Shown here: in pieces, positions 1-64,000 of the stretch
Numbering within the stretch: the first letter of the stretch is position 1
Layout: each line of letters begins with the position of its first letter
NCBI GenBank assembly: GCA_024653345.1
Contig: JANLFV010000005.1
Location: 76,951 to 140,950, forward strand
Reading direction: 5' to 3'
Length of the DNA stretch: 64,000 nt
Origin: Candidatus Acetothermia bacterium
GTDB taxonomy: Bacteria; Bipolaricaulota; Bipolaricaulia; RBG-16-55-9; JANLFV01
Made by a program: the position numbers and the translations under genes
Notes under the pieces: model-generated
What the model was told of the DNA's origin: nothing
Databases searched by the model: none
Seen by the model: the letters and a program-made list of their open reading frames with translations, nothing else

Positions 1-1089
1 GTAGATGCCGTTACCTTGTCCTGTCCCTGGAACGGCAGCTGGGCCGTTGTGTGTGATGCCTTGGTCCGGCGTGGCGCCTCTGTTGTTGCTGATGGTCACG
101 TTCTCACCGAGCCGCCCGATGTGGTCAAACGCGATGCCGTTCCTGGTGTTGAACTGGATCAGGTTCCGGTCAATGATTGTGTCTCGAACCTCAGTGACCG
201 GCCCGCAGAACCGGATCCCGTCAGCCGGAGGAGTCGCCGCCCCAGCCCGGTAGATCTCGTTGTTGATGATCGCCAGCTGCTCGACGGTCGTGCTGTTGAA
301 GAAATGGATGTTAGCGAAGTTAACTGGAAGCACCCTGGGGCTGCCGGCTCCCACGGGTAGGGGGACCCCGTTGCCGTTGTCGTCGAAGATGTTACCATCG
401 ATGACGACATTCCTGGCCAAGCCTCTCCGTCCGATTGCGCCGACAGTGTTGTCGAACTGCAAGCCATCGCCAGCGTTATTGCGGATCTCGTTGTTCAAGA
501 TCCGGATGGTGTCGATGGCATTGATAGCCATGTAAGTGAACAGGATGGCCTCAGCGCCGTTGGCGCGGAGTGTGTTGTTCTGGATCGTGATGTTCTCAAT
601 TGCGGGTGCTGGAGTTACACCGGGCGGAGGAGCACCAACACCGCAGGTCGTGTTTAGAGGATCAGTGACGCAGATCCCTGCACCAGCAGTGTTTGTGATC
701 GTGAACCCCTGGTCTGCAGCCGGCCCGCCGATGGTGACGCCGCGGTTGACGATGTTGACGAGGCCACCAGCACGAGCGCCAGTGATGATAGTTGCAGTAG
801 CACCGTTTGTGGACCGCAGTGTCAAGTTCTCGATGAAGATATTTGCCGCTAATGCCCCTAGGTTATAGGTGCCAGGGAAGACGACGCAGGTATCGCCGGC
901 CGCGGCGACCTTGCCCGCGTCAGGCCCGGCTCCGAGTGGCGCGCCGGTGACGCAGTTCACCAGGTCAGGGGCGGTCGTGACCCTTAGCTCCTTCCCGAAG
1001 GCCGTCCCGCTGATTGCCAGCGCCAACATTAACACGATTGACGCGATGAAAGCCGTCCGAGATTTCGGTCCGAATCTACTCAGTTTCAA
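1..1089 (-). CDS. secreted right-handed beta-helix protein, C-terminus outside the window
   Basis: The frame is open from a TTG at 1089 to the window edge (363 codons, no stop). A signal peptide (basic start, then a hydrophobic run ending near AISGTAFG) is followed by a repetitive chain in which phrases such as ITIQNNTLR, IRILNNEIRNN, VVIDGNIFDDN and LAIINNEIYR recur about every 22-30 residues. These are the asparagine-ladder coils of NosD/pectate-lyase-like parallel beta-helices, so the protein is probably an exported surface or carbohydrate-binding protein. I chose the TTG because GGAGG at 1096-1100 lies 6 nt upstream of it; the nearer ATG at 1094 is out of frame and stops at once. The next gene, at 1167-2072, is upstream of it on the same strand. 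Catalytic activity cannot be judged from this part. Confidence 0.75.
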   Translation of the reverse strand, partial: MKLSRFGPKSRTAFIASIVLMLALAISGTAFGKELRVTTAPDLVNCVTGAPLGAGPDAGKVAAAGDTCVVFPGTYNLGALAANIFIENLTLRSTNGATATIITGARAGGLVNIVNRGVTIGGPAADQGFTITNTAGAGICVTDPLNTTCGVGAPPPGVTPAPAIENITIQNNTLRANGAEAILFTYMAINAIDTIRILNNEIRNNAGDGLQFDNTVGAIGRRGLARNVVIDGNIFDDNGNGVPLPVGAGSPRVLPVNFANIHFFNSTTVEQLAIINNEIYRAGAATPPADGIRFCGPVTEVRDTIIDRNLIQFNTRNGIAFDHIGRLGENVTISNNRGATPDQGITHNGPAAVPGTGQGNGIY

Positions 1090-1166
1090 CTCATACCTCC
1101 TTCGTTGCTTATTTGTCCAATAATCTTCTCCACTCGCTCTCCTCGCGAAGTTTATCATCTTTCTCG

Positions 1167-2072
1167 CTAGAAGACAAACTCCGCGCTCAGGACCAGGGTG
1201 TCGCCCACGCCCTCGCCCGAGATCAGCTTATTCTGGACCCAGGCGAAGTCGATCAAGAGCGGCGCCAGGTTCAGGCCCGCGCCGGCGGTGAACCCGAGCT
1301 CCCCGCCCTCGGGGAGCGTGACCCCGGCTCGGATCCGGACGACCTCGAGGTTGAACTCCGCCCCGAAGCGGATCGTGGCGGCGATGTCGCTCCCGAAGTC
1401 ATACTCCGCGGCCAGGAGGAAGCCGTTCAGCATGTAGGCCCCGCCGAGGCGGAACATCGAGCCGACCTTGTCCACGGCCCCGGTGCTCCACTTGATCCTG
1501 GTGTCGCCGATGTCGAAGGCCGCCACCCCGAGGGAGAGGCCCTCGACCACGCCGCTCACCAGCAGGCCGGCGTCGAACCCGAAGCCGTTCCCGCTCGCCC
1601 CGGCCAGGGACTGGTTGTAGGCCTTGACTGTCCCCCCGGCGAACCCGATCCCGGCGATGTTCAGGGCGAAGGACCCGCCGAGGAGCATCTCGTTGTCGTT
1701 CACCGTGCCGATCTGGTTCCCGTTCTCGTCATACTGCGGGATCCCGGCGATGTTGATCCCCATGTAAGTGGCGGCCACGGAGAAGCCGGCGATGTTGGTG
1801 ATCCCGCTTAAGAAGTTGAAGTTGATGTCGGCCATGAACTTGTTCGTATACATCCCGCCGATCCGGGGGCCGCCCGCCAGGGCGATCCCCGCCGGGTTCC
1901 AGTAGGTGGCCGAGTAGGAGTCGGCGATGGCCACGAAGGCCCCGCCCATCCCGAGGGCCCGCGCATCCACGCCGTCACGGAACCCGGCGAAGGCCCCCAC
2001 GCCCTCCTCGGCCAGGCCCACTACCCCGGCGATGAGGATCAGCGCTAGTCCCAAGACGATTGCTCTTTTCAT
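1167..2072 (-). CDS. PorV/PorQ-like outer-membrane beta-barrel protein
   Basis: This is a 301-residue protein with a signal peptide of about 21 residues. After it comes the motif ARALGMGGAFVAIADSYSA followed by WNPAGIA, which is typical of the PorV/PorQ (UPF0164, FadL-related) family of outer-membrane barrels. The rest alternates Gly-rich turns with amphipathic strands and ends in LSAEFVF; a terminal Phe is the usual barrel-assembly signal. In Bacteroidota, PorV shuttles cargo of the type IX secretion system. Here the gene sits directly downstream of a large protein (2167-5331) with a FlgD/sorting-type C-terminal domain, so a secretion or surface-attachment role is reasonable but inferred. 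GGAGG lies 10 nt upstream of the ATG. Confidence 0.75.
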   Translation of the reverse strand: MKRAIVLGLALILIAGVVGLAEEGVGAFAGFRDGVDARALGMGGAFVAIADSYSATYWNPAGIALAGGPRIGGMYTNKFMADINFNFLSGITNIAGFSVAATYMGINIAGIPQYDENGNQIGTVNDNEMLLGGSFALNIAGIGFAGGTVKAYNQSLAGASGNGFGFDAGLLVSGVVEGLSLGVAAFDIGDTRIKWSTGAVDKVGSMFRLGGAYMLNGFLLAAEYDFGSDIAATIRFGAEFNLEVVRIRAGVTLPEGGELGFTAGAGLNLAPLLIDFAWVQNKLISGEGVGDTLVLSAEFVF

Positions 2073-2117
2073 CTTAACTATACCTCCTCACTTTCGTTAT
2101 CTCCATCCGCTCTTCCT

Positions 2118-2147
2118 CCCTGGAGGCCCCCTGCGGGGCCCCCAGGG
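2118..2147. terminator. strong GC hairpin between the cargo protein and the PorV-like gene
   Basis: CCCTGG-A-GGCCCC, loop CTGC, then GGGGCC-C-CCAGGG: two six-base arms on each side with a single mismatch between them. It lies between two co-directional minus-strand genes. There is no U-tract after it, so it could terminate, attenuate or stabilise the 3' end rather than act as a classical intrinsic terminator. Confidence 0.45.
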
Positions 2148-2166
2148 AAGCTTCGCTTCTCTCCCA

Positions 2167-5100
2167 TCACCGGCGGATGACCAGCTTCATCACATTGCTG
2201 GTCTCGCTCCTGTTCTTCCCGATCGCCTGGATGATGTAGAGGTAGACGCCGTTCGCGCACTCCCCGCCGTTCCAGGAGAGGGTGCTCCCGGCCACCTCGC
2301 CCGAGTCGAAGACCATCCGACCAGCGAGATCATAGACCCAGACATGGATCTTCTGCACGCCCACACCGACGATCTTGAACATCGTCCGGACCGTGAGCGG
2401 GTTCGGCATGTTGAGGTAGCCAGTGACCCTTAGCTCGGCCGACTCGATGAAGACATCGTCATCGGAGGTGTCGGTCGGGTCGTCGGGGTCCTTGTAGCTG
2501 GCCTTGAGGGTGTCGCCCGGCTCGACGATCATCATCATGCCGGTCCCTGGCTCGCCGGAGGTGATCGGCTGGCTTAAGAAGACGCCGGTGTCCGGCCCGG
2601 TCTCGACGAGGTCGACCACGACCTTCGCGCCGGTCCGCGGGTTCTCCACGGTGAGCGCGCCCTTGATCGTGTCGACTACGCCGGCGGTCCGGTTCTCATC
2701 GCCATCCTCGACCGTGACATAGATGGTGTCGCCCACGACGAACTTGGCCATGTCCCGGCCCTGAGAGTCGGTGAACCTTGTCCGGCTCGCGGTCGGTCCC
2801 GGCCAGATCGGTCTGGGGGCCAGCTCGGCCTTGGCCAGCCCGAAGTCGGTGGGGTTGTTCGGGTCATGATACATGACGAAGATCGTGTCGCGGTCCTCGA
2901 TCTGGAGGACCCCATCGCCGACCATCGCCGGGGTCATCCCCTGCTCCGGCCGCCACATGGTGATCCCCTGGCCGTGGAAGACATGGGTGTTCGGCCCGGT
3001 CTCGACCATGACCATCGTCTCCTTGTCGCCGGTGTTCCGGTCGTAGAGGGTGACGACGAAGCTATCCGCCAGCTCTGACTGCTCGTCCTGGTCGCACTCC
3101 TCGATCTTGACGAACAGCTCCTGGCCCTTCTTCACCTTGTCGATCGGGTTCCAGGCCTCGGAGGTGAACCAGACCTTGTAGACTCCCGTGGCCTCGCCCT
3201 TCGGCCCTTCGCAGCTCGGCGCGCCGGCGCGAGCCGTGAAGACATCGCAGCTCTTCACTCTGGCTACGGCGTAGTCGCTGTCGAACGGGTCGTAGGTCCG
3301 CTGCTCCTTGTCCGCATACTCGACATAGATGGTGTCGCGGTTGTGCGCGGCGATGAAGCCTCGGAGGTCATCCTGCATGTCCTGCCGGCCGAACTCGGTC
3401 TCCGCGCCGATGAGCCTGATCCCGTCCCGGTTCCGGAAGACGCCGGTGTTCAGGCCCGTCTCGACGAGCGGGACATGGAGCTCGCGCCCGCCGTTGGAGT
3501 TGTAGATGTTCACAAAGACGGTCTCTGCCAGGTCGCTATCGACGTTCTCATCGTCGTCGCGGACGGTGACATAGATGTCCTCGACGATGTAGAACTCCTG
3601 CTTCTCCACGCCGTTCTCATTGGTGAAGGTCACCGTAGAGGGGTTCGGCTCGGCGACCTTGGCCACATCGAGGGCGAAGTCGCTCGGGTCGTTCGGGTCA
3701 GCGATCCCCGGCCCGACGACCGGCCCGGTGATGACCTTGATCGGGGAGTCGAGCTGGACCGGGTTCATCCCGGTCGAGCGGGCCTTCCCCGTGATGACGA
3801 AGTCGCCGGCGACTGAAGAGGCCGTCGCCTTATAGGTCCACTCCTTGGTCGCGCCAGGAGCTAAGTTCTGCTGGAAGTTCGAGACGCTCGCCGGGGTGAA
3901 GCCCTTGGGGAGCGTGTCCTTGTAGGCCACGAGATCGAGCGTCGTGGCCGTCTTGTTCGTGATCTTCACCGTGACATAGAAGGTCGCGCCGGGGGCCACG
4001 GAGTCGGGGACCGTCCGGGTGAACTCGATCCCGTCGCTGGTGGTAGCCGTCCCCTGGGCGACGACCGAGACCGTGCTCAGGCCCCTAGCCGCCGCAGTTG
4101 CCCCGACGGTGATCGTCGAGGAGACGGGGAAGGCATTGATCCCCACGGCCTTGGCCGTCCCGGTGATCGTGTAGGTCCCGGGTGTAGAGCTAGCGGTCGC
4201 GGTGTAGGTGAAGGTCGCGGTCTTCCCGGCATCGAGGCTCGTGGCGAAGTCCGTCTTGCTCTCCGGGGTGAAGCCCGTGGGGAGCTTGTCGGAGAAGGCC
4301 GGGAGCTGCAGGGCCGCGCCGCTCTTGTTCGTCAGCTTGACCGTGATGGTGAAGCTCGCTCCGGGGGCGACCGTCTTGGCGGAGAGCGCCCGGCAGAACT
4401 GAAGCTTCCCCGTGGCGTCGGTCGCACAGTCCTCAGTCACGGGCGGCGGTGGGACCACCTCGCCCATTGGGGCGCGGTAGAAGGCCACGATCGTGTCCTT
4501 GTCCAGGACCTCGAGGACCAGGTCCTTGGAGGACTGGGGCGTCGTGCCGAACTTGTCCTGGAGCAGGACGCCGTCGACATTCCGGAAGATCCCGGTGTTC
4601 GGCCCCGTCTCGACGAGGGTGAGGATCTCGCTCGCCCCGGTCCGGGGGTTCATCAGGGTCACGCCCTCGATCGTCTCCACGGCCGTGGGGTCGCGGTTCT
4701 CATCGTCGTCCCACACGGTGACGAAGACATCGTTCCCGACGTTCCAGAGGTTGACCTCCGTCCCGGCCCGATCGGTGATCTTGATCGTGGCGTAGGTGAA
4801 CCCGATCTTCGCCAGGTCGGCGTCGATGTCGGACGGGTCGCTGGGGTCGGTGTAGAAGACATAGATGGTGTCGTTATCCTTCACTTCGAGGATCCCGTTG
4901 TTGGGGGTCGCGACCGCATTGTCCTTCAGGGGGGCGATGTAGAGCCCGGGGAAGTTGCGGAAGGTCCCGCTGTTCACCCCGATCTCCTGCATGACGAACC
5001 CGCCGTCGGTGGTCTCGACATCCCCGGTGTTGGGGTCGACGACCTCGACGAGCGGGACTTTGCAGTGCTCGTCTGTCCCGGTTGCGGCGCACAGCTCATC

Positions 5101-5331
5101 CGTGAAGGTCCCTTGGATCAGCTCTACCTCATCGGAGTCGCGGTTCTCGTCCGGATCGATGATGGTGATGAAGAGCATCTCTCCCGTCCGCCAGCCCTTT
5201 ATCGGTTGGCCGTTCACATCGGTGAACAGGACCTGGCCTTTGCTGGCGAGCGCCTGTGGAGAGAAGGCGATCACTGCGAGAGCGATAATGAGTAGAGCAC
5301 TAAAGCCGATCAGCTTAACTCTGTTCTCCAC
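2167..5331 (-). CDS. large multidomain surface protein with five DxDEN/VETGxNTGxFR repeats and a sorting-type C-terminal domain
   Basis: The exported protein has about 1054 residues. After a signal peptide (about 1-29) come five copies of a ~115-150-residue module holding DPDENRD or DDDENRD, VETGPNTGxFRN and a closing DTIxVxYxDP motif (roughly 30-180, 180-295, 545-700, 715-850 and 855-985). The acidic DxDEN loops look calcium-binding. Between modules 2 and 3 are two DUF11-like Ig modules (about 297-530). The last ~70 residues, with VYDLAGRMVFDSG, WNGG and NGVYLYIIQA, resemble FlgD-Ig or type IX sorting tails. I prefer the GTG at 5331 to the ATG at 5337: GGAGG at 5339-5343 is 7 nt from the GTG but only 1 nt from the ATG. 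Two promoters lie upstream. A surface-layer or adhesin-like role is inferred. Confidence 0.75.
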   Translation of the reverse strand: MENRVKLIGFSALLIIALAVIAFSPQALASKGQVLFTDVNGQPIKGWRTGEMLFITIIDPDENRDSDEVELIQGTFTDELCAATGTDEHCKVPLVEVVDPNTGDVETTDGGFVMQEIGVNSGTFRNFPGLYIAPLKDNAVATPNNGILEVKDNDTIYVFYTDPSDPSDIDADLAKIGFTYATIKITDRAGTEVNLWNVGNDVFVTVWDDDENRDPTAVETIEGVTLMNPRTGASEILTLVETGPNTGIFRNVDGVLLQDKFGTTPQSSKDLVLEVLDKDTIVAFYRAPMGEVVPPPPVTEDCATDATGKLQFCRALSAKTVAPGASFTITVKLTNKSGAALQLPAFSDKLPTGFTPESKTDFATSLDAGKTATFTYTATASSTPGTYTITGTAKAVGINAFPVSSTITVGATAAARGLSTVSVVAQGTATTSDGIEFTRTVPDSVAPGATFYVTVKITNKTATTLDLVAYKDTLPKGFTPASVSNFQQNLAPGATKEWTYKATASSVAGDFVITGKARSTGMNPVQLDSPIKVITGPVVGPGIADPNDPSDFALDVAKVAEPNPSTVTFTNENGVEKQEFYIVEDIYVTVRDDDENVDSDLAETVFVNIYNSNGGRELHVPLVETGLNTGVFRNRDGIRLIGAETEFGRQDMQDDLRGFIAAHNRDTIYVEYADKEQRTYDPFDSDYAVARVKSCDVFTARAGAPSCEGPKGEATGVYKVWFTSEAWNPIDKVKKGQELFVKIEECDQDEQSELADSFVVTLYDRNTGDKETMVMVETGPNTHVFHGQGITMWRPEQGMTPAMVGDGVLQIEDRDTIFVMYHDPNNPTDFGLAKAELAPRPIWPGPTASRTRFTDSQGRDMAKFVVGDTIYVTVEDGDENRTAGVVDTIKGALTVENPRTGAKVVVDLVETGPDTGVFLSQPITSGEPGTGMMMIVEPGDTLKASYKDPDDPTDTSDDDVFIESAELRVTGYLNMPNPLTVRTMFKIVGVGVQKIHVWVYDLAGRMVFDSGEVAGSTLSWNGGECANGVYLYIIQAIGKNRSETSNVMKLVIRR

Positions 5332-5498
5332 TTGCATACCTCCTTTGGTAGTTAGTCATAAAATTCCTCTCCGGCCATTCATGATCATCCTCCCCGATTC
5401 CGCGGTATGGATCACCTCCTAAACGCGAATATCGCGATCTTAACAGATAGATCATTCACCGAGCTCCTACCGTCTGGAGCGACCGGCAATTGTCCAGG

Positions 5499-5527
5499 AG
5501 TGTAGCACCAGGGGTGCCCCCTGTCAA
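5499..5527 (-). promoter_or_regulatory. promoter P2 of the cargo gene, with an operator-like palindrome
   Basis: On the minus strand there is TTGACA (5522-5527), a 17-bp spacer and TACACT (5499-5504). The spacer holds CAGGGG-GCA-CCCCTG (5509-5523), which overlaps the -35 box by two bases, a good place for a repressor. The predicted start is near 5492, giving a leader of about 160 nt to the GTG at 5331. Confidence 0.65.
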
Positions 5528-5631
5528 GCCACCTCCCCTGGGGGCAGAGCGGCGGTCTGAGGGATGACAAACATAAGGGGTAAGGACCCTAGCCTCCATT
5601 CCTACCCTCTCTCGGCTCCAAACTTGGCAGC

Positions 5632-5660
5632 ATCCTAACATATTTCCGCCCCTTTGTCAA
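5632..5660 (-). promoter_or_regulatory. promoter P1 of the cargo gene
   Basis: TTGACA (5655-5660), exactly 17 bp, then TAGGAT (5632-5637) on the minus strand. With P2, 133 bp downstream, this gives tandem promoters for the large surface protein and a leader of about 290 nt. The rest of 5338-5820 holds no gene I can support. Confidence 0.6.
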
Positions 5661-5820
5661 GTAACGGGCACCACATTTCCCCACTCTCTCTTGGGAGGAG
5701 CCACTTCCAACTCCGGGGTCATTGTATGAGGCCCCCTCTGTTCTGCTAAGGAAGTCCGTCTCTCACCCCGTTGATGGAGGTCGGAACTCCAGGGGAATTC
5801 TGTCCCCTGCTCCCGGAAGG

Positions 5821-6021
5821 CTAGAACTCACCGGCCTCGCCGCGCTCCTCCGCCGCAATCCGCTTCTCGAGCCACTTGTCGATGACGGTCTTCTTGAACC
5901 GCCAGCGGTTCCCCAGCTTCACCCCGGGGATCTCTCCCGCCTCGGCCTTGCGGTAAACCCAGTTCTTGCTGAAGGACAGGTAATCAGCCAGTTCTGCAGC
6001 CGTCATCACTTCTTTCTCCAA
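5821..6021 (-). CDS. small excisionase-family helix-turn-helix DNA-binding protein
   Basis: The protein has 66 residues. VMTAAELADYLSFSKNWVYR, then AGEIPGVKLGNRWRF and KKTVIDKWL, is the MerR-like winged helix of the excisionase/HTH_17 family: recognition helix, wing, then C-terminal helix. Such proteins act as small transcription factors or recombination directionality factors. Start choice matters: an in-frame TTG at 6090 is actually part of the -35 box. The TTG at 6021 has GAGGAGG 5 nt upstream and lies downstream of the promoter, so I use it; GTG 6009 and ATG 6006 are alternatives. No integrase gene is nearby, so a regulatory role is more likely than excision. Confidence 0.75.
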   Translation of the reverse strand: MEKEVMTAAELADYLSFSKNWVYRKAEAGEIPGVKLGNRWRFKKTVIDKWLEKRIAAEERGEAGEF

Positions 6022-6061
6022 GTCTTCCTCCTCATCCTTGCTCCTTGAAAAGTTGCCTAAG

Positions 6062-6090
6062 ACTATAGCATGACCTCCCCGGTCTGTCAA
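6062..6090 (-). promoter_or_regulatory. near-consensus promoter of the excisionase-type gene
   Basis: TTGACA (6085-6090), 17 bp, TATAGT (6062-6067) on the minus strand. The spacer contains GACC-GGGGA-GGTC, a short inverted repeat that might serve autoregulation. The leader to the TTG at 6021 is about 35 nt. The stretch 6091-6302 upstream holds nothing else I can support. Confidence 0.7.
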
Positions 6091-6302
6091 GTCTTGCCGG
6101 ACGATTGTCCCGCCACTTCCTCCCCGCTGAGATCACCCCCCTTCCCGCGTTTGCCGGCTCTTCTCCCTAGCTTTCCGCCTTAATCCCTCTCCCTGGCCTT
6201 GGAGAGCCTCACAATTGCCGCCGCTCCTTCTCAGAGCCCCCGACTCGCCCCGCTGCCGCTCGGCCTCTTTGTCAGCGGCCCTCATTCCCTTGGGGTGCAC
6301 GC

Positions 6303-6971
6303 TCACCCGGGCCGGTTCGCCCGCTCCCAGTCCGCGCGGAAGCCCTCCAGCCCCAGGTCGGTGAGCGGATGCGCGAAGAGCGCCCGCAGGACGGCGTAGG
6401 GGACGGTAGCGATCTCCGCGCCGAGGAGGGCCGCCTCGAGGACATGGCGGGGGTGGCGGACGGAGGCGACGATCACCTCGGTGGGGAACCCGTAGTTGTC
6501 GAAGATCTGGAGGATCTGGGCCACCAGCTCCATCCCGTCCCCGCTCCGGTCGTCGATCCGCCCCACGAACGGGGAGACATAGCTCGCCCCGGCCTTGGCC
6601 GCGAGCAGCGCCTGCGTCGGGGAGAAGACGAGGGTCACATTCGTCCTAATCCCCTCCGCGCTCAGCCGGCCGACGGCCTTCAGCCCCTCGAGGGTCATGG
6701 GGATCTTCACCACGACATGCTCGTGGATCGCGGCAAGCCGTCGCGCCTCCTCGACCATCGCCGGGGCCTGCTCGCTCGTGACCTCGGCGCTCACCGGGCC
6801 GTCGATCAGCCGGCAGATCTCATGGATCACCTCCTCGAACCGGACGGGCGCGCCCGCCTTCCCCAGCTCCTTCGCCAGGAGCGAGGGGTTGGTCGTCACC
6901 CCCTCGATCAGGCCCCAACTGGCCGCCTCCCTGATCTCCTCCAGGTTCGCGGTGTCGATGAACAGCTTCAT
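6303..6971 (-). CDS. tal: transaldolase (small type, TalC/Fsa-like)
   Basis: The 222-residue protein begins [16 protein letters not shown] and contains [12 protein letters not shown], the Schiff-base lysine motif [31 protein letters not shown] and SPFVGRIDD. These are hallmarks of the short transaldolase / fructose-6-phosphate aldolase family. It moves dihydroxyacetone units between sugar phosphates in the non-oxidative pentose phosphate pathway, in the cytoplasm. The length fits the ~215-220-residue class. GAGGAGG lies 5 nt before the ATG. Sequence alone does not separate transaldolase from fructose-6-phosphate aldolase activity. Confidence 0.93.
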
Positions 6972-6997
6972 CGGAACCTCCTCAAAAGATCGTGTTC

Positions 6998-7013
6998 AGG
7001 TTGGCACATGCGC
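6998..7013 (+). repeat. intergenic motif AGGTTRGCACAYGYGC, copy C
   Basis: The plus strand reads AGGTTGGCACATGCGC, just upstream of the transaldolase start. Matching copies lie on the minus strand at 16062-16077 and 62168-62183. See findings. Confidence 0.35.
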
Positions 7014-7066
7014 AAGTTTGCATCGGGATTCACCTCGAGATCCTGACGCGCAGACCGGCACACATG

Positions 7067-7957
7067 TTACCATGCCCGCGGCTCGCGTAGTCGTCTGATC
7101 CGGTCCAAGTTTATCGGATCGGCGTCGGAGTCCAGCTTCGCGCTCTCCTGCGCCAGCTTCGGCGTCTCCAGGATGAACGGCAGGTCCCGCAGCTTAGGAT
7201 GGTTGATGATCCTGGCGAAGCCCTCAAGGCCGATCTCCCCCTCGCCGATGTGCTGGTGGCGGTCCTTATGCGACCCGAGCTTGTATTGCGAGTCGTTGAG
7301 GTGGATCAGCGCGAGCCGCTCGAGGCCGATCTCTAGCTCCAGCTGCGCCAGTGTCTCCTCCAGGCCCCGGGCCGAGGCGATGTCGTAGCCCGCGGCGAAG
7401 CCGTGGCAGGTGTCGAAGCAGAGCCCGAGCCGCTCTCCCCCCCGATCCAGCTCCAGCAGCAATGCCAACTCCTCGAACCGCGAGCCGAGGACCGTCCCCT
7501 CCCCCGCGGTGTTCTCGAGCAGGAGCTTCACCGGCAGCCCGTCCGTCCGCCTCAGGACCTCTCTCAGCGCCGCTCGCGCCCGGGCCAGGCCCCACTCCTG
7601 GCCCATCCCCACATGGGCCCCGATGTGGGTGTTCACCTGGGGCACGCCGAGCGCGGCCGCCCGCTCCAGCTCCTTGACCACCGCCCCGATCGACCGCCGG
7701 TAGAGCTCCTCTCTCGGCGAGGCGAGGTTGATGAGATAGATCGTGTGGATCACGATGTATTCCACCCGGCTCGCCGCCCAGCTCAAGCGGAACCGCGCGG
7801 CCTCCTCGGGGGGAAGCTCGCCCATCTTCCAGCTCCGGGCGTTGTGGGAGAAGATCTGGAGCGCGTTGATCCCCAGCTCCTCGGCCTGAGCGAAGACCCG
7901 CTCCAGCCCGCCGGCGATCGAGAGGTGGCAGCCCAAGAGCATCTCTTCCCAGGCCAT
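7067..7957 (-). CDS. nfo: endonuclease IV (AP endonuclease)
   Basis: This 296-residue TIM-barrel protein starts GCHLSIAGGLERV and carries the endonuclease IV zinc-site motifs: NTHIGAHVG, LLLENTAGEG, LGLCFDTCHGFAAGYD, LIHLNDS and the pattern GSHKDRHQHIGEGEIG. It cuts DNA 5' to abasic sites in base excision repair. Length matches the family (about 280-300). It is the last gene of the block that begins with nnr at 13483 and starts 52 nt after the YaiO-like gene. The N-terminal MAWEE could be a slightly early start. Confidence 0.95.
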   Translation of the reverse strand: MAWEEMLLGCHLSIAGGLERVFAQAEELGINALQIFSHNARSWKMGELPPEEAARFRLSWAASRVEYIVIHTIYLINLASPREELYRRSIGAVVKELERAAALGVPQVNTHIGAHVGMGQEWGLARARAALREVLRRTDGLPVKLLLENTAGEGTVLGSRFEELALLLELDRGGERLGLCFDTCHGFAAGYDIASARGLEETLAQLELEIGLERLALIHLNDSQYKLGSHKDRHQHIGEGEIGLEGFARIINHPKLRDLPFILETPKLAQESAKLDSDADPINLDRIRRLREPRAW

Positions 7958-8009
7958 TCAATAATCGTAACCGAAAGCGGCGCTCGAGCGCAAAGCCGGC
8001 CTTCCCAAG

Positions 8010-8747
8010 CTAAGGAAGCGCGAGGAGATGGCCGATCTCCAGCCCGAGCCGCTCCAGCTTCCCGCCCTGCCTCCCGAGCTCGAGGGTCCCCCGCCAGCCC
8101 CGCTGGGGGGCCGGCCAGAAGCGGTAAGAGATAGTGAGGATCTGGCCCGCCCCCTCGGGTTCGCCCGGGCTGGCGAGGAGGAGGGTGAGGCCCAGCTCGG
8201 CCCGCGCGCCCGGACGGAGGGCAAGCTGCAGGATCTGTTGGCTCGCCTCGAGCCTGTCCGGCGAGCTCCAGAACCCGAACCAGCGGTAGTAGGCGGTGAA
8301 GGCCTCGCCGTAGAGCGTCAGCCCCGCATCTGCCTGGATGTCGGATCCATGCTCATACTCGTTCCGCCCGAGGCCGGCGGCGAGGACGAGCGCTTTGTAG
8401 TGGGGGACCTTGAGGTCGAGCTCGAGCGAGACCCGGCTCTTGGGGAAGAGGCCCGCGCCCAGGCTGAGGCTCGCCCCGCCGCAGATGAACAGATCAGGGC
8501 TGAGGTCGTAATGCATGGCATACCCCAGGCTCGCCCCGCGCGAGGCGCCCCGGCCCGCGCCGACGAGCTCCCAGATGCTGACCAGCTGCCCCGAGCGGGC
8601 CTCATAGCGAATCTTCACACCTCTCTCGGAGGAGGAGCGGGCGGAGTGGCGGTAGTAAGCGGCCAGCTCGAACTGGCCTTCTGGTTCAGCCAGGGCCAGC
8701 CCGGCCGCGAGGACGAGTAGGCCGAGCCCAAGCCCGAGGGGCTTCAT
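8010..8747 (-). CDS. YaiO-like outer-membrane beta-barrel protein
   Basis: The 245-residue protein has a signal peptide (MKPLGLGLGLLVLAAGLALA) followed by alternating amphipathic strands rich in Tyr, Gly and Leu, ending in a hydrophobic strand. It has no enzyme motif. The pattern and its place beside a family 2 glycosyltransferase recall the yaiO-yaiP pair of E. coli, where a small barrel accompanies a glycosyltransferase; it may be a channel for an exported polysaccharide. The ATG at 8747 overlaps the stop of the frame-corrected glycosyltransferase as ATGA. The family assignment is moderate; the barrel nature is better supported. Confidence 0.6.
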   Translation of the reverse strand: MKPLGLGLGLLVLAAGLALAEPEGQFELAAYYRHSARSSSERGVKIRYEARSGQLVSIWELVGAGRGASRGASLGYAMHYDLSPDLFICGGASLSLGAGLFPKSRVSLELDLKVPHYKALVLAAGLGRNEYEHGSDIQADAGLTLYGEAFTAYYRWFGFWSSPDRLEASQQILQLALRPGARAELGLTLLLASPGEPEGAGQILTISYRFWPAPQRGWRGTLELGRQGGKLERLGLEIGHLLALP

Positions 8748-8772
8748 CTCTCGATCTCCCCGGCGCTGACGG

Positions 8773-10092
8773 TCAGATCCAAGCCCGCAGGGGCCTCGAC
8801 GGGCCGCTCCTTGGGCCTCGGGCTCGGCAAGGCCCGGCCTCCCTCGGCCCAGGCCAGCCGGGCCGCGATCTCCATCCGGCTCCGATGCTCGGTCCGGACC
8901 CACGCCTTTGCTGCAGGGTGAGGAGCGCTTGGGCCACGATCGGGACCCAGGTGAGCCCGAAGAGGAGCGAGTGGAAGTAGTAGCGGTAAGCCCGCCAGGG
9001 GGGCCGCTCGAGCAGCAGGGCGATCAGGCCGCAGCCGAAGGCCTGGAACTGGGCGAGATACATGAGATAGGCCAGGCCGAAGGCCGAGAGGAGCTCGCTC
9101 GGAAGGACCGCCCCCGAAGAGTGGGGAATGGCCAGCCGGAGGGCCCCGATCGCGGAGAGGATCACGAAGGCCAGGATAAGGCGGACCGGCTGGACGAGGT
9201 AGAGGAAGGCGTCCAGCTTGGCCCAGGACCGCTGGCGGAGGCCGAGGCTAAGCAGCCTCGGCCCGTGCTGCCAGGCCACTCTGATATGGCCTCGCATCCA
9301 GCGGAGCCGCTGGCGCCAGGACTGGCGGAGCGTGAGCGGCTTCTCATCGTAGATTCGCGCGTCGTGGGCCCAGGTGGTCCGCTGGCCCTCCAGGAGCGCG
9401 CGGACCTGGAACTCGAGGTCCTCGGTGAGGCAGTCCTCGCTCCAGCCGTAGCGGGCGAGGAGCCCGGTGGCGATGCACATCCCAGTCCCGCCGAGGGCGC
9501 TGCAGAGCCCGAGCCGGGAGCGGGCGAGCTGGAAGATCCTCGAGGTGGACCAGTAGGCCAGGGCGATCGAGCCCGCGATCCAGGAGTCGTCCGGGTTCTT
9601 GGTGTCGAGATAGGCCTGGATCACCCGCTCGCCCCGTGCCAGGCGGGCGTTCATGACCGCGAGGTAGTTCGGCGCGACCAGGTTGTCCGCATCCACGATG
9701 CAAACCGCGTCGTAGTCCAAGATCCGCTCCCGGAGCTGGGCGAAGCCCCAGTTGAGCGCCGCGGGCTTCCCCTTCCTCAGCCGATCCTGTCTCACTAGGA
9801 GCTCGGCCCCCGCCTGCCGGGCGGCCAGCGCGGTCCGGTCGTCGCAGTTGTCGGCGATCACGAAGACATCGAACAGCTCGCGCGGATAGTCCTGCGCCAG
9901 GATGCTCTGGACATTGAGGGCGATCACCTCCTCCTCATTGTGGGCGGGGATGAGGAAGGCGAAGCGGTGGCGCGGCCCGATCAGGGGGGTGGGCCGGGGC
10001 GGGAGGAAGCCGAAGAGGCTGACGCCCAGCTCGTAGAGCGCGAGCGCTAAGAGCCCGAGGAAGAGCGCTTCGAGGACGATGAGCTCGATCAT
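8773..10092 (-). CDS. membrane family 2 glycosyltransferase, frameshifted near its C-terminus
   Basis: Read as is, this gives 439 residues. There is an N-terminal membrane helix, then a GT-A domain with FLIPAHNEEEVI, DNCDDRTA, CIVDADN, TEDLEF and the QRLRWMRGH (QxxRW) motif of processive synthases, then about four membrane helices. It probably polymerises an exported polysaccharide. The last ~42 residues are Gly/Arg/Pro-rich and unlike the family. A -1 shift at 8905-8910 (TTTG on the plus strand) instead continues QQ-KAWVRTEHRSRMEI and ends at 8744, giving an ATGA overlap with the next gene. The true gene is therefore probably 8744-10092, with an indel or sequencing error. Its start overlaps tatD by ATGA. 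Confidence 0.85.
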   Translation of the reverse strand: MIELIVLEALFLGLLALALYELGVSLFGFLPPRPTPLIGPRHRFAFLIPAHNEEEVIALNVQSILAQDYPRELFDVFVIADNCDDRTALAARQAGAELLVRQDRLRKGKPAALNWGFAQLRERILDYDAVCIVDADNLVAPNYLAVMNARLARGERVIQAYLDTKNPDDSWIAGSIALAYWSTSRIFQLARSRLGLCSALGGTGMCIATGLLARYGWSEDCLTEDLEFQVRALLEGQRTTWAHDARIYDEKPLTLRQSWRQRLRWMRGHIRVAWQHGPRLLSLGLRQRSWAKLDAFLYLVQPVRLILAFVILSAIGALRLAIPHSSGAVLPSELLSAFGLAYLMYLAQFQAFGCGLIALLLERPPWRAYRYYFHSLLFGLTWVPIVAQALLTLQQRRGSGPSIGAGWRSRPGWPGPREAGPCRARGPRSGPSRPLRAWI

Positions 10093-10856
10093 CCCGGAGG
10101 GAGGGCAAAGAGCGCCGCGGCGTTCCGGGTGGTCTGCTCCGCCACCTTCTCCCGAGGCAGCCCGGTGAGCTTCGCCACCTCCCGGGCGATGTAGCGGAGG
10201 TAGGCAGGCTCATTCCGCCTCCCGCGGTGCGGCAGAGGCGTGAGGAAGGGGGCGTCGGTCTCCAGCAGCAGCCGCGCGAGCGGGACTCGCTTGATGACAT
10301 ACCGCTGGCGGGCCTTGGGGAAGGTGACCGGCCCGCTGAACCCAAGGTAAAAGCCCAGCCCGAGGAGGGCCTCGGCCTCCTCCAGGCCGCTCGAGAAGCT
10401 GTGGACCACCCCGCGGACGCCGGCCCCCTCGAGGGCCGCTAGGATATCATCATCGGCCTGGCGGTCGTGGACGATCACCGGCTTATTCAGCTTCGCGGCC
10501 AGCTTTAGCTGGGCCCGGAAGAGCTCGAGCTGGGCCTCCCGGGGGCTGTAGTTCCGGTAGTAGTCCAGCCCGATCTCCCCCAGGGCCACGACCCGCTCGG
10601 CTCTTGCCAGCTCCTCGAGCCTGGCGAGCGCCCTCTCCAAGTCCGCGGCATACCGCCTGGCCTCGTGGGGGTGGACCCCCACGGCGGCATAGATCTTGTG
10701 CTCGTGAGCCAACTCGACCGCGCGGGCGCTCGACTCGAGGTCGATCCCGACGGTGATGAGCCCGATCCCCGCCTCCCTCGCCCGCTGGACCACCGCCTCC
10801 CGGTCGGGGTCGAACTCCCTCATCTCGAGGTGGAGGTGGGTGTCGATCATTATCAT
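10089..10856 (-). CDS. tatD: TatD-family metal-dependent DNase
   Basis: A 255-residue TIM-barrel hydrolase with MIDTHLHL, GVHPHE, ALGEIGLDYY, KPVIVHDRQADDD, GVVHSFSS and LLLETDAPFLTP. These supply the HxH, Glu, His, His and Asp metal ligands of TatD. The family acts as 3'-5' exonuclease in DNA repair or turnover. It overlaps both neighbours by ATGA. The second ATG (10850) gives the canonical MIDTHLHL start and could be the real one; the first couples to the upstream stop. Confidence 0.93.
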   Translation of the reverse strand: MIMIDTHLHLEMREFDPDREAVVQRAREAGIGLITVGIDLESSARAVELAHEHKIYAAVGVHPHEARRYAADLERALARLEELARAERVVALGEIGLDYYRNYSPREAQLELFRAQLKLAAKLNKPVIVHDRQADDDILAALEGAGVRGVVHSFSSGLEEAEALLGLGFYLGFSGPVTFPKARQRYVIKRVPLARLLLETDAPFLTPLPHRGRRNEPAYLRYIAREVAKLTGLPREKVAEQTTRNAAALFALPPG

Positions 10857-11758
10857 TTGGCCAGCTCCTCCTCGATCACCTGCCGGAAGGCCTCGTATGG
10901 CTGGGCCCCGACGACCTTCCTCCCGTTGATGAAGAAGGTCGGGGTCCCCTCGACCCCCAGGCGCTTGGCCTCCGCGAGGTCGGCCTGGACGGCCTGGGCA
11001 TACTCGCGTGAGGCGAGGCAGCGGTCGAACCGCTCGCTCTCCAGCCCCATCTCCCCGGCCAGGGCCCTAAGCCGCGCCGCGGTGAGGGCCTTCCCGCCCT
11101 CGTTCAGCGAGATGACGAAGAGCCGGTCATGATACTCCCAGAACCGGCCCTGCTCGTGGGCGCATAAGGCCGCGAGGGCCGCCTCGGTCGAGGGCTCGCC
11201 GTGGACCGGGAGGTGGCGGAAGACGAGCCGGACCTTCCCCGCCTCTACATAGTTCTCCTCGATCTCGGGGAGGGTGAGGGTGGCGAACTTGGCGCAGTAG
11301 GGGCAGAGGTAGTCGCTGAACTCGACCATCGTCACCTTCGCCTGGGGGTTCCCCTTCTCCGGCGGGAGCTTCGGGGCCGGCGGGGGCGGCTCATCCGCGG
11401 CTGTGACGACGATGTAGTCCGGCTTGGTCAGGGCGGCTCGCCGGCCCGCGCTATCAAAGATGGTGAGGCTGACGGTGTAGACCCCAGGAGCGGCGTAGGT
11501 GTGGGCGGGGTTCGGGGCGGCGCTCGATTCGCCGTCCCCGAAGGCCCACTCCCAGGCGATGATCGGCCTTTTCGGGTCGGATTGAGAGCGGTCCTCGAAC
11601 TGGACCTCGAGGGGGGCCTTCCCCGAGGTCGGCGAGCCTAGGAAGTCGGGGACTAGCGGCTTGGGGAAAAGTTGGTCGCACCCCGGAAGGGCCAGGCTCA
11701 GCAGCGCCAGGCCGACCAGGAGTGCGACTACTCTTGGGCCCATCTCCGTCCTGTCCAC
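10853..11758 (-). CDS. lipoprotein with PKD domain fused to a DsbA-like thiol oxidoreductase
   Basis: In this 301-residue protein a lipobox (LALPGC) is followed by one PKD domain (about 35-120; FGDGESS, HTYAAPGVYTVSL), a Pro-rich linker and a DsbA/thioredoxin domain (about 133-301). The latter has the active site FSDYLCPYCAKF (CPYC) and the cis-proline loop GTPTFFINGR. It is predicted to form or shuffle disulfides in envelope proteins while anchored to a membrane; the PKD module may act as spacer or binder. The GTG at 11758 follows the stop of the small lipoprotein by one base with GGAG just ahead; the ATG at 11743 is an alternative. It shares PKD design and lipobox context with the FG-GAP lipoprotein at 13706. 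Confidence 0.87.
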   Translation of the reverse strand: MDRTEMGPRVVALLVGLALLSLALPGCDQLFPKPLVPDFLGSPTSGKAPLEVQFEDRSQSDPKRPIIAWEWAFGDGESSAAPNPAHTYAAPGVYTVSLTIFDSAGRRAALTKPDYIVVTAADEPPPPAPKLPPEKGNPQAKVTMVEFSDYLCPYCAKFATLTLPEIEENYVEAGKVRLVFRHLPVHGEPSTEAALAALCAHEQGRFWEYHDRLFVISLNEGGKALTAARLRALAGEMGLESERFDRCLASREYAQAVQADLAEAKRLGVEGTPTFFINGRKVVGAQPYEAFRQVIEEELAK

Positions 11759-11759
11759 C

Positions 11760-11909
11760 TTACTCCAGCAGGGAGCCGCAGAGCGCGGCCGCTCCTTGGG
11801 CTCGGCTGGGGATGGGGCAGAAGTCGTCCCCGCAGCTATCGCAGCCGCCGAGCAGGAGGAGCAGGCCTAATGCCAACACCAGCAGCCCGATCAGGATCTT
11901 CCCTTTCAT
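11760..11909 (-). CDS. 49-residue predicted lipoprotein
   Basis: A short gene starts at an ATG overlapping the nnr stop (ATGA), with AAGGAG 5 nt upstream. It has a basic start (MKGKIL), a long Leu/Val/Ala core and a lipobox ending LLGGC, then a short Cys-rich tail (DSCGDDFCPIP) and AALCGSLLE. It ends one base before the GTG of the PKD-DsbA lipoprotein. The five cysteines beside a disulfide oxidoreductase gene suggest a partner or substrate, but this is inference. I know no family match. Its tight position between two real genes is the main support. Confidence 0.65.
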   Translation of the reverse strand: MKGKILIGLLVLALGLLLLLGGCDSCGDDFCPIPSRAQGAAALCGSLLE

Positions 11910-13483
11910 TCGAACTCCTTCAGGACTTGGGGCAGCTTCTTCAGGAGGTCGCCCGCGATCATCGCTCGCTCGCCCGTCTCGGGCTTCAGGCGGTCCGCGG
12001 TCAGGCCGTGGAGGTAGACCCCGCAGACCGCGGCCTGCCAGGGCTCGAGCCCCTGGCCCAGGAATCCCGCGATCAGCCCGGTCAGGACATCCCCGCTCCC
12101 GCCGGAGGCGAGCCCCGAATTCCCGGTGCTATTGATGTAGCACCTCCCGTCGGGGGTGGCCACGACCGTCGGGACGCCCTTCAGCACCAAGATGACATTA
12201 TATTCCTTGGCGAAGGCCCGCGCCGCCCCGACCCGGTCGGCCTCGATCTCAGCGATGGCCTTCTTATTCAGCCTCGAGAGCTCCCCCGGATGGGGGGTGA
12301 GGACCAGCGGGGCCTTGGCCTCCCTGATAGCCTCGGGCTCATCGCTCAAGTTGTTCAGCCCGTCGGCGTCGACGACCGCGGGGAGGCCCACCCGCTTGAT
12401 CAGCTCCTTCACCAGGCGGGCCGTCTCGGGGTGGCGCGAGAGCCCCGGCCCGAGGGCCAGGACATCCTGGGGCTTCAGGCTCTCCTCGATCTCCCCCAGG
12501 GCCGCGAAGGCCAGGGAGCCATCGACCTCCGGCAAGGGGCGGGTGATCACCTCCGTCAGCTTCTCCTCGAGGATCGGGTTGAGGCTCGCGGGAATCCCGA
12601 GGGTCACGAGCCCCGCCCCGGCCCGCAAGGCCGCCTCCGCGGCCAAGGCCGCCGCGCCGGTGTAGCCCCGCGAGCCGGCCAGGACGAAGATCCGGCCGTA
12701 GTCGCCCTTGTGGCTGTAGGGCCTCCTTCTGGGGAGGGGGCTCGCCACCAGCTCGCGGTCGATCAGCTCGAGCTTCGAGTCGAAGCCCTCGACCAGCCCC
12801 CGGGGGTAGCCGACCTCGCCGACGACGAGCTCGCCGACGAACTCCCGTCCGGGGTAGAGGAGGAGCCCGAGCTTCGGCAAGCCCATGGTCACGGTCAGCC
12901 TGGCCCGGACGCAGGGGCCCTCGACCCTCCCGGTCTCGGCCTCGAGCCCCGAGGGGAGGTCCACGGCCACGACGAAGGCCCCGGCGGCGTTTATCAAATC
13001 GATCGCCCTCGCGTAGTAGCCCCGGACCGGGCCGGCGATCCCCAGCCCCAAGAGGGCGTCGACGACGATGTCCGCCCTCTCCAGGGCAGCCGCGAGGTTG
13101 GCCAGGCCCGCCTCGTCGGGGAGATACTCGACCGCGGCCCCGGCCTTCTCCAGGATCGCGGCGTTCCTCTCCGCCGGCGGGGAGAGCTGCCCCTGGCCCC
13201 GCTCGGCGAGGATGAAGACCTTCACCTCAGCCCCGAGGTTCAGGAGGTGCCGGGCCGCCACCAGGCCGTCCCCGCCGTTGTTCCCCTTCCCGGCGACGAC
13301 GACCACCCTCGGCCTCTTCCTTCGCCCTCCCCCTTCGAGGGAGAGGGAAGGGTTGAGGGCCCGCTCGACGATCGCCTGGGCCACGGACCGCCCGGCGTTC
13401 TCCATCAGCACCAGGACATCGAGCCCCAGCTCCTGGGCCCGGCGGTCGAGCTCCATCATCTGCGAGCCGGTGAGGACCTTCAT
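11906..13483 (-). CDS. nnr: bifunctional NAD(P)HX epimerase/dehydratase
   Basis: The 525-residue protein has the YjeF N-terminal epimerase domain (about 1-215; GKGNNGGDGLVAARHL and VDALLGLG) and the ribokinase-like ADP/ATP-dependent dehydratase (about 225-520; GSRGYTGAAALA, NSTGNSGLASGGSGDVLTGL). It repairs hydrated NADH and NADPH. Residues about 43-57 (NPSLSLEGGGRRKRP) have no counterpart that I know in the family. They are encoded by a copy of the palindromic repeat that also lies at 13533-13555, so the repeat seems to have entered the gene in frame. A promoter sits only about 8 nt ahead of the predicted transcript start-to-ATG distance. It heads the leftward block down to nfo. Confidence 0.95.
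   Translation of the reverse strand: MKVLTGSQMMELDRRAQELGLDVLVLMENAGRSVAQAIVERALNPSLSLEGGGRRKRPRVVVVAGKGNNGGDGLVAARHLLNLGAEVKVFILAERGQGQLSPPAERNAAILEKAGAAVEYLPDEAGLANLAAALERADIVVDALLGLGIAGPVRGYYARAIDLINAAGAFVVAVDLPSGLEAETGRVEGPCVRARLTVTMGLPKLGLLLYPGREFVGELVVGEVGYPRGLVEGFDSKLELIDRELVASPLPRRRPYSHKGDYGRIFVLAGSRGYTGAAALAAEAALRAGAGLVTLGIPASLNPILEEKLTEVITRPLPEVDGSLAFAALGEIEESLKPQDVLALGPGLSRHPETARLVKELIKRVGLPAVVDADGLNNLSDEPEAIREAKAPLVLTPHPGELSRLNKKAIAEIEADRVGAARAFAKEYNVILVLKGVPTVVATPDGRCYINSTGNSGLASGGSGDVLTGLIAGFLGQGLEPWQAAVCGVYLHGLTADRLKPETGERAMIAGDLLKKLPQVLKEFE
13318..13358 (-). repeat. palindromic repeat inside nnr
   Basis: Read on the minus strand, TTCCCTCTCCCTCGAAGG-GGGAGGG. It matches the intergenic copy at 13533-13555 apart from one base in the second arm, in the opposite orientation. 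It encodes the extra segment of Nnr. Confidence 0.6.
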
Positions 13484-13497
13484 CTCGTCGTCGAGGG

Positions 13498-13526
13498 ATT
13501 GTAAGCCATGCCCGGAAGGTGGTCAA
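13498..13526 (-). promoter_or_regulatory. promoter of the nnr operon
   Basis: TTGACC (13521-13526), 17 bp, TACAAT (13498-13503) on the minus strand. The predicted transcript start is near 13491 and the ATG is at 13483, so the leader is about 8 nt with no Shine-Dalgarno sequence. Confidence 0.6.
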
Positions 13527-13529
13527 TCT

Positions 13530-13621
13530 CTCTTTCCCTCTCCCTCGAAGGGAGAGGGTCGGGGTGAGGGTGAGGCTGGCCCCCCTCATCCCGGCCTTCT
13601 CCCTCCCGGGGGCGAAGGGGA
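13530..13621. repeat. intergenic palindromic repeat cluster
   Basis: CCCTCTCCC-TCGA-AGGGAGAGGG (13533-13555) is followed by GGGGTGAGGGTGAGG and then CCCTCATCCCGGCCTTC with a second C-rich/G-rich palindrome (13586-13617). Related units lie inside nnr (13318-13358), at 32855-32892 and at 35826-35880. These look like a dispersed REP-like family of this genome. Confidence 0.6.
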
Positions 13622-13656
13622 TGGTGAGCGCGGTCCCCGGCCGGCGAAGGGGTTGT

Positions 13657-13664
13657 GATATAAT
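13657..13664 (+). promoter_or_regulatory. extended -10 promoter TGATATAAT
   Basis: TG at 13657 with TATAAT at 13659-13664, about 40 nt upstream of the ATG at 13706; there is no clear -35 box. The same TGATATAAT sequence precedes iorA and mnmA. Confidence 0.5.
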
Positions 13665-13705
13665 CAGTCGCATAACTTGCGGGCATTGAGGGAGGCGAGG
13701 CCAAG

Positions 13706-15073
13706 ATGACCAGAGTGAAGGGCTGGGGCGCGCTAACGCTGCTGATCCTGCTGCTCTTGGGCGCGAGCGGCTGCGACCTGCTGTTCAGCCAGCCGCCGGT
13801 GGCGGCGATCCGGGCGAGTCCGACCGCGGGGAAGCCCCCGCTTACAGTCCAGTTCGACGGGGCCGCCTCTTATGACCCCGACGGCTCGATCACGGCCTAC
13901 AACTGGGACTTCGGGGACGGGAGCAAGGCCGCCGGGGCGAAGGTGAGCCATACCTACGGCGCCCCAGGGTTCTACGCCGCGACGCTCACGGTCCAGGACG
14001 ATGCCGGGAAGCGGGCCAGAGACATGGTGGTCATCCGGAACTTCGCCTTCACCCGGACCGCGCTCCCCGCCGGTGACGGGCCCGCGGCCGGGGCGGTCGC
14101 GGACTTCAACCGGGATGGCAATGAGGACCTGTTCGTCGTGAACCAGTTCGGGGATGAGGCCACGATCCTCCTCGGAAGGGGGGACGGGAGCTTCGCTCCC
14201 TCCTCGATGAGGCTCGGGGACGGGCCGATCTATCTCGAGCCGGCCGACCTGGACCGCGACGGGCTCCTCGACCTGGCCGTGGCCAATCTGATCGCCTCGA
14301 CCGTCTCCATCCTCTTGGGGAACGGTGACGGGAGCTTCAAGCGCTTCCAGGACCAGGCAGTCGGGACAGCCCCGATCTCGCTCGCGATCGTAGACCTCGA
14401 CCGGGATGGGAACCTCGACCTGGCCGTGGTCAACGACTTCTGCGACGATATCCTCCTGCTCTGGGGCAAAGGCGACGGGAGCTTCGCCAAGGGCAACAGC
14501 CTGAGGGACGAGCGGCTGGCGAACTTGAAGTCCGTTACCGTGGGTGACTTCGACCGCGACGGGAACCCCGACCTGGCCGCCGTCGCTCAGGACAGCGGGA
14601 AGGCCGCGATCTTCCTGGGAAGCGGCCAGCGGGACTTCCCCCAGCGCTGGCTCTTCCCCGCTGGAACCTCCCCGACCGTCCTCCGCCAGGCCGATGTGAA
14701 CGAGGACGGAAAGGAGGACCTGATCGTGGCCCAGCGGGGCGGCCCGGCGATCCTCCTCGGCTGGGGCACGGGCGCGCAGACCTTCCATCCCCCGGAAACC
14801 CTGGCGATGGAGGGCACGCCCGGCTCGCTCGGCCTCCTGGACCTCGATCGGGACGGGAACCTCGACCTCGCCGTCACGGACCGCGCGAGGGACCAGCTGA
14901 GCCTCTTCCTCGGGCGGGGAGACGGGAGCTTCGAGCCGCCGATAAGTTTCGATGTGGGCCGCGGCCCCACGGCGGTCCTGGCCCTGGACGCGAACCAAGA
15001 CGGGAGGCTCGATCTAGTTACGACAGACCAGGACGGCGACACCGTCACGCTTCTCCTCAATGCTACGCCCTAG
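13706..15073 (+). CDS. lipoprotein with PKD domain and FG-GAP/VCBS repeats
   Basis: In this 455-residue protein a lipobox (LLGASGC) leads into a PKD domain (about 32-115; WDFGDGSKAAG, HTYGAPGFY). About seven FG-GAP/VCBS blades follow (about 120-452), each with a DxDxDGxxDLxV calcium loop such as DFNRDGNEDLFV, DLDRDGNLDLAV and DANQDGRLDLVT, and a closing LLGxGDGSF. It should fold as an integrin-alpha-like propeller on the cell surface and is probably adhesive. The gene stands alone on the plus strand and converges with miaA, 9 bp between their stops. GGGAGG lies 10 nt before the ATG. Confidence 0.88.
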   Translation: MTRVKGWGALTLLILLLLGASGCDLLFSQPPVAAIRASPTAGKPPLTVQFDGAASYDPDGSITAYNWDFGDGSKAAGAKVSHTYGAPGFYAATLTVQDDAGKRARDMVVIRNFAFTRTALPAGDGPAAGAVADFNRDGNEDLFVVNQFGDEATILLGRGDGSFAPSSMRLGDGPIYLEPADLDRDGLLDLAVANLIASTVSILLGNGDGSFKRFQDQAVGTAPISLAIVDLDRDGNLDLAVVNDFCDDILLLWGKGDGSFAKGNSLRDERLANLKSVTVGDFDRDGNPDLAAVAQDSGKAAIFLGSGQRDFPQRWLFPAGTSPTVLRQADVNEDGKEDLIVAQRGGPAILLGWGTGAQTFHPPETLAMEGTPGSLGLLDLDRDGNLDLAVTDRARDQLSLFLGRGDGSFEPPISFDVGRGPTAVLALDANQDGRLDLVTTDQDGDTVTLLLNATP

Positions 15074-15082
15074 GAACTCGCT

Positions 15083-16057
15083 TCAGGCTGATACCTCCGC
15101 CCGTTCGCCGAGGAGGGCGAGGACCTCCTGAACCACCTCGGCCGCGGCTTTGGCGGTGACATCGATCCAGTGGGCCTCGGGGATCCTCTTGAAGAAGGTG
15201 AGCTGGCGCTTGGCTAGCCGCCTGGTATTTCGCTTGATGAGCCGGACCGCCTCCTCGAGCGAGAGCGCCCCCTCGAGGTAGGCGAAGGCCTCCTCGTAGC
15301 CGATCGTCCGGTAGGCCGGCATCTCGGGGTTGACCTGCCGCTTGAGCTGCCGCGCCTCTTCGATGAGGCCCTGAGCGAGCATCGCCTCGACCCGGGCGTC
15401 GAGCCTCTTGTAGAGCCTCTTGCGGTCCATCACGAGGCCGATCTTGATGAAGCTGTGGGGGAAGGGCTCGGACTGGGCTTGGAGCTCGCTCAAGGGTCGG
15501 CCGGTCAGCTCGTAGACCTCCAGGGCCCGGACGAGCCGCTGCCGGTCTTGGGGGTTGATCTTCTCCGCCGAGCGGGGGTCCACCTCCCTTAACCTTATAT
15601 ATAGCTCCTCCAGGGGCCGGGCGAGGAGCCTCCGCCGGAGGGCTAGATCGGCCTGCGGGCCGGGGAAGAGCCCCCCGACCAGGGCCTGCATGTAGAGCGT
15701 GCTCCCGCCCACGACGATCGGCCAGCGCCCGCGAGCGCGGATCTCCCCGATGAGCCTCGCCACATCCCTCCGGAATTCGGCCACATCGTAGCGCTCCTCA
15801 GGCGAGCGGATGTCGAGCAGGTGGTGCGGGACCAACCGGCGCTGCTCGGCCGTGGGCTTGGCCGTCCCGATCTCCAGCCCGCGGTAGAAGCCCCTCGAAT
15901 CCGCGGAGATGATCTCCCCTCCCAGCCTCTGGGCCAGGCCGAGGGCCACCTCCGTCTTCCCCACCCCCGTCGGGCCGAAGATGAGGGGGATCTCCTTCGC
16001 CGCGCGCACACTATCAAGCGCGGAGGCGGAGTTCACTTCAAGACCGTCAACGCGCAC
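15083..16057 (-). CDS. miaA: tRNA dimethylallyltransferase
   Basis: The 324-residue protein has the P-loop FGPTGVGKTEVA, ISADSRGFYRGLEIGTAKP, HHLLDIRSPEERY, VVGGSTLYMQAL and the DPRSAEKINPQDRQRLVRALEV motif of MiaA. It adds the isoprenyl group to A37 of tRNAs reading U-starting codons; MiaB (50205-51506) then methylthiolates it. The start is uncertain: GTG at 16057 gives about 20 residues of unusual leader, while GTG at 16036 or 16009 would begin close to the P-loop and suit the family better. It is the last gene of the pdxS-to-miaA run. Confidence 0.95.
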   Translation of the reverse strand: MRVDGLEVNSASALDSVRAAKEIPLIFGPTGVGKTEVALGLAQRLGGEIISADSRGFYRGLEIGTAKPTAEQRRLVPHHLLDIRSPEERYDVAEFRRDVARLIGEIRARGRWPIVVGGSTLYMQALVGGLFPGPQADLALRRRLLARPLEELYIRLREVDPRSAEKINPQDRQRLVRALEVYELTGRPLSELQAQSEPFPHSFIKIGLVMDRKRLYKRLDARVEAMLAQGLIEEARQLKRQVNPEMPAYRTIGYEEAFAYLEGALSLEEAVRLIKRNTRRLAKRQLTFFKRIPEAHWIDVTAKAAAEVVQEVLALLGERAEVSA

Positions 16058-16061
16058 GCCT

Positions 16062-16077
16062 GCACATGTGCTAACCT
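16062..16077 (-). repeat. intergenic motif AGGTTRGCACAYGYGC, copy A
   Basis: The minus strand reads AGGTTAGCACATGTGC in the 27-bp gap between rpoD and miaA. It contains the palindrome GCACATGTGC. Copies also lie at 6998-7013 and 62168-62183. Confidence 0.35.
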
Positions 16078-16084
16078 GCCGAGG

Positions 16085-17077
16085 CTATTCTTCATTCATC
16101 AACAATTCCCGGAACTTCTTCAACTCCTGCTTCCGGCTGGGGTGCTTGAGCTTCTCCAGGGCCTTGATCTCGATCTGCCTCACCCGCTCCCGGGTGATGT
16201 TGAAGACCCTGGCCACATCCTTGAGGGTCCGGGGATGGCCGTCCTCCAGGCCGTATCTCAATTTCAGGATCTCCTTCTCCCGGTCCTCCAGCTGGGTGAG
16301 GGCGTGCTCCAGCTCCTCGGCCAGGAAGAGCTTGAGCGTCTCCTTGATCGGCGAGGGGGCCCGCTCGTCCTCGATGAAGTCCCCGAGGGTGTCCTCCTCA
16401 TCCTCGCCGATCGGGCGCTCGAGCGAGGTCGTGTATTGGGCCACATTCTCCACCCGCTTGATCTTCTCCACCGGCATCCCCAGCTCCTCCGCCAGCTTGA
16501 GGAGGTCGGGGATCTCCCCGTGCTCCTGGACATGCTCCTTCTTCACCCGCTCCAGCTCCCGGACGGTCTCGATCATGTGGACGGGGATCCTGATGATCCT
16601 CGACTGGTCGGCGATCGCCCGGGTGATCGCCTGCCTGATCCACCAGGTGGCATAAGTCGAGAATTTATAGCCTTTCGTCCAGTCGAACTTCTCCACCGCC
16701 CGCATCAGCCCGATGTTCCCCTCCTGGATCAGGTCGAGGAAGGAGAGCCCGCGCCCGATGTAGCGCTTGGCGATCGAGACGACCAGCCGGAGGTTCGAGA
16801 GGATCAGCCGCTCGCGCGCGTCGCGATCGCCCCGCTCGATCGCCTGGGCCAGGGCCACCTCCTCCTCGCGGGTGAGGAGCGGGATCTTCCCGATGTCCTG
16901 GAGGTAGAGCTTCACCGGATCGCCGGCGTTGGTGGGAAGCTCCTTCTCCTCGACCTCCTCCGCCTCCGAGAGCTCCAGCTCCACCTCGAGGAACTCCGGA
17001 ATGTAGTAAATCTCCTGCTCTTCGGCCTCCTCTGGCGAAGGGTTCCCCCGTAAGTCCCTCTGTTCCTCCATCGTCAT
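16085..17077 (-). CDS. rpoD: primary RNA polymerase sigma factor
   Basis: The 330-residue protein has sigma-70 regions 1.2 ([20 protein letters not shown]), 2 ([53 protein letters not shown]), 3 and 4 ([19 protein letters not shown]). It is the housekeeping sigma, so the TTGACA/TATAAT promoters in this window should be its targets. There is no long region 1.1; a short acidic N-terminus (about 1-50) replaces it. The start overlaps the dnaG stop (ATGA), giving a dnaG-rpoD pair as in the classic macromolecular-synthesis operon but without rpsU. Confidence 0.97.
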
Positions 17078-18852
17078 CTCCTTTGACCCTCGATGACACC
17101 CTTGCGCAAGGAGCGCAGCAGCCCCTGGCGCTCGCGCTGCTCCGCCAAGAGCCGCTGAGCCACCTCTCGTTCGCCGTGCTCCTCCGCCTCCAGAAGCTTC
17201 TGTTTCAGCTCGCGCAGCTCCCGCTCCAGCCGCGGGAGCCGGAGCGCCGCGAGCGCGTCGCGGATCGCCCTCTCCCGATCGGTGAACTCCACCTGGGAGA
17301 GAGCCAGCTCGGTCACCGTCCGTTGGTCAGCCTCCTCGAGGACCTCCAACAACCGCTCCGGCCGGAGAGGGCCGTCCCCCTGCTGGGCGAAGATTGCCTC
17401 GATCAGCCTGGGGTAGCGGGTGAAGTCCCGCGGCTCCAACTCCTGCCGGGCCTGGTCGAGCGAGAGATCGCCCTGGATCAGGAAGTAGAGCAAGTGCTCC
17501 TCCGGCCCCCAGGGGGCTGCGGGACCGCCCGGTCGTGCGGCTCGCGCGCGCGGGCCGGGCTGAGCCTGGGCCGGCCGCCGCTGGCGGGCCACCTCCAGTT
17601 CGACCTCCTCCTCCGCCAGGCCGAAGGCCTCGGCCAAGCCCCGGATCAGCTCATGCCGGAGCGGCCGAGAGGCGATCCCCTCGATGAAGGAGCCGGCCTC
17701 GGCGAGGAGCCGCTCGACCCGGAGCGGGTCGCGGTCCGGGGCCTGCGCGGCCAGGTGGGCCACATAGAACTTGTGGAAGGGGAGGGCCTGCTCCCGGACG
17801 GCCTGGAAGGCCGCTGCCCCGCCCTCTCGGATCAGGCTATCGGGGTCTTCCTCGCTGGGGAGGAGGGCCACGAGCACCTCGAGCCCGGCGTTCCGGAGCG
17901 CCCGCATCCCGCGAAGCGAGGCGGCCTCGCCCGCGGCGTCCCGGTCGTAGGCCAGAACCACCCGCTCGGCATACCGGCGCAGGAGCTGGGCTTGCTGCTC
18001 CGTGAGGGCCGTCCCCATCGTCGCGACCGCGTTCGTGAATCCCGCTTGATGGAGGCTGATCGCATCGAGGTAGCCCTCGACGAGGATCAGCTCCGCGTAA
18101 GTCGCACTTCCTTTCGCCTGGCGGGCGAGATGGAGCGCGAAGAGCGCCTCGCCCTTGGTGAAGAGCGGCGTGTTCGCGATGTTCAGGTATTTCGGGTCGC
18201 CCTCGCGCTCGCGCAACAGCCGCCCGGCGAACCCGATCACTCGCCCCTGGGGGTCGGCGAGAGGGAAGATCAGCCGGTCCCGAAAGCGGTCGTAGTAGCC
18301 GCCCTCCCGAGCTTGGACGACCAGCCCCAACTGGCTGAGCAGGCGCTGGTCCTCTTCCGTCCGGCCGAACCGGCGCAAGAGACTATCCCAGCCGGGGAGG
18401 GCGTAGCCGAGCCTGAACCTCTCGCAGGACTCCGCGGTGATCCCCCTCTCGAGGAGATAGCGCCGGGCGGCCGTCCCGGGCTCGTCCTGGAGGTTCTTCT
18501 GGAAGTAATCGGCCACTCGCTCGTTCAGCTCGTAGAGCCGGGCGAGCGGGCTCCCCGGCCCGCGGCGGGCGAGTTCGACCCCCGTCTCGCGGCCCAGCCG
18601 CTCGACCGCCTCTTGGAAGGAGAGCCGCTCGATCTTCATCAGGAACTTGAAGATGTCCCCGCCCTCGCCGCAGCCGAAGCAGTGGAAGAGCTTCTTCTCC
18701 GGGTCGAGGACCATGCTGGGGCGCTTGTCGGGATGGAAGGGGCAGATGGCCATGTAATTCTTCCCGCTCCGCTTGAGGGCGAGATAGCGGGAGAGGACCG
18801 CGACCGCGTCAACCCGCTCTCGGATCAGATCTAGCTCCTCTCGGGTGGCCAT
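17074..18852 (-). CDS. dnaG: DNA primase
   Basis: The 592-residue protein has the CHC2 zinc domain ([10 protein letters not shown] and [11 protein letters not shown], about 38-65), the RNA-polymerase domain with the TOPRIM motif [16 protein letters not shown] and [12 protein letters not shown], and a C-terminal helicase-binding region after an Arg/Pro-rich linker (about 440-455). It makes RNA primers at the replication fork. It overlaps the MBL hydrolase gene by 22 nt and rpoD by 4 nt, so the three are probably translated together. Confidence 0.97.
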
Positions 18853-19451
18853 CGCACCTGCAGTTCGCGGAGGAAGGGGTTGCTGATCCGCTCCCGGGCC
18901 AGGGTCGTCTCCGGCCCGTGGCCGGGATGGATCAGGAAATCTCCGTCCAGCTCCATGATCCGCCGCAGGGAGCGGTCCATCGCCTCTTGAGAGCCGCCGG
19001 GGAGGTCGGTCCGCCCGATCGAGCCCGAAAAGAGCAGGTCCCCCACGAAGAGCCGCTCGTCGGCGAGGAAGACGACGCTCCCGGGCGAGTGGCCCGGGGT
19101 ATGGAGGACCCGCAGGCTCTCCCCGTCCTTCCCGAGGGCGATCAGGGTGCCTTCTTCCAGGAGGCCGTCCGGCTCGAGGTCGGGGAGGAACCAGCGGAGG
19201 CCGTCGAGATCGGCCCCGTGAAGGAGGAGCTCGGCCTGGGGGAACTCGCGCTTGAGCCTGGGGGCCCCGCCGAGGTGGTCGGGATGGCCGTGGGTGAGGA
19301 GGATATACCTCACCCGCTGGCCGGCGAGCCGCTCGAGGAGCTGCTCCTCGTCCGCCCCGGGGTCGATGACTGCCGCCTCGCCGCCCCAGTTGAGGATATA
19401 GCAGTTCGTCTCGAGCTCTCCCAGGACGAGGCGCTCAACTTCTAGCTTCAT
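18831..19451 (-). CDS. MBL-fold metallo-hydrolase (glyoxalase II-like)
   Basis: This 206-residue single-domain hydrolase has THGHPDHLGG, HTPGHSPGSVVF, VGDLLFSGSIGRTDL and HPGHGPETTL, the full set of dinuclear metal ligands of the hydroxyacylglutathione-hydrolase-like branch. The start MKLEVERLVLGELETNCYIL is typical of these YcbL-like proteins. The substrate is unknown. It overlaps comFC by 17 nt and dnaG by 22 nt, which suggests co-translation rather than a shared pathway. Confidence 0.87.
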   Translation of the reverse strand: MKLEVERLVLGELETNCYILNWGGEAAVIDPGADEEQLLERLAGQRVRYILLTHGHPDHLGGAPRLKREFPQAELLLHGADLDGLRWFLPDLEPDGLLEEGTLIALGKDGESLRVLHTPGHSPGSVVFLADERLFVGDLLFSGSIGRTDLPGGSQEAMDRSLRRIMELDGDFLIHPGHGPETTLARERISNPFLRELQVRWPPERS

Positions 19452-20193
19452 CGCTGGCCTCCCTCGCTCCCGCTCGGGCGACGGTCAGGACATAGACCTC
19501 CTCGTAGCCGGCCTCGCGGAGCGCCCGGCTGCACTCCTCGGCCGTCGCGCCCGTGGTGTAGACATCGTCGATGAGCAAGATCGCCCCGTGCTCCGCTTCC
19601 AGGCACGAGGCGAAGGCTCCGCGGACATTCGCTCGTCGCTCCTCCGGCCCGAGGGCCGTCTGCTCCAAAGTCTCCCGGACCTTGGCGAGCGCTGAGACCA
19701 CGGGCAGCCCGGCGAGCCTCCCCAGCTGGCGAGCCAGCAGCTCCGCCTGGTTGAACCCCCGCTCGCGCTCCTTCCTCCTCGTCATCGGGACGAAGGTCAG
19801 GGCCTCGACCCGCGGCAATAGCTCAGCCCCGGCCTCGAGGAGGTAGCGTGCTAGCTCACGGGCCAGGGCCCGCTCGCCCCCGAACTTCAGGCCCTTGATC
19901 AGCTCCGCCAGGCCGGCCTCGTAGTAGCCGAAGCTCCGCGCCTCGGTGAAGAACCACGGCCGGTCGGCGCACTCCTTACAGAGGTCGGCCGCCGGATCGG
20001 CGAGCGGCGCGCCGCAGCGGGCGCATCCCGGCTCGTCCGGCCTCGGGCGGGGGAGCCCGGAATAACAGCTGAGGCAGAGGAGCCCGTCCTCTAACGGCTT
20101 GCCACAAAGGTAGCAGTGCGGCGGGTAGAGGAGCTTCAGCGCCCCTCGGGCGAACTGGTCCAGCAGCACCGCACTGCGCTCCGCGACGGTCAT
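19435..20193 (-). CDS. comFC: ComF-family phosphoribosyltransferase-like protein
   Basis: The 252-residue protein has an N-terminal zinc ribbon (CYLCGKPLEDGLLCLSC and CARCGAPL with CKEC, about 26-85) and a phosphoribosyltransferase domain with RGFNQAELLARQL and the PRPP loop ILLIDDVYTTGATAEEC. ComF proteins are needed for DNA uptake in naturally competent bacteria; the biochemical role is not settled. The start overlaps the stop of the 57-residue gene as ATGA. Confidence 0.9.
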   Translation of the reverse strand: MTVAERSAVLLDQFARGALKLLYPPHCYLCGKPLEDGLLCLSCYSGLPRPRPDEPGCARCGAPLADPAADLCKECADRPWFFTEARSFGYYEAGLAELIKGLKFGGERALARELARYLLEAGAELLPRVEALTFVPMTRRKERERGFNQAELLARQLGRLAGLPVVSALAKVRETLEQTALGPEERRANVRGAFASCLEAEHGAILLIDDVYTTGATAEECSRALREAGYEEVYVLTVARAGAREASDEARS

Positions 20194-20363
20194 CTCTCAG
20201 GCCTCGTCGAGAAGCAGGGCCGGACGACCCTCAGCCGGTCTTCGTGGCCGCGGAGGTCGAGGAGGCGGGGGGCGATCGCCTCGCCCGGGCCGGGGAGAGG
20301 GAGCGCGAGAAGCCTGCTCGTCCCGGCCTCGATCACCAAGACCGCCGGTCTGCCACCGCTCAT
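20190..20363 (-). CDS. 57-residue protein of unknown function (orf57)
   Basis: The small gene runs from an ATG that overlaps the pdxT stop (ATGA) to a TGA that overlaps the comFC start (ATGA). The product begins MSGGRPAVLVIEAGTSRLLA, then PLPGPGEAIAP and RLLDLRGHEDRLRVVRPCF. It looks like a compact beta-rich domain with neither signal nor membrane segment. Overlap of exactly four bases on both sides, as seen between other real genes here, is strong evidence that it is translated. I do not recognise a family and assign no function. Confidence 0.65.
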   Translation of the reverse strand: MSGGRPAVLVIEAGTSRLLALPLPGPGEAIAPRLLDLRGHEDRLRVVRPCFSTRPER

Positions 20364-20941
20364 CTCACCTCCCGCTCAGCGCCCAGGCTGAGGAAATAAC
20401 GATGGAGCGAGAGGTTCCCCGTCAGCTCGGGATGGAAGCTGCTCACGAGGATGTTCCCCTCCCGGGCGAGGACCGGCACCCCGTCGTGATAGGCCAAGGC
20501 TTGGACATTCGGCCCGAGCCGCTCGATCTTCGGGGCCCGGATGAAAACGGCCCGGAGTGCCCCGAGCCCGGCGATCTCGAGGTCCTCTTCGAAGCTGTCG
20601 ATCTGCCGGCCGTAGGCGTTCCTCCGGACGGCGATGTCGATCAGCCCGAGCGGTTCGACCCCATCTCGCCCAGTTACCAGCTCCCGGGCCAGCAGGATCA
20701 GCCCGGCGCAGGTCCCGAAGATCGGGAGGCCCGCCCGGCCCAGTCGCCGCAGCTCGCGGTCTAGACCGCTCTCCCTTAGTAGAAGGGAGATGGCCGTCGA
20801 CTCCCCGCCGGGGATGATCAGCCGCTCAACATCCTTGAGGTCCTCCGGCCGGCGGACCTCCACCCCCTGGGCGCCGAGCCGCTCCACCGCCCGGAGGTGC
20901 TCCCGGAAGTCGCCCTGCAGCGCCAGGACCCCGACTTTCAT
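20360..20941 (-). CDS. pdxT: pyridoxal 5'-phosphate synthase glutaminase subunit
   Basis: The 193-residue class I glutamine amidotransferase begins MKVGVLALQGDFREHL, with PGGESTAI, GTCAGLILLA (nucleophile Cys) and SSFHPELT (catalytic His, Glu). It supplies ammonia to PdxS in the DXP-independent pathway for vitamin B6. pdxS lies 103 nt upstream on the same strand. The gap carries TTGCACACGCGC, a partial match to the dispersed motif found at 16062. Confidence 0.96.
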   Translation of the reverse strand: MKVGVLALQGDFREHLRAVERLGAQGVEVRRPEDLKDVERLIIPGGESTAISLLLRESGLDRELRRLGRAGLPIFGTCAGLILLARELVTGRDGVEPLGLIDIAVRRNAYGRQIDSFEEDLEIAGLGALRAVFIRAPKIERLGPNVQALAYHDGVPVLAREGNILVSSFHPELTGNLSLHRYFLSLGAEREVR

Positions 20942-21044
20942 ACTAACCTTAGTAGGTGTGCACTTTGGGAAGCTGGCACGCTAACGGTCACGGAGCGAGG
21001 CTCCCTTGCACACGCGCGAACGTGCGGACGCGCCAACGCTCGTC

Positions 21045-21920
21045 TCATCTCGTCTGGAGCAATTGCTCTTGGGGGATCTCTTCGATCGCGATCCCCTTCA
21101 TCGGCTCGCCCAGGCCGGCACTGATCTCGGCCAACTTCTGGGGATCGCTGTAGTAGGTGACGGCCTGGACGATCGCCCTAGCCCGCCGCTCCGGGTCGCT
21201 CGACTTGAAGATCCCGCTCCCCACGAAGACCCCGTCCGCCCCGAGCTGCATCATCATCGCCGCATCGGCTGGGGTGGCAATTCCGCCCGCAGCGAAGTTC
21301 ACCACCGGGAGCCGGCCGGCCTCGACGATCGCCTGGAGGACCGCGAGCGGGGCGCCCAGCTCCTTCGCATACTCGACCAGCTCCTCCTCGGGCATGTGCT
21401 GGGCCTCGCGGACCTGCTTGTTGATCAACCGCATGTGCCGGACGGCCTCGATCACATTCCCCGTCCCCGCCTCCCCCTTGGTCCGGAGCATCGCCGCCCC
21501 CTCGGCCAGCCGGCGGGCCGCCTCCCCCAGGTCGCGACAGCCGCAGACGAACGGCACCCTGAAGCGCCACTTGTCGATGTGGTGCCAGGGATCGGCGGGG
21601 GTGAGCACTTCGGATTCATCGATGTAGTCCACTCCGAGGGCCTCGAGGATCTGGGCCTCGACAAAGTGGCCGATCCGGACCTTGGCCATCACCGGGATGG
21701 AGACCGCGGCCTGAATCTCCTTAATCTTCTGAGGATCGGCCATCCTCGCCACCCCTCCTGCGGCACGGATGTCGGCGGGCACGCGCTCGAGGGCCATCAC
21801 CGCCACTGCTCCGGCCTCCTCGGCGATCCGGGCCTGCTCGGCGTTCGTCACGTCCATGATCACGCCCCCCTTGAGCATCTCGGCCAGCCCGCTCTTCACC
21901 TTGAAGGTCCCGCGTTCCAT
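21045..21920 (-). CDS. pdxS: pyridoxal 5'-phosphate synthase lyase subunit
   Basis: The 291-residue (beta/alpha)8 barrel has [50 protein letters not shown], the lysine and aspartate motifs of PdxS and [14 protein letters not shown]. It builds PLP from ribose 5-phosphate, glyceraldehyde 3-phosphate and ammonia, as a dodecamer with PdxT. AAGGAGG lies 5 nt before the ATG. It is the first gene after the promoter at 21954-21982, which probably also serves the genes down to miaA. Confidence 0.97.
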
Positions 21921-21953
21921 TCCTCCCTCCTTTTCTCACCAGATTGCACTGGA

Positions 21954-21982
21954 ATTATACCGACCCTGCCGGACTACCTCAA
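21954..21982 (-). promoter_or_regulatory. promoter of the pdxS-pdxT-orf57-comFC-MBL-dnaG-rpoD-miaA run
   Basis: TTGAGG (21977-21982), 17 bp, TATAAT (21954-21959) on the minus strand, about 34 nt upstream of the pdxS ATG. It is the only clear promoter upstream of the closely spaced genes to 15083. Confidence 0.6.
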
Positions 21983-21997
21983 GGGGACGGGCAAGGA

Positions 21998-22016
21998 TCT
22001 CCCCGCCCCGGGGAGA
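21998..22016. terminator. hairpin after iorB
   Basis: TCTCCCCG-CCC-CGGGGAGA: an 8-bp perfect stem with a 3-nt loop, between the iorB stop and the pdxS promoter. There is no U-tract on the minus strand, so termination is probable but not certain. Confidence 0.45.
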
Positions 22017-22040
22017 GGAAACTGGGCTCCTCAGCGCGGG

Positions 22041-22664
22041 TCAGCTGGCGGCGGGCGCCGCGAGGGCGCGAGCGATCGCCTCTCGCCCGATCCTCCAGGC
22101 CCGGAGGTTCACCTCGGCGAAGCGGGGTGCGAACGCCTCTATCCGCTCCTCCAGGGCCGCGACGGGGAAGGGGAGGAGCTCAGTCGCGCTGAGCGCCCCG
22201 AGCATCACCATGTTCAGCGCCAGGGGGGAGCCGGCCTCCTGGGCCAGGGCCGTCGCGTCGAGCTTGAGGAACTGCTTCACATGCCCCTTGACCTCCGCGA
22301 AGGCCCGCTCGAGGTCGGGATATCTCCCCAAGCGGAGCGAGACGGTGATCGGCCTGATCGGATGGGTGTTGGTGATCACCCAGCCCTTTGGGGAGACCTT
22401 CTTTAGGGGGCCGAGCGCGCGGAGGGCCTCGAGCGGCTCGAAGGCCAGGAGCAGATCGGCCGCGCCCCGGCCGAGGATCGGGCTCCGATAGCCCCCGAGC
22501 AGGACCGCCGTCTCCACGATCCCCCCGCGCTGGGCCATCCCGTGAACCTCGCTCACGAGGGCCTCGACGCCCGAGCGGAGGGCCGCCTCGCCCAAGAGCC
22601 GGGCGGCGGTCAGCGAGCCCTGGCCCCCGACACCGATCAGATAAACCTTCAGCCGCTCAGGCAA
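22041..22664 (-). CDS. iorB: indolepyruvate:ferredoxin oxidoreductase, beta subunit
   Basis: The 207-residue protein begins with VYLIGVGGQGSLTAARLLGEAA and has SEVHGMAQRGG, the signature of the gamma-type domain of 2-oxoacid:ferredoxin oxidoreductases (IorB). With IorA it oxidatively decarboxylates aryl pyruvates to aryl-acetyl-CoA and reduces ferredoxin. I place the start at TTG 22664: GGAGG lies 9 nt upstream and the preceding stop falls within the first codons; any earlier in-frame stretch is an Arg/Ser-rich shadow of the upstream gene. It is the third gene of the operon. Confidence 0.88.
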   Translation of the reverse strand: MPERLKVYLIGVGGQGSLTAARLLGEAALRSGVEALVSEVHGMAQRGGIVETAVLLGGYRSPILGRGAADLLLAFEPLEALRALGPLKKVSPKGWVITNTHPIRPITVSLRLGRYPDLERAFAEVKGHVKQFLKLDATALAQEAGSPLALNMVMLGALSATELLPFPVAALEERIEAFAPRFAEVNLRAWRIGREAIARALAAPAAS

Positions 22665-24408
22665 CGGCTTTCTCCTCCTCCACTTCCGCCTCGACGAGGG
22701 CGTCGTTCGGGCAGAGCTGGGCGCAGACCCCACAGCCGTTGCACAGGACCTCATCGACTGCGATCTGGCCGTCGTCGGTGAGGGCGAGGGCCGGGCAGGC
22801 GAAGGTGTCGAGACAAGCGTTGCAGTTCGCGCACAGGCCGCAGGCCAGGCACCGCCGGGCCTCGGCGCGGGCCGCGGGCTCGTCGAGCCCGAGCTCGACC
22901 GGCCGGAAGTCCGCGATCCGCTCGCCCGCGGGAGCCTGGGGGAGCTCGACCCGCCGCTCCTCGGGGACCTCCGGAGGGTGATAGCGCTCCTCGCGCTCCG
23001 CATCGGCAGGGGAGTAGAAGCAGACCTTCTTGGCCTCCTTGGGGCGGAGGTAGCGGTCGATCCCGGCTGCAGCCCGCTTCCCGGCGGCGATCGCCGCGAT
23101 GACCGTCGCCGGGCCACTCACTAGGTCCCCTCCGGCGAAGAGCTTCTCGACCGAGGTCATCATCCGGTCGTCCACCTCGATCCAGCCGTGGCTGGCCCGG
23201 GCTAGGCTCAGGCCCTGCCAGGGGCGGGGGTCCATCTCCTGGCCGATGGCCACGATCGCGGTCTCCGCCTCGAGTGCGAATTCCGAGCCGGGGATCGGGA
23301 CCGGCCGCCGGCGGCCGCTGGCGTCCGGCTCCCCCAGCTCGGTGCGGACCAGTTCAATCCCGCGCAACCGGCCGTCGTCGGTAACGAACCGCACAGGCGA
23401 GACCAGCTCGAGCAGCTCGATCCCCTCAGCCTCGGCCTGCTCGAGTTGCTCGTGGTGGGCCGGCAGCTCGGCCCGCGAGCGACGATACAAGATGGCGACC
23501 TTTCGCCCTCCCAGCCGGAGGGCAGAGCGCGCGCTGTCGAGGGCCGCGTCCCCTCCACCGATCACGACTACGCGGGGCCCGACGTGCGGCCGCTCCCAGC
23601 CGAGGTTCACCCCGCGCAGGAAACGGAGGCCCTCGACCACTCCTTCGGCCTCCTCACCTGGAATCCCTAACCGGAGGCCGCGCTGCGCCCCGACGGCGAG
23701 GAAGACGGCCTCGTAGCGCTGGAGCAGTTCTTCCAGGGGGACATCCTCGCCGACCTGGATCTTCCCTCTGAAGGTCACGCCCAGCTCGAGGACCTCTTCG
23801 AGCTCCTCCTCCAGGACGGCCCGCGGAAGGCGATACTCCGGAATCCCGCTCAGCATCAGCCCGCCCGGCTTTGCCAGCCGGTCGAAGACCGTCACGGAGT
23901 AGCCGCGAAGGCGGAGGTCGTGAGCTGCGGTCAACCCAGCCGGGCCGGCCCCGATCACCGCGACCTTGTGGCCGTTCTCTGCGATTTCGGCCCGCAGCTC
24001 GTCGAGGACCCTCCCGCGGAGCTCGGGGGTGACTCGCTCGGCCGCAAACCGCTTCAGGGCGTTGATCGCGATCGGCTGGTCGTAATCGCCCCGGATGCAG
24101 GCGGCCTCGCAGGGGTGGGGGCAGACCCAGCCCAGGGTCCGGGGGAAGGGGACGCGCGAGCGGATCAGCCGATAGGCCTCCTCATCGAGGCCAGCGGCGA
24201 TCAGCCCGATGTAGCCCTGGACGCAGATGTTCGCCGGGCAGGCGGCAACGCAGGGCGGGAGGAGCATCTTCCGGGCTGGCCCGCTCCGGACCTTCTGGAG
24301 CGACCGGAAGGACTGATACAACAGCTCGCGCGGGACGGGGCAGCGGAAGCCCGGCTCGCCGTTCCAGCAGACCTTGCACCTCGTCGAATCGAGACGGACG
24401 AGCGCCAC
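22657..24408 (-). CDS. GltD-like FAD/NAD(P) oxidoreductase with C-terminal 2[4Fe-4S] ferredoxin domain
   Basis: The protein has about 583 residues. Its N-terminal Cys-rich segment (TRCKVCWNGEPGF, CVAACPANICVQGYI, CPHPCEAACIRG) and two Rossmann motifs (VAVIGAGPAGLTAA, VVVIGGGDAALDSA) mark the glutamate-synthase small-subunit family. The C-terminus (about 515-575) adds CGLCANCNACLDTFACPAL and CNGCGVCAQLCPNDA, the two-cluster ferredoxin normally found at the end of IorA. It probably passes electrons between the oxidoreductase, ferredoxin and NAD(P)H. I chose GTG 24408, with GGAGG 5 nt upstream and one base after the iorA stop; an earlier in-frame GTG is at 24435. Confidence 0.85.
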   Translation of the reverse strand: MALVRLDSTRCKVCWNGEPGFRCPVPRELLYQSFRSLQKVRSGPARKMLLPPCVAACPANICVQGYIGLIAAGLDEEAYRLIRSRVPFPRTLGWVCPHPCEAACIRGDYDQPIAINALKRFAAERVTPELRGRVLDELRAEIAENGHKVAVIGAGPAGLTAAHDLRLRGYSVTVFDRLAKPGGLMLSGIPEYRLPRAVLEEELEEVLELGVTFRGKIQVGEDVPLEELLQRYEAVFLAVGAQRGLRLGIPGEEAEGVVEGLRFLRGVNLGWERPHVGPRVVVIGGGDAALDSARSALRLGGRKVAILYRRSRAELPAHHEQLEQAEAEGIELLELVSPVRFVTDDGRLRGIELVRTELGEPDASGRRRPVPIPGSEFALEAETAIVAIGQEMDPRPWQGLSLARASHGWIEVDDRMMTSVEKLFAGGDLVSGPATVIAAIAAGKRAAAGIDRYLRPKEAKKVCFYSPADAEREERYHPPEVPEERRVELPQAPAGERIADFRPVELGLDEPAARAEARRCLACGLCANCNACLDTFACPALALTDDGQIAVDEVLCNGCGVCAQLCPNDALVEAEVEEEKAVA

Positions 24409-24409
24409 C

Positions 24410-26086
24410 TCAACCTCCGGAGCTGAGGAGGACACAGGGATGGCGAGAGATGACGGCCGTGACCTCCTCCTCGCTCTCTTTCAGCGCTTCCTCGAAGACC
24501 GCCGTGGCCTTCTGTAGGTCGACGGGATCGACTATGTGCACATGCCTCACACCACAGCCTTGAAGGAGGGTCTCGATCGGGACCGCGGGCGCGGGCCCGG
24601 TCGCGCAGAACTCGAGCCCGGGATGGGGCTGAAGGCCGGTCATCGCCGTCGTCCGGTTGTCGAGGACGACCACCAGGAACTTGTGCCGGTTGTGCACGGC
24701 ATTGACGATCGCCGGTATCCCGGCGTGGAAGAGGGTCGAGTCGCCGATGAACGCGATCACCCGCTGGTCGCTGGCCCGGGAGAAGCCTCCGGCCGTCCCG
24801 ACGGACGAGCCCATGCAGAGCAAATGGTCGGCCATCGCGAGCGGCGGGAGGAGGCCGAGCGTGTAGCAGCCGATGTCGGTGGCGAAGATCGTCTTCTCGA
24901 ACTCCGCGCCCAGGGCCAGCTTGAGCGCATAGTAGCTGGCCCGATGGGGGCAGCCGGGGCAGAGGACCGGCGGGCGGTCAGGGAGCCGATCGGGGCTCGT
25001 CCAGACCGGCTCAGGCTCGCTGTCACGGAGGCCCAGAACTTCAGCGATCGCGCTCCGCACCCGATCGGGGTCATACTCGTAGAGCCGGGAGAGGCCGCCC
25101 GTCCCCTTCCCATAGATCTTGACCTTCAGCTCCAATTCCTGGGCCAGGGCCCGCAGGCTCCTCTCCAGGACCGGCTCGAGCTCCTCCACCACCAGGGCTC
25201 GCTCGACCGACCCCAGGAAGCGTGCCACGAGCTTCCTGGGTAGTGGATGGCTCATCCCGAGCTTGAGGACGCTCACCCGCCCCTCAACGCCCAAATCCTC
25301 CAGGGCATCGCGCACATAGCTGTAGGAGACGCCCGAGGTCACGATCCCCAGCTCCTCCCCCTCACCGAGGACGAAGTTGAACGGCGATTCCTCGGCCCTC
25401 GCCTCGGCCCGCTCGAGCCGCTCCAGGAGGAGCTTATGCAGCGGCCTGGCGACTGAGGGGACGATGACGAACCTGAAAGGGTCCTTGTGAAAGCGGCCCT
25501 TCACCTTCCGGTCCTCCGGGGCGGGCAGCGGCCCGACTTCCACCCCGGCCCGGCTGTGAGAGACCCTGGTGGTCGTCCTTAACAGGACCGGCAGCTCGAG
25601 CTCCTCGGAGAGGGGGAAGGCCGCTTTCGCCATCGCATAGGCCTCCTGAGGGTCGGCCGGCTCGAGGAGCGGCGCGCCGGCGAGGAGGGCATAGTAGCGG
25701 TTGTCCTGCTCGTTCTGGGAGGAGTGCATGCTCGGGTCGTCCGCGGTCACCACCACCAGCCCGGCCCGGGTCCCGGTGTAGAGCGTGCTCATGAACGCGT
25801 CCGCGGCCACATTCAGCCCGACATGCTTCATCGCCACGAGCGCGCGGACCCCGCAGAGCGCCGCGGCCGTGGCCAGCTCGAGCGCCACCTTCTCGTTGAC
25901 CGAATACTCGAAGTAGATCCCGGTCTCCCGAGCCGACCGAGCGAGCGTGTCGCCGATCTCCGAGGCCGGTGTCCCGGGATAGGTCGTGGCGAACCCCAAG
26001 CCGGCCTCGAGCGCCCCGCGGGCGATCGCCTCATTCCCCAGCAGGAGGAGCCTCTCGCCCTTCTTCTCCTTCAATGCCCGCGGCAT
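24410..26086 (-). CDS. iorA: indolepyruvate:ferredoxin oxidoreductase, alpha subunit, lacking its ferredoxin tail
   Basis: The protein has about 558 residues. The pyrimidine-binding half begins LLLGNEAIARGALEAG and includes TTYPGTPASEIGDTL, EYSVNEKVALELA and DDPSMHSSQNEQDNR. The TPP/Mg half has CPGCPHRASYYAL, FATDIGCYTLG and FIGDSTLFHAGIPA. Classical IorA ends with two [4Fe-4S] clusters; this one stops at AVISRHPCVLLSSGG, and the missing domain is at the end of the next gene. The -10 box at 26096-26101 overlaps the GTG at 26095, so I use the ATG at 26086, which leaves a leader of about 3 nt. Confidence 0.93.
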   Translation of the reverse strand: MPRALKEKKGERLLLLGNEAIARGALEAGLGFATTYPGTPASEIGDTLARSARETGIYFEYSVNEKVALELATAAALCGVRALVAMKHVGLNVAADAFMSTLYTGTRAGLVVVTADDPSMHSSQNEQDNRYYALLAGAPLLEPADPQEAYAMAKAAFPLSEELELPVLLRTTTRVSHSRAGVEVGPLPAPEDRKVKGRFHKDPFRFVIVPSVARPLHKLLLERLERAEARAEESPFNFVLGEGEELGIVTSGVSYSYVRDALEDLGVEGRVSVLKLGMSHPLPRKLVARFLGSVERALVVEELEPVLERSLRALAQELELKVKIYGKGTGGLSRLYEYDPDRVRSAIAEVLGLRDSEPEPVWTSPDRLPDRPPVLCPGCPHRASYYALKLALGAEFEKTIFATDIGCYTLGLLPPLAMADHLLCMGSSVGTAGGFSRASDQRVIAFIGDSTLFHAGIPAIVNAVHNRHKFLVVVLDNRTTAMTGLQPHPGLEFCATGPAPAVPIETLLQGCGVRHVHIVDPVDLQKATAVFEEALKESEEEVTAVISRHPCVLLSSGG

Positions 26087-26095
26087 AGGGCTCAC

Positions 26096-26101
26096 ATTAT
26101 A
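26096..26101 (-). promoter_or_regulatory. extended -10 promoter of the ior operon
   Basis: TGATATAAT on the minus strand (TATAAT at 26096-26101). The predicted transcript start is near 26089, next to the ATG at 26086, so iorA should be leaderless or nearly so. Confidence 0.5.
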
Positions 26102-26137
26102 TCAGGAGGCCCGAGCGCGTGCAGTCGCGGGCGCGCG

Positions 26138-26167
26138 TTGACGCCGGTCCGGCGTTTGGGATAAGAT
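26138..26167 (+). promoter_or_regulatory. promoter of the MFS gene
   Basis: TTGACG (26138-26143), 18 bp, TAAGAT (26162-26167), with the ATG at 26183. The leader should be about 9 nt. It is divergent from the ior promoter. Confidence 0.55.
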
Positions 26168-26182
26168 CCGGCCTATCCGGGG

Positions 26183-27484
26183 ATGGCCGGCACGAGCGGG
26201 GTCGAGGAGGTCCTCACCAGGGAGGTGGCAGGGCCGCGGCGGCTGGTCCGCGCGCTCCGCTCCAGGAACTATCGCCTCTACTTCGGCGGCCAGGGGCTCT
26301 CGCTCATCGGGACCTGGATGCAACGGGTGGCCATGAGCTGGCTGGTCTATCGCCTCACCGGCTCGACGCTCCTCTTGGGCGTGGTCGGCTTCGCCAGCCA
26401 GATTCCGACCTTCATCTTCGCCCCCTTCGCCGGGGTCCTGGCCGATCGTGTGAATCGCCGGACGGTGATCATCGTGACCCAGGCGCTCGCCATGCTCCAA
26501 GCACTGCTCCTGGCGGCGCTAGTCCTCACGGGCGCGATCGCGGTCTGGCAGATCGTCGTTCTGGGGGTCTTCCTGGGCGTGATCAATGCCTTCGACATGC
26601 CGGTCCGCCAATCGTTCGTGGTGGAGATGGTCGAGAATAAGGAGGATCTGGGGAATGCGATCGCCCTCAACTCCTCGATGGTGAACGGCGCGCGGCTGAT
26701 CGGCCCCTCGATCGCCGGGGTGCTCGTGGCCGCCGTGGGGGAGGGGATCTGCTTCCTCATCAACGGGCTGAGCTACCTTGCCGTGATCGCGGCCCTGCTC
26801 GCGATGACGATCACGCGCCACGAGGTCCGGCCCCAGGGGCCCCACGGCTGGCGCGGGCTGCGGGAGGGCTTCCTCTACGCCTTCAACTTTGCCCCGATCA
26901 AGGCCGTCCTGCTGCTCTTGGCCCTGGTGAGCCTGGTGGGGATGCCCTACACGGTCCTCATGCCGGTCTTCGCCCAGGAGATCCTCCGCGGCGGGCCGAG
27001 CACCCTCGGCTTCCTCATGGGTGCCACGGGCGTCGGAGCCATGCTGGGCGGGATCTATCTGGCCTCGCGGCGGAGCGTCCTCGGCCTGGGAAGGTTCATC
27101 CCGCTCGCCACGGGGATCTTCGGCCTCGGCCTTGTGGCCTTCTCCCTCTCCCGCGCCCTGTGGCTCTCGCTACTCCTCCTGCTGGTCGTCGGCTTCGGGA
27201 TGACCGCCCAGGCGGCCTCGAGCAACACCGTCCTCCAGACGATCGTCGAGGAGGACAAGCGGGGGAGATTGATGAGCTTCTACACGATGGCCTTCATGGG
27301 GATGGTCCCCTTCGGTAGCCTGCTCGCCGGGGGCCTGGCCAGCCTGATCGGGACCCCGCGGACGGTGATGGTCGGCGGCTTGGTCTCCATCGCGGGCGGG
27401 CTCCTCTTCATCCAGCGGATCTCGGCCTATCTGCGGCGAGAGACGGCCCCCCAGAAGGTCTGCGAGATCTGGAAGAGCAGATGA
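26183..27484 (+). CDS. MFS exporter (EntS/MFS_3-like)
   Basis: The 433-residue protein has 10-12 hydrophobic segments. RNYRLYFGGQGLSLIGTWMQ near the start, the loop GVLADRVNRRTVII (MFS signature A) and FDMPVRQSFVVEMV mark the MFS_3 branch that includes the enterobactin exporter EntS. It probably exports a small molecule; the substrate cannot be told from sequence. It is followed after 13 bp or more by an M28 peptidase and an HpnA-like epimerase in the same direction, a likely transcription unit. Confidence 0.87.
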   Translation: MAGTSGVEEVLTREVAGPRRLVRALRSRNYRLYFGGQGLSLIGTWMQRVAMSWLVYRLTGSTLLLGVVGFASQIPTFIFAPFAGVLADRVNRRTVIIVTQALAMLQALLLAALVLTGAIAVWQIVVLGVFLGVINAFDMPVRQSFVVEMVENKEDLGNAIALNSSMVNGARLIGPSIAGVLVAAVGEGICFLINGLSYLAVIAALLAMTITRHEVRPQGPHGWRGLREGFLYAFNFAPIKAVLLLLALVSLVGMPYTVLMPVFAQEILRGGPSTLGFLMGATGVGAMLGGIYLASRRSVLGLGRFIPLATGIFGLGLVAFSLSRALWLSLLLLLVVGFGMTAQAASSNTVLQTIVEEDKRGRLMSFYTMAFMGMVPFGSLLAGGLASLIGTPRTVMVGGLVSIAGGLLFIQRISAYLRRETAPQKVCEIWKSR

Positions 27485-27497
27485 TCGGCCTTCCGGG

Positions 27498-28694
27498 ATG
27501 GCTCCCCGGCCCGGCATGGCGAGTGCGATGATGCCCCGCTTCTCTCCTCAGAGGCTGATCAGCCATGTCGAGGCCCTCGCCGGCCTCATCGGGCCGCGGG
27601 GGACCGGGCGAGCGGCTGAGGCGCGGGCCGCGAGCTGGCTCTGCGAGCGGCTCCGGGCTCTCGGACTGAGCCCTGCGGAAGAGCGCTTCCGGGCCGTCGC
27701 CGATATGAACTGGTTCCCCATCTCCGCCGCCGCGCTCAGCCTAAGCGGTGTGGTCCTCTACCCCTGGGCAGCTTGGCTCGCGGGGCTCCTCGCCTCCCTG
27801 GCGGTGGCGGTCCTCTGGTGCGCGCTCACCCGCGCCGACAGCCCGCTCCGGCTTCTGCTGCCCCATGTCGCGAGCCGGAATGTCCGCGCTGCTATCCCGC
27901 CGCGCGGGAGGGTCGAGCGGAGGGTCGTGCTCCTCTCCCATCTCGACAGCAACCGCTGCCGGTTCGCCTGGCGGGCGGGGAAGGCCCGAACAGCGAGGCT
28001 CGGCTCGGGCGCGACGCTCGCGATCTACGGCCTGAATGGGCTGCTCTACCTTCTCGGGGCGGCGAGCGGGTGGAAGTGGCCTTATTGGGCCTCGCTCCCC
28101 GGCGCGGGCTACGCCCTGGCGACGCTGCTCCTCCTGATCGCAGAGCTGGGCCAGCCCTACTCGCCCGGGGCGAACGACAACGCTTCCGGAGTGGCGGTGA
28201 ACCTGGAGCTGGCGGGCCGGCTCGCACGGGAGCCGCTCGACCGGACCGAGGTCTGGCACCTCTTCACCGGCGCGGAGGAGGTCGATCATCGCGGGCTGAA
28301 GCTCTTCCTGGAGAGGGAGAAAGGGCTGCGCGAGGCCTGGTTCATCGATCTGGAGGGGGTCGGCTCGGGCGAGCTCTGCTACCTCGTCGAGGCCGGGCTG
28401 ATCAGGCGCTATCGGCCTGATCCGGAGCTCCTCGCCGTTGCAGAGCAAGTCGCGGCCCGCCGCGCGGAGCTGGGAGTGAGCCCGGCAAGGACGCTGGTGG
28501 TCGACGAGGTCCAGACCCTGCGGAGGCTCGGCTATCGGGCGATCACGATCGCGGGGCGGGACGAGCGGACGGCCTCGCTCCCCCATTGGCACACTGCTGA
28601 GGATGTGGTAGAGAATGTCTCAGGCGAGGCGCTCGTCCAGGCCGCGGAGTTCGTCTGGGCCATGCTCGAGGCGCTTGACCGGCAGGAGGGATGA
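27498..28694 (+). CDS. membrane-embedded M28-family metallopeptidase
   Basis: The 398-residue protein has an M28 aminopeptidase core with all metal motifs: SHLDSN, GANDNASGVA, TGAEEVD, DLEGVG and HWHTAEDV. Two hydrophobic segments (about 73-110) and another pair (about 170-215) are inserted between the first strand and the catalytic half, so the enzyme is membrane-attached. It probably trims N-terminal residues from peptides. Several in-frame ATGs (27498, 27516, 27528, 27531) are possible and none has a good Shine-Dalgarno sequence. The stop TGA is followed by one base before the epimerase ATG. Confidence 0.82.
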   Translation: MAPRPGMASAMMPRFSPQRLISHVEALAGLIGPRGTGRAAEARAASWLCERLRALGLSPAEERFRAVADMNWFPISAAALSLSGVVLYPWAAWLAGLLASLAVAVLWCALTRADSPLRLLLPHVASRNVRAAIPPRGRVERRVVLLSHLDSNRCRFAWRAGKARTARLGSGATLAIYGLNGLLYLLGAASGWKWPYWASLPGAGYALATLLLLIAELGQPYSPGANDNASGVAVNLELAGRLAREPLDRTEVWHLFTGAEEVDHRGLKLFLEREKGLREAWFIDLEGVGSGELCYLVEAGLIRRYRPDPELLAVAEQVAARRAELGVSPARTLVVDEVQTLRRLGYRAITIAGRDERTASLPHWHTAEDVVENVSGEALVQAAEFVWAMLEALDRQEG

Positions 28695-28695
28695 G

Positions 28696-29718
28696 ATGAA
28701 GGCGCTCGTGACCGGGGCCACAGGGTTCATCGGGGCAAACATCGTCCGGGCATTGCTGGAGAGGAACTATCGCGTGAGGGCGCTCGTCCGACCTGACTCC
28801 AACAAGAGGAACCTTGAGGGGCTAGAGGTCGAGCTAGCGGTGGGCGATGTCCGCGATCTCGGCTCGATTCGGAGGGCGCTCGAGGGCTGCTCGCTCCTCT
28901 TCCACGGAGCGGCCCTTTACTCCTTCTGGGTCCGGCCAAGGAGCCTGATCTACGAGGTCAACGTCGAGGGGACACGGAACGCGCTCCAAGCGGCGCTAGA
29001 GCGGGGTGTGGAGCGAGTGGTCTACACCAGCTCGGTCGCCGCGCTCGGCCTCCCGCGGGATCGGGAGCCGGCGGACGAGCGGACCCCGGTCGAGCCGGAG
29101 ACCATCGTGAGCGACTACAAGCGGAGCAAGTATCTGGCCCAGCAGGTGGCGCTGGAGTTCGCGAAGAAGCTGCCGGTGGTCATCGTCAATCCGAGCTTCC
29201 CCGTCGGGCCATACGACATCAAGCCCACGCCGACCGGGCGGGTGATCGTGGACTTCCTCAACCGGAGGATGCCGGCCTATGTCGAGACGGGGATGAATGT
29301 GGTCGATGTCGAGGATGTGGCGCTGGGCCATCTCCTGGCCGCGGAGAAGGGGAGGGTCGGGGAGTGCTACATCCTCGGCGGGGAGAACCTGACGATGCGG
29401 GAGCTGCTAGCTCTTCTCGAGGAGATCACCGGCCTCCGTGCGCCGTGGGTCAGGCTCCCCTATTATCCGATCCTGGCGGCCTCTTACCTGAACGCGGCCT
29501 GGTGCGCGCTCACCGGGACGGTCCCGCGGATGACGCCGGAGACGATCCGCATGTCGCGCCACTACATGTTCTACGACCCGGGGAAGGCCGTGCGCGAGCT
29601 GGGCTTCCCCCAGACTCCGGCGCGCGAGGCCCTCCGGAAGGCGGTCGAGTGGTTCAAAGCGAACGGCTATGTCTCACCGCGAGCGGGAGATCGTCCCCGC
29701 CGCCCTGATCCGGGCTAG
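28696..29718 (+). CDS. hpnA: NAD-dependent epimerase/dehydratase, HpnA-like (hopanoid-associated)
   Basis: This short-chain dehydrogenase of about 340 residues has MKALVTGATGFIGANIVRAL, VNVEGTRNAL, the YxxxK pair in SDYKRSKYLAQ and NPSFPVGPYDIKPTPTGR followed by FLNRRMPAYVETGMNVV. The last stretch is characteristic of the hopanoid-associated sugar epimerase HpnA. AGGAGGG lies 5 nt before the ATG at 28696. No squalene-hopene cyclase or other hpn gene is in the window, so a role in hopanoid side-chain modification is only inferred; another sugar or steroid substrate is possible. Confidence 0.85.
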   Translation: MKALVTGATGFIGANIVRALLERNYRVRALVRPDSNKRNLEGLEVELAVGDVRDLGSIRRALEGCSLLFHGAALYSFWVRPRSLIYEVNVEGTRNALQAALERGVERVVYTSSVAALGLPRDREPADERTPVEPETIVSDYKRSKYLAQQVALEFAKKLPVVIVNPSFPVGPYDIKPTPTGRVIVDFLNRRMPAYVETGMNVVDVEDVALGHLLAAEKGRVGECYILGGENLTMRELLALLEEITGLRAPWVRLPYYPILAASYLNAAWCALTGTVPRMTPETIRMSRHYMFYDPGKAVRELGFPQTPAREALRKAVEWFKANGYVSPRAGDRPRRPDPG

Positions 29719-29808
29719 TGCTCTGTTGCACTTCCGTTGATCAGGGGCTTCTCCTCCCCTAGAGGGAGACCTGCCTACGGAGGCGTTCAAACCAAGCGTA
29801 ACGGAGCG

Positions 29809-31614
29809 CTAGTCTAGCACCCTCACCTGCTCCGGGACGCGGAGGATGATCTCCGGGCCGTTGTATTCCCCAAGCTCGCCAGTCACCTCGATGAGCTTCC
29901 GGTCGTAGTCCAGCTCTGGCCTGATCCCCCGCTCGAGGAAGTTCGGCTCGTCCCGCTTGAAGATCACCGCGGTGAAGTTCCTCTTGTAGTCCCCGGCGGA
30001 GTCGAGGTAGATGACCCTCCCGGAGTCGTAGGTGCTCACGACATAGAACCGGACGGTCACGACCTTCCCGAGATAGCGCTTGAGGTCCCGCTCGGCCTCC
30101 TCCGCGCTCAAGGTCCCAGGGACCAGCTCGACCAGCTCGAGCTTCGGCCACTCCGGCTCGATACAAGCGGTAGCGGCGGCGCAGTCGTAGTCCTGGCAGT
30201 CGATGTAGCCGTTCCCGTTGTTGTCTGCATGGTCGTCGCAGTCGCACTCCCAGCTCGCCCCCGAGGCCGGACAGGCGGGGAGCCCGGCGGTGACCGCATA
30301 CTCATTGGACCAATCGCTCACTTCTCCGCCGACGATGCTCCGGAGCCAGTAGTAGTAGGTCCTCCCCGGAAGGGCGGCCTCGTCGGCGAAATACCAGTGG
30401 TCGCCCGAGACCTGAAAGGTCTGCTCACATGGTCCGTAGGGGCTCGTGGCCCGGCAGATCTCATAGGAGTCGGGCTTCCTCTCTAGGTGTGGCCGCCACT
30501 CGACCCGGGCCGGGACATCCTGGGTGTTGTAGTGCTTGAGGGTCACTCGCGGCGGGCTCAAGGGATCGCGATCGTAGGCGAGGGCATCTTGATAGAGCCG
30601 CTCGAACTCGCCGGCGTAGCGCGCGGCCAGCTCGGGGCTGTGGATCACGACCAGGTCCTCATCGTTATGGTCCAGCCCGCTCGCGGTCCAGTTGGCTGAG
30701 CCGGTAATGACGATCTCTCGGTCGATGACGGCGAACTTGTGGTGGACCAGGCCGGGGAGGGCCTCGAGCAGGCCGGCCCCGAGGGCCAATAGCTCGTCCA
30801 TCCTTGAGACGGCAAGGTTCTCGAACCCCCGGGAGTCGAAGACCGCCCGGACCTTCACTCCCCGCGCGAGGGCGGCCACCAAAGCCCAGTGGAGGGCCTC
30901 GTCGGTGTAGTAGAACATCGCCAGCTCGAGCTCCTCCCGGGCCTGGCCGATCAGCCGGAGCAAGGCCAGCCGCGGCCGGTCGCTCGGGCCGAAGTAGACC
31001 TCGACCGGGAGGCCCGCGACCTCGAACTCCTCGGGGGTGTCGTCCCGCTTGGCCGGGCCGAACCGCCCCGAGCGGAACATCTCCTCGAACTCCTGGATAT
31101 AGGCCCGGGCGACCTCGCGGTCCCGGATCACTAGGTCATTGTTGGCATCGTAGTAGAAGGAGCCCTCCGTCCAGTTGGCCGAGCCGGTCCAGACCAGCTC
31201 CTCATCGACGACCATGAACTTGTCGTGCATCAGGCGGTCATTCCCGTCCAGCCTCACCTGAGCGCAGCTCAGGCCGCCGAGCTGGCCCTGGTATTCCTCA
31301 GCCTCGGTGAGGATGCGGAGCCTCACTCCGCGGGCGCAGGCCCCCTCGAGGGCCGCGATCACCTCGGGGTCGGTGACGGAGTAGACCGCGGCGTCGAGCT
31401 TCCTCTCGGCTCGGGCGAGCAGCTCGAGGAGCCTCCCCTTCAGCTCGCCGGCTTGGGCCTGGGGCCGGTCAAGCCGCGGGAGCCCGGCGAGCGGGTCGTT
31501 GAAGTAGGCGAGGAGCTGCTCCCCAAGCCCGGGTGTCGTCCGCTGGCAGGCCGCCCCAGCTAAGACGAGGAGGGCGAGGATCAGCGGCAAGAGCCAGCCG
31601 CGCCAGCCCTTCAT
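29809..31614 (-). CDS. lipoprotein with two phospholipase D (HKD) domains and an OB-like C-terminal domain
   Basis: In this 601-residue protein a lipobox (LVLAGAAC) is followed by two PLD domains with HDKFMVVD...TGSANWT (about 130) and HHKFAVID...TGSANWT (about 290). Next come a fibronectin-III-like module (about 350-435), an acidic loop DHADNNGNGYIDCQDYDC resembling an EF-hand or dockerin calcium site, and a last ~110 residues beginning LKRYLGKVVTVRFYVV that look like an OB fold. It is probably an envelope-bound PLD-superfamily nuclease or phospholipase. The OB fold favours nucleic acid but does not prove it. It starts 4 nt after the stop of the 31619-32161 gene. Confidence 0.87.
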   Translation of the reverse strand: MKGWRGWLLPLILALLVLAGAACQRTTPGLGEQLLAYFNDPLAGLPRLDRPQAQAGELKGRLLELLARAERKLDAAVYSVTDPEVIAALEGACARGVRLRILTEAEEYQGQLGGLSCAQVRLDGNDRLMHDKFMVVDEELVWTGSANWTEGSFYYDANNDLVIRDREVARAYIQEFEEMFRSGRFGPAKRDDTPEEFEVAGLPVEVYFGPSDRPRLALLRLIGQAREELELAMFYYTDEALHWALVAALARGVKVRAVFDSRGFENLAVSRMDELLALGAGLLEALPGLVHHKFAVIDREIVITGSANWTASGLDHNDEDLVVIHSPELAARYAGEFERLYQDALAYDRDPLSPPRVTLKHYNTQDVPARVEWRPHLERKPDSYEICRATSPYGPCEQTFQVSGDHWYFADEAALPGRTYYYWLRSIVGGEVSDWSNEYAVTAGLPACPASGASWECDCDDHADNNGNGYIDCQDYDCAAATACIEPEWPKLELVELVPGTLSAEEAERDLKRYLGKVVTVRFYVVSTYDSGRVIYLDSAGDYKRNFTAVIFKRDEPNFLERGIRPELDYDRKLIEVTGELGEYNGPEIILRVPEQVRVLD

Positions 31615-31618
31615 CTCA

Positions 31619-32161
31619 TTAGCCCTTCTTCCACAGCCTCAGGACCGCCTGAGCCGCATTGAGGGCCGCGCGGTTGAGGGCCTCGAGGTCGGGCTCGCCC
31701 TCCCCCGGCGCGGTCACGAAGACCTGGTAGATCACGGGCCCGATCTGCCAGATCAGGCCCGCGGCGGCCGCGGCTCCCGGCCCCGAGGTATAGGCGAAGC
31801 CGGCCTGGCCGTCGATCTCGACCTCCTCCGCGCCGGGCCCGGTCGAGTCGAGCAGCACCTGCTCCGCGGCCTCGGCCTTCTTCCGGTCCTTGAACAGATA
31901 AGCGGTGATCCCCATCCGCTCGACCTTCCCCGCGAACTCCACCCCCGCGAGCGGGGCGAAGGAGACGAGCGAGGAATACCGCTCGCCGTCGAAGATCGGC
32001 TCGACATGGTCGAACCGGTTGACCAGCTCGAAGCCCGCGAGCTCGGCCGGCAGCAGCTCCTCCGGGGGCCGGACCGCGGGCCCGCCCACCAGCGCGACCA
32101 CGAGGACCGCGGCCAGCACGGCCGCCCCGAGGACGACCGCCACGATGAGCCAGTTGTTCAT
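31619..32161 (-). CDS. membrane-anchored protein of unknown function
   Basis: The 180-residue protein has one N-terminal membrane anchor (WLIVAVVLGAAVLAAVLVVAL), then a soluble alpha/beta domain with EEVEIDGQAGFAYTSG and VIYQVFVTAPGE. I do not recognise the family; the anchor and the order of strands suggest a periplasmic domain facing the envelope. GGAGG lies 8 nt before the ATG at 32161. It directly precedes the phospholipase-D lipoprotein and is probably co-transcribed with it. Confidence 0.72.
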   Translation of the reverse strand: MNNWLIVAVVLGAAVLAAVLVVALVGGPAVRPPEELLPAELAGFELVNRFDHVEPIFDGERYSSLVSFAPLAGVEFAGKVERMGITAYLFKDRKKAEAAEQVLLDSTGPGAEEVEIDGQAGFAYTSGPGAAAAAGLIWQIGPVIYQVFVTAPGEGEPDLEALNRAALNAAQAVLRLWKKG

Positions 32162-32216
32162 CCCATCTACCTCCTCAATGAAGATTAACCCTGGCACCGG
32201 GGCGAGACAAGCTTAC

Positions 32217-32245
32217 TTGACCCCGAGCCCGCGGACTGCTAGGCT
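32217..32245 (+). promoter_or_regulatory. promoter of the DJ-1/PfpI gene
   Basis: TTGACC (32217-32222), 17 bp, TGC-TAGGCT (-10 at 32240-32245), 24 bp ahead of the ATG. Confidence 0.45.
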
Positions 32246-32268
32246 CGGCACCGGAGGCTAGACCGGAG

Positions 32269-32766
32269 ATGAAACTTAAGGGGAAGCGGGTCGCGCTCCT
32301 GGTGGCCGATCTCTATCAAGAGCTGGAGTTCTGGTATCCCTACTACCGGCTGAGGGAGGAGGGGGCCGAGGTGGTCCCCGTCGGGCCCGAGGCCACGACT
32401 TACAAGAGCAAGCTCGGCTACCCCGCGGAGGCGAAGCGGGCGGCCAAGGAAGTCAAGGCCGAGGAGTTCGAGGCCGTCGTGATCCCTGGCGGCTATGCCC
32501 CTGATTTGATGCGCCGCTCGCCGGAGATGATCCGGCTGGTCCGCGAGGCCTACGAGAAGGGGAGGGTCGTGGCCGCGATCTGCCACGCTGGCTGGCTGCT
32601 CGCCTCCGCCGGGATCATGAACTTCTCCTCCATCAAGGACGACCTGATCCACGCCGGGGCGGAGTGGGTCGATCAGGAGGTCGTCCGTGATGGGAACATC
32701 ATCACCTCGCGGTTTCCTGATGACCTTCCTGCCTTTTGCCGGGCGATCATCGCCGCTTTGGGTTAG
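32269..32766 (+). CDS. DJ-1/PfpI-family protein
   Basis: The 165-residue protein has the family order: RVALLVADLYQELEFWYP (catalytic Glu), VIPGGYAPD and AAICHAGWLLASAG (nucleophile Cys in the elbow). The family includes PfpI protease and YhbO/DJ-1 stress proteins reported as deglycases or glyoxalases. Length fits the single-domain class. It stands alone behind its own promoter, which suggests a stress role. The specific activity is not decided. Confidence 0.88.
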   Translation: MKLKGKRVALLVADLYQELEFWYPYYRLREEGAEVVPVGPEATTYKSKLGYPAEAKRAAKEVKAEEFEAVVIPGGYAPDLMRRSPEMIRLVREAYEKGRVVAAICHAGWLLASAGIMNFSSIKDDLIHAGAEWVDQEVVRDGNIITSRFPDDLPAFCRAIIAALG

Positions 32767-32789
32767 CGCTCTACCACACCTCTGGTAAA

Positions 32790-32892
32790 AGACTTCCTCT
32801 CCCCAGTGGGAGGCGCGCCTACGAGGATTGAGGTGAGGGGCCACCCCCACAGCCCTCATCCCGGCCTTCCCCCTCGAGGGGGAAGAGGGTGC
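32790..32892. repeat. intergenic palindromic repeats
   Basis: CTCTCCCCAGTGGGAGGC then GCGCCTACGAGG resembles the sequence at 29745-29785, and CCCTCATCCCGGCCTTC followed by CCCCCTCGAGGGGGAAG (32855-32887) matches the cluster at 13586. They are members of the dispersed GC-rich family. Confidence 0.5.
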
Positions 32893-32921
32893 CGCGCCGG
32901 GCTCCCGAGCAGTTGAGGTTG

Positions 32922-33944
32922 TTAGGGGACGAGGACGACCTTCCCGAAGACCTTCCGCTCCTCCAAGAGCCTTTGGGCCTCCGCGGCCTCCCGGAGGGGC
33001 ATGACCCTGTGGATCACCGGCTTGAGCCTCCCGGCCCAGAGCAGCCTCAAGACCTCGTGCAGCTCCTTCGTCGAGGCCATCGTCGAGCCTATAATGCGGA
33101 GTTGGTTCCAGAAGATCAGCCGGATCTCGGTCTGGGGGTTCGGCCCGCTCGTGGCCCCGTAGGTCACGAGCCTCCCGTTCTTGGCCAGGCTCCCCAGGCT
33201 CTTGACCCAGGTCTCCGCGCCGATCGAGTCGAGCACGACATCGACGCCCCGCCTGTTCGTGAGCCGGCGGATTTCCTTATCGAACTCGACCTCTTTATAG
33301 TTGATTAAGAAGTCGGCCCCCAGGCGCTTCGCGCCCTCGAGCTTCTCCTCGCTCGAGGCGGTCACGAAGACCCGCGCTCCCACGAGCTTGGCGAGCTGGA
33401 TCGCGGCCGTGGCCACCCCGCCCCCCGCGCCCAAGATCAAGACATCCTCGCCGGGGCGCAAGCCCGCTCGGGAGATGAGCGCCCGCCAGGCGGTCATGAA
33501 GACCAAGGGCGCGGCCGCGGCCTCCTCGAAGGGGACATGTTCCGGCAGCGGGATAACATTTTTAGCCGGGACCTTCACGAGCTCGGCGTAGCCCCCGTCG
33601 GTCTGCTCACCGAGGATCTTGTAATGGATGCAGAGGCTGTCCTCGCCCGCGAGGCAGTATTCGCACTTACCGCAGGAGAGATTGGGGTTGGCGATCACCC
33701 GCTGGCCCCGCTCGAGCCCCTGGACCCGCTCGCCCACCCTCTCGATGGTCCCGGCCACATCAGCCCCGGAGATGTGAGGGAGGTTCACCCCCGGGAGGCC
33801 GCGCCTCACCCAGATGTCCAGAAAATTCACGGAGGTGGCCCTCACCCGGATAAGGACCTCCTCCGGGCCGATCACGGGCTCGGGGACCTCCTCGTATCTC
33901 AGGACGCTAAGATCGCCGTGCTCATGGAAGACGACCGCCTTCAT
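32922..33944 (-). CDS. zinc-binding MDR-family dehydrogenase / quinone oxidoreductase
   Basis: The 340-residue medium-chain dehydrogenase has the structural zinc lobe CGKCEYCLAGEDSLC, the cofactor motif LILGAGGGVATAAIQLAKLVGA and KRLGADFLINY. The catalytic-zinc Cys of alcohol dehydrogenases is replaced in ATSVNFLDIWVRRG, as in quinone oxidoreductase and crotonyl-CoA-reductase-like members. It probably reduces quinones or enones with NADPH. I prefer the ATG at 33944 to GTG 33953. A promoter is at 33973-34002. Confidence 0.86.
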   Translation of the reverse strand: MKAVVFHEHGDLSVLRYEEVPEPVIGPEEVLIRVRATSVNFLDIWVRRGLPGVNLPHISGADVAGTIERVGERVQGLERGQRVIANPNLSCGKCEYCLAGEDSLCIHYKILGEQTDGGYAELVKVPAKNVIPLPEHVPFEEAAAAPLVFMTAWRALISRAGLRPGEDVLILGAGGGVATAAIQLAKLVGARVFVTASSEEKLEGAKRLGADFLINYKEVEFDKEIRRLTNRRGVDVVLDSIGAETWVKSLGSLAKNGRLVTYGATSGPNPQTEIRLIFWNQLRIIGSTMASTKELHEVLRLLWAGRLKPVIHRVMPLREAAEAQRLLEERKVFGKVVLVP

Positions 33945-33972
33945 CGGGATCACCTCATAGTCTCGCTGGCCG

Positions 33973-34002
33973 ATGATAGGCCGGCTCGAGCTCGAAGATC
34001 AA
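33973..34002 (-). promoter_or_regulatory. promoter of the MDR dehydrogenase gene
   Basis: TTGATC (33997-34002), 18 bp, TATCAT (33973-33978) on the minus strand. Confidence 0.45.
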
Positions 34003-34042
34003 ATGGCCTGACCGGCCGATTGGCCTATCGCCACATGGGTTG

Positions 34043-34051
34043 TGCTATAAT
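34043..34051 (+). promoter_or_regulatory. extended -10 promoter of the protease-FGE gene
   Basis: TGC-TATAAT (TATAAT at 34046-34051), 68 nt upstream of the ATG at 34119; no good -35 box. Confidence 0.45.
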
Positions 34052-34118
34052 CTGGCTGGCCGAAAGCTCAAGGTGATCTGGTGCTCGAGCCAGGAGCAAG
34101 AAGAGGAGGGAGGAAACT

Positions 34119-35669
34119 ATGAAACGGGGAGAGGCCAACTTCAAGCGAGTGTCATCGTCCATCCTGCGTAGAGCGCTGCTCGGAGCCCTCTTGGCCGCGC
34201 TCATCGTCGGCTCCGCGGCGACGGTCGTGCTCACGCAGACTGACATCTCCGCGATCGTCGAGCGGGTCCGGCCCGCGGTCGTGGAGATCGTGACCAACAA
34301 GGGCCAAGAGAGCGGGTTCATCATCACCGCGGACGGGGCGGTGCTGACCGCCTACCATGTGGTCAAGGGGGCGACCAGCATCAGGGTCCTCTTGCCGAGC
34401 GGCTCGAGCTACAGCGCCTGGGTGGAGAAATATGATGAGACCTACACCAGCGGCGGCAGTGATGTGGCCCTGCTCCGGATCAGCGCGAGCGGCCTCCCCA
34501 CGGTGAGCTTGGGAGATTCCGATACGGTCAAGATCGGGCAATCCATCATCGTCATGGGCTATCCCCTGGACATGGGGTTCAGCGTCACCAGGGGGATTAT
34601 CAGCAGCCTAGTCGACTTCGGCGGGGGCCGGAAGGTCTTTGTGATCGACGCAGCCGTGAACCCCGGCAACAGCGGCGGGCTGCTCTTGAACGACCAGGGC
34701 CAGGTGATCGGGATCGTCTTCGGCAAGGCCAATGTCCCCGGGATCACGGTCGAGGGGATCAACTTCGCCACGCCCATAAACACCGCGCGGAGGGAGTTGG
34801 GGCTGAGCATGCCCGCGCCGGAGCAGCCGCCGACTACCCCGAGACCGGCAGGAATGGTGCTCATCCCCGCAGGGAGCTTCCAGATGGGGGACAGGTTCAG
34901 CGAGGGCGACTCCGACGAGCGGCCGGTGCACACGGTCTATGTGAGCGCGTTCTATATGGACAAATACGAGGTGACCAAGGCCCTGTGGGACGAGGTGGCG
35001 CGCTGGGCTGCAGCTCATGGATACGACATCATGCCCGAGTGCGGCTCTGGGAAGGGGCCGGACCATCCGGTCTACGATGTCACCTGGTATGAGGTAGTGA
35101 AGTGGCTCAATGCCCGGAGCGAGAAGGAGGGGTTGACGGCCTGCTACTACACGGACAGCACGCAGCGGATGGTCTACCGGACGGGGAACCTGAACCTGTC
35201 GAATGATGCCGTGAAGTGGAGCGGGTGTGGTTATCGGCTGCCGACGGAGGCGGAGTGGGAGAAGGCGGCGCGCGGGGGCTGCGAGGGCCATCGCTTCCCC
35301 TGGCGCGATACGGACACGATCCAGCACAGCCGGGCGAACTACTACAGCAGCTCCGACTACAGCTATGACACGAGCCCGACGCGGGGTTATCACCCCAGCT
35401 ACGCCACGGGTGATTACCCGTATACCAGTCCGGTGGGGAGCTTTGCGGCAAACGGGTATGGGCTCTACGACATCGCGGGGAACGTGTGGGAGTGGGTCTG
35501 GGACCGGTATGACCGAAGCTACTACTCATCCTCGCCCGGGACTGATCCTCGGGGTCCTAATGGAGGCTCGTCCCGCGTGGTACGCGGCGGCAGTTGGGGC
35601 TACGATGCGCCCGCTGCCGGGTTGCGTATCGCGGCCACAGCACGCCCGGCGGCAGCGGCCACTTCATAG
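34119..35669 (+). CDS. exported HtrA-like serine protease fused to an FGE/SUMF1 (C-type lectin fold) domain, frameshifted at the C-terminus
   Basis: The protein has 516 residues as read. A signal or anchor (about 19-40) precedes a trypsin-like protease with the full triad: LTAYHVVKG, SDVALLRI and NPGNSGGLLL (about 45-230). There is no PDZ domain. A Pro-rich linker leads to a formylglycine-generating-enzyme fold (about 245-510): GMVLIPAGSFQMGD, MDKYEVTKALW, YRLPTEAEWEKAARGG, GLYDIAGNVWEWVWD, VVRGGSW. After GGSW the frame is lost by one base near 35610; restored, it ends in IGFRAVRPAGQ at 35701, as in the paralogue at 41155. This final stretch is the candidate DGR variable region. The C-type-lectin end probably binds ligands while the protease acts in the envelope. 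Confidence 0.85.
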   Translation: MKRGEANFKRVSSSILRRALLGALLAALIVGSAATVVLTQTDISAIVERVRPAVVEIVTNKGQESGFIITADGAVLTAYHVVKGATSIRVLLPSGSSYSAWVEKYDETYTSGGSDVALLRISASGLPTVSLGDSDTVKIGQSIIVMGYPLDMGFSVTRGIISSLVDFGGGRKVFVIDAAVNPGNSGGLLLNDQGQVIGIVFGKANVPGITVEGINFATPINTARRELGLSMPAPEQPPTTPRPAGMVLIPAGSFQMGDRFSEGDSDERPVHTVYVSAFYMDKYEVTKALWDEVARWAAAHGYDIMPECGSGKGPDHPVYDVTWYEVVKWLNARSEKEGLTACYYTDSTQRMVYRTGNLNLSNDAVKWSGCGYRLPTEAEWEKAARGGCEGHRFPWRDTDTIQHSRANYYSSSDYSYDTSPTRGYHPSYATGDYPYTSPVGSFAANGYGLYDIAGNVWEWVWDRYDRSYYSSSPGTDPRGPNGGSSRVVRGGSWGYDAPAAGLRIAATARPAAAATS

Positions 35670-35701
35670 GCTTCCGGGCTGTGCGGCCTGCAGGTCAGTG
35701 A
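35581..35701 (+). other. candidate DGR variable region VR1
   Basis: This is the last ~40 codons of the protease-FGE gene, counted in the restored frame. Codons that differ from VR2 are nearly all NNC (GGC, TAC, CGC, CAC, AGC), as expected from AAC in a template. The interspersed GCG, TGC, GTTGCG, CGC, CCC and the final 33 bases to the stop are the same in VR2. Confidence 0.6.
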
Positions 35702-35731
35702 GGTGAGCTGGAGTGAGGCGGAGCGGCTGGT

Positions 35732-35787
35732 TTCAGGTCGAGCAAGCGGAGCGGTCCCGTCCCGGAGGGCGGGATGCGAGACCTGAA
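35732..35787. other. nested hairpin downstream of VR1
   Basis: The outer arms are TTCAGGTC (35732-35739) and GACCTGAA (35780-35787). The inner stem is TCCCG-T-CCC, loop GGA, GGGCGGGA (35755-35774). The copy after VR2 keeps the shape with a compensatory pair change. Confidence 0.6.
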
Positions 35788-35825
35788 GCGGTCGCGGAGC
35801 CGGCTGTTGGATCGTGAGCAAAGCG

Positions 35826-35940
35826 CCGCTCCCCCTCCCATCGGATGGGAGAGGGAAGCCCACAGGGCCGGGTGAGGGCCGCCGGGGCTGGCCGTCGGGC
35901 AGGTGTGCCTGCCATGACGGCAGGACACGCCCCAACGAGA
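35826..35940. repeat. palindromic repeats in the 35702-36033 gap
   Basis: CTCCCATCGGATGGGAG followed by AGGG and GGGTGAGGG belongs to the dispersed family of 13530. GGGCAGGTGTGCCTGCC-ATGA-CGGCAGG (35898-35925) recurs at 36699-36729. The gap has no gene; besides these repeats it holds the VR1 hairpin and a TATAAT at 35990-35995 ahead of the antitoxin gene. Confidence 0.55.
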
Positions 35941-36033
35941 TTGCGGCCTTTGATCGGCAGTGAAGGATGCAGAGCGCTCGTCCATCCCTTATAATGATTG
36001 TGCCGTCTCTAGGATCAACGGAAGGAGTAAGTG

Positions 36034-36231
36034 ATGGCACGTCAAGCAAGTAAAACAGTCACATCCGAAGAGTCTCCTGCTGAGGTCGAGCGCAAGCTGA
36101 AAGCCCTCAAGGAAGTAGCCGGGTTGCTGAGCGACTTGTCTCCCGAGGGAATGAGGGCGTTCTTGGAAGCCGCCAAACGCAGGCCACTCTTCGAGGATGG
36201 GCCTTCCGAGAAATGCCAGACTACCTCTTAG
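36034..36231 (+). CDS. antitoxin-like small protein of a VapBC-type pair
   Basis: The 65-residue charged helical protein begins MARQASKTVTSEESPAEVERKL and contains LKEVAGLLSDLSPEGMRAFLEAAKRRPLF. It overlaps the PIN toxin gene by 19 nt, the usual order of antitoxin before toxin. It has no obvious ribbon-helix-helix or AbrB motif, so the class is open. AAGGAG lies 6-7 nt before the ATG at 36034. Base composition is less GC-rich than the core genes. Confidence 0.65.
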   Translation: MARQASKTVTSEESPAEVERKLKALKEVAGLLSDLSPEGMRAFLEAAKRRPLFEDGPSEKCQTTS

Positions 36232-36617
36232 ATACGAACATTCTCATCGAGATCTTAAGAAACAGCCCCACCGTTCTGGCACATATGAGAGCGGCCATCA
36301 CTGCCGGACGTGATGTGCAGATCAACGCCCTCAGCTATTACGAGACCCGACGCGGCCTGCTTAACACTCTTAGAGCCGATAAGCTCCGCAAGTTCGACGC
36401 CTTTTGCCGGGTATTCGGGATCGTCCATCTCGATCAAGCAGCGCTGGATCGAGCCAGCGAAATCTACGCTGATTTGGAGAAGAAGGGCGAACTGATCGAG
36501 GATGCTGACATTCTCATCGCCGGGATGGCACTGGTCAACCACGCTGTGCTGGTGACCGATGACATAAGCCATTTCAAGCGCGTGGTTGGCTTGGCGCTCG
36601 AAAACTGGATGAAATAG
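36213..36617 (+). CDS. vapC: PIN-domain ribonuclease toxin (VapC-like)
   Basis: The 134-residue PIN protein has the acidic residues in place: YLLDTNILIEIL (first Asp), SYYETRRG (Glu), EDADILIAGMAL (Asp) and VLVTDDISHFKRV (Asp). VapC toxins cut tRNA or rRNA and block translation. The pair with the overlapping upstream antitoxin and the lower GC suggest an acquired module. Confidence 0.9.
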   Translation: MPDYLLDTNILIEILRNSPTVLAHMRAAITAGRDVQINALSYYETRRGLLNTLRADKLRKFDAFCRVFGIVHLDQAALDRASEIYADLEKKGELIEDADILIAGMALVNHAVLVTDDISHFKRVVGLALENWMK

Positions 36618-36698
36618 GAATCGCTCTCGCCTCAAGTAGTCAGGATCGCACGGTCAATCCCGGCGATCACCCCTGGAACCGGCCTGGGGTGCGCGATG

Positions 36699-36729
36699 GG
36701 CAGGTGTGCTTGCCGTAAACGGGCAAGGC
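36699..36729. repeat. hairpin repeat, second copy
   Basis: GGGCAGGTGTGCTTGCC-GTAAAC-GGGCAAGG. Compared with 35898-35925 the loop-proximal stem differs (CTTGCC/GGCAAG instead of CCTGCC/GGCAGG), so pairing is kept. Confidence 0.5.
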
Positions 36730-36740
36730 CTTGATATCCC

Positions 36741-36769
36741 TTGCCCCACTTTACTTCATCAACTATAAT
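36741..36769 (+). promoter_or_regulatory. promoter of the RelBE-type module
   Basis: TTGCCC (36741-36746), 17 bp, TATAAT (36764-36769), 31 nt upstream of the antitoxin start. Confidence 0.6.
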
Positions 36770-36805
36770 GCTCAACGGACGATCCGACACAAGGTGAGGA
36801 TGGCG

Positions 36806-37015
36806 ATGCTGAAGATCAAGAAGCGCTACGTCGTCAATGAGCGCAACGAGCCCGTGGCCGTGCAGCTTGATCTGGAAACCTTCGCCAAGATCGAGCGCCT
36901 GCTGGAAGACTATGCCCTGGGGCAAAGCATAAGAGCAGTCAAAGACGAACGCTCCCTGGATTTGAGAGAGGCCCAGCGGCGCTATGCGCGCCTGAAGAAA
37001 ACCGGCAATGAATGA
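36806..37015 (+). CDS. antitoxin of a RelBE/ParDE-type module
   Basis: The protein has 69 residues. MLKIKKRYVVNERNEPVAVQLDLETFAKIERLLEDY shows the beta-strand plus helix layout of Phd/RelB-like antitoxins, followed by a charged helix that should wrap the toxin. GAGG lies 6 nt before ATG 36806; ATG 36800 is possible. It overlaps the toxin by ATGA, so the two are coupled and probably autoregulated by the complex. Confidence 0.8.
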   Translation: MLKIKKRYVVNERNEPVAVQLDLETFAKIERLLEDYALGQSIRAVKDERSLDLREAQRRYARLKKTGNE

Positions 37016-37290
37016 ACTGGCAAGTTGTCTATAAGCCCACCTTCCTTAGGGAGTTGGCACGACTCCCAGCGGAGGTGCGCGCACGGGTTGAGACCTTTGC
37101 TTTTGAGGTGATGCCCAGGACAACCAATCCCTATGCTCTGTCAGGCGTCGAGAAGCTCAAAGGGTATCGGGAATATTACAAAGTGCGTTTCGGAGACTAT
37201 CGTATTGGCCTCAGGTTCGACAAGAAAGCCAAGACAATCGAATTCTGCAGAGTCTTACATCGCCGTGATCTGTATCGTTACTTCCCTTGA
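37012..37290 (+). CDS. relE: RelE/ParE-family toxin
   Basis: The 92-residue protein has WQVVYKPTFLRELARLPAEVR, KLKGYREYYKVRFGDYRIGLRFD and FCRVLHRRDLYRYFP, which fit the RelE fold; basic and Tyr residues near the end are the usual mRNA-cleavage residues of the RelE branch. It probably cleaves ribosome-bound mRNA; a ParE-like gyrase role cannot be excluded. It ends only 15 nt before the mnmA GTG/ATG region. Confidence 0.87.
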   Translation: MNWQVVYKPTFLRELARLPAEVRARVETFAFEVMPRTTNPYALSGVEKLKGYREYYKVRFGDYRIGLRFDKKAKTIEFCRVLHRRDLYRYFP

Positions 37291-37296
37291 TATAAT
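37289..37296 (+). promoter_or_regulatory. extended -10 promoter of mnmA
   Basis: TGATATAAT (TATAAT at 37291-37296) overlaps the relE stop codon. The predicted start near 37303 is 3 nt from the ATG at 37306, so mnmA should be read from a leaderless mRNA. Confidence 0.5.
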
Positions 37297-37305
37297 CTCG
37301 CTGTG

Positions 37306-38373
37306 ATGCGCGTCCTGGTGGCGATGAGCGGTGGGGTCGATTCAAGTGTCGCGGCCCTCCTGCTCAAGAGGGAAGGGCACGAGGTCCTCGGCGCGACCCT
37401 GAACCTCTGGAGCTACGCCGGGCGGCTCGAACCCTACAACAACTGCTGCTCCCTCGAGGTCGCGGCCGTAGCCAAGCAGTTGGGCATCGAGCACCATTTC
37501 CTAGATTATGGCCGGCTCTTCGAGCGGGAGGTCGTCCGCCGGACGATTCAGAAATATCTGCGCGGGCGGACCCCGAACCCCTGCATCTGGTGCAACGCGC
37601 TCGTCCGGTTCCCCGCGCTGTTGGCCGAGGCCGAGCGGCTGGGCTGCGACTACCTCGCCACCGGGCACTATGCCCGGGTCATCAAAGAGAACGGAGTTCA
37701 TCACCTCCTCCGCGGCCGCGACCTCGAGAAGGACCAGTCTTACTTCCTCTACCGGCTCACCCAAAGGGAGCTCGCCAAGCTCATCTTCCCTGTCGGGGAT
37801 TATCTCAAGGAGGAGGTCTTCACCATTGCCAAGGAGTCCGGCCTCCTGGTCAAGCCCCGTGAGAGCCAGGACCTTTGCTTCGTCCCTGATAACGACTATC
37901 GCCGGTTCTTGCTGGACCACTCCAGGGACGGGATCCGGCCGGGCGAGATCGTCGATACCTCGGGCCGGGTCCTGGGCCGGCATGAGGGGCTCCCATTCTA
38001 TACCATCGGCCAGCGGCGGGGCCTGGGGCTCGCCTCGGGCGAGCGGCTCTATGTCCTGGCCCTCGAGCCCGAGCGGAATAGGCTGATCGTCGGCCCGGAG
38101 GAGGCCCTCTACTCCCGCGGCCTGATCGCCTCGGAGGTCAATTGGCTCGGCGGCCCGCCCGGCGCGGGCGAGCTTGAGGTCGAGGTCAAGGTCCGCTATC
38201 GCACCCCTCCGGCGAGGGCGCGGGTCGAGCCCCTCGGCGACGGCCGGGCGCGGGTCATCTTCGCCGAGCCGCAGCGGGCCATCACCCTCGGCCAGGCGGC
38301 CGTCTTCTATCGGGACGAGCGGGTCCTCGGCGGTGGGGTGATCGAGAGAATCTTGAGCGATGCTGAGGCTTAG
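37306..38373 (+). CDS. mnmA: tRNA-specific 2-thiouridylase
   Basis: The 355-residue protein has the PP-loop VLVAMSGGVDSSVAALLL, the catalytic cysteines in NPCIWCNALVRF and RESQDLCFV, LATGHYARV and the C-terminal barrel with FYTIGQRRGLGLASG. It makes 2-thiouridine at position 34 of tRNA-Lys, -Glu and -Gln. ATG 37306 is preferred; GTG 37303 is adjacent. It overlaps the ABC ATPase by 14 nt. Confidence 0.96.
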   Translation: MRVLVAMSGGVDSSVAALLLKREGHEVLGATLNLWSYAGRLEPYNNCCSLEVAAVAKQLGIEHHFLDYGRLFEREVVRRTIQKYLRGRTPNPCIWCNALVRFPALLAEAERLGCDYLATGHYARVIKENGVHHLLRGRDLEKDQSYFLYRLTQRELAKLIFPVGDYLKEEVFTIAKESGLLVKPRESQDLCFVPDNDYRRFLLDHSRDGIRPGEIVDTSGRVLGRHEGLPFYTIGQRRGLGLASGERLYVLALEPERNRLIVGPEEALYSRGLIASEVNWLGGPPGAGELEVEVKVRYRTPPARARVEPLGDGRARVIFAEPQRAITLGQAAVFYRDERVLGGGVIERILSDAEA

Positions 38374-39112
38374 CGGGATCGAGAAGGGCATCCTCCGGAA
38401 TGGCCTCCCCCTCAAGGTCCTCGCCGGGCTCGACCTCGAGGTCGGGGAGGGGGAGTTCGTCTCGCTCCTCGGGCCGAGCGGCTGCGGGAAGACGACCCTA
38501 CTCAACATCGTCGCCGGGCTCATCCGGCCCGACTCGGGGCGGATCTTCTTCAACGGGCGGGAGGTCTCGAGCTGCCGCGGCCATGTAGCCTACATGCAGC
38601 AAGACGACCTTCTCTTGCCCTGGCGGACGGCCCTGGAGAACGCCATTCTCGGGCCGGAGCTGAAGGGGGCCGATCTCCACCGGGCACGGCACGAGGCCGA
38701 GGGGCTCTTCCACCGCTTCGGGCTCGAAGGCTTCGAGGACCACTACCCCGCGGAGCTCTCGGGCGGGATGCGCCAGCGGGTGGCCCTGATCCGGACCTTG
38801 CTCACCGGGAAGAGGCTCTTCCTCCTCGATGAGCCCTTCGGCTCGCTCGATGCCATGACCCGCTCCGTCCTCCACCGCTACCTCCTCGGGGTCTTTGAGG
38901 AGTTCGAGAAGACGATCCTCTTCGTCACCCACGACCTGGAGGAGGCCCTCCTCCTCTCCGATCGGGTCTATCTTCTCACCGCCCGGCCCGCCCGGGTCAA
39001 GGCCCTCCTCGAGGTCCCGCTCCCCAGGCCGCGGGACCGCGGAGAGCCCAGGTTCATCCGGCTGGAGCGGGAGCTCGAGCGCTTGGTCCAGGAGGAGCTC
39101 CATGTGGCCTAA
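38360..39112 (+). CDS. ABC transporter ATP-binding protein (NitT/TauT type)
   Basis: The 250-residue protein has Walker A GPSGCGKTTLLN, a Q-loop in VAYMQQDDLLLPWRTALEN, signature ELSGGMRQRVALIR, Walker B LFLLDEPFGSLD and switch VTHDLEEALLLSDRV. The DDLLLPWRT and EEALLLSDRVYLL motifs mark the nitrate/sulfonate/thiamine-precursor import class. It overlaps both mnmA and the permease. No periplasmic binding protein follows. Confidence 0.92.
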   Translation: MLRLSGIEKGILRNGLPLKVLAGLDLEVGEGEFVSLLGPSGCGKTTLLNIVAGLIRPDSGRIFFNGREVSSCRGHVAYMQQDDLLLPWRTALENAILGPELKGADLHRARHEAEGLFHRFGLEGFEDHYPAELSGGMRQRVALIRTLLTGKRLFLLDEPFGSLDAMTRSVLHRYLLGVFEEFEKTILFVTHDLEEALLLSDRVYLLTARPARVKALLEVPLPRPRDRGEPRFIRLERELERLVQEELHVA

Positions 39113-39860
39113 GGCTCGAGATTACCTCCCTCCGCTCGGGCTCCTCCTCGCCCTCTTTGGGCTCTGGGAGCTGGTGGCCTGGCGGCTCGAATTGCCCTTC
39201 ATCCTCCCCGCCCCGAGCGCGATCTTCATCAGGATGGCCTCGGACTGGCTCCTCCTCCTCCGCCATGCCTTAGTGACGCTTGAGGAGGTCCTCTTGGGGC
39301 TCGCGATCGCCTTTATTTTCGGGCTCGCCCTGGCCTTGCTCATCTTCCACTCCAAGACCCTCGAGCGGGCCATCTATCCCCTGGTCATCGCCGTCCAGAA
39401 TGTCCCGGTCTTCGCGATCGCCCCGATCCTGGTCCTCTGGCTCGGCTATGGCCTCTTCTCGAAGGTGGCCGTGGCCGCGTTGATCATCTTCTTCCCGCTG
39501 GTGGTGAACACCGTCGACGGGCTTCGCTCGACCGATCGCGGGCTCGTGGACTTATTCAGGGTGCTTGAGGCCAGCCGGGGCCAGCTCCTCCTCAAGCTCC
39601 ATTTGCCCCACGCACTACCGTTCATCCTCTCCGGCTGCAAGGTCGGGGTCACCCTCGCGGTCGTCGGCGCTGTCATTGGCGAGTGGGTCGGCTCGAACGC
39701 CGGCTTAGGCTTCCTGATGGTCCAGGCGAACGCCCGGCTCAAGATTGATCTTCTATTTGCGGCCATCTTCTGGCTCGCGGCCCTGAGCATCGCGCTCTTC
39801 GGCCTCGTCTCAGCCATCGAGCGGGCGGCGCTGCCGTGGCGGAGGGTTGGACAGGGATGA
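39102..39860 (+). CDS. ABC transporter permease (NitT/TauT type)
   Basis: The 252-residue protein has about six membrane helices and the BPD inner-membrane motif ending in LPHALPFILSGCKVGVTLAVVGAVIGEWVG. It pairs with the ATPase it overlaps by 11 nt; AGGAGG lies 6-7 nt before the ATG. The usual third gene, a secreted binding protein, is absent; downstream are 217 bp without a clear gene and then a decayed gene. The substrate is unknown. Confidence 0.9.
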   Translation: MWPKARDYLPPLGLLLALFGLWELVAWRLELPFILPAPSAIFIRMASDWLLLLRHALVTLEEVLLGLAIAFIFGLALALLIFHSKTLERAIYPLVIAVQNVPVFAIAPILVLWLGYGLFSKVAVAALIIFFPLVVNTVDGLRSTDRGLVDLFRVLEASRGQLLLKLHLPHALPFILSGCKVGVTLAVVGAVIGEWVGSNAGLGFLMVQANARLKIDLLFAAIFWLAALSIALFGLVSAIERAALPWRRVGQG

Positions 39861-40077
39861 GCAGAAGCGAGCTGCTACTTTGTCAGGGAAGAGGAGAGTG
39901 TGCTATGATGACTTTGTCGCCCGTTCTGGCTGAAGTGGGCCGGGAGAGGGCCAGGCAGAGAGGGTTGAAGCGCTAGCGGTAAAGTTCATCCCTTTGTGGC
40001 GGCAGACTTAAGACACAACTGGAGTGAAGCTCCCTTCCTTCCCCGCCCGAGCCCGTTGGGCCGCAAAAGGAGGTTCT

Positions 40078-40312
40078 ATGCGCATCGCAAAGCTTATCGG
40101 GACCGGCGCGGCCTTGGGGCTTCTAGCCCTTCTCATCTTAGCTGCGGGGGAATGGCAGACAAAGTGGGTTAGCCCAGGGTTGCACCGTTAATTCTGTCAT
40201 CTGTTTGGCTGAGGGCAGTTGGCAGGAGAACCTCACGATCAGAACGGACAACCTGATCATGCGTGGGCAGGGACCCAGCCGGACCTTCGTGACTGGTTCG
40301 TTCCTGATTTAA
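40078..40312 (+). pseudogene. decayed 5' part of a beta-helix-FGE gene
   Basis: AAAAGGAGG precedes an ATG that opens a clean signal peptide (MRIAKLIGTGAALGLLALLILAA), but this frame stops at 40191. The +1 frame, entered at a run of five G, continues GCTVNSVICLAEGSWQENL, RTDNLIMRGQGPSRTF and then a TAA at 40310-40312. That frame then runs without break into VAGQFTVESLTLQSS and the FGE domain. These phrases are the first coils of a parallel beta-helix. The original product was probably signal peptide, beta-helix, then FGE domain. Confidence 0.65.
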
Positions 40313-41155
40313 GTGGCCGGCCAATTCACTGTGGAAAGCCTGACTCTCCAGAGTAGTGTGGCCGGGGCAGCGCCGTCAGGGATGGTGCTGATCCCGGCGG
40401 GGAGCTTCGAGATGGGGGACAGCTTCGGCGAGGGGGACCCCGACGAGCGGCCCGTGCACAAGGTCTTTGTGAGCGCGTTCTACATGGACAAGTATGAGGT
40501 GACCAAGGCCCTGTGGGACGAGGTGGCCAACTGGGCGGCGGTGCACGGCTACGACATCGGGCCGAGTAGCGGTTCAGGAAATGGGGCAAACCACCCGGTC
40601 ACCGACGTGTCGTGGTATGAGGCGGTGAAATGGGCCAATGCGCGTAGTGAGAGGGAAGGCTTGACGCCGTGCTACTACACCAGTTCAAGCCAATCCACGG
40701 TCTACCGGACGGGGGGTGTGGATGTGCCGATAGAGTGCGTGAAGTGGAGTGGGTGCGGGTGTCGGTTGCCGACGGAGGCGGAGTGGGAGAAGGCCGCAAG
40801 AGGCGGCTTATCAGGCCAGCGCTACCCGTGGGGCAATGACATCGACTGTGCGAGAGCCAATTACTACCCTTGCGTTGGTAACACGACCCCGGTGGGGAGC
40901 TACCCGCCTAATGGGTATGGGCTCTACGACATGGCAGGGAACGTGTGGGAGTGGGTGTGGGACTGGCACGACTCGGGTTATTACTCGCGTTCGCCGGAGG
41001 CTGACCCCCGTGGCCCGGCGTCGGGCTCGTTCCGCGTGTTACGCGGCGGCAGTTGGTTCATCATCGCGTCCTACTGCCAGGTTGCGACTCGCGGCGGCGG
41101 CGCGCCCGGCCGCGCCTGCATGGGCTTCCGGGCTGTGCGGCCTGCAGGTCAGTGA
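40313..41155 (+). CDS. FGE/SUMF1 (C-type lectin fold) domain protein, remnant of a larger gene
   Basis: The frame gives 280 residues from GTG 40313 and is closely related to the FGE half of the gene at 34119: GMVLIPAGSFEMGD, MDKYEVTKALWDEVA, CRLPTEAEWEKAARGG, GLYDMAGNVWEWVWD, VLRGGSW, GFRAVRPAGQ. The reading frame is intact to the end. There is no signal peptide of its own; the upstream signal is out of frame, so it may not be made or exported. The last codons form VR2. Confidence 0.75.
   Translation: MAGQFTVESLTLQSSVAGAAPSGMVLIPAGSFEMGDSFGEGDPDERPVHKVFVSAFYMDKYEVTKALWDEVANWAAVHGYDIGPSSGSGNGANHPVTDVSWYEAVKWANARSEREGLTPCYYTSSSQSTVYRTGGVDVPIECVKWSGCGCRLPTEAEWEKAARGGLSGQRYPWGNDIDCARANYYPCVGNTTPVGSYPPNGYGLYDMAGNVWEWVWDWHDSGYYSRSPEADPRGPASGSFRVLRGGSWFIIASYCQVATRGGGAPGRACMGFRAVRPAGQ
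41041..41155 (+). other. candidate DGR variable region VR2
   Basis: After GGSW, variable codons are TTC, ATC, ATC, TCC, TAC, ACT, GGC (x3), GGC, CGC, GCC, TGC and ATG. Against VR1 nearly all differences can be explained by an A in a common template (for example AAT giving TAT/ACT, CAG/CGG, ACG/GCG, ATA/ATG). VR2 is two codons shorter in the last block. Confidence 0.6.
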
Positions 41156-41179
41156 GGTGAGCTGAGGCGGAGCGGCGGA

Positions 41180-41234
41180 TTCCGGTCGAGCCAGCGGAGC
41201 GGTCCCGCCCGGAGGGCGGGAGGCGAGACCGGAA
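41180..41234. other. nested hairpin downstream of VR2
   Basis: The outer arms are TTCCGGTC (41180-41187) and GACCGGAA (41227-41234). The inner stem is a perfect TCCCGCCC, loop GGA, GGGCGGGA (41203-41221). Compared with VR1 an A-T pair has become C-G. Confidence 0.6.
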
Positions 41235-41296
41235 GCGGACGCGGAGCTGGGGCTTTCGCCTCGTGAGGACAGCGCCCTAGATAGGTGCACAGAATA

Positions 41297-41407
41297 ATTG
41301 AACAGGGGGCCACCTGTCGTGGCATGATGGGTCATTCCTCTTGCCCGGCCCTGGGCAGGTCTACCGGGAGCTGGAGCGCTCCCCGCGCTAAGGGCCCCCT
41401 GTCCAAT
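41297..41407. repeat. 111-bp element bounded by 15-bp inverted repeats
   Basis: ATTGAACAGGGGGCC (41297-41311) and GGCCCCCTGTCCAAT (41393-41407) pair at 14 of 15 positions. Inside is a hairpin TGCCC-GGCCCT-GGGCA. It could be a structured RNA or a miniature mobile-element remnant. Apart from this and two hairpins, the gap 41156-41613 holds no gene I can support. Confidence 0.5.
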
Positions 41408-41518
41408 CATCTTGTGCTATCTAAATAAGTGAAGAGGCTCTCTAACATCATCGGATAAGCAGAAGAGAAGAGGTGGGTTATCCCGACTCTACCCAGCCCT
41501 TGTGGTTGAGCAAAGCGC

Positions 41519-41548
41519 GGGGGCCGGGCGGGACCCCGCTCGGCCCCC
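41519..41548. terminator. 14-bp GC hairpin downstream of the S74 lipoprotein gene
   Basis: GGGGGCCGGGCGGG-AC-CCCGCTCGGCCCCC pairs along 14 positions with one G-T wobble, 65 bp past the stop of the minus-strand gene at 41614. It has only a short T-rich tail on that strand. Confidence 0.5.
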
Positions 41549-41613
41549 ACGACATCAATGCGCGCTCCTCCGAGAGACTGAGTTCCCTTGCCTAACAAGC
41601 TTAACCCGAAGGC

Positions 41614-43527
41614 CTATTTCTCTCCGGCCAACTCCGAGACCATCCGCTCCAGCGCCTCCAGCCGGGATCGCAAGTCCTCGACCTCTTGGGTCAGGCGCGC
41701 AATCTGCTCGTCCTTCTCCAGGCTGAGCTGGTAGAGGGCCTGGATGGAGATGAGCGCGATCCCATCAGCGTCGCTGCTGTTGATGTAGCGCTCGCTCTCC
41801 CCCAGGCCGAAGGCGGCGTAGAAGTCCTGGGCCATCGGCCCGATGTGCCGGATCGAGGGGTCCTGGGACCTCATGTTCCACTCGCTGATCGGGATCTGGC
41901 TCAGCCTCTCGAGGATCAGCCGCCCGTCGACGGGACTGAAGTTCTCCTTCAGCTCGCGGTCGCTGATCGCGGACCAGGCGTTCGAGCCAGGGGTGAGGTA
42001 AACTCCGGCCGTAGGTTTGCCTGTCCCATCGACTGCGGAGACGAACCGCGCCCCGCCGGTGGAGCGGACGCTGAATTCGTTGGCTGCCGTGGACTCGAAA
42101 TAGAAGCCAGTTAGGTGATCAGCCCACACGAAGCTCCCATCATGATTTGCTTTGGCTTGGGTTCCGGCGGCAAAGGATGCTACGCCAGCAGCGAGGTTCC
42201 CTGAGCCCCCACAAGCTGTGGATGCTTCACCATTGGCAGCATTGCCAGTGCCGCCGCAGACTGTAGCGACTTCTCCGTTCGTTCTGTTCCCCGAGCCTCC
42301 ACTTATGGTAGATACTGAACCGATGGCAATATTGGCATCACCGCCGCAGATTGTTGCCAAGACTCCGCTCACTGTGTTCTTCGCGCCCCCACCTATTGTC
42401 CCCCAATGAGCTGTCACCTCGTTGTAGCATGGAGGGTCCACACAGATAGCTGCCCCACCCCCGGCGATTGTGGCCCCTTCGACCCCCGGATCGACGCTGT
42501 TCAGGCGGAACCCGCCGATGATGTTCGGCGAGGCAGCAGGCTCAATCCGCAGTGCCCTGTAGTTGTTCACCCGGATCTCCAGAGCCACATTGTCGGTGGT
42601 GCCGAGGAAGTTGGTGGTTGGGTCGGTGCCGGCATTACCGGTGAGCGACCAGGCTCCGCCGGTGGCCACTGGCTCACAAGTCACGGTCCCGTCGGCGTTG
42701 ATGACCCGGATCGCGTTCCCCGAGGAGCATGAGCCGGTAACTCGGCGCTGGATCTGTGTCGTATCCACATCCTCTGCTGCGATGCTGCCGTTGACGATCT
42801 TGCTCGAGTCCACCGAGTTCCCGGCGAGCATGGCGAGCGTGATCCCGCCATTGGCCACGCTGAAGGTCGTGCCGACGAGGCTGAGGCCCGCGCCCGCGGA
42901 GTAGGTGGTGTCGCTGTCTGCCGAACAAATCCAGTCGGTGCCATTCCACTTCAGGACTTGGCCGGTGGAGCAGCCGGTGAGAAGGCTCAGGGTTACATCC
43001 CCGCTCGTCCCGCCCCCACTCAACCCCAACCCGGCGAGCACGGCGGTGATGTCGCCCCCGCCCATGGGCTGGCAGGCCACCGTCCCGTCCTCGCCGATCT
43101 CCCGGATGGCATTCCCTACTGAGCAAGTGCCCGTCACCCGCCGCTGGACCTCCGCGGTGTTCACATCTGCAGCGCCGAGGCTCCCATCCACGACCTTGCC
43201 CGAGTTCACCGAGTTCGCGCCCAGTTTGCTGGCAGTGACCGATCCGTCGGCGATCGCTGCCTCCTTCACGCAACCAGTGCAGACGATCTCGCTCTCCAGC
43301 TTGAGGTTCCCCACCACATGGAGCTTCTCCGCGGGGTTGGCTGTCCCGATCCCAACTCGATCGGTGATCGTGGTCAGCCGGACCACCGTCCCATCATCCG
43401 TCCAGCCACCACCCACTGCGGTCCCGCCCCCTGCGGGCGGCGCGGGATACTCGCAGGAGACCAAGATAGCCCCCAGGACGAGGATCAGGCCGAAGGCCAG
43501 AAAGAGCCGAAAAGCCGTGCCTCTCAT
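41614..43527 (-). CDS. lipoprotein with tail-fibre/YadA-like repeats and an S74 intramolecular chaperone domain
   Basis: In this 637-residue protein a lipobox (GAILVSC) is followed by a low-complexity stalk with two copies of an RRVTGxCSxGNAIR...DGTV module and [20 protein letters not shown]-type repeats. Next come YadA-head-like GGSGN/GGTGN turns (about 380-470) and a C-terminal Peptidase_S74 domain with [21 protein letters not shown] and [17 protein letters not shown] coiled coil of about 40 residues ends the chain. S74 domains trimerise and cleave themselves before the Ser of SDxxxK. It is predicted to be a trimeric surface fibre. ATG 43527 has AAAGGAG 5 nt upstream. Confidence 0.87.
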
Positions 43528-43665
43528 CGTTACTCCTTTCCGTATACGCGATTCTGTCTCTGCAGGAGAATCTTGCTGGAAGAGCCTCTCACCTCCGAAC
43601 TCCTCTTTCGCCAAATCTTTAGACCGCTCGCCCTTCCACGGCTAAGGAATCGGGTTTTCTTTGAA

Positions 43666-43681
43666 GGTGATGTTCATCACC
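43666..43681. terminator. perfect palindrome after the acyl-CoA synthetase gene
   Basis: GGTGAT-GTTC-ATCACC lies 40 bp past the stop of the minus-strand gene at 43721; a weak hairpin without a U-tract, possibly a terminator. Confidence 0.3.
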
Positions 43682-43720
43682 GCTGCCGGACCTGAAGGCT
43701 CGGTGGTAGACCGCCTGCGG

Positions 43721-45808
43721 CTAGGCGAGGAGGATACGGGCGTCGAGTGCCAGGATGCCTTCCTCACGCAGGAGCAGCGGGTTGATGTCCAGTTCGGCGA
43801 TCCGCGGCTGCTCGATGAGAAGCTGCGAGACCTTCAGGATTGCCTCGACCAGGCTCTCCTTGTCGAGCGGTCGCCTCCCGCGGAAGCCGGCGATCAGCCG
43901 ATCAAGGCCGCTCTCGGCGATCATCTGCTCCGCATCAGCGCGGGTCAGCGGCGTGACGCGCACGGCGGTCTTGGCCAACAGCTCAGCGTAGATCCCGCCG
44001 AGGCCGAGGAGCACCGCCGGACCGAAGGCCCGCTCCCTTCTCCCCCCGAGGATCAGCTCCTCCCCGCCGGAGGCCATCCGCTGGAGGAGGAAGCCCTCGA
44101 TCCTGGCCTGCGGCAGGCGCTGGCGGACCCCAGCGAGCAGGGCCTCGCACGCCTGGGCCAGCTGAGACCCGTCGGTGATGTCGAGCGCGAGCCCGCCGAA
44201 CTCGGTCTTATGAAGCAGCTCGGGCGAGATAACCTTCGCCGCTAGGGGATAGCCGAGGTGCTCCGCAGCCTGGAGGGCCTCTCTGGCGGTTCTGACTTTG
44301 ACCCACGGCGCGGTCGGAATTCCCAATAGTTCGAGAAGCGTGAGGCTCTCGTCGAGGGGGAGAGCTCCTCCCGCCCGGTTCCGGAGAAGCTCGCTGATCC
44401 TGCCGTCGGTTCGAGGGTTAGCGCCGGTCGGGACCCTTACACCCTCCAAGCTCCGGCGCCTGAGGTAGTAGTCCCGAGCCGCGGCCAGCGCGCCCAGGGC
44501 ATCCTCAATCCCCAGGAAGAAGGGCCAATCGAGCTCCTGCTCCAGCCTGGCCAGCTCCTCCCGCTCGGTGAGAACCGTGAGCGCCACCGGCTTCCCGTAG
44601 CGGTGCGAGAGGGCCTTCACTCTTGTCACCAGCTCGCGCGTCTCGCGAGCCTCCGTGTTCGCCGCATAGGTGTGGACGAGGAGGACCGCGTCCACCTCGG
44701 CCATGCGGAGGCATTCCTCAGTGATCCAGGCATAGAGCCTGAGGTCGAACAGGTCGCCTAAGTCCAACGGGTTGGTTGGCTTGATCACCTTCGCCCGGAA
44801 GAGGCCCTGGACCTTGCTCAGGAAGGCCTGGGGGAACCGGTAGAGCTCAAACCCCGTGGCTTCCGCACCGTCCGCCGCGATCACGGCGTGGCCTCCGGTG
44901 CGGGCGATGACTGCTAGCCGGTTGCCGCGCACTGGGGGCAAGAAGAGGGCCTTGGCGCAGTTCACCGCGGCCCGGAAGTCGGGGACCCGGATGAGCCCCG
45001 ATTGGAGCGCGGCCGCGCTTACCACGCGATCATCGTTGGCCAGGGCAGCCGTATGGGACCTGGCGATCGCGCTGCTCGCGGTCCCTCGATGGGCCTTGTG
45101 CAGCAGGATCGGCTTCCTTGCAGTCCGGGCTAGCTCCATCAGCCGCCGCCCATCCTCGATCCCCTCGAGGTAGAGGATGATCAGCTCCGTCCCCGGATCG
45201 GCGAGCAGGTATTCGAGGTAGTCGATCTCGTCGAGGTCGAGCTTGTTCCCGATGCTGACGATCTTGTTCACTCCCAGGCCGGAAACAGAGAGGAGGTTGG
45301 CGTAGGTGAGGGCCACACCCCCGCTCTGGGAGACTACAGAGATCTTGCCCGGTCTGGCCGCGGTGGGGCTCAAGAGGACGAACGGCAGGGCGAGCCCGTT
45401 CTCGAGGTTGATGATCGAGAGGCAGTTCGGCCCGACGAAGCGGATTTCCCACCGCCTCGCCACCTCGAGGAGCCGGTCTTCTAGCGCCCTCCCCTCCTCG
45501 GAGAACTCCGAGAACCCCGCGGACTCGATGACCGCCCACTTGATCCCCTTCCGGCCGCAGCGGTCCAGAAGCTCAGGGACCAGGGGAGCAGGTGTGAGGA
45601 AGACCGCGAGGTCTATGCCCTGTGGCAGCTCCTCGACCGCGCTATAGATCTGGACCCCGAAGACCTCACCCCGCTCCCTGCCGATCGCGTAGATCTTCCC
45701 CCGATAGCCGAACTGCTGAAGGTTGGCGATGATGTTCTTCCCCATGTTCTCCGGCTTCGCGGAGACACCGAGGACCACCAGGCTCTCGGGGTAGAAGATC
45801 GCTCTCAT
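43721..45808 (-). CDS. ADP-forming acyl-CoA (acetate-CoA) synthetase, alpha-beta fusion
   Basis: The 695-residue protein has a CoA-binding Rossmann domain (about 1-125), succinyl-CoA-ligase-like flavodoxin domains (about 140-450; SVVSQSGGVALTYANLL and the phospho-His loop ARSHTAALANDD) and an ATP-grasp domain (about 465-695; AAKVISPELLHKTEFGG, LGLGGIYAELL, ELDINPLLL). It converts acyl-CoA, ADP and phosphate to acid, CoA and ATP. With the ior operon it would turn aryl-acetyl-CoA into ATP in amino-acid fermentation. The gene follows the barrel gene by 3 nt. Confidence 0.92.
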   Translation of the reverse strand: MRAIFYPESLVVLGVSAKPENMGKNIIANLQQFGYRGKIYAIGRERGEVFGVQIYSAVEELPQGIDLAVFLTPAPLVPELLDRCGRKGIKWAVIESAGFSEFSEEGRALEDRLLEVARRWEIRFVGPNCLSIINLENGLALPFVLLSPTAARPGKISVVSQSGGVALTYANLLSVSGLGVNKIVSIGNKLDLDEIDYLEYLLADPGTELIILYLEGIEDGRRLMELARTARKPILLHKAHRGTASSAIARSHTAALANDDRVVSAAALQSGLIRVPDFRAAVNCAKALFLPPVRGNRLAVIARTGGHAVIAADGAEATGFELYRFPQAFLSKVQGLFRAKVIKPTNPLDLGDLFDLRLYAWITEECLRMAEVDAVLLVHTYAANTEARETRELVTRVKALSHRYGKPVALTVLTEREELARLEQELDWPFFLGIEDALGALAAARDYYLRRRSLEGVRVPTGANPRTDGRISELLRNRAGGALPLDESLTLLELLGIPTAPWVKVRTAREALQAAEHLGYPLAAKVISPELLHKTEFGGLALDITDGSQLAQACEALLAGVRQRLPQARIEGFLLQRMASGGEELILGGRRERAFGPAVLLGLGGIYAELLAKTAVRVTPLTRADAEQMIAESGLDRLIAGFRGRRPLDKESLVEAILKVSQLLIEQPRIAELDINPLLLREEGILALDARILLA

Positions 45809-45811
45809 CGA

Positions 45812-46936
45812 CTAGAAAATTGTGTAGTTCGCAGTGATGGAGAACTCCTTTGTCCAGTCTTCATAGCCGGTCTCCCACTTCAGGCTCAGGCCGGCCGCCA
45901 CATTCCAGCCGCCGCTGACTTGGAAGAGGGCCTTCAGATCGACCGCTTGACTATCGACTTCCGGCTCCGCTGGCTGCTTCAGGCGGAGGAAGTTGTAGCT
46001 GAAGGTGTAGCTGAGCGCGGGACCGGCCCGATGGAAGTAGCTCACCACAGCGCTCAAAGAGTAGTTCTCGAGCAGCTCGAAGGAGGAGCTGAAGTCCGCC
46101 TTGGCCAGGAGCTGAGCATTCGGGGCGGGGGCGGCAGCGTAGTTCGCCCCGGCGAACACGAGGGAGTCCTGTGCGTGTCCCAGGGGATCAAGGACCTCGT
46201 AGCCCACGCCGCCGCGGACATCCCAGCCGCAGAGGCGCTCTCCTCCGACCGCCAGGACGATCTCCTCGATCCGCAACCCCTCGACCGCCCCGAGCTTCCC
46301 CGCGGTCACCAGGCCCGTCCGCTCGATCAACTCCGTGATCTTCTGCACAAGCTGCTCTAGCTTCTCGTATTCCGCCCGCTTGCCGATCTCCTGTGCCACG
46401 GCCATCAGGGTCTGGTCAGGGAGCGGCTGAGAGATGCTCTTCATGCCCAGGAGCATCTCCCCGATCCGCATCGCCTTCGCCAGCGGGGTGACATCGCGGA
46501 AGCGGCCATACCCTGCCCCGGTGATCGCATTCAGACCGAGATTCTTGTATGCGGATGAGGCGCGGAGGACCAGGCTCCCGAAGCCGAACAGGTCGCTCTC
46601 CTTGAGATACATCTGGTAGCTGCCGGACCCGATTCCGCTGTAGCCCAGTGCGCCGTTGTTGTAGCTGATCTTGAGGTTTGCGGTGGAGTTGTAGCCGTAG
46701 GAGGCGGAATCGAAGAAGCTGCTGAAGTCTAGGGCCGCGGAGCCCGCGGAGATGTTCCCCCGATTGTCCCGGTATTGGTCGTCGAAGAACCGGTAGTTCA
46801 GAGCTAGGCCGAGGTTTGTGTAGCGGCTCTCCGGCTGAGTGTAGCTGCAGAGCGGCACCGCCAACCCGCCGATCGCCAGGCCGGCCACGAGCAACCCCCC
46901 AACCAGCAACGCCAGAACCTTACGCATCTTGATCAC
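45812..46936 (-). CDS. outer-membrane beta-barrel protein of unknown family
   Basis: The 374-residue protein has a signal peptide (about 1-26) and strands rich in Tyr, Ser, Gly and Asn (LGLALNYRFFDDQYRDN, TANLKISYNNGALGYSG). In the middle is a helical plug-like segment (about 175-225, SISQPLPDQTLMAVAQEIG) and the end is FSITANYTIF. The terminal Phe and alternating strands indicate a barrel. I recognise no family. Start at GTG 46936 (GGAGG 5 nt upstream) or ATG 46927. Confidence 0.7.
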   Translation of the reverse strand: MIKMRKVLALLVGGLLVAGLAIGGLAVPLCSYTQPESRYTNLGLALNYRFFDDQYRDNRGNISAGSAALDFSSFFDSASYGYNSTANLKISYNNGALGYSGIGSGSYQMYLKESDLFGFGSLVLRASSAYKNLGLNAITGAGYGRFRDVTPLAKAMRIGEMLLGMKSISQPLPDQTLMAVAQEIGKRAEYEKLEQLVQKITELIERTGLVTAGKLGAVEGLRIEEIVLAVGGERLCGWDVRGGVGYEVLDPLGHAQDSLVFAGANYAAAPAPNAQLLAKADFSSSFELLENYSLSAVVSYFHRAGPALSYTFSYNFLRLKQPAEPEVDSQAVDLKALFQVSGGWNVAAGLSLKWETGYEDWTKEFSITANYTIF

Positions 46937-47016
46937 CTCTTCCTCCAGTTTTATGGTCCAGTTTGAGAGTTTACACCATCACCGCCCCAACGGGCAATGA
47001 TCTCCGTTACGCTCGA

Positions 47017-47937
47017 CTATCTCCGCTCCGGGGAGGAGAGCAGCCTCTTGATCTGATCGAGCGCCTCCTCAGCCGCCGCTGCCCCGGCAGCGATCCCTCG
47101 CGCCGCTTGATGGTAGCGTGGAGGGTTATCCGCTAGCTTCGGTCGGATGAGAACATCCGGCGGGAAGAGCCGGAGGTTCAGCTCAACGATCCGCCGCTGG
47201 AGGACGACTGAGGCGAGGATGAGGATGCTCACGACGCTCGGTGCGCTCCGGCGGAGCACCTCTTGCTCCTTCTGCGTGAGGCGCCGCCGCGGCGCGAGCC
47301 CGCCCAGAGGGATCAGCCCGCCAAAGTGCCCCTCGAGGAACTTCCTCGCTCGCTTGGAGAGCCCGGGACGGGCATTCCGCTGCGGGTAGTAGCCCAGGTC
47401 GACGGCGATCACGATCTCTGCTCCCAGTCGGCGGGCCACATCGACGGGCAGGGGGTTGACCAACCCGCCGTCGACTAGCAGTCGCCCCTCGTGCTCGACG
47501 GGGACGAACAGGCCGGGGATGGAGGAGCTGGCCCGAATCGCCTCCACCAGCGGGCCCTCTTGAAGGACGACCTCATTGCCGGTGTCGATGTCCGTAGCTA
47601 CGGCCGCGAACTTGATCGGGAGGGCTTCGATCCTGACATCCCCGAGCAGGGCCTGGAGCATCTTGAGGATGTTGCTCCCGCTCGACCAGCCCCGCAGCGG
47701 GAAGGTGGGGAGGAAGCTCTTGGCGACCCTGAGCAGGTCGGTCTTCAGCCACTCCTCCTCGACTCTGGCGATCGGGACGCCCGCGGCGTAAGCTCCGCCG
47801 ACCATCGCCCCCATCGAGGTCCCCACGATGATGTCGATCGGGATCCCATGCTCTTCCAGGACTCTGAGGACGCCCGCGTGGGCCGCGCCCCGCGGCCCGC
47901 CGCTGGAGAGTGCCAAGCCGACGACCGGCCTCGCCAT
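47017..47937 (-). CDS. patatin-like phospholipase (RssA/NTE type)
   Basis: The 306-residue protein has the oxyanion loop SSGGPRGAAHAGVL, the nucleophile GTSMGAMVGG and the catalytic Asp in VDGGLVNPLPV. It is a bacterial patatin of the RssA class, a serine acyl hydrolase on membrane lipids. The C-terminal ~90 residues (after LSKRARKFLEGH) are an extension with a hydrophobic stretch SVVSILILASVVL that may bind membrane. AAGGAGG lies 6 nt before ATG 47937. Confidence 0.9.
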   Translation of the reverse strand: MARPVVGLALSSGGPRGAAHAGVLRVLEEHGIPIDIIVGTSMGAMVGGAYAAGVPIARVEEEWLKTDLLRVAKSFLPTFPLRGWSSGSNILKMLQALLGDVRIEALPIKFAAVATDIDTGNEVVLQEGPLVEAIRASSSIPGLFVPVEHEGRLLVDGGLVNPLPVDVARRLGAEIVIAVDLGYYPQRNARPGLSKRARKFLEGHFGGLIPLGGLAPRRRLTQKEQEVLRRSAPSVVSILILASVVLQRRIVELNLRLFPPDVLIRPKLADNPPRYHQAARGIAAGAAAAEEALDQIKRLLSSPERR

Positions 47938-48006
47938 CAGATCCCTCCTTTCCCCCGCTGCCATTGGCCCTGAGCCAGGCTTAAGCTCGAACTAATGCCT
48001 TCCAGC

Positions 48007-48012
48007 ATTCTA
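48007..48012 (-). promoter_or_regulatory. extended -10 (TGC-TAGAAT) ahead of the patatin gene
   Basis: TAGAAT at 48007-48012 with TGC before it on the minus strand, about 70 nt upstream of the ATG; -35 not convincing. Confidence 0.35.
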
Positions 48013-48135
48013 GCACCAGAAGCAGCATGAGAGGCAATCACCCGAGTCCTTGGGGAGGCCCCTACTCGGCAGACCGGTCCAAGCGGGGCTTCTTCCCACT
48101 TGATCTCTCCCCTGAGGTTAGCTAACAATGGGCCG

Positions 48136-48825
48136 ATGGTGCGGCCGGTGGGATTGGAGGAGCTATTCGACCTCGACCCAGCGAAGACCCCCTACGGGGA
48201 GATCTTCGAGGGGATCAACTACATCTGGGATGTCCTGGAGAGGATCCCGGAGCTTGCCGCGCGGGCCAGGCCGATCGTCAGGGCCAAAGAGGTCAAGGGT
48301 GCTCATATCTTCGGAGCTGTCGAGATCGGTGAGGGGACGGTCGTCGAGCCGGGCGCCGTGATCCGCGGGCCGACGATCATCGGCGAAGGATGCCAGATCA
48401 GAAGCGGGGCCTACATCCGAGGGAATGCCCTCATCGGCCACGGTGTGATCATCGGCCACAGCTCGGAGATCAAGAACTGCTTGATCCACAACGAGGCCCA
48501 GCTCCCGCACCTCGCCTATGTCGGCGACTCGGTCCTCGGCTGGCGGAGCCACCTCGGCGCGGGAGTGATAGTTTCAAACTTGAAGGTCACCCGAGAGCCC
48601 GTGGTCGTGAGAGTCAACGATGAGGTCTACAAGACCGGCTTGAGGAAGTTCGGCGCGATCATCGGCGATGAGGTCGAGATCGGCTGCAATGCCGTGCTGA
48701 ACCCTGGAACAATCCTAGGGAAGCGAACCCTGGCCTATGCACTCACCTCCCTTTCGGGGTATTATCCCCCGGGTTCGCTGATCAAGCTCCGCCAGAGCTT
48801 GGAGCTCGTGGAAAGGAGGCAATGA
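48136..48825 (+). CDS. left-handed beta-helix (hexapeptide) acyl/sugar transferase-like protein
   Basis: The protein has 229 residues. After about 50 residues beginning MVRPVGLEELFDLDPAKTPYGEIFEG come hexapeptide repeats: IVRAKEVKGAHIFG, AVEIGEGTVVEPGAVIRGPTIIG and GALIGHGVIIGHSSEIKNC-type turns. HNEAQLPHLAYVGDSVLG is similar to the acetyltransferase half of GlmU and to sugar-nucleotidyltransferase tails. There is no nucleotidyltransferase domain. It is directly followed by glmM, which suggests it acetylates glucosamine phosphate in UDP-GlcNAc synthesis; that is an inference. ATG 48136 is chosen over a TTG at 48100. Confidence 0.83.
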   Translation: MVRPVGLEELFDLDPAKTPYGEIFEGINYIWDVLERIPELAARARPIVRAKEVKGAHIFGAVEIGEGTVVEPGAVIRGPTIIGEGCQIRSGAYIRGNALIGHGVIIGHSSEIKNCLIHNEAQLPHLAYVGDSVLGWRSHLGAGVIVSNLKVTREPVVVRVNDEVYKTGLRKFGAIIGDEVEIGCNAVLNPGTILGKRTLAYALTSLSGYYPPGSLIKLRQSLELVERRQ

Positions 48826-50159
48826 TGGGGCTCTTTGGCACGGACGGTGTGCGGGGCGTGGCGAATGTCGAGCTCTCCCCGGAGCTGGCGCTGGCCCTCG
48901 GCCGGGCAGCAGTCTCCCTGAGGGACGAGCGGAATAGAGCCCTCATTGGGAGGGACACGCGCCGCTCGGGAGAGATGCTCTCTTCTGCCCTAGCTGCTGG
49001 GCTGGCTTCGGTGGGGATCGAGGTTCTCGACGCTGGGATAATCCCCACCCCAGCGATCCCGTTCCTGGTCCAAAGGTATGATGCCTCATTCGGGGTTGTC
49101 ATCTCGGCCTCGCATAATCCCCCCGAGGATAATGGGATAAAGTTCTTCGACCGGGCCGGGTTTAAGATCAGCGAGGAGCTGGAGGCGAAGCTGGACCAGG
49201 CAATCGACGATGGCATCCCAATCCGCCCCTCGGGCCGGGAGATCGGCCGGATCCGGCCCGTGCCCGAGGCAGCTCAGCTCTACCTAGAGCGGCTGATCGC
49301 GCTCGCGCGCGAGAGGCTAGGCGGCTCGAAGCTGCGGCTGGTCGTCGACTGCGCGAGCGGCGCGACCTCGGGGATCGCAGCGAAGCTGTTCTCTCAGCTC
49401 GGGCTGGAGGCGATCATCATCCACGATCAGCCCGACGGGGACAACATCAACCTCGCCTGCGGCTCGACCGATCTCCGCTCGCTCCAGGAGGCCGTTCGCC
49501 TCTACCGAGCTGATCTAGGGGTGGCCTACGACGGTGACGGTGACCGCGCGCTCTTCGTTGACGCTGAAGGGCGGGAGGTCGATGGCGACGCCATCTTGCT
49601 CATCTCTGCCTTGGCGATGCACCGTGCGGGGGCGCTCTCCCCTCCCCGCGTCGTGGCGACGGTGATGAGCAACCTCGGTCTGGAAGAGCACCTCAGGGCC
49701 GAAGGGATCGAGCTAGTCCGGACGAGCGTGGGCGACCGCTATGTCGCCGCTGAGATCGAGAAATGGGGCTGCTCCCTCGGTGGGGAGCAGTCGGGGCACA
49801 TCATCTTCCGGGACTGCTCGACCACGGGCGACGGGCTGATCACCACGGTCCAGGTCCTCTCGATCCTAGAGCGGACGGGCAGGCCGCTGGCCGAGCTGGC
49901 CGGTCAGTTCCGCCGCTATCCCCAGGTCCAGCACAACATCCCCGTGCGGAACCCGGGGATCTTTCATGAGAACAAGAGGCTGGAGGAGGCAATTGCCTCC
50001 TACCGCGCCCGTCTCGACGGGGTGGGGCGGCTCGTGGTTCGGCCCTCGGGAACTCAGCCGTTGATCCGGGTGATGGTTGAGGGGAAGGACGAGAGGCTCA
50101 TCCGGCAGGTCGGGCAGGAATTGAGCCGGCTGATCGAGCAAGAGCTGAATCACCCCTAG
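48825..50159 (+). CDS. glmM: phosphoglucosamine mutase
   Basis: The 444-residue protein has GLFGTDGVRG, the phosphoserine loop VISASHNPPEDNG, metal loop AYDGDGDRALFVD, GGEQSGHI and a phosphate-binding loop VRPSGTQPLIRVMVE. The family almost always has RPSGTEP; Gln in place of Glu is unusual. It converts glucosamine 6-phosphate to 1-phosphate for cell-wall precursors. I prefer ATG 48825 (GGAGG 5 nt upstream, one-base overlap with the previous stop) to ATG 48822. Confidence 0.96.
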   Translation: MGLFGTDGVRGVANVELSPELALALGRAAVSLRDERNRALIGRDTRRSGEMLSSALAAGLASVGIEVLDAGIIPTPAIPFLVQRYDASFGVVISASHNPPEDNGIKFFDRAGFKISEELEAKLDQAIDDGIPIRPSGREIGRIRPVPEAAQLYLERLIALARERLGGSKLRLVVDCASGATSGIAAKLFSQLGLEAIIIHDQPDGDNINLACGSTDLRSLQEAVRLYRADLGVAYDGDGDRALFVDAEGREVDGDAILLISALAMHRAGALSPPRVVATVMSNLGLEEHLRAEGIELVRTSVGDRYVAAEIEKWGCSLGGEQSGHIIFRDCSTTGDGLITTVQVLSILERTGRPLAELAGQFRRYPQVQHNIPVRNPGIFHENKRLEEAIASYRARLDGVGRLVVRPSGTQPLIRVMVEGKDERLIRQVGQELSRLIEQELNHP

Positions 50160-50167
50160 CCCTCTCG

Positions 50168-50196
50168 TTGCGGCGCTCCGCCGCTCTCGGTATAGT
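50168..50196 (+). promoter_or_regulatory. promoter of miaB
   Basis: TTGCGG (50168-50173), 17 bp, TATAGT (50191-50196). The predicted start is near 50203, two bases before the ATG at 50205, so the mRNA should be leaderless. Confidence 0.55.
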
Positions 50197-50204
50197 CATT
50201 GAAG

Positions 50205-51506
50205 ATGGGAATAGTTTACATCCACACCTGGGGCTGCCAGCTCAACGAGCATAAGTCGGAGGAGATCGCCGGGACTCTCGAGCGGACGGGCTTTCAGCTC
50301 ACCGAGCGGCTAGAGGAGGCCGAGGTGGTGATCTTCAACACCTGCACCGTCCGGGAGAAGGCGGTGGAGAAGGTTCTGGGGAAGCTCGGCGAGGTCAACC
50401 GCCTCCGGGCTCGCGGGAGGGTGATCCTCCTCGGCATCGGCGGCTGCCTCTCCCAGGCTGAGGGGGAGCGGCTCCTTCGCCGCGCTCGGGGGGTAAGGAT
50501 CGACTTCCTCTTCGGGACCTCAGCTAGCGACATCAAGCGGCTCCCCGAGATCATCGCCCGCGCGAGGGAAGGGCAGCCAGTCATTGCCGTCGGCCAGCCG
50601 GCGGGGCTCGACCACCTCCCGGCCCGGCGGGCCAGCTCGTTCAAGGCTTATGTCACGATTACCGAGGGGTGCGACCACTTCTGCTCCTACTGCATCGTCC
50701 CTTACACTCGGGGCCGCCTACGAAGCCGGCCGATGGAGGAGGTCCAGGCCGAGGTCGAGGAACTCGCCCGCCAGGGCTATAAGGAGGTCACCCTCCTCGG
50801 TCAGAATGTGAATGCCTACGGGAAGGACCTCTTCGGGGAGGGGCGCTTCGCGGCCCTCCTCCGTCGAGTAGCTGAGACGGGAATCCGCCGGATCAGGTTC
50901 ACCTCTTCCCATCCTGAGGACATGACTGAAGACCTCCTGAGGACGATCGCCCAGCTTCCCAATGTCTCCAAGCAGCTCCACATCGCCGCCCAGTCCGGCT
51001 CGGACCGGGTGCTGAAGGACATGCGCCGGCCCTATACGAAGGCCGAATTTCTGGAGAAGGTCGAGCTGGCCAAGCGCCTGATCCCTGGAGTGAACATCAC
51101 CACCGACCTCATCGTCGGCTACCCCACCGAGACCGAGGAGGACTTCCAGGAGACGATCGACCTAGTCGAGCAGGCCCGGTTCGGGAGCGCCTTCATCTTC
51201 AAGTTCTCCCCCAGGCCGGGGACGATCGCCGCGGCGAAATACGGCGATCCAATCCCGCAGGAGGTCAAGGAGCGCCGCCATCGAGTGCTCCTCGAGCTGC
51301 AGCGCAGGATCAGCGAGGAAGAGAGCGCAAAGCTCATTGGGGCCGAGGTCGAGGTCTTGGTCGAAGGCCAGGTTGGCCCCAACTGCTACGGGAAGGCGCA
51401 AGACGGCCGGACGGTCACCTTCAGCGGGCGAGGGTGCGCCCCTGGTGAGCTTGTGGCGGTTAGAGTAGCGAAGACGGCGTGGGGAACCCTGCTCGGGACA
51501 GCATGA
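50205..51506 (+). CDS. miaB: tRNA-2-methylthio-N6-dimethylallyladenosine synthase
   Basis: The 433-residue radical-SAM methylthiotransferase has an N-terminal UPF0004 domain with three cluster cysteines (TWGCQLNEHKSEEI, FNTCTVREKA, GGCLSQ), the radical SAM motif EGCDHFCSYCIVPYTRG and a TRAM domain from about 370 (IGAEVEVLVEG). WGCQLN and LHIAAQSGSD vary from the usual YGCQMN and HLPVQSGS but keep the key residues. It acts after MiaA on tRNA A37. ispG follows after 4 nt. Confidence 0.92.
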   Translation: MGIVYIHTWGCQLNEHKSEEIAGTLERTGFQLTERLEEAEVVIFNTCTVREKAVEKVLGKLGEVNRLRARGRVILLGIGGCLSQAEGERLLRRARGVRIDFLFGTSASDIKRLPEIIARAREGQPVIAVGQPAGLDHLPARRASSFKAYVTITEGCDHFCSYCIVPYTRGRLRSRPMEEVQAEVEELARQGYKEVTLLGQNVNAYGKDLFGEGRFAALLRRVAETGIRRIRFTSSHPEDMTEDLLRTIAQLPNVSKQLHIAAQSGSDRVLKDMRRPYTKAEFLEKVELAKRLIPGVNITTDLIVGYPTETEEDFQETIDLVEQARFGSAFIFKFSPRPGTIAAAKYGDPIPQEVKERRHRVLLELQRRISEEESAKLIGAEVEVLVEGQVGPNCYGKAQDGRTVTFSGRGCAPGELVAVRVAKTAWGTLLGTA

Positions 51507-51510
51507 TGAG

Positions 51511-52578
51511 ATGATTGAGCGAAGGCGCACTCGGGTCGTCAAGGTGGGAAGCCTCGCGCTTGGCGGCGCCAACCCGATCCGGGTCCAGTCGATGACCAAC
51601 ACCGACACTCGTAATGTCGCCGCGACCGTGGCCCAGATCAGGCAGCTCGAGGAGACAGGGTGCGAGCTCGTTCGCGTCGCGGTCCCGGACATGGAGGCCG
51701 CTGCGAAGCTGGGCGAGATCAAGCGGCAGATCGCAATCCCCCTCGTCGCGGACATCCACTACAATCACAAGCTGGCGCTTCGCGCGCTCGAGGAGGGGGT
51801 CGACAAGCTCCGCCTCAACCCGGGCAACATCGCCAAGCGCGAGCATCTCGAGGAGATCGTCCGTGCGGCCCGGGACCGCGGCGTCCCGATCCGCGTCGGG
51901 GTGAACTCCGGCTCGCTCCCGCAAGAGATCCTGGCCAAGTATGAGGGGCCAACGCCGGAGGGACTGGTAGAGGCCGCGCTCCGGGAGATCGAGATCCTCG
52001 AGGCGAACGGCTTTTTCGAGATCGTAGTCTCGCTCAAGGCGAGCGAGGTTCTCCTCATGATCGAGGCCTACCGCCTCTTCGCCAAGGAGCGGGACTACCC
52101 CTTGCACTTGGGTGTGACCGAGGCCGGCGGCGGGGACGCGGGGATTGTTAAGTCGGCCCTCGGGATCGGGACGCTCCTGCAGGAGGGGCTCGGAGATACG
52201 ATTAGGGTCTCTCTCACCGGCGACCCAGTCCGGGAGGTCGAGGTGGCTTATGAGATCCTCAAGGCCCTGGGGCTCCGCCGCCGGGGCGTGGAGATCGTCT
52301 CCTGCCCCACCTGCGGCCGGACGCTGATCGACCTCGAGCGGCTCGCCGCGGAGGTGAGGGCGAGGCTACGAGGCCTCACCCTCCCGATCAAGGTTGCCCT
52401 GATGGGCTGCCCGGTCAACGGCCTGGGAGAGGCCGGCCGAGCGGATGTCGGGCTAGTGGGGAGCCGCGGCGGAGGGACGCTCTACCTCCGAGGGAAGATG
52501 GTCAAGCGGGTCCCCGAAGCGGAGATCGTCGACGAGCTGGTAGCGCTCGTCCTCCATTACGATGAGGCTCGATCCTGA
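51511..52578 (+). CDS. ispG: (E)-4-hydroxy-3-methylbut-2-enyl-diphosphate synthase
   Basis: The 355-residue protein begins RRRTRVVKVGSLALGGANPI, then VQSMTNTDTRNV, LVADIHYNHKLAL, KLRLNPGNI and the [4Fe-4S] ligands in SCPTCGRTLIDL and KVALMGCPVNGLGEA. It carries out the seventh step of the MEP pathway. It lacks the insert of the plant type. Presence with miaA links isoprenoid supply to tRNA modification. It overlaps the DinG gene by 17 nt. Confidence 0.97.
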   Translation: MIERRRTRVVKVGSLALGGANPIRVQSMTNTDTRNVAATVAQIRQLEETGCELVRVAVPDMEAAAKLGEIKRQIAIPLVADIHYNHKLALRALEEGVDKLRLNPGNIAKREHLEEIVRAARDRGVPIRVGVNSGSLPQEILAKYEGPTPEGLVEAALREIEILEANGFFEIVVSLKASEVLLMIEAYRLFAKERDYPLHLGVTEAGGGDAGIVKSALGIGTLLQEGLGDTIRVSLTGDPVREVEVAYEILKALGLRRRGVEIVSCPTCGRTLIDLERLAAEVRARLRGLTLPIKVALMGCPVNGLGEAGRADVGLVGSRGGGTLYLRGKMVKRVPEAEIVDELVALVLHYDEARS

Positions 52579-55423
52579 GCTCCTTCGCCGGCTGGGCCTG
52601 AGCCAGTTCACTGCCCTCGACCTCGAGACCACCGGACTCGATCCAGAAACGGCTGAGATCATCGAATGCGGGACGGTCCAGTTCATCGACGGCGAGCCAG
52701 GGGAGCGCTTCAGCTCGCTCGTCTGCCCTGCGGCTGAGGCTCCTCCGCAGATCGTCAAGCTGACAGGGATCGACGCCGACGAGCTGCGACGAGCCCCATC
52801 ACTGGCCGCGGTCCTGCCCCTCCTGCTGCAGTCGATTCGGGGAAGGGTTGTGGCCCACAATGCCGAATTTGAGCGCTCCTTCCTCCAGGCGGGAGCGGCC
52901 AGGCTCGGCATCGCCCTCCCCCCATATGACTGGCTCGATACTCTGATCCTAGCCCGCGCGCTCTTCCCCCGGCTCCACAACCACAAGCTGGGAACGCTCG
53001 CAGGCGAGCTGGGGTTCCCGAGCAAAGAGCTCCACCGCGCCGCTGCGGACGCGGAGAGGGTCGGGTTCGTCCTGCTCGGCCTGCTCCGGCGCGGACTCGA
53101 GATCAGTCCGACCGCCCTCGAGGCCCTGCTCCTCCTCGCCCCCACAGCCCTCAGGCAGCTCTTCCAGGGCCTCCTGGAATACAGGCAGAAGAGCGGTCCC
53201 CGGGCCCAACCGCGATCCCCGCGAGGCCCCGCGAGCAGTCGGTCCAGTCGCGAACCTCACGAAGAGTTCCGCCTGGACTGCGACGAGATCGCGAAATTCT
53301 TCGAGGAGGACGGCCCGCTCGCCGCCAGGCTCACCTCCTTCCGCGCCCGACCGGGGCAGATCGCTATGGCCCGCGATGTGGCCCAAGCATTCAACGATTC
53401 CGCCTTCTTGATCGCTGAGGCTGGGACCGGGACCGGAAAGTCGTTCGCTTATCTCGTCCCCGCGATCCTCTGGGCCAGAGGGCGTGGCGAGCGGGTGATC
53501 GTCTCGACGAACACGAAGAACCTTCAGGACCAGCTCTTCGGGAAGGACCTCCCCCTCCTGGGCGAGGCGCTCGGGGACTTTCGGGCCGTCCTCCTCAAGG
53601 GGCGGGGGAACTATCTCTGCCAGCACAAGTGGGAGTCCCTACTCCTCGAGCGGGCGGGGCAGCTCGGCCTCGAGCTGGAAGAGGAGTTTCTCACTATCCC
53701 CGTCTGGCTGGAGGAGACCGTTACCGGCGACCTCACGGAGAACGGGGGCTTCTGGAGGGGCCAGCGAGCCAGCGCGCTCGCCACGAGGCTCACTGACGAT
53801 CCCGACTACTGCCTCGGCCGGGCCTGCCCCTTCCAGGAGAGTTGCTTCTCCCTCACTGCCCGCCGCGCGGCCCGGGAAGCTGATGTCGTCGTGATCAACC
53901 ACGCTCTCCTCATCGCGGACCTCGACTCTGAGCAGGAACTCCTCGGGGAGTATAGGTATCTGATCGTCGATGAGGCCCACAATCTCGAGGTAGCAGCGAC
54001 TGATCAGCTGACCCAGCGGCTCTCCTTCTGGGACCTGATGAGCCTCCCGGATGAACTACAGCAAGAGAGAGGTCTAAGGGCTCAGGGGCTCCTCCCGCTG
54101 CTTAGCGCGCGCATCGCGGCGGGAAGGTTCGACCCTCAGCTGAAGGAGGAGCTCCGGCAGGAGATCGAGCAGGCGGGCGCTCTCGTGGCCGAACTGCGCC
54201 GCCGCGGCCGAGCGCTATTCGCCAGCTTGACAGAGATTCTCAGGGAGCAGCAGGGCCTGACGGAGGAGAGCTATCCTCTCGAGCACTCCCTAAAGGACCG
54301 CTATGACCACCAATTGTTCGCCCAGCTAGCGGAGGAGTTGGGCGAGCTCCGACTCGCCTTGATGTTGCTCGCGGGCAGCCTGGAGAAAGTCGAGGCGCTT
54401 TTGCAGGGCTTGAGGGAGGGCGTGCTCAGCGACCAGCCGGGGCTCATGAGGCGGCTGGCCGCGGCCTGGGCCGGCACCGAGCGGCTCCGCGCGCTGCTGG
54501 ACTTCATGGCCGAGGCAAGCGACGAGAACACGGTCTTCTGGTTCGAGCTCCCCCAGGAAGTGGACCGCTTCGCGGCCCTCTACGCCTCGCCGCTCGAGGT
54601 GGCCGGGCTCTTGCATGAGAAGCTCTTCCAGAACCTGGAAGCGGCCGTCTTCACCTCGGCGACCCTCGCAGTCGCCGGGGACTTCCGCTACCTAGCCGGT
54701 CGGCTCGGGCTGGATCGCCTCCCTCCGGAGCGGCTCCGCGCCCGCTCGTTCGGGGAGCCCTTCGAATACGAGAAGCGGTCACGCCTCGCCGTCCCGGAGT
54801 TCCTCCCCGCGCCCGACGATCCAGAGTTCCAGCCGATGCTGGCCCAGCTAATTCTCGACCTCTCGCGCCGCGTCGGGCGGCGGATGATGGTCCTCTTCAC
54901 CTCGCACCGCGCCCTCAGCCAGGTCTATTGGAAGCTGCGAGCGGCAGGGGAGAGCGAGCTCTACGCCCAGGGGATCGAGGGGAGCCGGCTCCAGGTCATG
55001 GAGGGGTTCAGACATAGCTCGACGAAGCGAGCGACGCTGCTCGGCACGAGCTCCTTTTGGGAGGGGGTCGACCTCCCGGGCGAGGACCTGGAGATACTGG
55101 TCCTCACCCGGCTCCCCTTCTCCGTCCCCACCGAGCCGGTCGTCGCTGCTCGAGCGGAGCGGATCGCGTCAGCCGGCGGTAACCCCTTCCAGGAATACTT
55201 CCTTCCCCAGGCGGTCTTGAGGCTGCGCCAGGGCTTCGGGCGACTGATTCGGACCGAGAACGACCGAGGCGTCGTGATCATCGCCGACAAGCGGATCGTC
55301 CATCAGGCCTACGGACGCTCCTTCCGGGAGTCCTTGCCCCTCCGGCTTGTGACTTACTATACTCCGAGCAGGCTGCTCGTGGAACTGGAGGAGTTCTTCA
55401 CCCGGGAGGGGCACAACCTATGA
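52562..55423 (+). CDS. dinG: DinG-family helicase with N-terminal DnaQ-like exonuclease
   Basis: The 953-residue protein has a DEDDh exonuclease domain (about 15-180; FTALDLETTGLDP, VVAHNAEFERSFL and HRAAADAERV) joined to an XPD/DinG-type superfamily 2 helicase (about 270-945; AEAGTGTGKSFAYLVPA, VIVSTNTKNLQDQL, VDEAHNLE, GTSSFWEGVDLPGED, QGFGRLIRTENDRG). Cysteines in NYLCQ, YCLGRACPFQESC fit an Fe-S cluster. It unwinds DNA in repair or recombination. The same fusion is well known in Firmicutes. It overlaps proS by ATGA. Confidence 0.93.
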   Translation: MRLDPELLRRLGLSQFTALDLETTGLDPETAEIIECGTVQFIDGEPGERFSSLVCPAAEAPPQIVKLTGIDADELRRAPSLAAVLPLLLQSIRGRVVAHNAEFERSFLQAGAARLGIALPPYDWLDTLILARALFPRLHNHKLGTLAGELGFPSKELHRAAADAERVGFVLLGLLRRGLEISPTALEALLLLAPTALRQLFQGLLEYRQKSGPRAQPRSPRGPASSRSSREPHEEFRLDCDEIAKFFEEDGPLAARLTSFRARPGQIAMARDVAQAFNDSAFLIAEAGTGTGKSFAYLVPAILWARGRGERVIVSTNTKNLQDQLFGKDLPLLGEALGDFRAVLLKGRGNYLCQHKWESLLLERAGQLGLELEEEFLTIPVWLEETVTGDLTENGGFWRGQRASALATRLTDDPDYCLGRACPFQESCFSLTARRAAREADVVVINHALLIADLDSEQELLGEYRYLIVDEAHNLEVAATDQLTQRLSFWDLMSLPDELQQERGLRAQGLLPLLSARIAAGRFDPQLKEELRQEIEQAGALVAELRRRGRALFASLTEILREQQGLTEESYPLEHSLKDRYDHQLFAQLAEELGELRLALMLLAGSLEKVEALLQGLREGVLSDQPGLMRRLAAAWAGTERLRALLDFMAEASDENTVFWFELPQEVDRFAALYASPLEVAGLLHEKLFQNLEAAVFTSATLAVAGDFRYLAGRLGLDRLPPERLRARSFGEPFEYEKRSRLAVPEFLPAPDDPEFQPMLAQLILDLSRRVGRRMMVLFTSHRALSQVYWKLRAAGESELYAQGIEGSRLQVMEGFRHSSTKRATLLGTSSFWEGVDLPGEDLEILVLTRLPFSVPTEPVVAARAERIASAGGNPFQEYFLPQAVLRLRQGFGRLIRTENDRGVVIIADKRIVHQAYGRSFRESLPLRLVTYYTPSRLLVELEEFFTREGHNL

Positions 55424-57150
55424 GGCTCACGCGCTATCTCTTGCCGACACTCAAGGAAGATCCCAAGGACGCCGAGCTGGCATCCCACAAGCTCCTGCTC
55501 CGCGCTGGCCTGATCAGGCCGCTCTCCGCGGGGATCTACAGCCACCTTCCCCTGGGCTGGCGCGTCCTGAGGAAGATCGAAGCGATCATGCGGGAGGAGA
55601 TGGACGCGATCAGCGGGCAAGAGCTGCACTTGCCGATCGCCCATCCCGCCGAGCTGTGGGCTGCGACGGGCCGGCTCGAGGAGATCGGCCCGGAGTTGAT
55701 CCGCTTCCAGGACCGGGCTGGCCGCGCGTTCGTCCTCGGCCCCACCCACGAGGAGGTGATCGCCGAGCTAGCGCGCCGTGAGATCCGCTCCTATCGCCAG
55801 CTCCCGCTGATGCTCTACCAGATCCAGACGAAGTTCCGCGATGAGCCCCGCCCGAGAGGCGGGTTGATCCGCGTCCGCGAGTTCACGATGAAGGACGGCT
55901 ACAGCCTCCACGAGAGCCTGGCCGACCTCGAGAGCTATTACCCCCATGTCTACCGAGCTTACTTGAGGATCTTCCGGCGCTGCGGGCTGGCGGCCTTGCC
56001 GATCGAGGCCGACCCGGGGCTGATGGGCGGGACCGGCTCCCACGAGTTCATGCTCCCCAACGATGCGGGCGAGGACACCTTCGTCCAGTGCGACCGCTGC
56101 GGCTATGCCGCGAACCTGGCCAATGCCGTGGCCGCCCAGGCTGCCAGCGACGACGAGCCTGAGCTAGCACTCGAGCAGGTCGCCACCCCCGGCTACTACA
56201 CCATCGAAGCCGTGGCCGGCTACCTCAAGGTGCCGGAATCGAGGACGGCTAAGGCCGTCTTCTACCGCGCCGGGGACGAGCTCGTCTTCGCCGTGATCCG
56301 AGGCGACCTTGAGGTCAACGAGGCCAAGCTCGCCCGCGCGCTAGGCACGGCAGACCTTCGGCCGGCCACTGAGGACGAGATCATGGCCGTCGGGGCCGTC
56401 CCGGGCTATGCTTCGCCGGTCGGCCTGAAGAATGCCAAGCTCAAGGTGATCGTCGATCAGTCCATCCCTCGGGCGAAGAACCTTGTGGCCGGGGCGAATA
56501 GAGAGGGCTATCATCTGCGGAATGTCAACTTCCCGCGCGACTTCGCCGCCGACAAGGTCGCGGAGATCGCGCTCGTCCGCGAGGGCGACCGCTGCTCCCG
56601 CTGCGACGGAACGCTGAGAGTGCGGCGGGGGATCGAGCTCGGCCACATCTTCAAGCTCGGGACGAAGTATAGCGAGGCCCTGGGCGCGACCTTCCTGGAC
56701 CGCGAGGGGCGCGCGAGGCCGATCGTCATGGGCTCTTACGGGATCGGGACAGGCCGGCTGCTCGCTGCGGTCGTCGAGGCCCACCACGACGAGCGAGGGA
56801 TCGTCTGGCCCGCCTCGATCGCCCCCTTCCAGGTCATCATCATCGTGCTCAATGAGGAAGAGCCGGACCAACACGAGTTGGGCGAGCGGCTCTACACCGC
56901 GCTCGGGCGAGAGTTCGAGGTCCTATTCGACGACCGCGCGGAGAGCGCGGGGGTCAAGTTCAACGACGCTGACCTCATCGGGATTCCCCTGCAGGTCATC
57001 GTGGGCCCCCGAGGGATGCAGGAGGGGAGCATTGAGGTCCGGCGGCGGGCCGACGGCCAGGCGAAGAGAGTGGCCTTAGATACGGAATTGGAGAACTTAG
57101 GGGCCATCATTCGCCAGGAGCTCGAGCGGCTGGACCGCGGGCTGGGCTGA
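55420..57150 (+). CDS. proS: prolyl-tRNA synthetase, bacterial type
   Basis: The 576-residue class II synthetase has motif 1 around HLPLGWRVLRKIEAIMREEM, motif 2 FRDEPRPRGGLIRVREFTMKD and motif 3 GSYGIGTGRLLAA. A YbaK-type editing domain is inserted between motifs 2 and 3 (about 225-390), and an anticodon-binding domain ends the chain (about 470-570). Length and insert match the bacterial ProRS rather than the archaeal-eukaryotic form. It is the last gene of the miaB-ispG-dinG-proS run. Confidence 0.97.
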   Translation: MRLTRYLLPTLKEDPKDAELASHKLLLRAGLIRPLSAGIYSHLPLGWRVLRKIEAIMREEMDAISGQELHLPIAHPAELWAATGRLEEIGPELIRFQDRAGRAFVLGPTHEEVIAELARREIRSYRQLPLMLYQIQTKFRDEPRPRGGLIRVREFTMKDGYSLHESLADLESYYPHVYRAYLRIFRRCGLAALPIEADPGLMGGTGSHEFMLPNDAGEDTFVQCDRCGYAANLANAVAAQAASDDEPELALEQVATPGYYTIEAVAGYLKVPESRTAKAVFYRAGDELVFAVIRGDLEVNEAKLARALGTADLRPATEDEIMAVGAVPGYASPVGLKNAKLKVIVDQSIPRAKNLVAGANREGYHLRNVNFPRDFAADKVAEIALVREGDRCSRCDGTLRVRRGIELGHIFKLGTKYSEALGATFLDREGRARPIVMGSYGIGTGRLLAAVVEAHHDERGIVWPASIAPFQVIIIVLNEEEPDQHELGERLYTALGREFEVLFDDRAESAGVKFNDADLIGIPLQVIVGPRGMQEGSIEVRRRADGQAKRVALDTELENLGAIIRQELERLDRGLG

Positions 57151-57164
57151 GGTGATCGATGCGC

Positions 57165-57193
57165 TTGACACCCCCGCTAGGCAGTGGTATAAT
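57165..57193 (+). promoter_or_regulatory. consensus promoter of the glycosyltransferase-rho-murA-hflX operon
   Basis: TTGACA (57165-57170), 17 bp, TATAAT (57188-57193), a perfect match to the sigma-70 consensus, about 37 nt upstream of the ATG at 57230. It is the strongest promoter seen in the window. Confidence 0.8.
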
Positions 57194-57229
57194 CAGGCCG
57201 AAATCCACCCATAGAGGAATAAGCTCCTC

Positions 57230-57940
57230 ATGAAGGTATCGGCAATACTCCCCGCCTATAACGAAGCTGAGAGGATCGGTGCGGTGCTCGAGGCTCTCAT
57301 TGCCACGGAGAAGGTCGACGAGATCATCGTCGTCGATGACGGCTCGACCGATAGGACTGCGGAGGTGGCTAAGAGCTACGGTGTGGAAGTCCTCTCCCTC
57401 CCGCGGAACATGGGTAAGGCGGCCGCGCTCGACCACGGGGTGAAGCTGGCCAAGAACGATGTCTTCCTCTTCCTCGACGCGGACCTCGTCGGTCTCCGGC
57501 CGGAGCATATCGAGCGGCTGCTCGAGGCCTACGAACGGAAGAGCCTCTTCATGGTGATCGGGGTTTTCAAGGAGGGCCGGCTGAACACAGACCTCTCCCA
57601 GGTGATTGCGCCCTACCTCTCCGGGCAAAGGGTCCTCAACCGGGCTGTTTGGGAGCGCGTTCGCCGGATTGAGCGGATGGACTTCGGGGTGGAGATGGCC
57701 CTCACCAAGCTGGCCCTGAAGGAGGGCTGGGAAGAGGAGCGGGTGGAGCTCAACGGCGTGACCCACGTGATGAAGGAGGAGAAGCGCGGCTTCCCACAAG
57801 GGCTGGTCGATAGATTGAAGATGTATGGCGACATTCTCAGATCGGTCTTCACCAAGGTCGAGGGCGAACGGGAAAGATCGAAGCGGAAGAGACCGAGGGA
57901 GAGCGAACAGGAGGTAGTAGATGGAGACAGGGATCGCTGA
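57230..57940 (+). CDS. family 2 glycosyltransferase (soluble, DPM1/GpgS-like)
   Basis: The 236-residue GT-A enzyme begins VSAILPAYNEAERIGAVL, with IIVVDDGSTDRTAEVA, NMGKAAALDHGVKLA and FLFLDADLVGL (DxD). There is no membrane helix. The very basic tail (about 215-236, EGERERSKRKRPRESEQ) is unusual. Such enzymes use nucleotide sugars to glycosylate lipids, glycerate or surface glycans; the acceptor is unknown. It overlaps rho by 20 nt and shares its promoter, an odd pairing of a glycan enzyme with transcription termination. Confidence 0.88.
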   Translation: MKVSAILPAYNEAERIGAVLEALIATEKVDEIIVVDDGSTDRTAEVAKSYGVEVLSLPRNMGKAAALDHGVKLAKNDVFLFLDADLVGLRPEHIERLLEAYERKSLFMVIGVFKEGRLNTDLSQVIAPYLSGQRVLNRAVWERVRRIERMDFGVEMALTKLALKEGWEEERVELNGVTHVMKEEKRGFPQGLVDRLKMYGDILRSVFTKVEGERERSKRKRPRESEQEVVDGDRDR

Positions 57941-59174
57941 GCTGCGAGCAATGGACGAGGAGAAGTTGCAGGAACTGGCGGAGCAATACGGAGTTCCCGG
58001 CCGCGCCCGGCCACGGAAGGAGGAGCTGATCCTGACCATCCTCCGGGGCCAGGCGAAGGAGAAGGGACTCCACTTCGCCGAGGGGGTCTTGGAGATCCTG
58101 GCGGACGGCTACGGCTTCTTGCGCGACAGCTCGTGTCTGCCGGGGAAGAACGACATCTATGTCTCGCCCTCCCAGATCAAGCGGTTCGGCCTGAAGAGCG
58201 GGGATATCGTCAGCGGCCAGGTCCGGCCGCCCAAGGACGACGAGAAATACTTCGCTCTGATCAAGGTCGAGGCGATCGACTTCCAGGACCCGGAGACGAT
58301 CCGGAAGCGGGTGGACTTCGGTGATCTCACGCCGCTCCACCCCACGGTGCAGTTCAAGCTGGAGCACGACCCCGCGGAGGTCTCGACCCGGATCATGGAC
58401 CTGTTCACGCCGATCGGGAAGGGCCAGCGCGGGCTGATCGTCTCCCCACCGAAAGCGGGGAAGACCACCCTGCTGAAGCACATTGCCCACGGCCTGGAAG
58501 CGAATCACCCCGAGGTCTACCTGATCGTCCTCTTGGTCGATGAGCGGCCGGAGGAGGTGACCGACTTTAAACGGTCGATCAAGAGCGAGGTGGTCGCCGC
58601 AACCTTCGATCAGCCCCCGGAGATCCACACCAAGGTGGCGGAGATCGTGATCGAGAAGGCGAAGCGGCTGGTGGAGCAGAAGTTCGATGTCGTGATCTTG
58701 ATGGACTCGATCACCCGCCTCGCGCGGGCCTACAACCTCTCCATGGCCCCGAGCGGGAAGCTCCTCTCCGGTGGGATCGACCCGACTGCACTCTACAAGC
58801 CGAAGGAGTTCTTCGGGGCAGCGCGGAACATCGAAGAGGGCGGGAGCCTCACGATCATCGGCACGGCCCTCATCGACACCGGGAGCCGGCTCGACCAGGT
58901 GGTCTTCGAGGAATTTAAGGGGACCGGGAACATGGAGCTGGTCATGGACCGGTCGATGGCCGACCGCCGAATCTTCCCCGCTATCGATCTCGAGCTCTCC
59001 TGGACAAGGAAGGAGGAGCTCCTCCTCCCGGAGAAGGTCCTGAAGCGTGTCTGGATCTTGAGAAGGATGATCGCCGAGATCGGGGATAAGAAGCAGGCGC
59101 TGGAGTTCATCAAGGAGAAGATGGAAGCGACCCAGAACAACGAGCAGTTCCTGGAGCTGATGCAGAACGAGTAA
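57921..59174 (+). CDS. rho: transcription termination factor Rho
   Basis: The 417-residue protein has an N-terminal helix bundle (about 5-45), the cold-shock-like RNA-binding domain with GVLEILADGYGFLR and the RecA-like motor with VSPPKAGKTTLLKHIA (Walker A), LLVDERPEEVTDF and VVILMDSITRLARAYN (Walker B). The Q-loop region GNMELVMDRSMADRRIFPAID completes it. It is a hexameric RNA helicase that ends transcripts. Many operons here end in hairpins without U-tracts, which suits Rho-dependent ends. Confidence 0.97.
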   Translation: METGIAELRAMDEEKLQELAEQYGVPGRARPRKEELILTILRGQAKEKGLHFAEGVLEILADGYGFLRDSSCLPGKNDIYVSPSQIKRFGLKSGDIVSGQVRPPKDDEKYFALIKVEAIDFQDPETIRKRVDFGDLTPLHPTVQFKLEHDPAEVSTRIMDLFTPIGKGQRGLIVSPPKAGKTTLLKHIAHGLEANHPEVYLIVLLVDERPEEVTDFKRSIKSEVVAATFDQPPEIHTKVAEIVIEKAKRLVEQKFDVVILMDSITRLARAYNLSMAPSGKLLSGGIDPTALYKPKEFFGAARNIEEGGSLTIIGTALIDTGSRLDQVVFEEFKGTGNMELVMDRSMADRRIFPAIDLELSWTRKEELLLPEKVLKRVWILRRMIAEIGDKKQALEFIKEKMEATQNNEQFLELMQNE

Positions 59175-59181
59175 GGCTTAG

Positions 59182-60429
59182 ATGCGCCAGCTGATCATCC
59201 GCGGCGGGCAACGGCTCTCCGGGGCTCTGGAAGTGGAGGGGGCAAAGAACGCCGCGCTCCCAATCCTTTGCGCGACAATCCTCACCGATGCTGAGGTAAT
59301 CCTGCGGAATGTCCCCCACCTCCAGGATGTGGTGACAATCGTCGAGCTCCTGAAGGCCTTGGGCAAGCGGGTAGAGCAGCCCGAGCGGAATGTCTATCGC
59401 ATCACGGCGCAAGGGCGACTGCGGGCGGAGGTGCCCGCCGAGCTGGTGAGGAGGATGCGCGCCTCCTTCCTCGTCCTCGGCCCTCTACTGGCCCGCCTGG
59501 GAGAAGCACGGGTCTCGCTCCCCGGCGGCTGCGTCCTCGGCCCACGGCCGGTCGACCTCCATCTCAAGGGGCTGGCCCAGATAGGGGCCGAGATCGGGCT
59601 CGTCCAAGGCGGTGTCGAGGCGCGAGGCCGGCTCCACGGCGCTGAGATCTACTTGGACTACCCCTCGGTAGGGGCGACGGAGCAATTGCTCCTCGCCGCG
59701 GCAGCTATCCCCGAGAGGACGGTCATCCGCAACCCGGCATTTGAGCCGGAGGTCGAGGACCTGGCCCACTTCCTGGAGGCGATGGGGGCCAGGATCACTT
59801 GGGGAAGGGAGATCGAGGTCCACGGGGCCGAGCGGCTCCATGGGGCCGACTACCGGATCATCCCCGACCGGATCAATGCCGGGACATACATGATCGGGGT
59901 GGCCCTGGCCGGCGGGCGAGCCCGGATCGGCTGCCGACCGGCCCACCTCGAGGCGCTCCTGCGGAAGCTACGAGAATGCGGGGCAAGGATCGAGGAAGAG
60001 GAAAACGCGATCTCCATCGAGAGCTCGGGCGAGCTACAGCCGCTCGAGCTGGAGACCGGCCCTTATCCTGGCTTTCCTACGGACCTCCAGCCCCAGATGA
60101 CGGCGCTGCTCTCCGTCGCTCGCGGCACGAGCATTGTCCGCGAGAGGGTCTTCCCAGACCGATTTGCTTACGTTCCACAGTTGGTGCGGATGGGCGCTCA
60201 GATCAGGGTGAGCGATTCGACAGCAATCATCAAGGGCGTGGCCCATCTAGAGGGGGCAGCGGTCCAGGCCACGGACATCCGCGCGGGGGCGGCTCTGGTC
60301 CTGGCCGGACTGGCGGCGCAAGCCGAGACGGTCGTCTTGGACGAGGGCCACCTCGCCCGAGGGTATAGCGACATCGCCCGGGACTTGCGGGCTTTAGGCA
60401 CGAAGATCAGGTGGGAAGATCAGGATTAG
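59182..60429 (+). CDS. murA: UDP-N-acetylglucosamine 1-carboxyvinyltransferase
   Basis: The 415-residue EPSP-synthase-fold protein has GALEVEGAKNAALPIL (catalytic Lys-Asn), RRMRASFLVLGPLLARLG, the PEP-binding Cys in LPGGCVLGPRPVDLHL, GATEQLLLAAA and FPTDLQPQM (catalytic Asp). It makes the first committed step of peptidoglycan synthesis. The Cys means it should be sensitive to fosfomycin in principle. It starts 7 nt after rho and overlaps hflX by 19 nt. Confidence 0.97.
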   Translation: MRQLIIRGGQRLSGALEVEGAKNAALPILCATILTDAEVILRNVPHLQDVVTIVELLKALGKRVEQPERNVYRITAQGRLRAEVPAELVRRMRASFLVLGPLLARLGEARVSLPGGCVLGPRPVDLHLKGLAQIGAEIGLVQGGVEARGRLHGAEIYLDYPSVGATEQLLLAAAAIPERTVIRNPAFEPEVEDLAHFLEAMGARITWGREIEVHGAERLHGADYRIIPDRINAGTYMIGVALAGGRARIGCRPAHLEALLRKLRECGARIEEEENAISIESSGELQPLELETGPYPGFPTDLQPQMTALLSVARGTSIVRERVFPDRFAYVPQLVRMGAQIRVSDSTAIIKGVAHLEGAAVQATDIRAGAALVLAGLAAQAETVVLDEGHLARGYSDIARDLRALGTKIRWEDQD

Positions 60430-61742
60430 TCGAAGACCGCCTGGGTGAGCGGGCCTACCTCCGCGGCGGAGAGCGAGCAATCCTCGTCGGGCTCGACCTG
60501 GAAGACGGCCACGGAGATCTGGCGGAGCTAGCGCTGCTCAGCGAAACGGCGGGGGTGACCGTCTCGGGGAAGGTGATCCAGCGGCGAGACCGGCCCGACC
60601 CCTCATACTTCATCGGCGCGGGGAAGGTCGAGCGCCTCCGGGAGCAGGCCGCCCTGGCCGGGGCGGATACGATCATCTTCGACGACTCCCTCTCCCCCGC
60701 CCAGAGCCGGAACCTCGAGGAACAGCTCGAGCGGAAGATCATCGATCGCCCTCAGCTCATCATGAGCATCTTCGCCCAGCATGCCCGGACCAAGGAGGCG
60801 AAACTCCAGGTCGAGCTGGCCCAATTGGAATACCTGCTCCCACGGCTCCGCGGCTGGGGGAAGGTCCTCACCGGCCTCGGCGGTGGGATCGGGACCCGCG
60901 GCCCGGGGGAGACGAAGCTCGAGCAGGAGCGGCGCCGGATCAAGCGCCGGATCCAGCGGATCCGGGAAGAACTGGAGAAGGCAGCACTCGAGCGCGAGGT
61001 GAAGGGAAAGCTTCGCAAGGGGAGCGGCCTCCCCATCGTGGCCCTCATCGGCTATACCAACAGCGGGAAGTCGACTCTATTGAATAAGCTGAGCGGGGCT
61101 GATGCCCATGTCGAGGATAAATTGTTCGCCACCCTCGACCCGCTGGTCCGGCAAGCGACCCTCCCCGATAATCGTGCCTTCCTCCTGGTCGACACCGTGG
61201 GGTTCATCAGGAAGCTGCCGACCCAGCTCATCCCGGCCTTCCTCTCGACCCTCGAGGCGGTGAGGGAGGCCGACCTCCTCCTCAATGTGCTGGACATCTC
61301 GAACAGGGAGGTCTTCTCGCACCTGGCAACGGTCCAAGAGGTCCTGGCCGACCTCTTCGTCGATAGGCCCTGGCCGCCGCTCATCAATGTCTTGAACAAG
61401 GCCGACCTCCTCGCCGATCCGGAGGGGGAGGAGCGGCTCGCTCGGGCGATGAACGAGATGCGGAATGCCATCCCTATCTCGGCCCTCAAGGGGGAGGGCC
61501 TCGACCGGCTCCTCGCGAGGATCGGAGAGGAGCTCGGCCCGGTGCGCGAGCGGCTCCGGCTCCGAATCCCCTATGCTCGGGCCGCGTTGCTCGATGAGCT
61601 CCACCGCTCAGGGATGGTGGAACGGGCCGAGTATGGCCCGGAGGGGATCCTCGTCGAGGTGGCCCTCGCTGGCGAGCCCCTCCGGCAACTGGAGCGGCGA
61701 GCCGCCGCGGACGGGCTCGAATTGGAACGCCTCCCGCGCTAG
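60411..61742 (+). CDS. hflX: ribosome-associated GTPase HflX
   Basis: The 443-residue protein has the HflX N-terminal domain (about 15-125; RRDRPDPSYFIGAGKVERL, DDSLSPAQSRNLEEQL), a Gly-rich linker GLGGGIGTRGPGETKLE and the GTPase domain: IVALIGYTNSGKSTLLNKLSG (G1), FATLDPLVR (G2), LLVDTVGFI (G3) and NVLNKADLL (G4). It recycles stalled ribosomes, often under heat stress. The start is a GTG inside the end of murA. It is the last gene of the operon. Confidence 0.96.
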   Translation: MGRSGLVEDRLGERAYLRGGERAILVGLDLEDGHGDLAELALLSETAGVTVSGKVIQRRDRPDPSYFIGAGKVERLREQAALAGADTIIFDDSLSPAQSRNLEEQLERKIIDRPQLIMSIFAQHARTKEAKLQVELAQLEYLLPRLRGWGKVLTGLGGGIGTRGPGETKLEQERRRIKRRIQRIREELEKAALEREVKGKLRKGSGLPIVALIGYTNSGKSTLLNKLSGADAHVEDKLFATLDPLVRQATLPDNRAFLLVDTVGFIRKLPTQLIPAFLSTLEAVREADLLLNVLDISNREVFSHLATVQEVLADLFVDRPWPPLINVLNKADLLADPEGEERLARAMNEMRNAIPISALKGEGLDRLLARIGEELGPVRERLRLRIPYARAALLDELHRSGMVERAEYGPEGILVEVALAGEPLRQLERRAAADGLELERLPR

Positions 61743-61788
61743 GCGTTCAGGCTCCAGGAGAAGCGGCTTCCCCGAACATCCGCTCCAT

Positions 61789-62391
61789 CTACTTGATGGC
61801 GGATCGAATGAGATCAGCGGCATCGAAGAGGTAGGACTCCGCCGCGCCGACTTTCCCCATATGGCCTTTGCCCGGAGCCAGGTATTCCCTGGCGATGGCC
61901 TCGAAGTAGTTCCCGCCTTCCCACTCGAGAGCTCCTCGGGTGGTATCGATGTACTCGATCTCCACCCAGCCGATCGCGCTCACGGAGGCGTGGAGCATCA
62001 CCACCTGGCCCGGCAGGAGGCCGAGCCTCCGCAGGCCCTCCACCAGCCTGCTCCTCGTCACAAGCGGCCCTTGAAGCGGTCCCTCACGCTCGGTCAACGG
62101 CCACCCCTTTGCCCCCTGCGCCGGCCGACCGTGCCTACATCTATCGGAACTTGCATCTTGTTCATGGGCGCGTGTGCTAACCTCCCTTTCTGCTATAGAA
62201 CAGGTCGGGATTGTCCCGTAATACCTCTGCATAGAGCTCGACCAACCCTCTAACCGGCGAGGCTGCTCCCATCGCCTGCGCTCGTTATTTCTCCAGCCTT
62301 CGAAGCTGCTGAGGGAGCTGTGCACGCCCACGATATCCCCTCGCTTTAGGCCCAGCTTGTGCAGGCCCCGCACGATGTCTTCCTTCGTCAC
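61789..62391 (-). pseudogene. remnants of one or two AAC(3)-type aminoglycoside N-acetyltransferase genes
   Basis: The minus-strand frame is open but is a patchwork. Its start (from GTG 62391, 4 nt after the peptidase stop) reads VTKEDIVRGLHKLGLKRGDI then VHSSLSSF, the N-terminus of AAC(3). About 75 residues without resemblance follow. A second N-terminus begins at GTG 62061 (VTRSRLVEGLRRLGLLPGQV, then MLHASVSAIGWVE), and this jumps straight to a C-terminal piece (NYFEAIAREYLAPGKGHMGK, AAESYLFDAADLIRSA). The central catalytic core is missing from both. Normal AAC(3) has about 260-280 residues, so this is a decayed tandem pair or rearranged gene and should be inactive. Confidence 0.65.
62168..62183 (-). 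repeat. intergenic-type motif AGGTTRGCACAYGYGC, copy B
   Basis: The minus strand reads AGGTTAGCACACGCGC, inside the unrelated filler of the decayed acetyltransferase locus, upstream of the second N-terminus. Confidence 0.35.
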
Positions 62392-62395
62392 GACC

Positions 62396-63169
62396 TCAGA
62401 TGCCCGCGATCTCAAACTCATCACCGGGTTCGAAGACTCTCGCCTCAAACCTCAGCGGACCCAGCCTCTTGAGAAGGCATGCCCTCCCACGGCCATGCAC
62501 CTTTGCAAAAGCCTCTTCTTGGATCTCAAGGCAGATCGGCTCGTCGATCCCGAGCCCAAAGGTCGAGCCCGTCAGCTCCATCGCCTCGGCCAGCCTGGGG
62601 AAGCCCCCAAGCTCAGCGAAATGGACCTCGACGATGCAATCCCGGAGTAGGCCAAATCCCTGGTCCACCCTGAGCTGGACATCGCCGTCCTTCGCGGGGT
62701 CGAGATATAGGCTAGTCCGGACAAGATATTCATTGGTTGGCGTGATCACCTTGCTCCCCCAGATGATACATGCCTCCGGCGCAATCAATGCTCCCGCCGA
62801 GACGCCCCCGTAGGGGATGCCGGAAGCGTAAAGCTCGCGGATGATGGCCCTGGCTTCTGAGAGCACATAGATCTGATGATACCTCCGGGTATCGCCTCCG
62901 CCGACGAATACGGCTGAGCATCGCCTCAACTCGGCGATCTGGCTTGGGCTCAATTTCAGCTCGTCGCCAAGAGGTGCGATAGGGATTACTTCCCTGACTC
63001 CCAAGCCCGCCCACGGATCACAATATCTTGGCACATACTCCTCCCAGCCCGGCCCTCCCGCAAGGAGAAGCGCGATCCGCGCCGACCGGCCTCCTGCGGC
63101 TTGGACGAAGGGGGCTGAGACGGCCTCGAAGTTATCGGCTACATCGCCGTAGAGGAAGAGCCGCCTCAT
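62396..63169 (-). CDS. peptidase S51-like protein (cyanophycinase/peptidase E family)
   Basis: The 257-residue class I amidotransferase-like protein has VFVGGGDTRRYHQIYVLSE, the nucleophile elbow YGGVSAGALIAPEA and LGLGIDEPICLEI near the end. This order fits peptidase E / cyanophycinase, which use a Ser nucleophile to cleave Asp-containing peptides or cyanophycin. Its short length favours a peptidase over cyanophycinase. The ATG overlaps the stop of the nucleotidyltransferase gene by 4 nt. Confidence 0.83.
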   Translation of the reverse strand: MRRLFLYGDVADNFEAVSAPFVQAAGGRSARIALLLAGGPGWEEYVPRYCDPWAGLGVREVIPIAPLGDELKLSPSQIAELRRCSAVFVGGGDTRRYHQIYVLSEARAIIRELYASGIPYGGVSAGALIAPEACIIWGSKVITPTNEYLVRTSLYLDPAKDGDVQLRVDQGFGLLRDCIVEVHFAELGGFPRLAEAMELTGSTFGLGIDEPICLEIQEEAFAKVHGRGRACLLKRLGPLRFEARVFEPGDEFEIAGI

Positions 63170-63921
63170 GGCTCACCCGGCTTCGGGAGGAAGGGCTCGA
63201 GCCTCTCGAACATCTCGGCTAGCTCGGCCCTCCCCGGGGCCTGAAGCCCCTGGATCCGAGCGAAAAGCTCTCTGAACTCGACCGAAGAGAGCGTCTGAAG
63301 TTCCTGCCAGAAGTGGATCAGCCTGATCCTCCGGCCCTTCTCCTTGTAGAAGATCAGCTCGGCCAGCTCCATCGCGCCTCGCCTCAGCCAGAGGAGGGCT
63401 GATTCCAGATCGCCCTCGGCGAGCGCCCGCTCGGCCTTCCCGATGAGAGATCGCGCCTCGTCCAAGAGATCGTCGAGGAATTCTCGCTCCACCTCGGGAG
63501 TCAGCCGCGCCTCGTCCTTGAGGGCCTGCAAGATGCCCCGGGGGTCGTAAAGGATTTGCGCCTCCTGGAGCCCCCAGATGGTGTAGGGCTCCTCCTTGGC
63601 CATCCGCTCGAGGACATCTTGCGAGCGCAAGGCGATGTTCACCATGATGCCCTCAATAACCCTCCTCTCCCAGCGATATATCCCGCTTCCTTTGACCAAA
63701 ACCAGCAGGTCGATGTCGGACCTGGGATGCACCTCGCCCCGCGCGACGCTCCCCTGGACGGCGCAGCCGAGGACACTCTCGTCCGTTTGCAACTCCTCCG
63801 CGACCTTCCGGGCTAGATGCAAATACTTTTCGGCCAATTCCTCATAACCTGCCCTCATGAGCGCCGCCCTTTCCAGCCTCCATGACAGCGCGGGCGTTGG
63901 CCTCTCTATCGCTCTCGGCAT
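63166..63921 (-). CDS. nucleotidyltransferase-fold protein with a HEPN-like helical tail
   Basis: The protein has 251 residues. The first half holds the Pol-beta-superfamily motif AVQGSVARGEVHPRSDIDLLVLV with a following acidic strand. The second half (about 130-250) is all-helical (LDDLLDEARSLIGKAERALAEGDLESAL...), like HEPN or substrate-binding tails. The MNT-HEPN layout occurs both in toxin-antitoxin pairs and in antibiotic nucleotidyltransferases (ANT). Its neighbour is a decayed aminoglycoside-acetyltransferase locus, which makes a resistance or modification role possible but unproven. Start is uncertain: ATG 63921 or ATG 63858. Bases 63922-64000 show nothing I can support. Confidence 0.75.
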   Translation of the reverse strand: MPRAIERPTPALSWRLERAALMRAGYEELAEKYLHLARKVAEELQTDESVLGCAVQGSVARGEVHPRSDIDLLVLVKGSGIYRWERRVIEGIMVNIALRSQDVLERMAKEEPYTIWGLQEAQILYDPRGILQALKDEARLTPEVEREFLDDLLDEARSLIGKAERALAEGDLESALLWLRRGAMELAELIFYKEKGRRIRLIHFWQELQTLSSVEFRELFARIQGLQAPGRAELAEMFERLEPFLPKPGEP

Positions 63922-64000
63922 AAGTCTTGGTAATGATGATAACCTTGAAGTGGACCCCTGGAGTTGGACAGATTTTGGCCTCTGGCTAGGGAGGTGGCAG

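Follow-up and report, generated by a model that had tools for sequence, protein, structure and literature searches.

The variable ends of two FGE-domain genes in a Bipolaricaulota genome were almost certainly written by a diversity-generating retroelement whose machinery has probably been lost

Introduction

Two genes in a stretch of DNA from a Candidatus Acetothermia bacterium (phylum Bipolaricaulota; GCA_024653345.1, contig JANLFV010000005.1, positions 76,951 to 140,950) end in FGE domains that differ over a short C-terminal region and then run into an identical tail. We refer to the whole stretch, 64,000 nucleotides long, as the window. An initial annotation took both regions, VR1 and VR2, to be variable regions (VRs) of a diversity-generating retroelement (DGR). 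The locus therefore raises the question of whether a DGR wrote these gene ends and, if so, where its reverse transcriptase (RT) and template repeat (TR) are. The genome is a MAG of 1.71 Mb in 31 contigs, 92% complete.

Results

Both genes (gene 1 and gene 2, W1 and W2 in comparisons) are predicted to encode a C-type-lectin (FGE) fold with the VR at its C-terminus, and the FGE-type ends named in the initial annotation were recovered at both sites as Pfam FGE-sulfatase (Table 1). The protease domain of gene 1 has the triad-type motifs TAYHVV, SDVALL and GNSGGL, with the H, D and S motifs in place. Its N-terminal signal or membrane segment was assigned by eye, and the trypsin-FGE protein is probably exported. 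In the broken 5' part of gene 2, a signal-like start and a beta-helix-like stretch (from ~40178) lie in different frames; the gene matches the Treponema denticola variable protein 2y3c (1e-33). That gene 2 encodes an active formylglycine enzyme was rejected. In the alignment to 6muj, a solved formylglycine-generating enzyme whose aligned cysteines are presumably the active-site pair, the first cysteine is replaced by Ile and only the second is present.

A toxin-antitoxin-like pair lies between the two FGE genes, formed by a small ORF (36034-36231) and a PIN-domain protein (36213-36617; Pfam PIN 3e-11). A second small pair, named by eye, consists of a 71-aa antitoxin-like ORF (36800-37015) and a 92-aa RelE-like ORF (37012-37290). 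The neighbor of gene 2 (41614-43614, minus strand) is a 666-aa protein, possibly a surface protein, with a C-terminal Peptidase_S74 (endosialidase chaperone) domain.

Table 1. Features of the two FGE loci (positions in the window)
Feature	Position	Strand	Evidence
Gene 1: signal/TM-like N-terminus, trypsin-like (HtrA-type) protease, FGE/C-type-lectin domain	34119-35669	+	Trypsin_2 5e-30; FGE 9e-51
VR1, 71 bases from TGG to tail; one base short against VR2 and external templates	35598-35668	+	codon alignment
Tail A of gene 1 (IMH-like; GFRAVRPAGQ* outside the gene's current frame)	35669-35710	+	identical to 41123-41164
Two-part hairpin after gene 1: outer arms TTTCAGGTC/GACCTGAA, inner TCCCGTCCCGGAGGGCGGGA (35755-35774)	35731-35787	+	z -3.1
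Possible decayed copy of tail B behind gene 1 hairpin	35802-35827	+	weak
Gene 2, broken 5' part, stop TAA 40310-40312 in frame	40079-40312	+	
Gene 2, open FGE/C-type-lectin frame, 280 aa, downstream of TAA stop	40313-41155	+	FGE 8e-58
VR2, 66 bases from TGG to tail	41057-41122	+	codon alignment
Tail A of gene 2 (IMH-like), GFRAVRPAGQ*	41123-41164	+	identical to gene 1 tail
Hairpin after gene 2: outer arms TTCCGGTC/GACCGGAA, inner TCCCGCCC-GGA-GGGCGGGA (41203-41221)	41180-41234	+	z -3.5
Leftover tail B, GGCTTTCGCCTCGTGAGGACAGCGCCCTAG = GFRLVRTAP*	41251-41280	+	behind gene 2 hairpin

The DNA of the two genes, for which the codon alignment was made by hand, falls into three zones. The FGE bodies are ~71-87% alike, a length-variable middle excepted, the VRs are clearly less alike than the bodies, and 42 identical bases are then followed by a ~88% alike 3' non-coding stretch that ends near 35810 in gene 1 and 41270 in gene 2. 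The identity of the GFRAVRPAGQ tail was thus seen correctly at first, though its length is 42 bases rather than 33. The fixed triplets and NNC codons recurring in both VRs and the T/C difference at 35606 were all confirmed. VR1 does have the two extra codons previously noted, but is also one base short, so the difference in length from TGG to tail is +6 and -1.

VR1 and VR2 differ at 10/21 first, 9/22 second and 2/22 third codon positions, against rates of 21%, 16% and 40% in the FGE bodies. Third positions differ at 2/33 sites in VR plus tail vs 91/228 in the body (P=3.7e-5), and positions 1 and 2 combined at 19/43 in the VR vs 83/456 (P=1.9e-4). Differences spread evenly over all bases, which the initial annotation had named as contrary to its reading, are clearly not what is found. 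Written as counts at positions 1, 2 and 3, the W1/W2 pair is [10,9,2], and DGR-like pairs in other genomes give [9,8,1], [12,11,2], [8,12,3] and [7,12,2]; non-DGR FGE pairs of the same class have the reverse pattern, [2,2,14], [4,2,15], [12,14,21] and [12,11,17]. Changed first and second positions with spared third positions point to a common template copied with scrambled adenines, and would not be expected from conversion or selection alone.

Because there is no template in the window's genome, TRs of related Bipolaricaulota DGRs were used as outside yardsticks. VR1/VR2 differences fall on 16 of 23 adenine columns and 5 of 42 others when read against the TR of genome G065 (P 3.6e-6), and on 17 of 24 and 4 of 41 against that of G044 (P 6e-7), the template base at each VR site being borrowed from other families. 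By both yardsticks the differences are for the most part confined to template adenines, as the initial annotation had proposed for the differing codons. Comparing a single sequence with a template is a weaker test, in which two non-DGR controls also reach P ~1e-3, because the adenine columns coincide with positions that the structure leaves free. The DGR family is distinguished by how seldom it mismatches the G065 TR outside the A columns (2-13 of ~55 vs 25-32 in controls).

Three genomes, all of one genus, yielded DGR RTs: G065, G031 and G044. Contig 66 of G065 (L061) carries a complete DGR, in the order FGE target (trypsin/beta-helix/FGE, VR at 2191), hairpin (2338-2360), HRDC-domain accessory gene (1.7e-20), RT and TR (3984), and 16 of its 18 TR/VR mismatches are at template A. 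The closest solved relative of the RT is 8ub7 (1.6e-43; labeled only 'Reverse transcriptase' in the output), which we take to be the BPP-1 DGR RT. It shares with the two window targets their family, the type of tail and the hairpin that follows the stop. Tail A, the putative IMH of the window targets, is identical in both genes and homologous to the VR/TR end in G065. G031 has a near-identical element with the hairpin absent; on our reading of the two sequences, it may have been deleted between short CGCGG repeats. G044 has a second DGR type, with a different tail, tail B, and 18 of 20 mismatches at A (80-base comparison). All three DGRs of this genus (L061, L062 and L063) have HRDC-type accessory genes, HRDC being a known DGR accessory domain (PMC10053308). 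Frame changes also occur in the L061 target and in the L063 accessory gene and RT. Among viral contigs, relatives of the G065 RT abound: 291 stretches were matched, of which the best 80 are 33-49% identical. RTs in G002, G005, G010, G019, G023, G024, G047, G059 and others are ~25-31% identical to the DGR RT, with one short stretch at 39%, and were taken as other kinds; no adenine-biased repeat pair was found near the members tested.

A two-part inverted repeat follows the stop of each of the two FGE genes. Its outer stem changes between the genes with compensation, and the inner hairpin, closed by GGA in gene 2, has a bulge or wobble in gene 1. Across four loci the hairpin z scores run from -3.1 to -5.4. 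A hairpin or cruciform downstream of the VR is thus present, with a loop and spacing that deviate from the phage consensus. Guo et al. (PMC3240598) report that efficient homing in BPP-1 depends on a hairpin of this kind. Among 84,980 species genomes, the 23-mer of the hairpin core occurs in only two contigs (G098 and G065), both times behind FGE VRs. A common dispersed repeat was rejected as an explanation, given two copies in the window's own genome and two matches in all genomes. Neither the exact 23-mer nor the exact tail A (26-mer) was found in viral contigs. By eye, a GC-rich hairpin closed by a GGTA loop is seen downstream of the target at the tail-B loci L119, L060 and L063, in L119 ~35 bases after the stop. 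Such a loop agrees with the GRNA rule for DGR targets.

Gene 2 has a second tail behind its hairpin. The first part of GGCTTTCGCCTCGTGAGGACAGCGCCCTAG, nearly unchanged, is the real FGE gene end in G013, G024, G044 and G059. The order in G098 is like that in the window, namely VR, tail A, hairpin and tail B, whereas in G059, of the same genus as G098, the VR is followed by tail B and the 3' flank, with tail A and hairpin absent. The 3' flanks of these two match in 160/192 aligned columns, and the extra 137 bases of G098 are flanked on both sides by the direct repeat GGCTTTCG. G098 also keeps an accessory-like gene start, MDMRVVTLRY (E 0.04); an RT was not found there. The simplest account of these sequences would be insertion of tail A and hairpin into a tail-B target, with unequal recombination between two target types as the alternative. 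Tail A and hairpin ahead of tail B, together with an insert-free locus in a relative, suggest natural retargeting between DGRs. It is conceivable, although we lean against it, that tail A and hairpin are a portable homing tag of 128-137 bp which, placed after the VR and ahead of the original tail B, switched a target from a tail-B-reading to a tail-A-reading DGR. Laboratory transplant of IMH and hairpin retargets a DGR, and homing-tag insertion, if true, would be its natural counterpart.

The initial annotation saw no RT or template in the window, and this absence extends to the whole assembly. No DGR-type RT was found in the 1.71 Mb, and the non-coding tail copy for which the initial annotation had proposed to search the genome was not there either, the tail being present at the two genes only. 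Lack of both an RT and an A-rich template in a complete genome had been named as speaking against a DGR; both are lacking here, though the genome is incomplete. The HRDC-type accessory gene had no match in the assembly, and nothing above noise resembled accessory remnants downstream of the window FGE genes. The window locus is not a complete DGR, since a search for the RT, the template and the HRDC accessory gene recovered none of them.

The frame of gene 1 is broken within VR1 at alignment codon 5 (~35610), and the missing base makes the gene end at TAG 35667-35669, before the GFRAVRPAGQ tail. Another frame change splits a third FGE paralogue of the genome (contig C28, 75819-76684, minus strand). 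Every FGE gene of the family in this genome, three in all, is therefore broken, and the adjoining genes are intact. Assembly errors are a possible cause of the frameshifts, but would have to hit only these three genes.

In the tree, which is midpoint-rooted and has long branches, the VR-type FGE bodies are a single clade, separate from the other FGE genes of the class (100/98). Within it, W1 joins the other VR-type bodies and W2 is left outside that group (97/97). As the W1 and W2 bodies are not sisters and their tails are identical, the 3' ends appear to have been rewritten after the bodies diverged. VR-type genes are also present in G098, G059, G024, G013 and G002, where no DGR-type RT was recognized. 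In the only same-genus genome examined (73% complete), an FGE homologue was not found.

Discussion

Taken together, the results leave little doubt that a DGR wrote VR1 and VR2. An RT would have copied a template repeat with random bases opposite adenines; tail A (as IMH) and the hairpin downstream of the stop would then have guided the cDNA into each gene in place of its VR. In an earlier step, tail A and hairpin may have been placed ahead of tail B, the tail of another target type. If a DGR was the writer, its machinery was probably lost from the lineage. The RT/template/accessory cassette would later have disappeared, and the targets, an FGE protein and a probably exported trypsin-FGE protein, would now be decaying. 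Because the machinery is not in the assembly and the genes are broken, the locus looks like the remains of a lost system. The initial claim that both regions are DGR targets is thus upheld for their origin by the independent templates, the homologous complete DGRs and the hairpin. It does not carry over to their present state, given that the machinery was not found and the genes are broken. As the 3' non-coding DNA is alike too, cassette transfer may account for part of the homogenization.

The cassette may instead sit in an assembly gap of this 92% complete MAG. A working DGR could then act in trans on VR1 and VR2 as remote targets, its RT, template and accessory gene lying together in the unassembled 8%, or else on a phage or plasmid. 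Trans targets have been reported (PMC10907252), tail A is unchanged over 42 bases in both genes, and with 31 contigs a single gap could hide RT and TR. We nevertheless consider this unlikely, as the 140,950-base contig around both targets is without an RT, all three targets are broken, no contig has a further copy of tail A, and viral contigs lack the exact tail and hairpin. Still less probable, in our view, is that a lineage which never had an RT received the targets by themselves, diversified beforehand, from a relative that carried a DGR. The same-genus genome without an FGE homologue and the position of W2 apart from W1 would agree with such an acquisition. It needs, however, either independent arrivals sharing one tail and hairpin, or a single arrival after which the bodies diverged and the tails did not, and no mobile element was seen around the targets.

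That these are ordinary FGE paralogues shaped by diversifying selection and gene conversion, with no retroelement ever involved, is strongly disfavored and to our mind highly improbable. Surface positions of the fold vary in all FGE proteins, and alike tails and 3' non-coding DNA are what gene conversion would leave. Yet selection would not spare third positions while positions 1 and 2 change by more than 40%, and gene conversion homogenizes every position. The reverse pattern in non-DGR FGE pairs of the class and the membership of close homologues in complete DGRs also argue against it.

We therefore favor former DGR targets whose machinery was lost. Borrowing the templates of relatives offers a way to recognize DGR handiwork after the machinery is gone. 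Complete DGRs and orphaned targets coexist across the ~100 genomes compared, and DGR loss and target re-use become testable in a little-studied phylum. In a literature search of main texts, no paper joining DGRs with Bipolaricaulota or Acetothermia was found.

Isolates of T. denticola without RT and TR keep DGR targets, which have been read as remnants or lone acquisitions (PMC4891356). As there, FGE/C-type-lectin targets with adenine-type VRs are left where the core DGR is missing; unlike there, the phylum is another one, the targets are broken by frameshifts or stops, and a second target tail lies behind the hairpin. The hairpin of BPP-1 has 7-10 bp stems and 4-nt GRNA loops 4-34 bp from the VR (PMC3240598). 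Like it, the structure described here is GC-rich, downstream of the VR and conserved in shape with stem sequence free to vary, but it has an 8 bp inner stem, a 3-nt GGA loop (in W2, G098 and G065), an additional outer stem and more spacing before the inner hairpin. In multicellular bacteria, FGE-domain DGR sensors are linked to trypsin-like effectors (PMC10907252). Here, too, a variable FGE domain is combined with a trypsin-like protease, but the two are fused in one probably exported protein, and an adjacent STAND or MoxR partner was not seen. The DGRs of G065, G031 and G044 differ from the window's genome in having an RT, TR and HRDC accessory gene, none of which was found in the latter. They nonetheless have homologous FGE targets with the same VR layout, and share with the window tail A (G065 and G031), the hairpin (G065), tail B (G044) and, in the G065 target and gene 1, a trypsin-type N-terminus.
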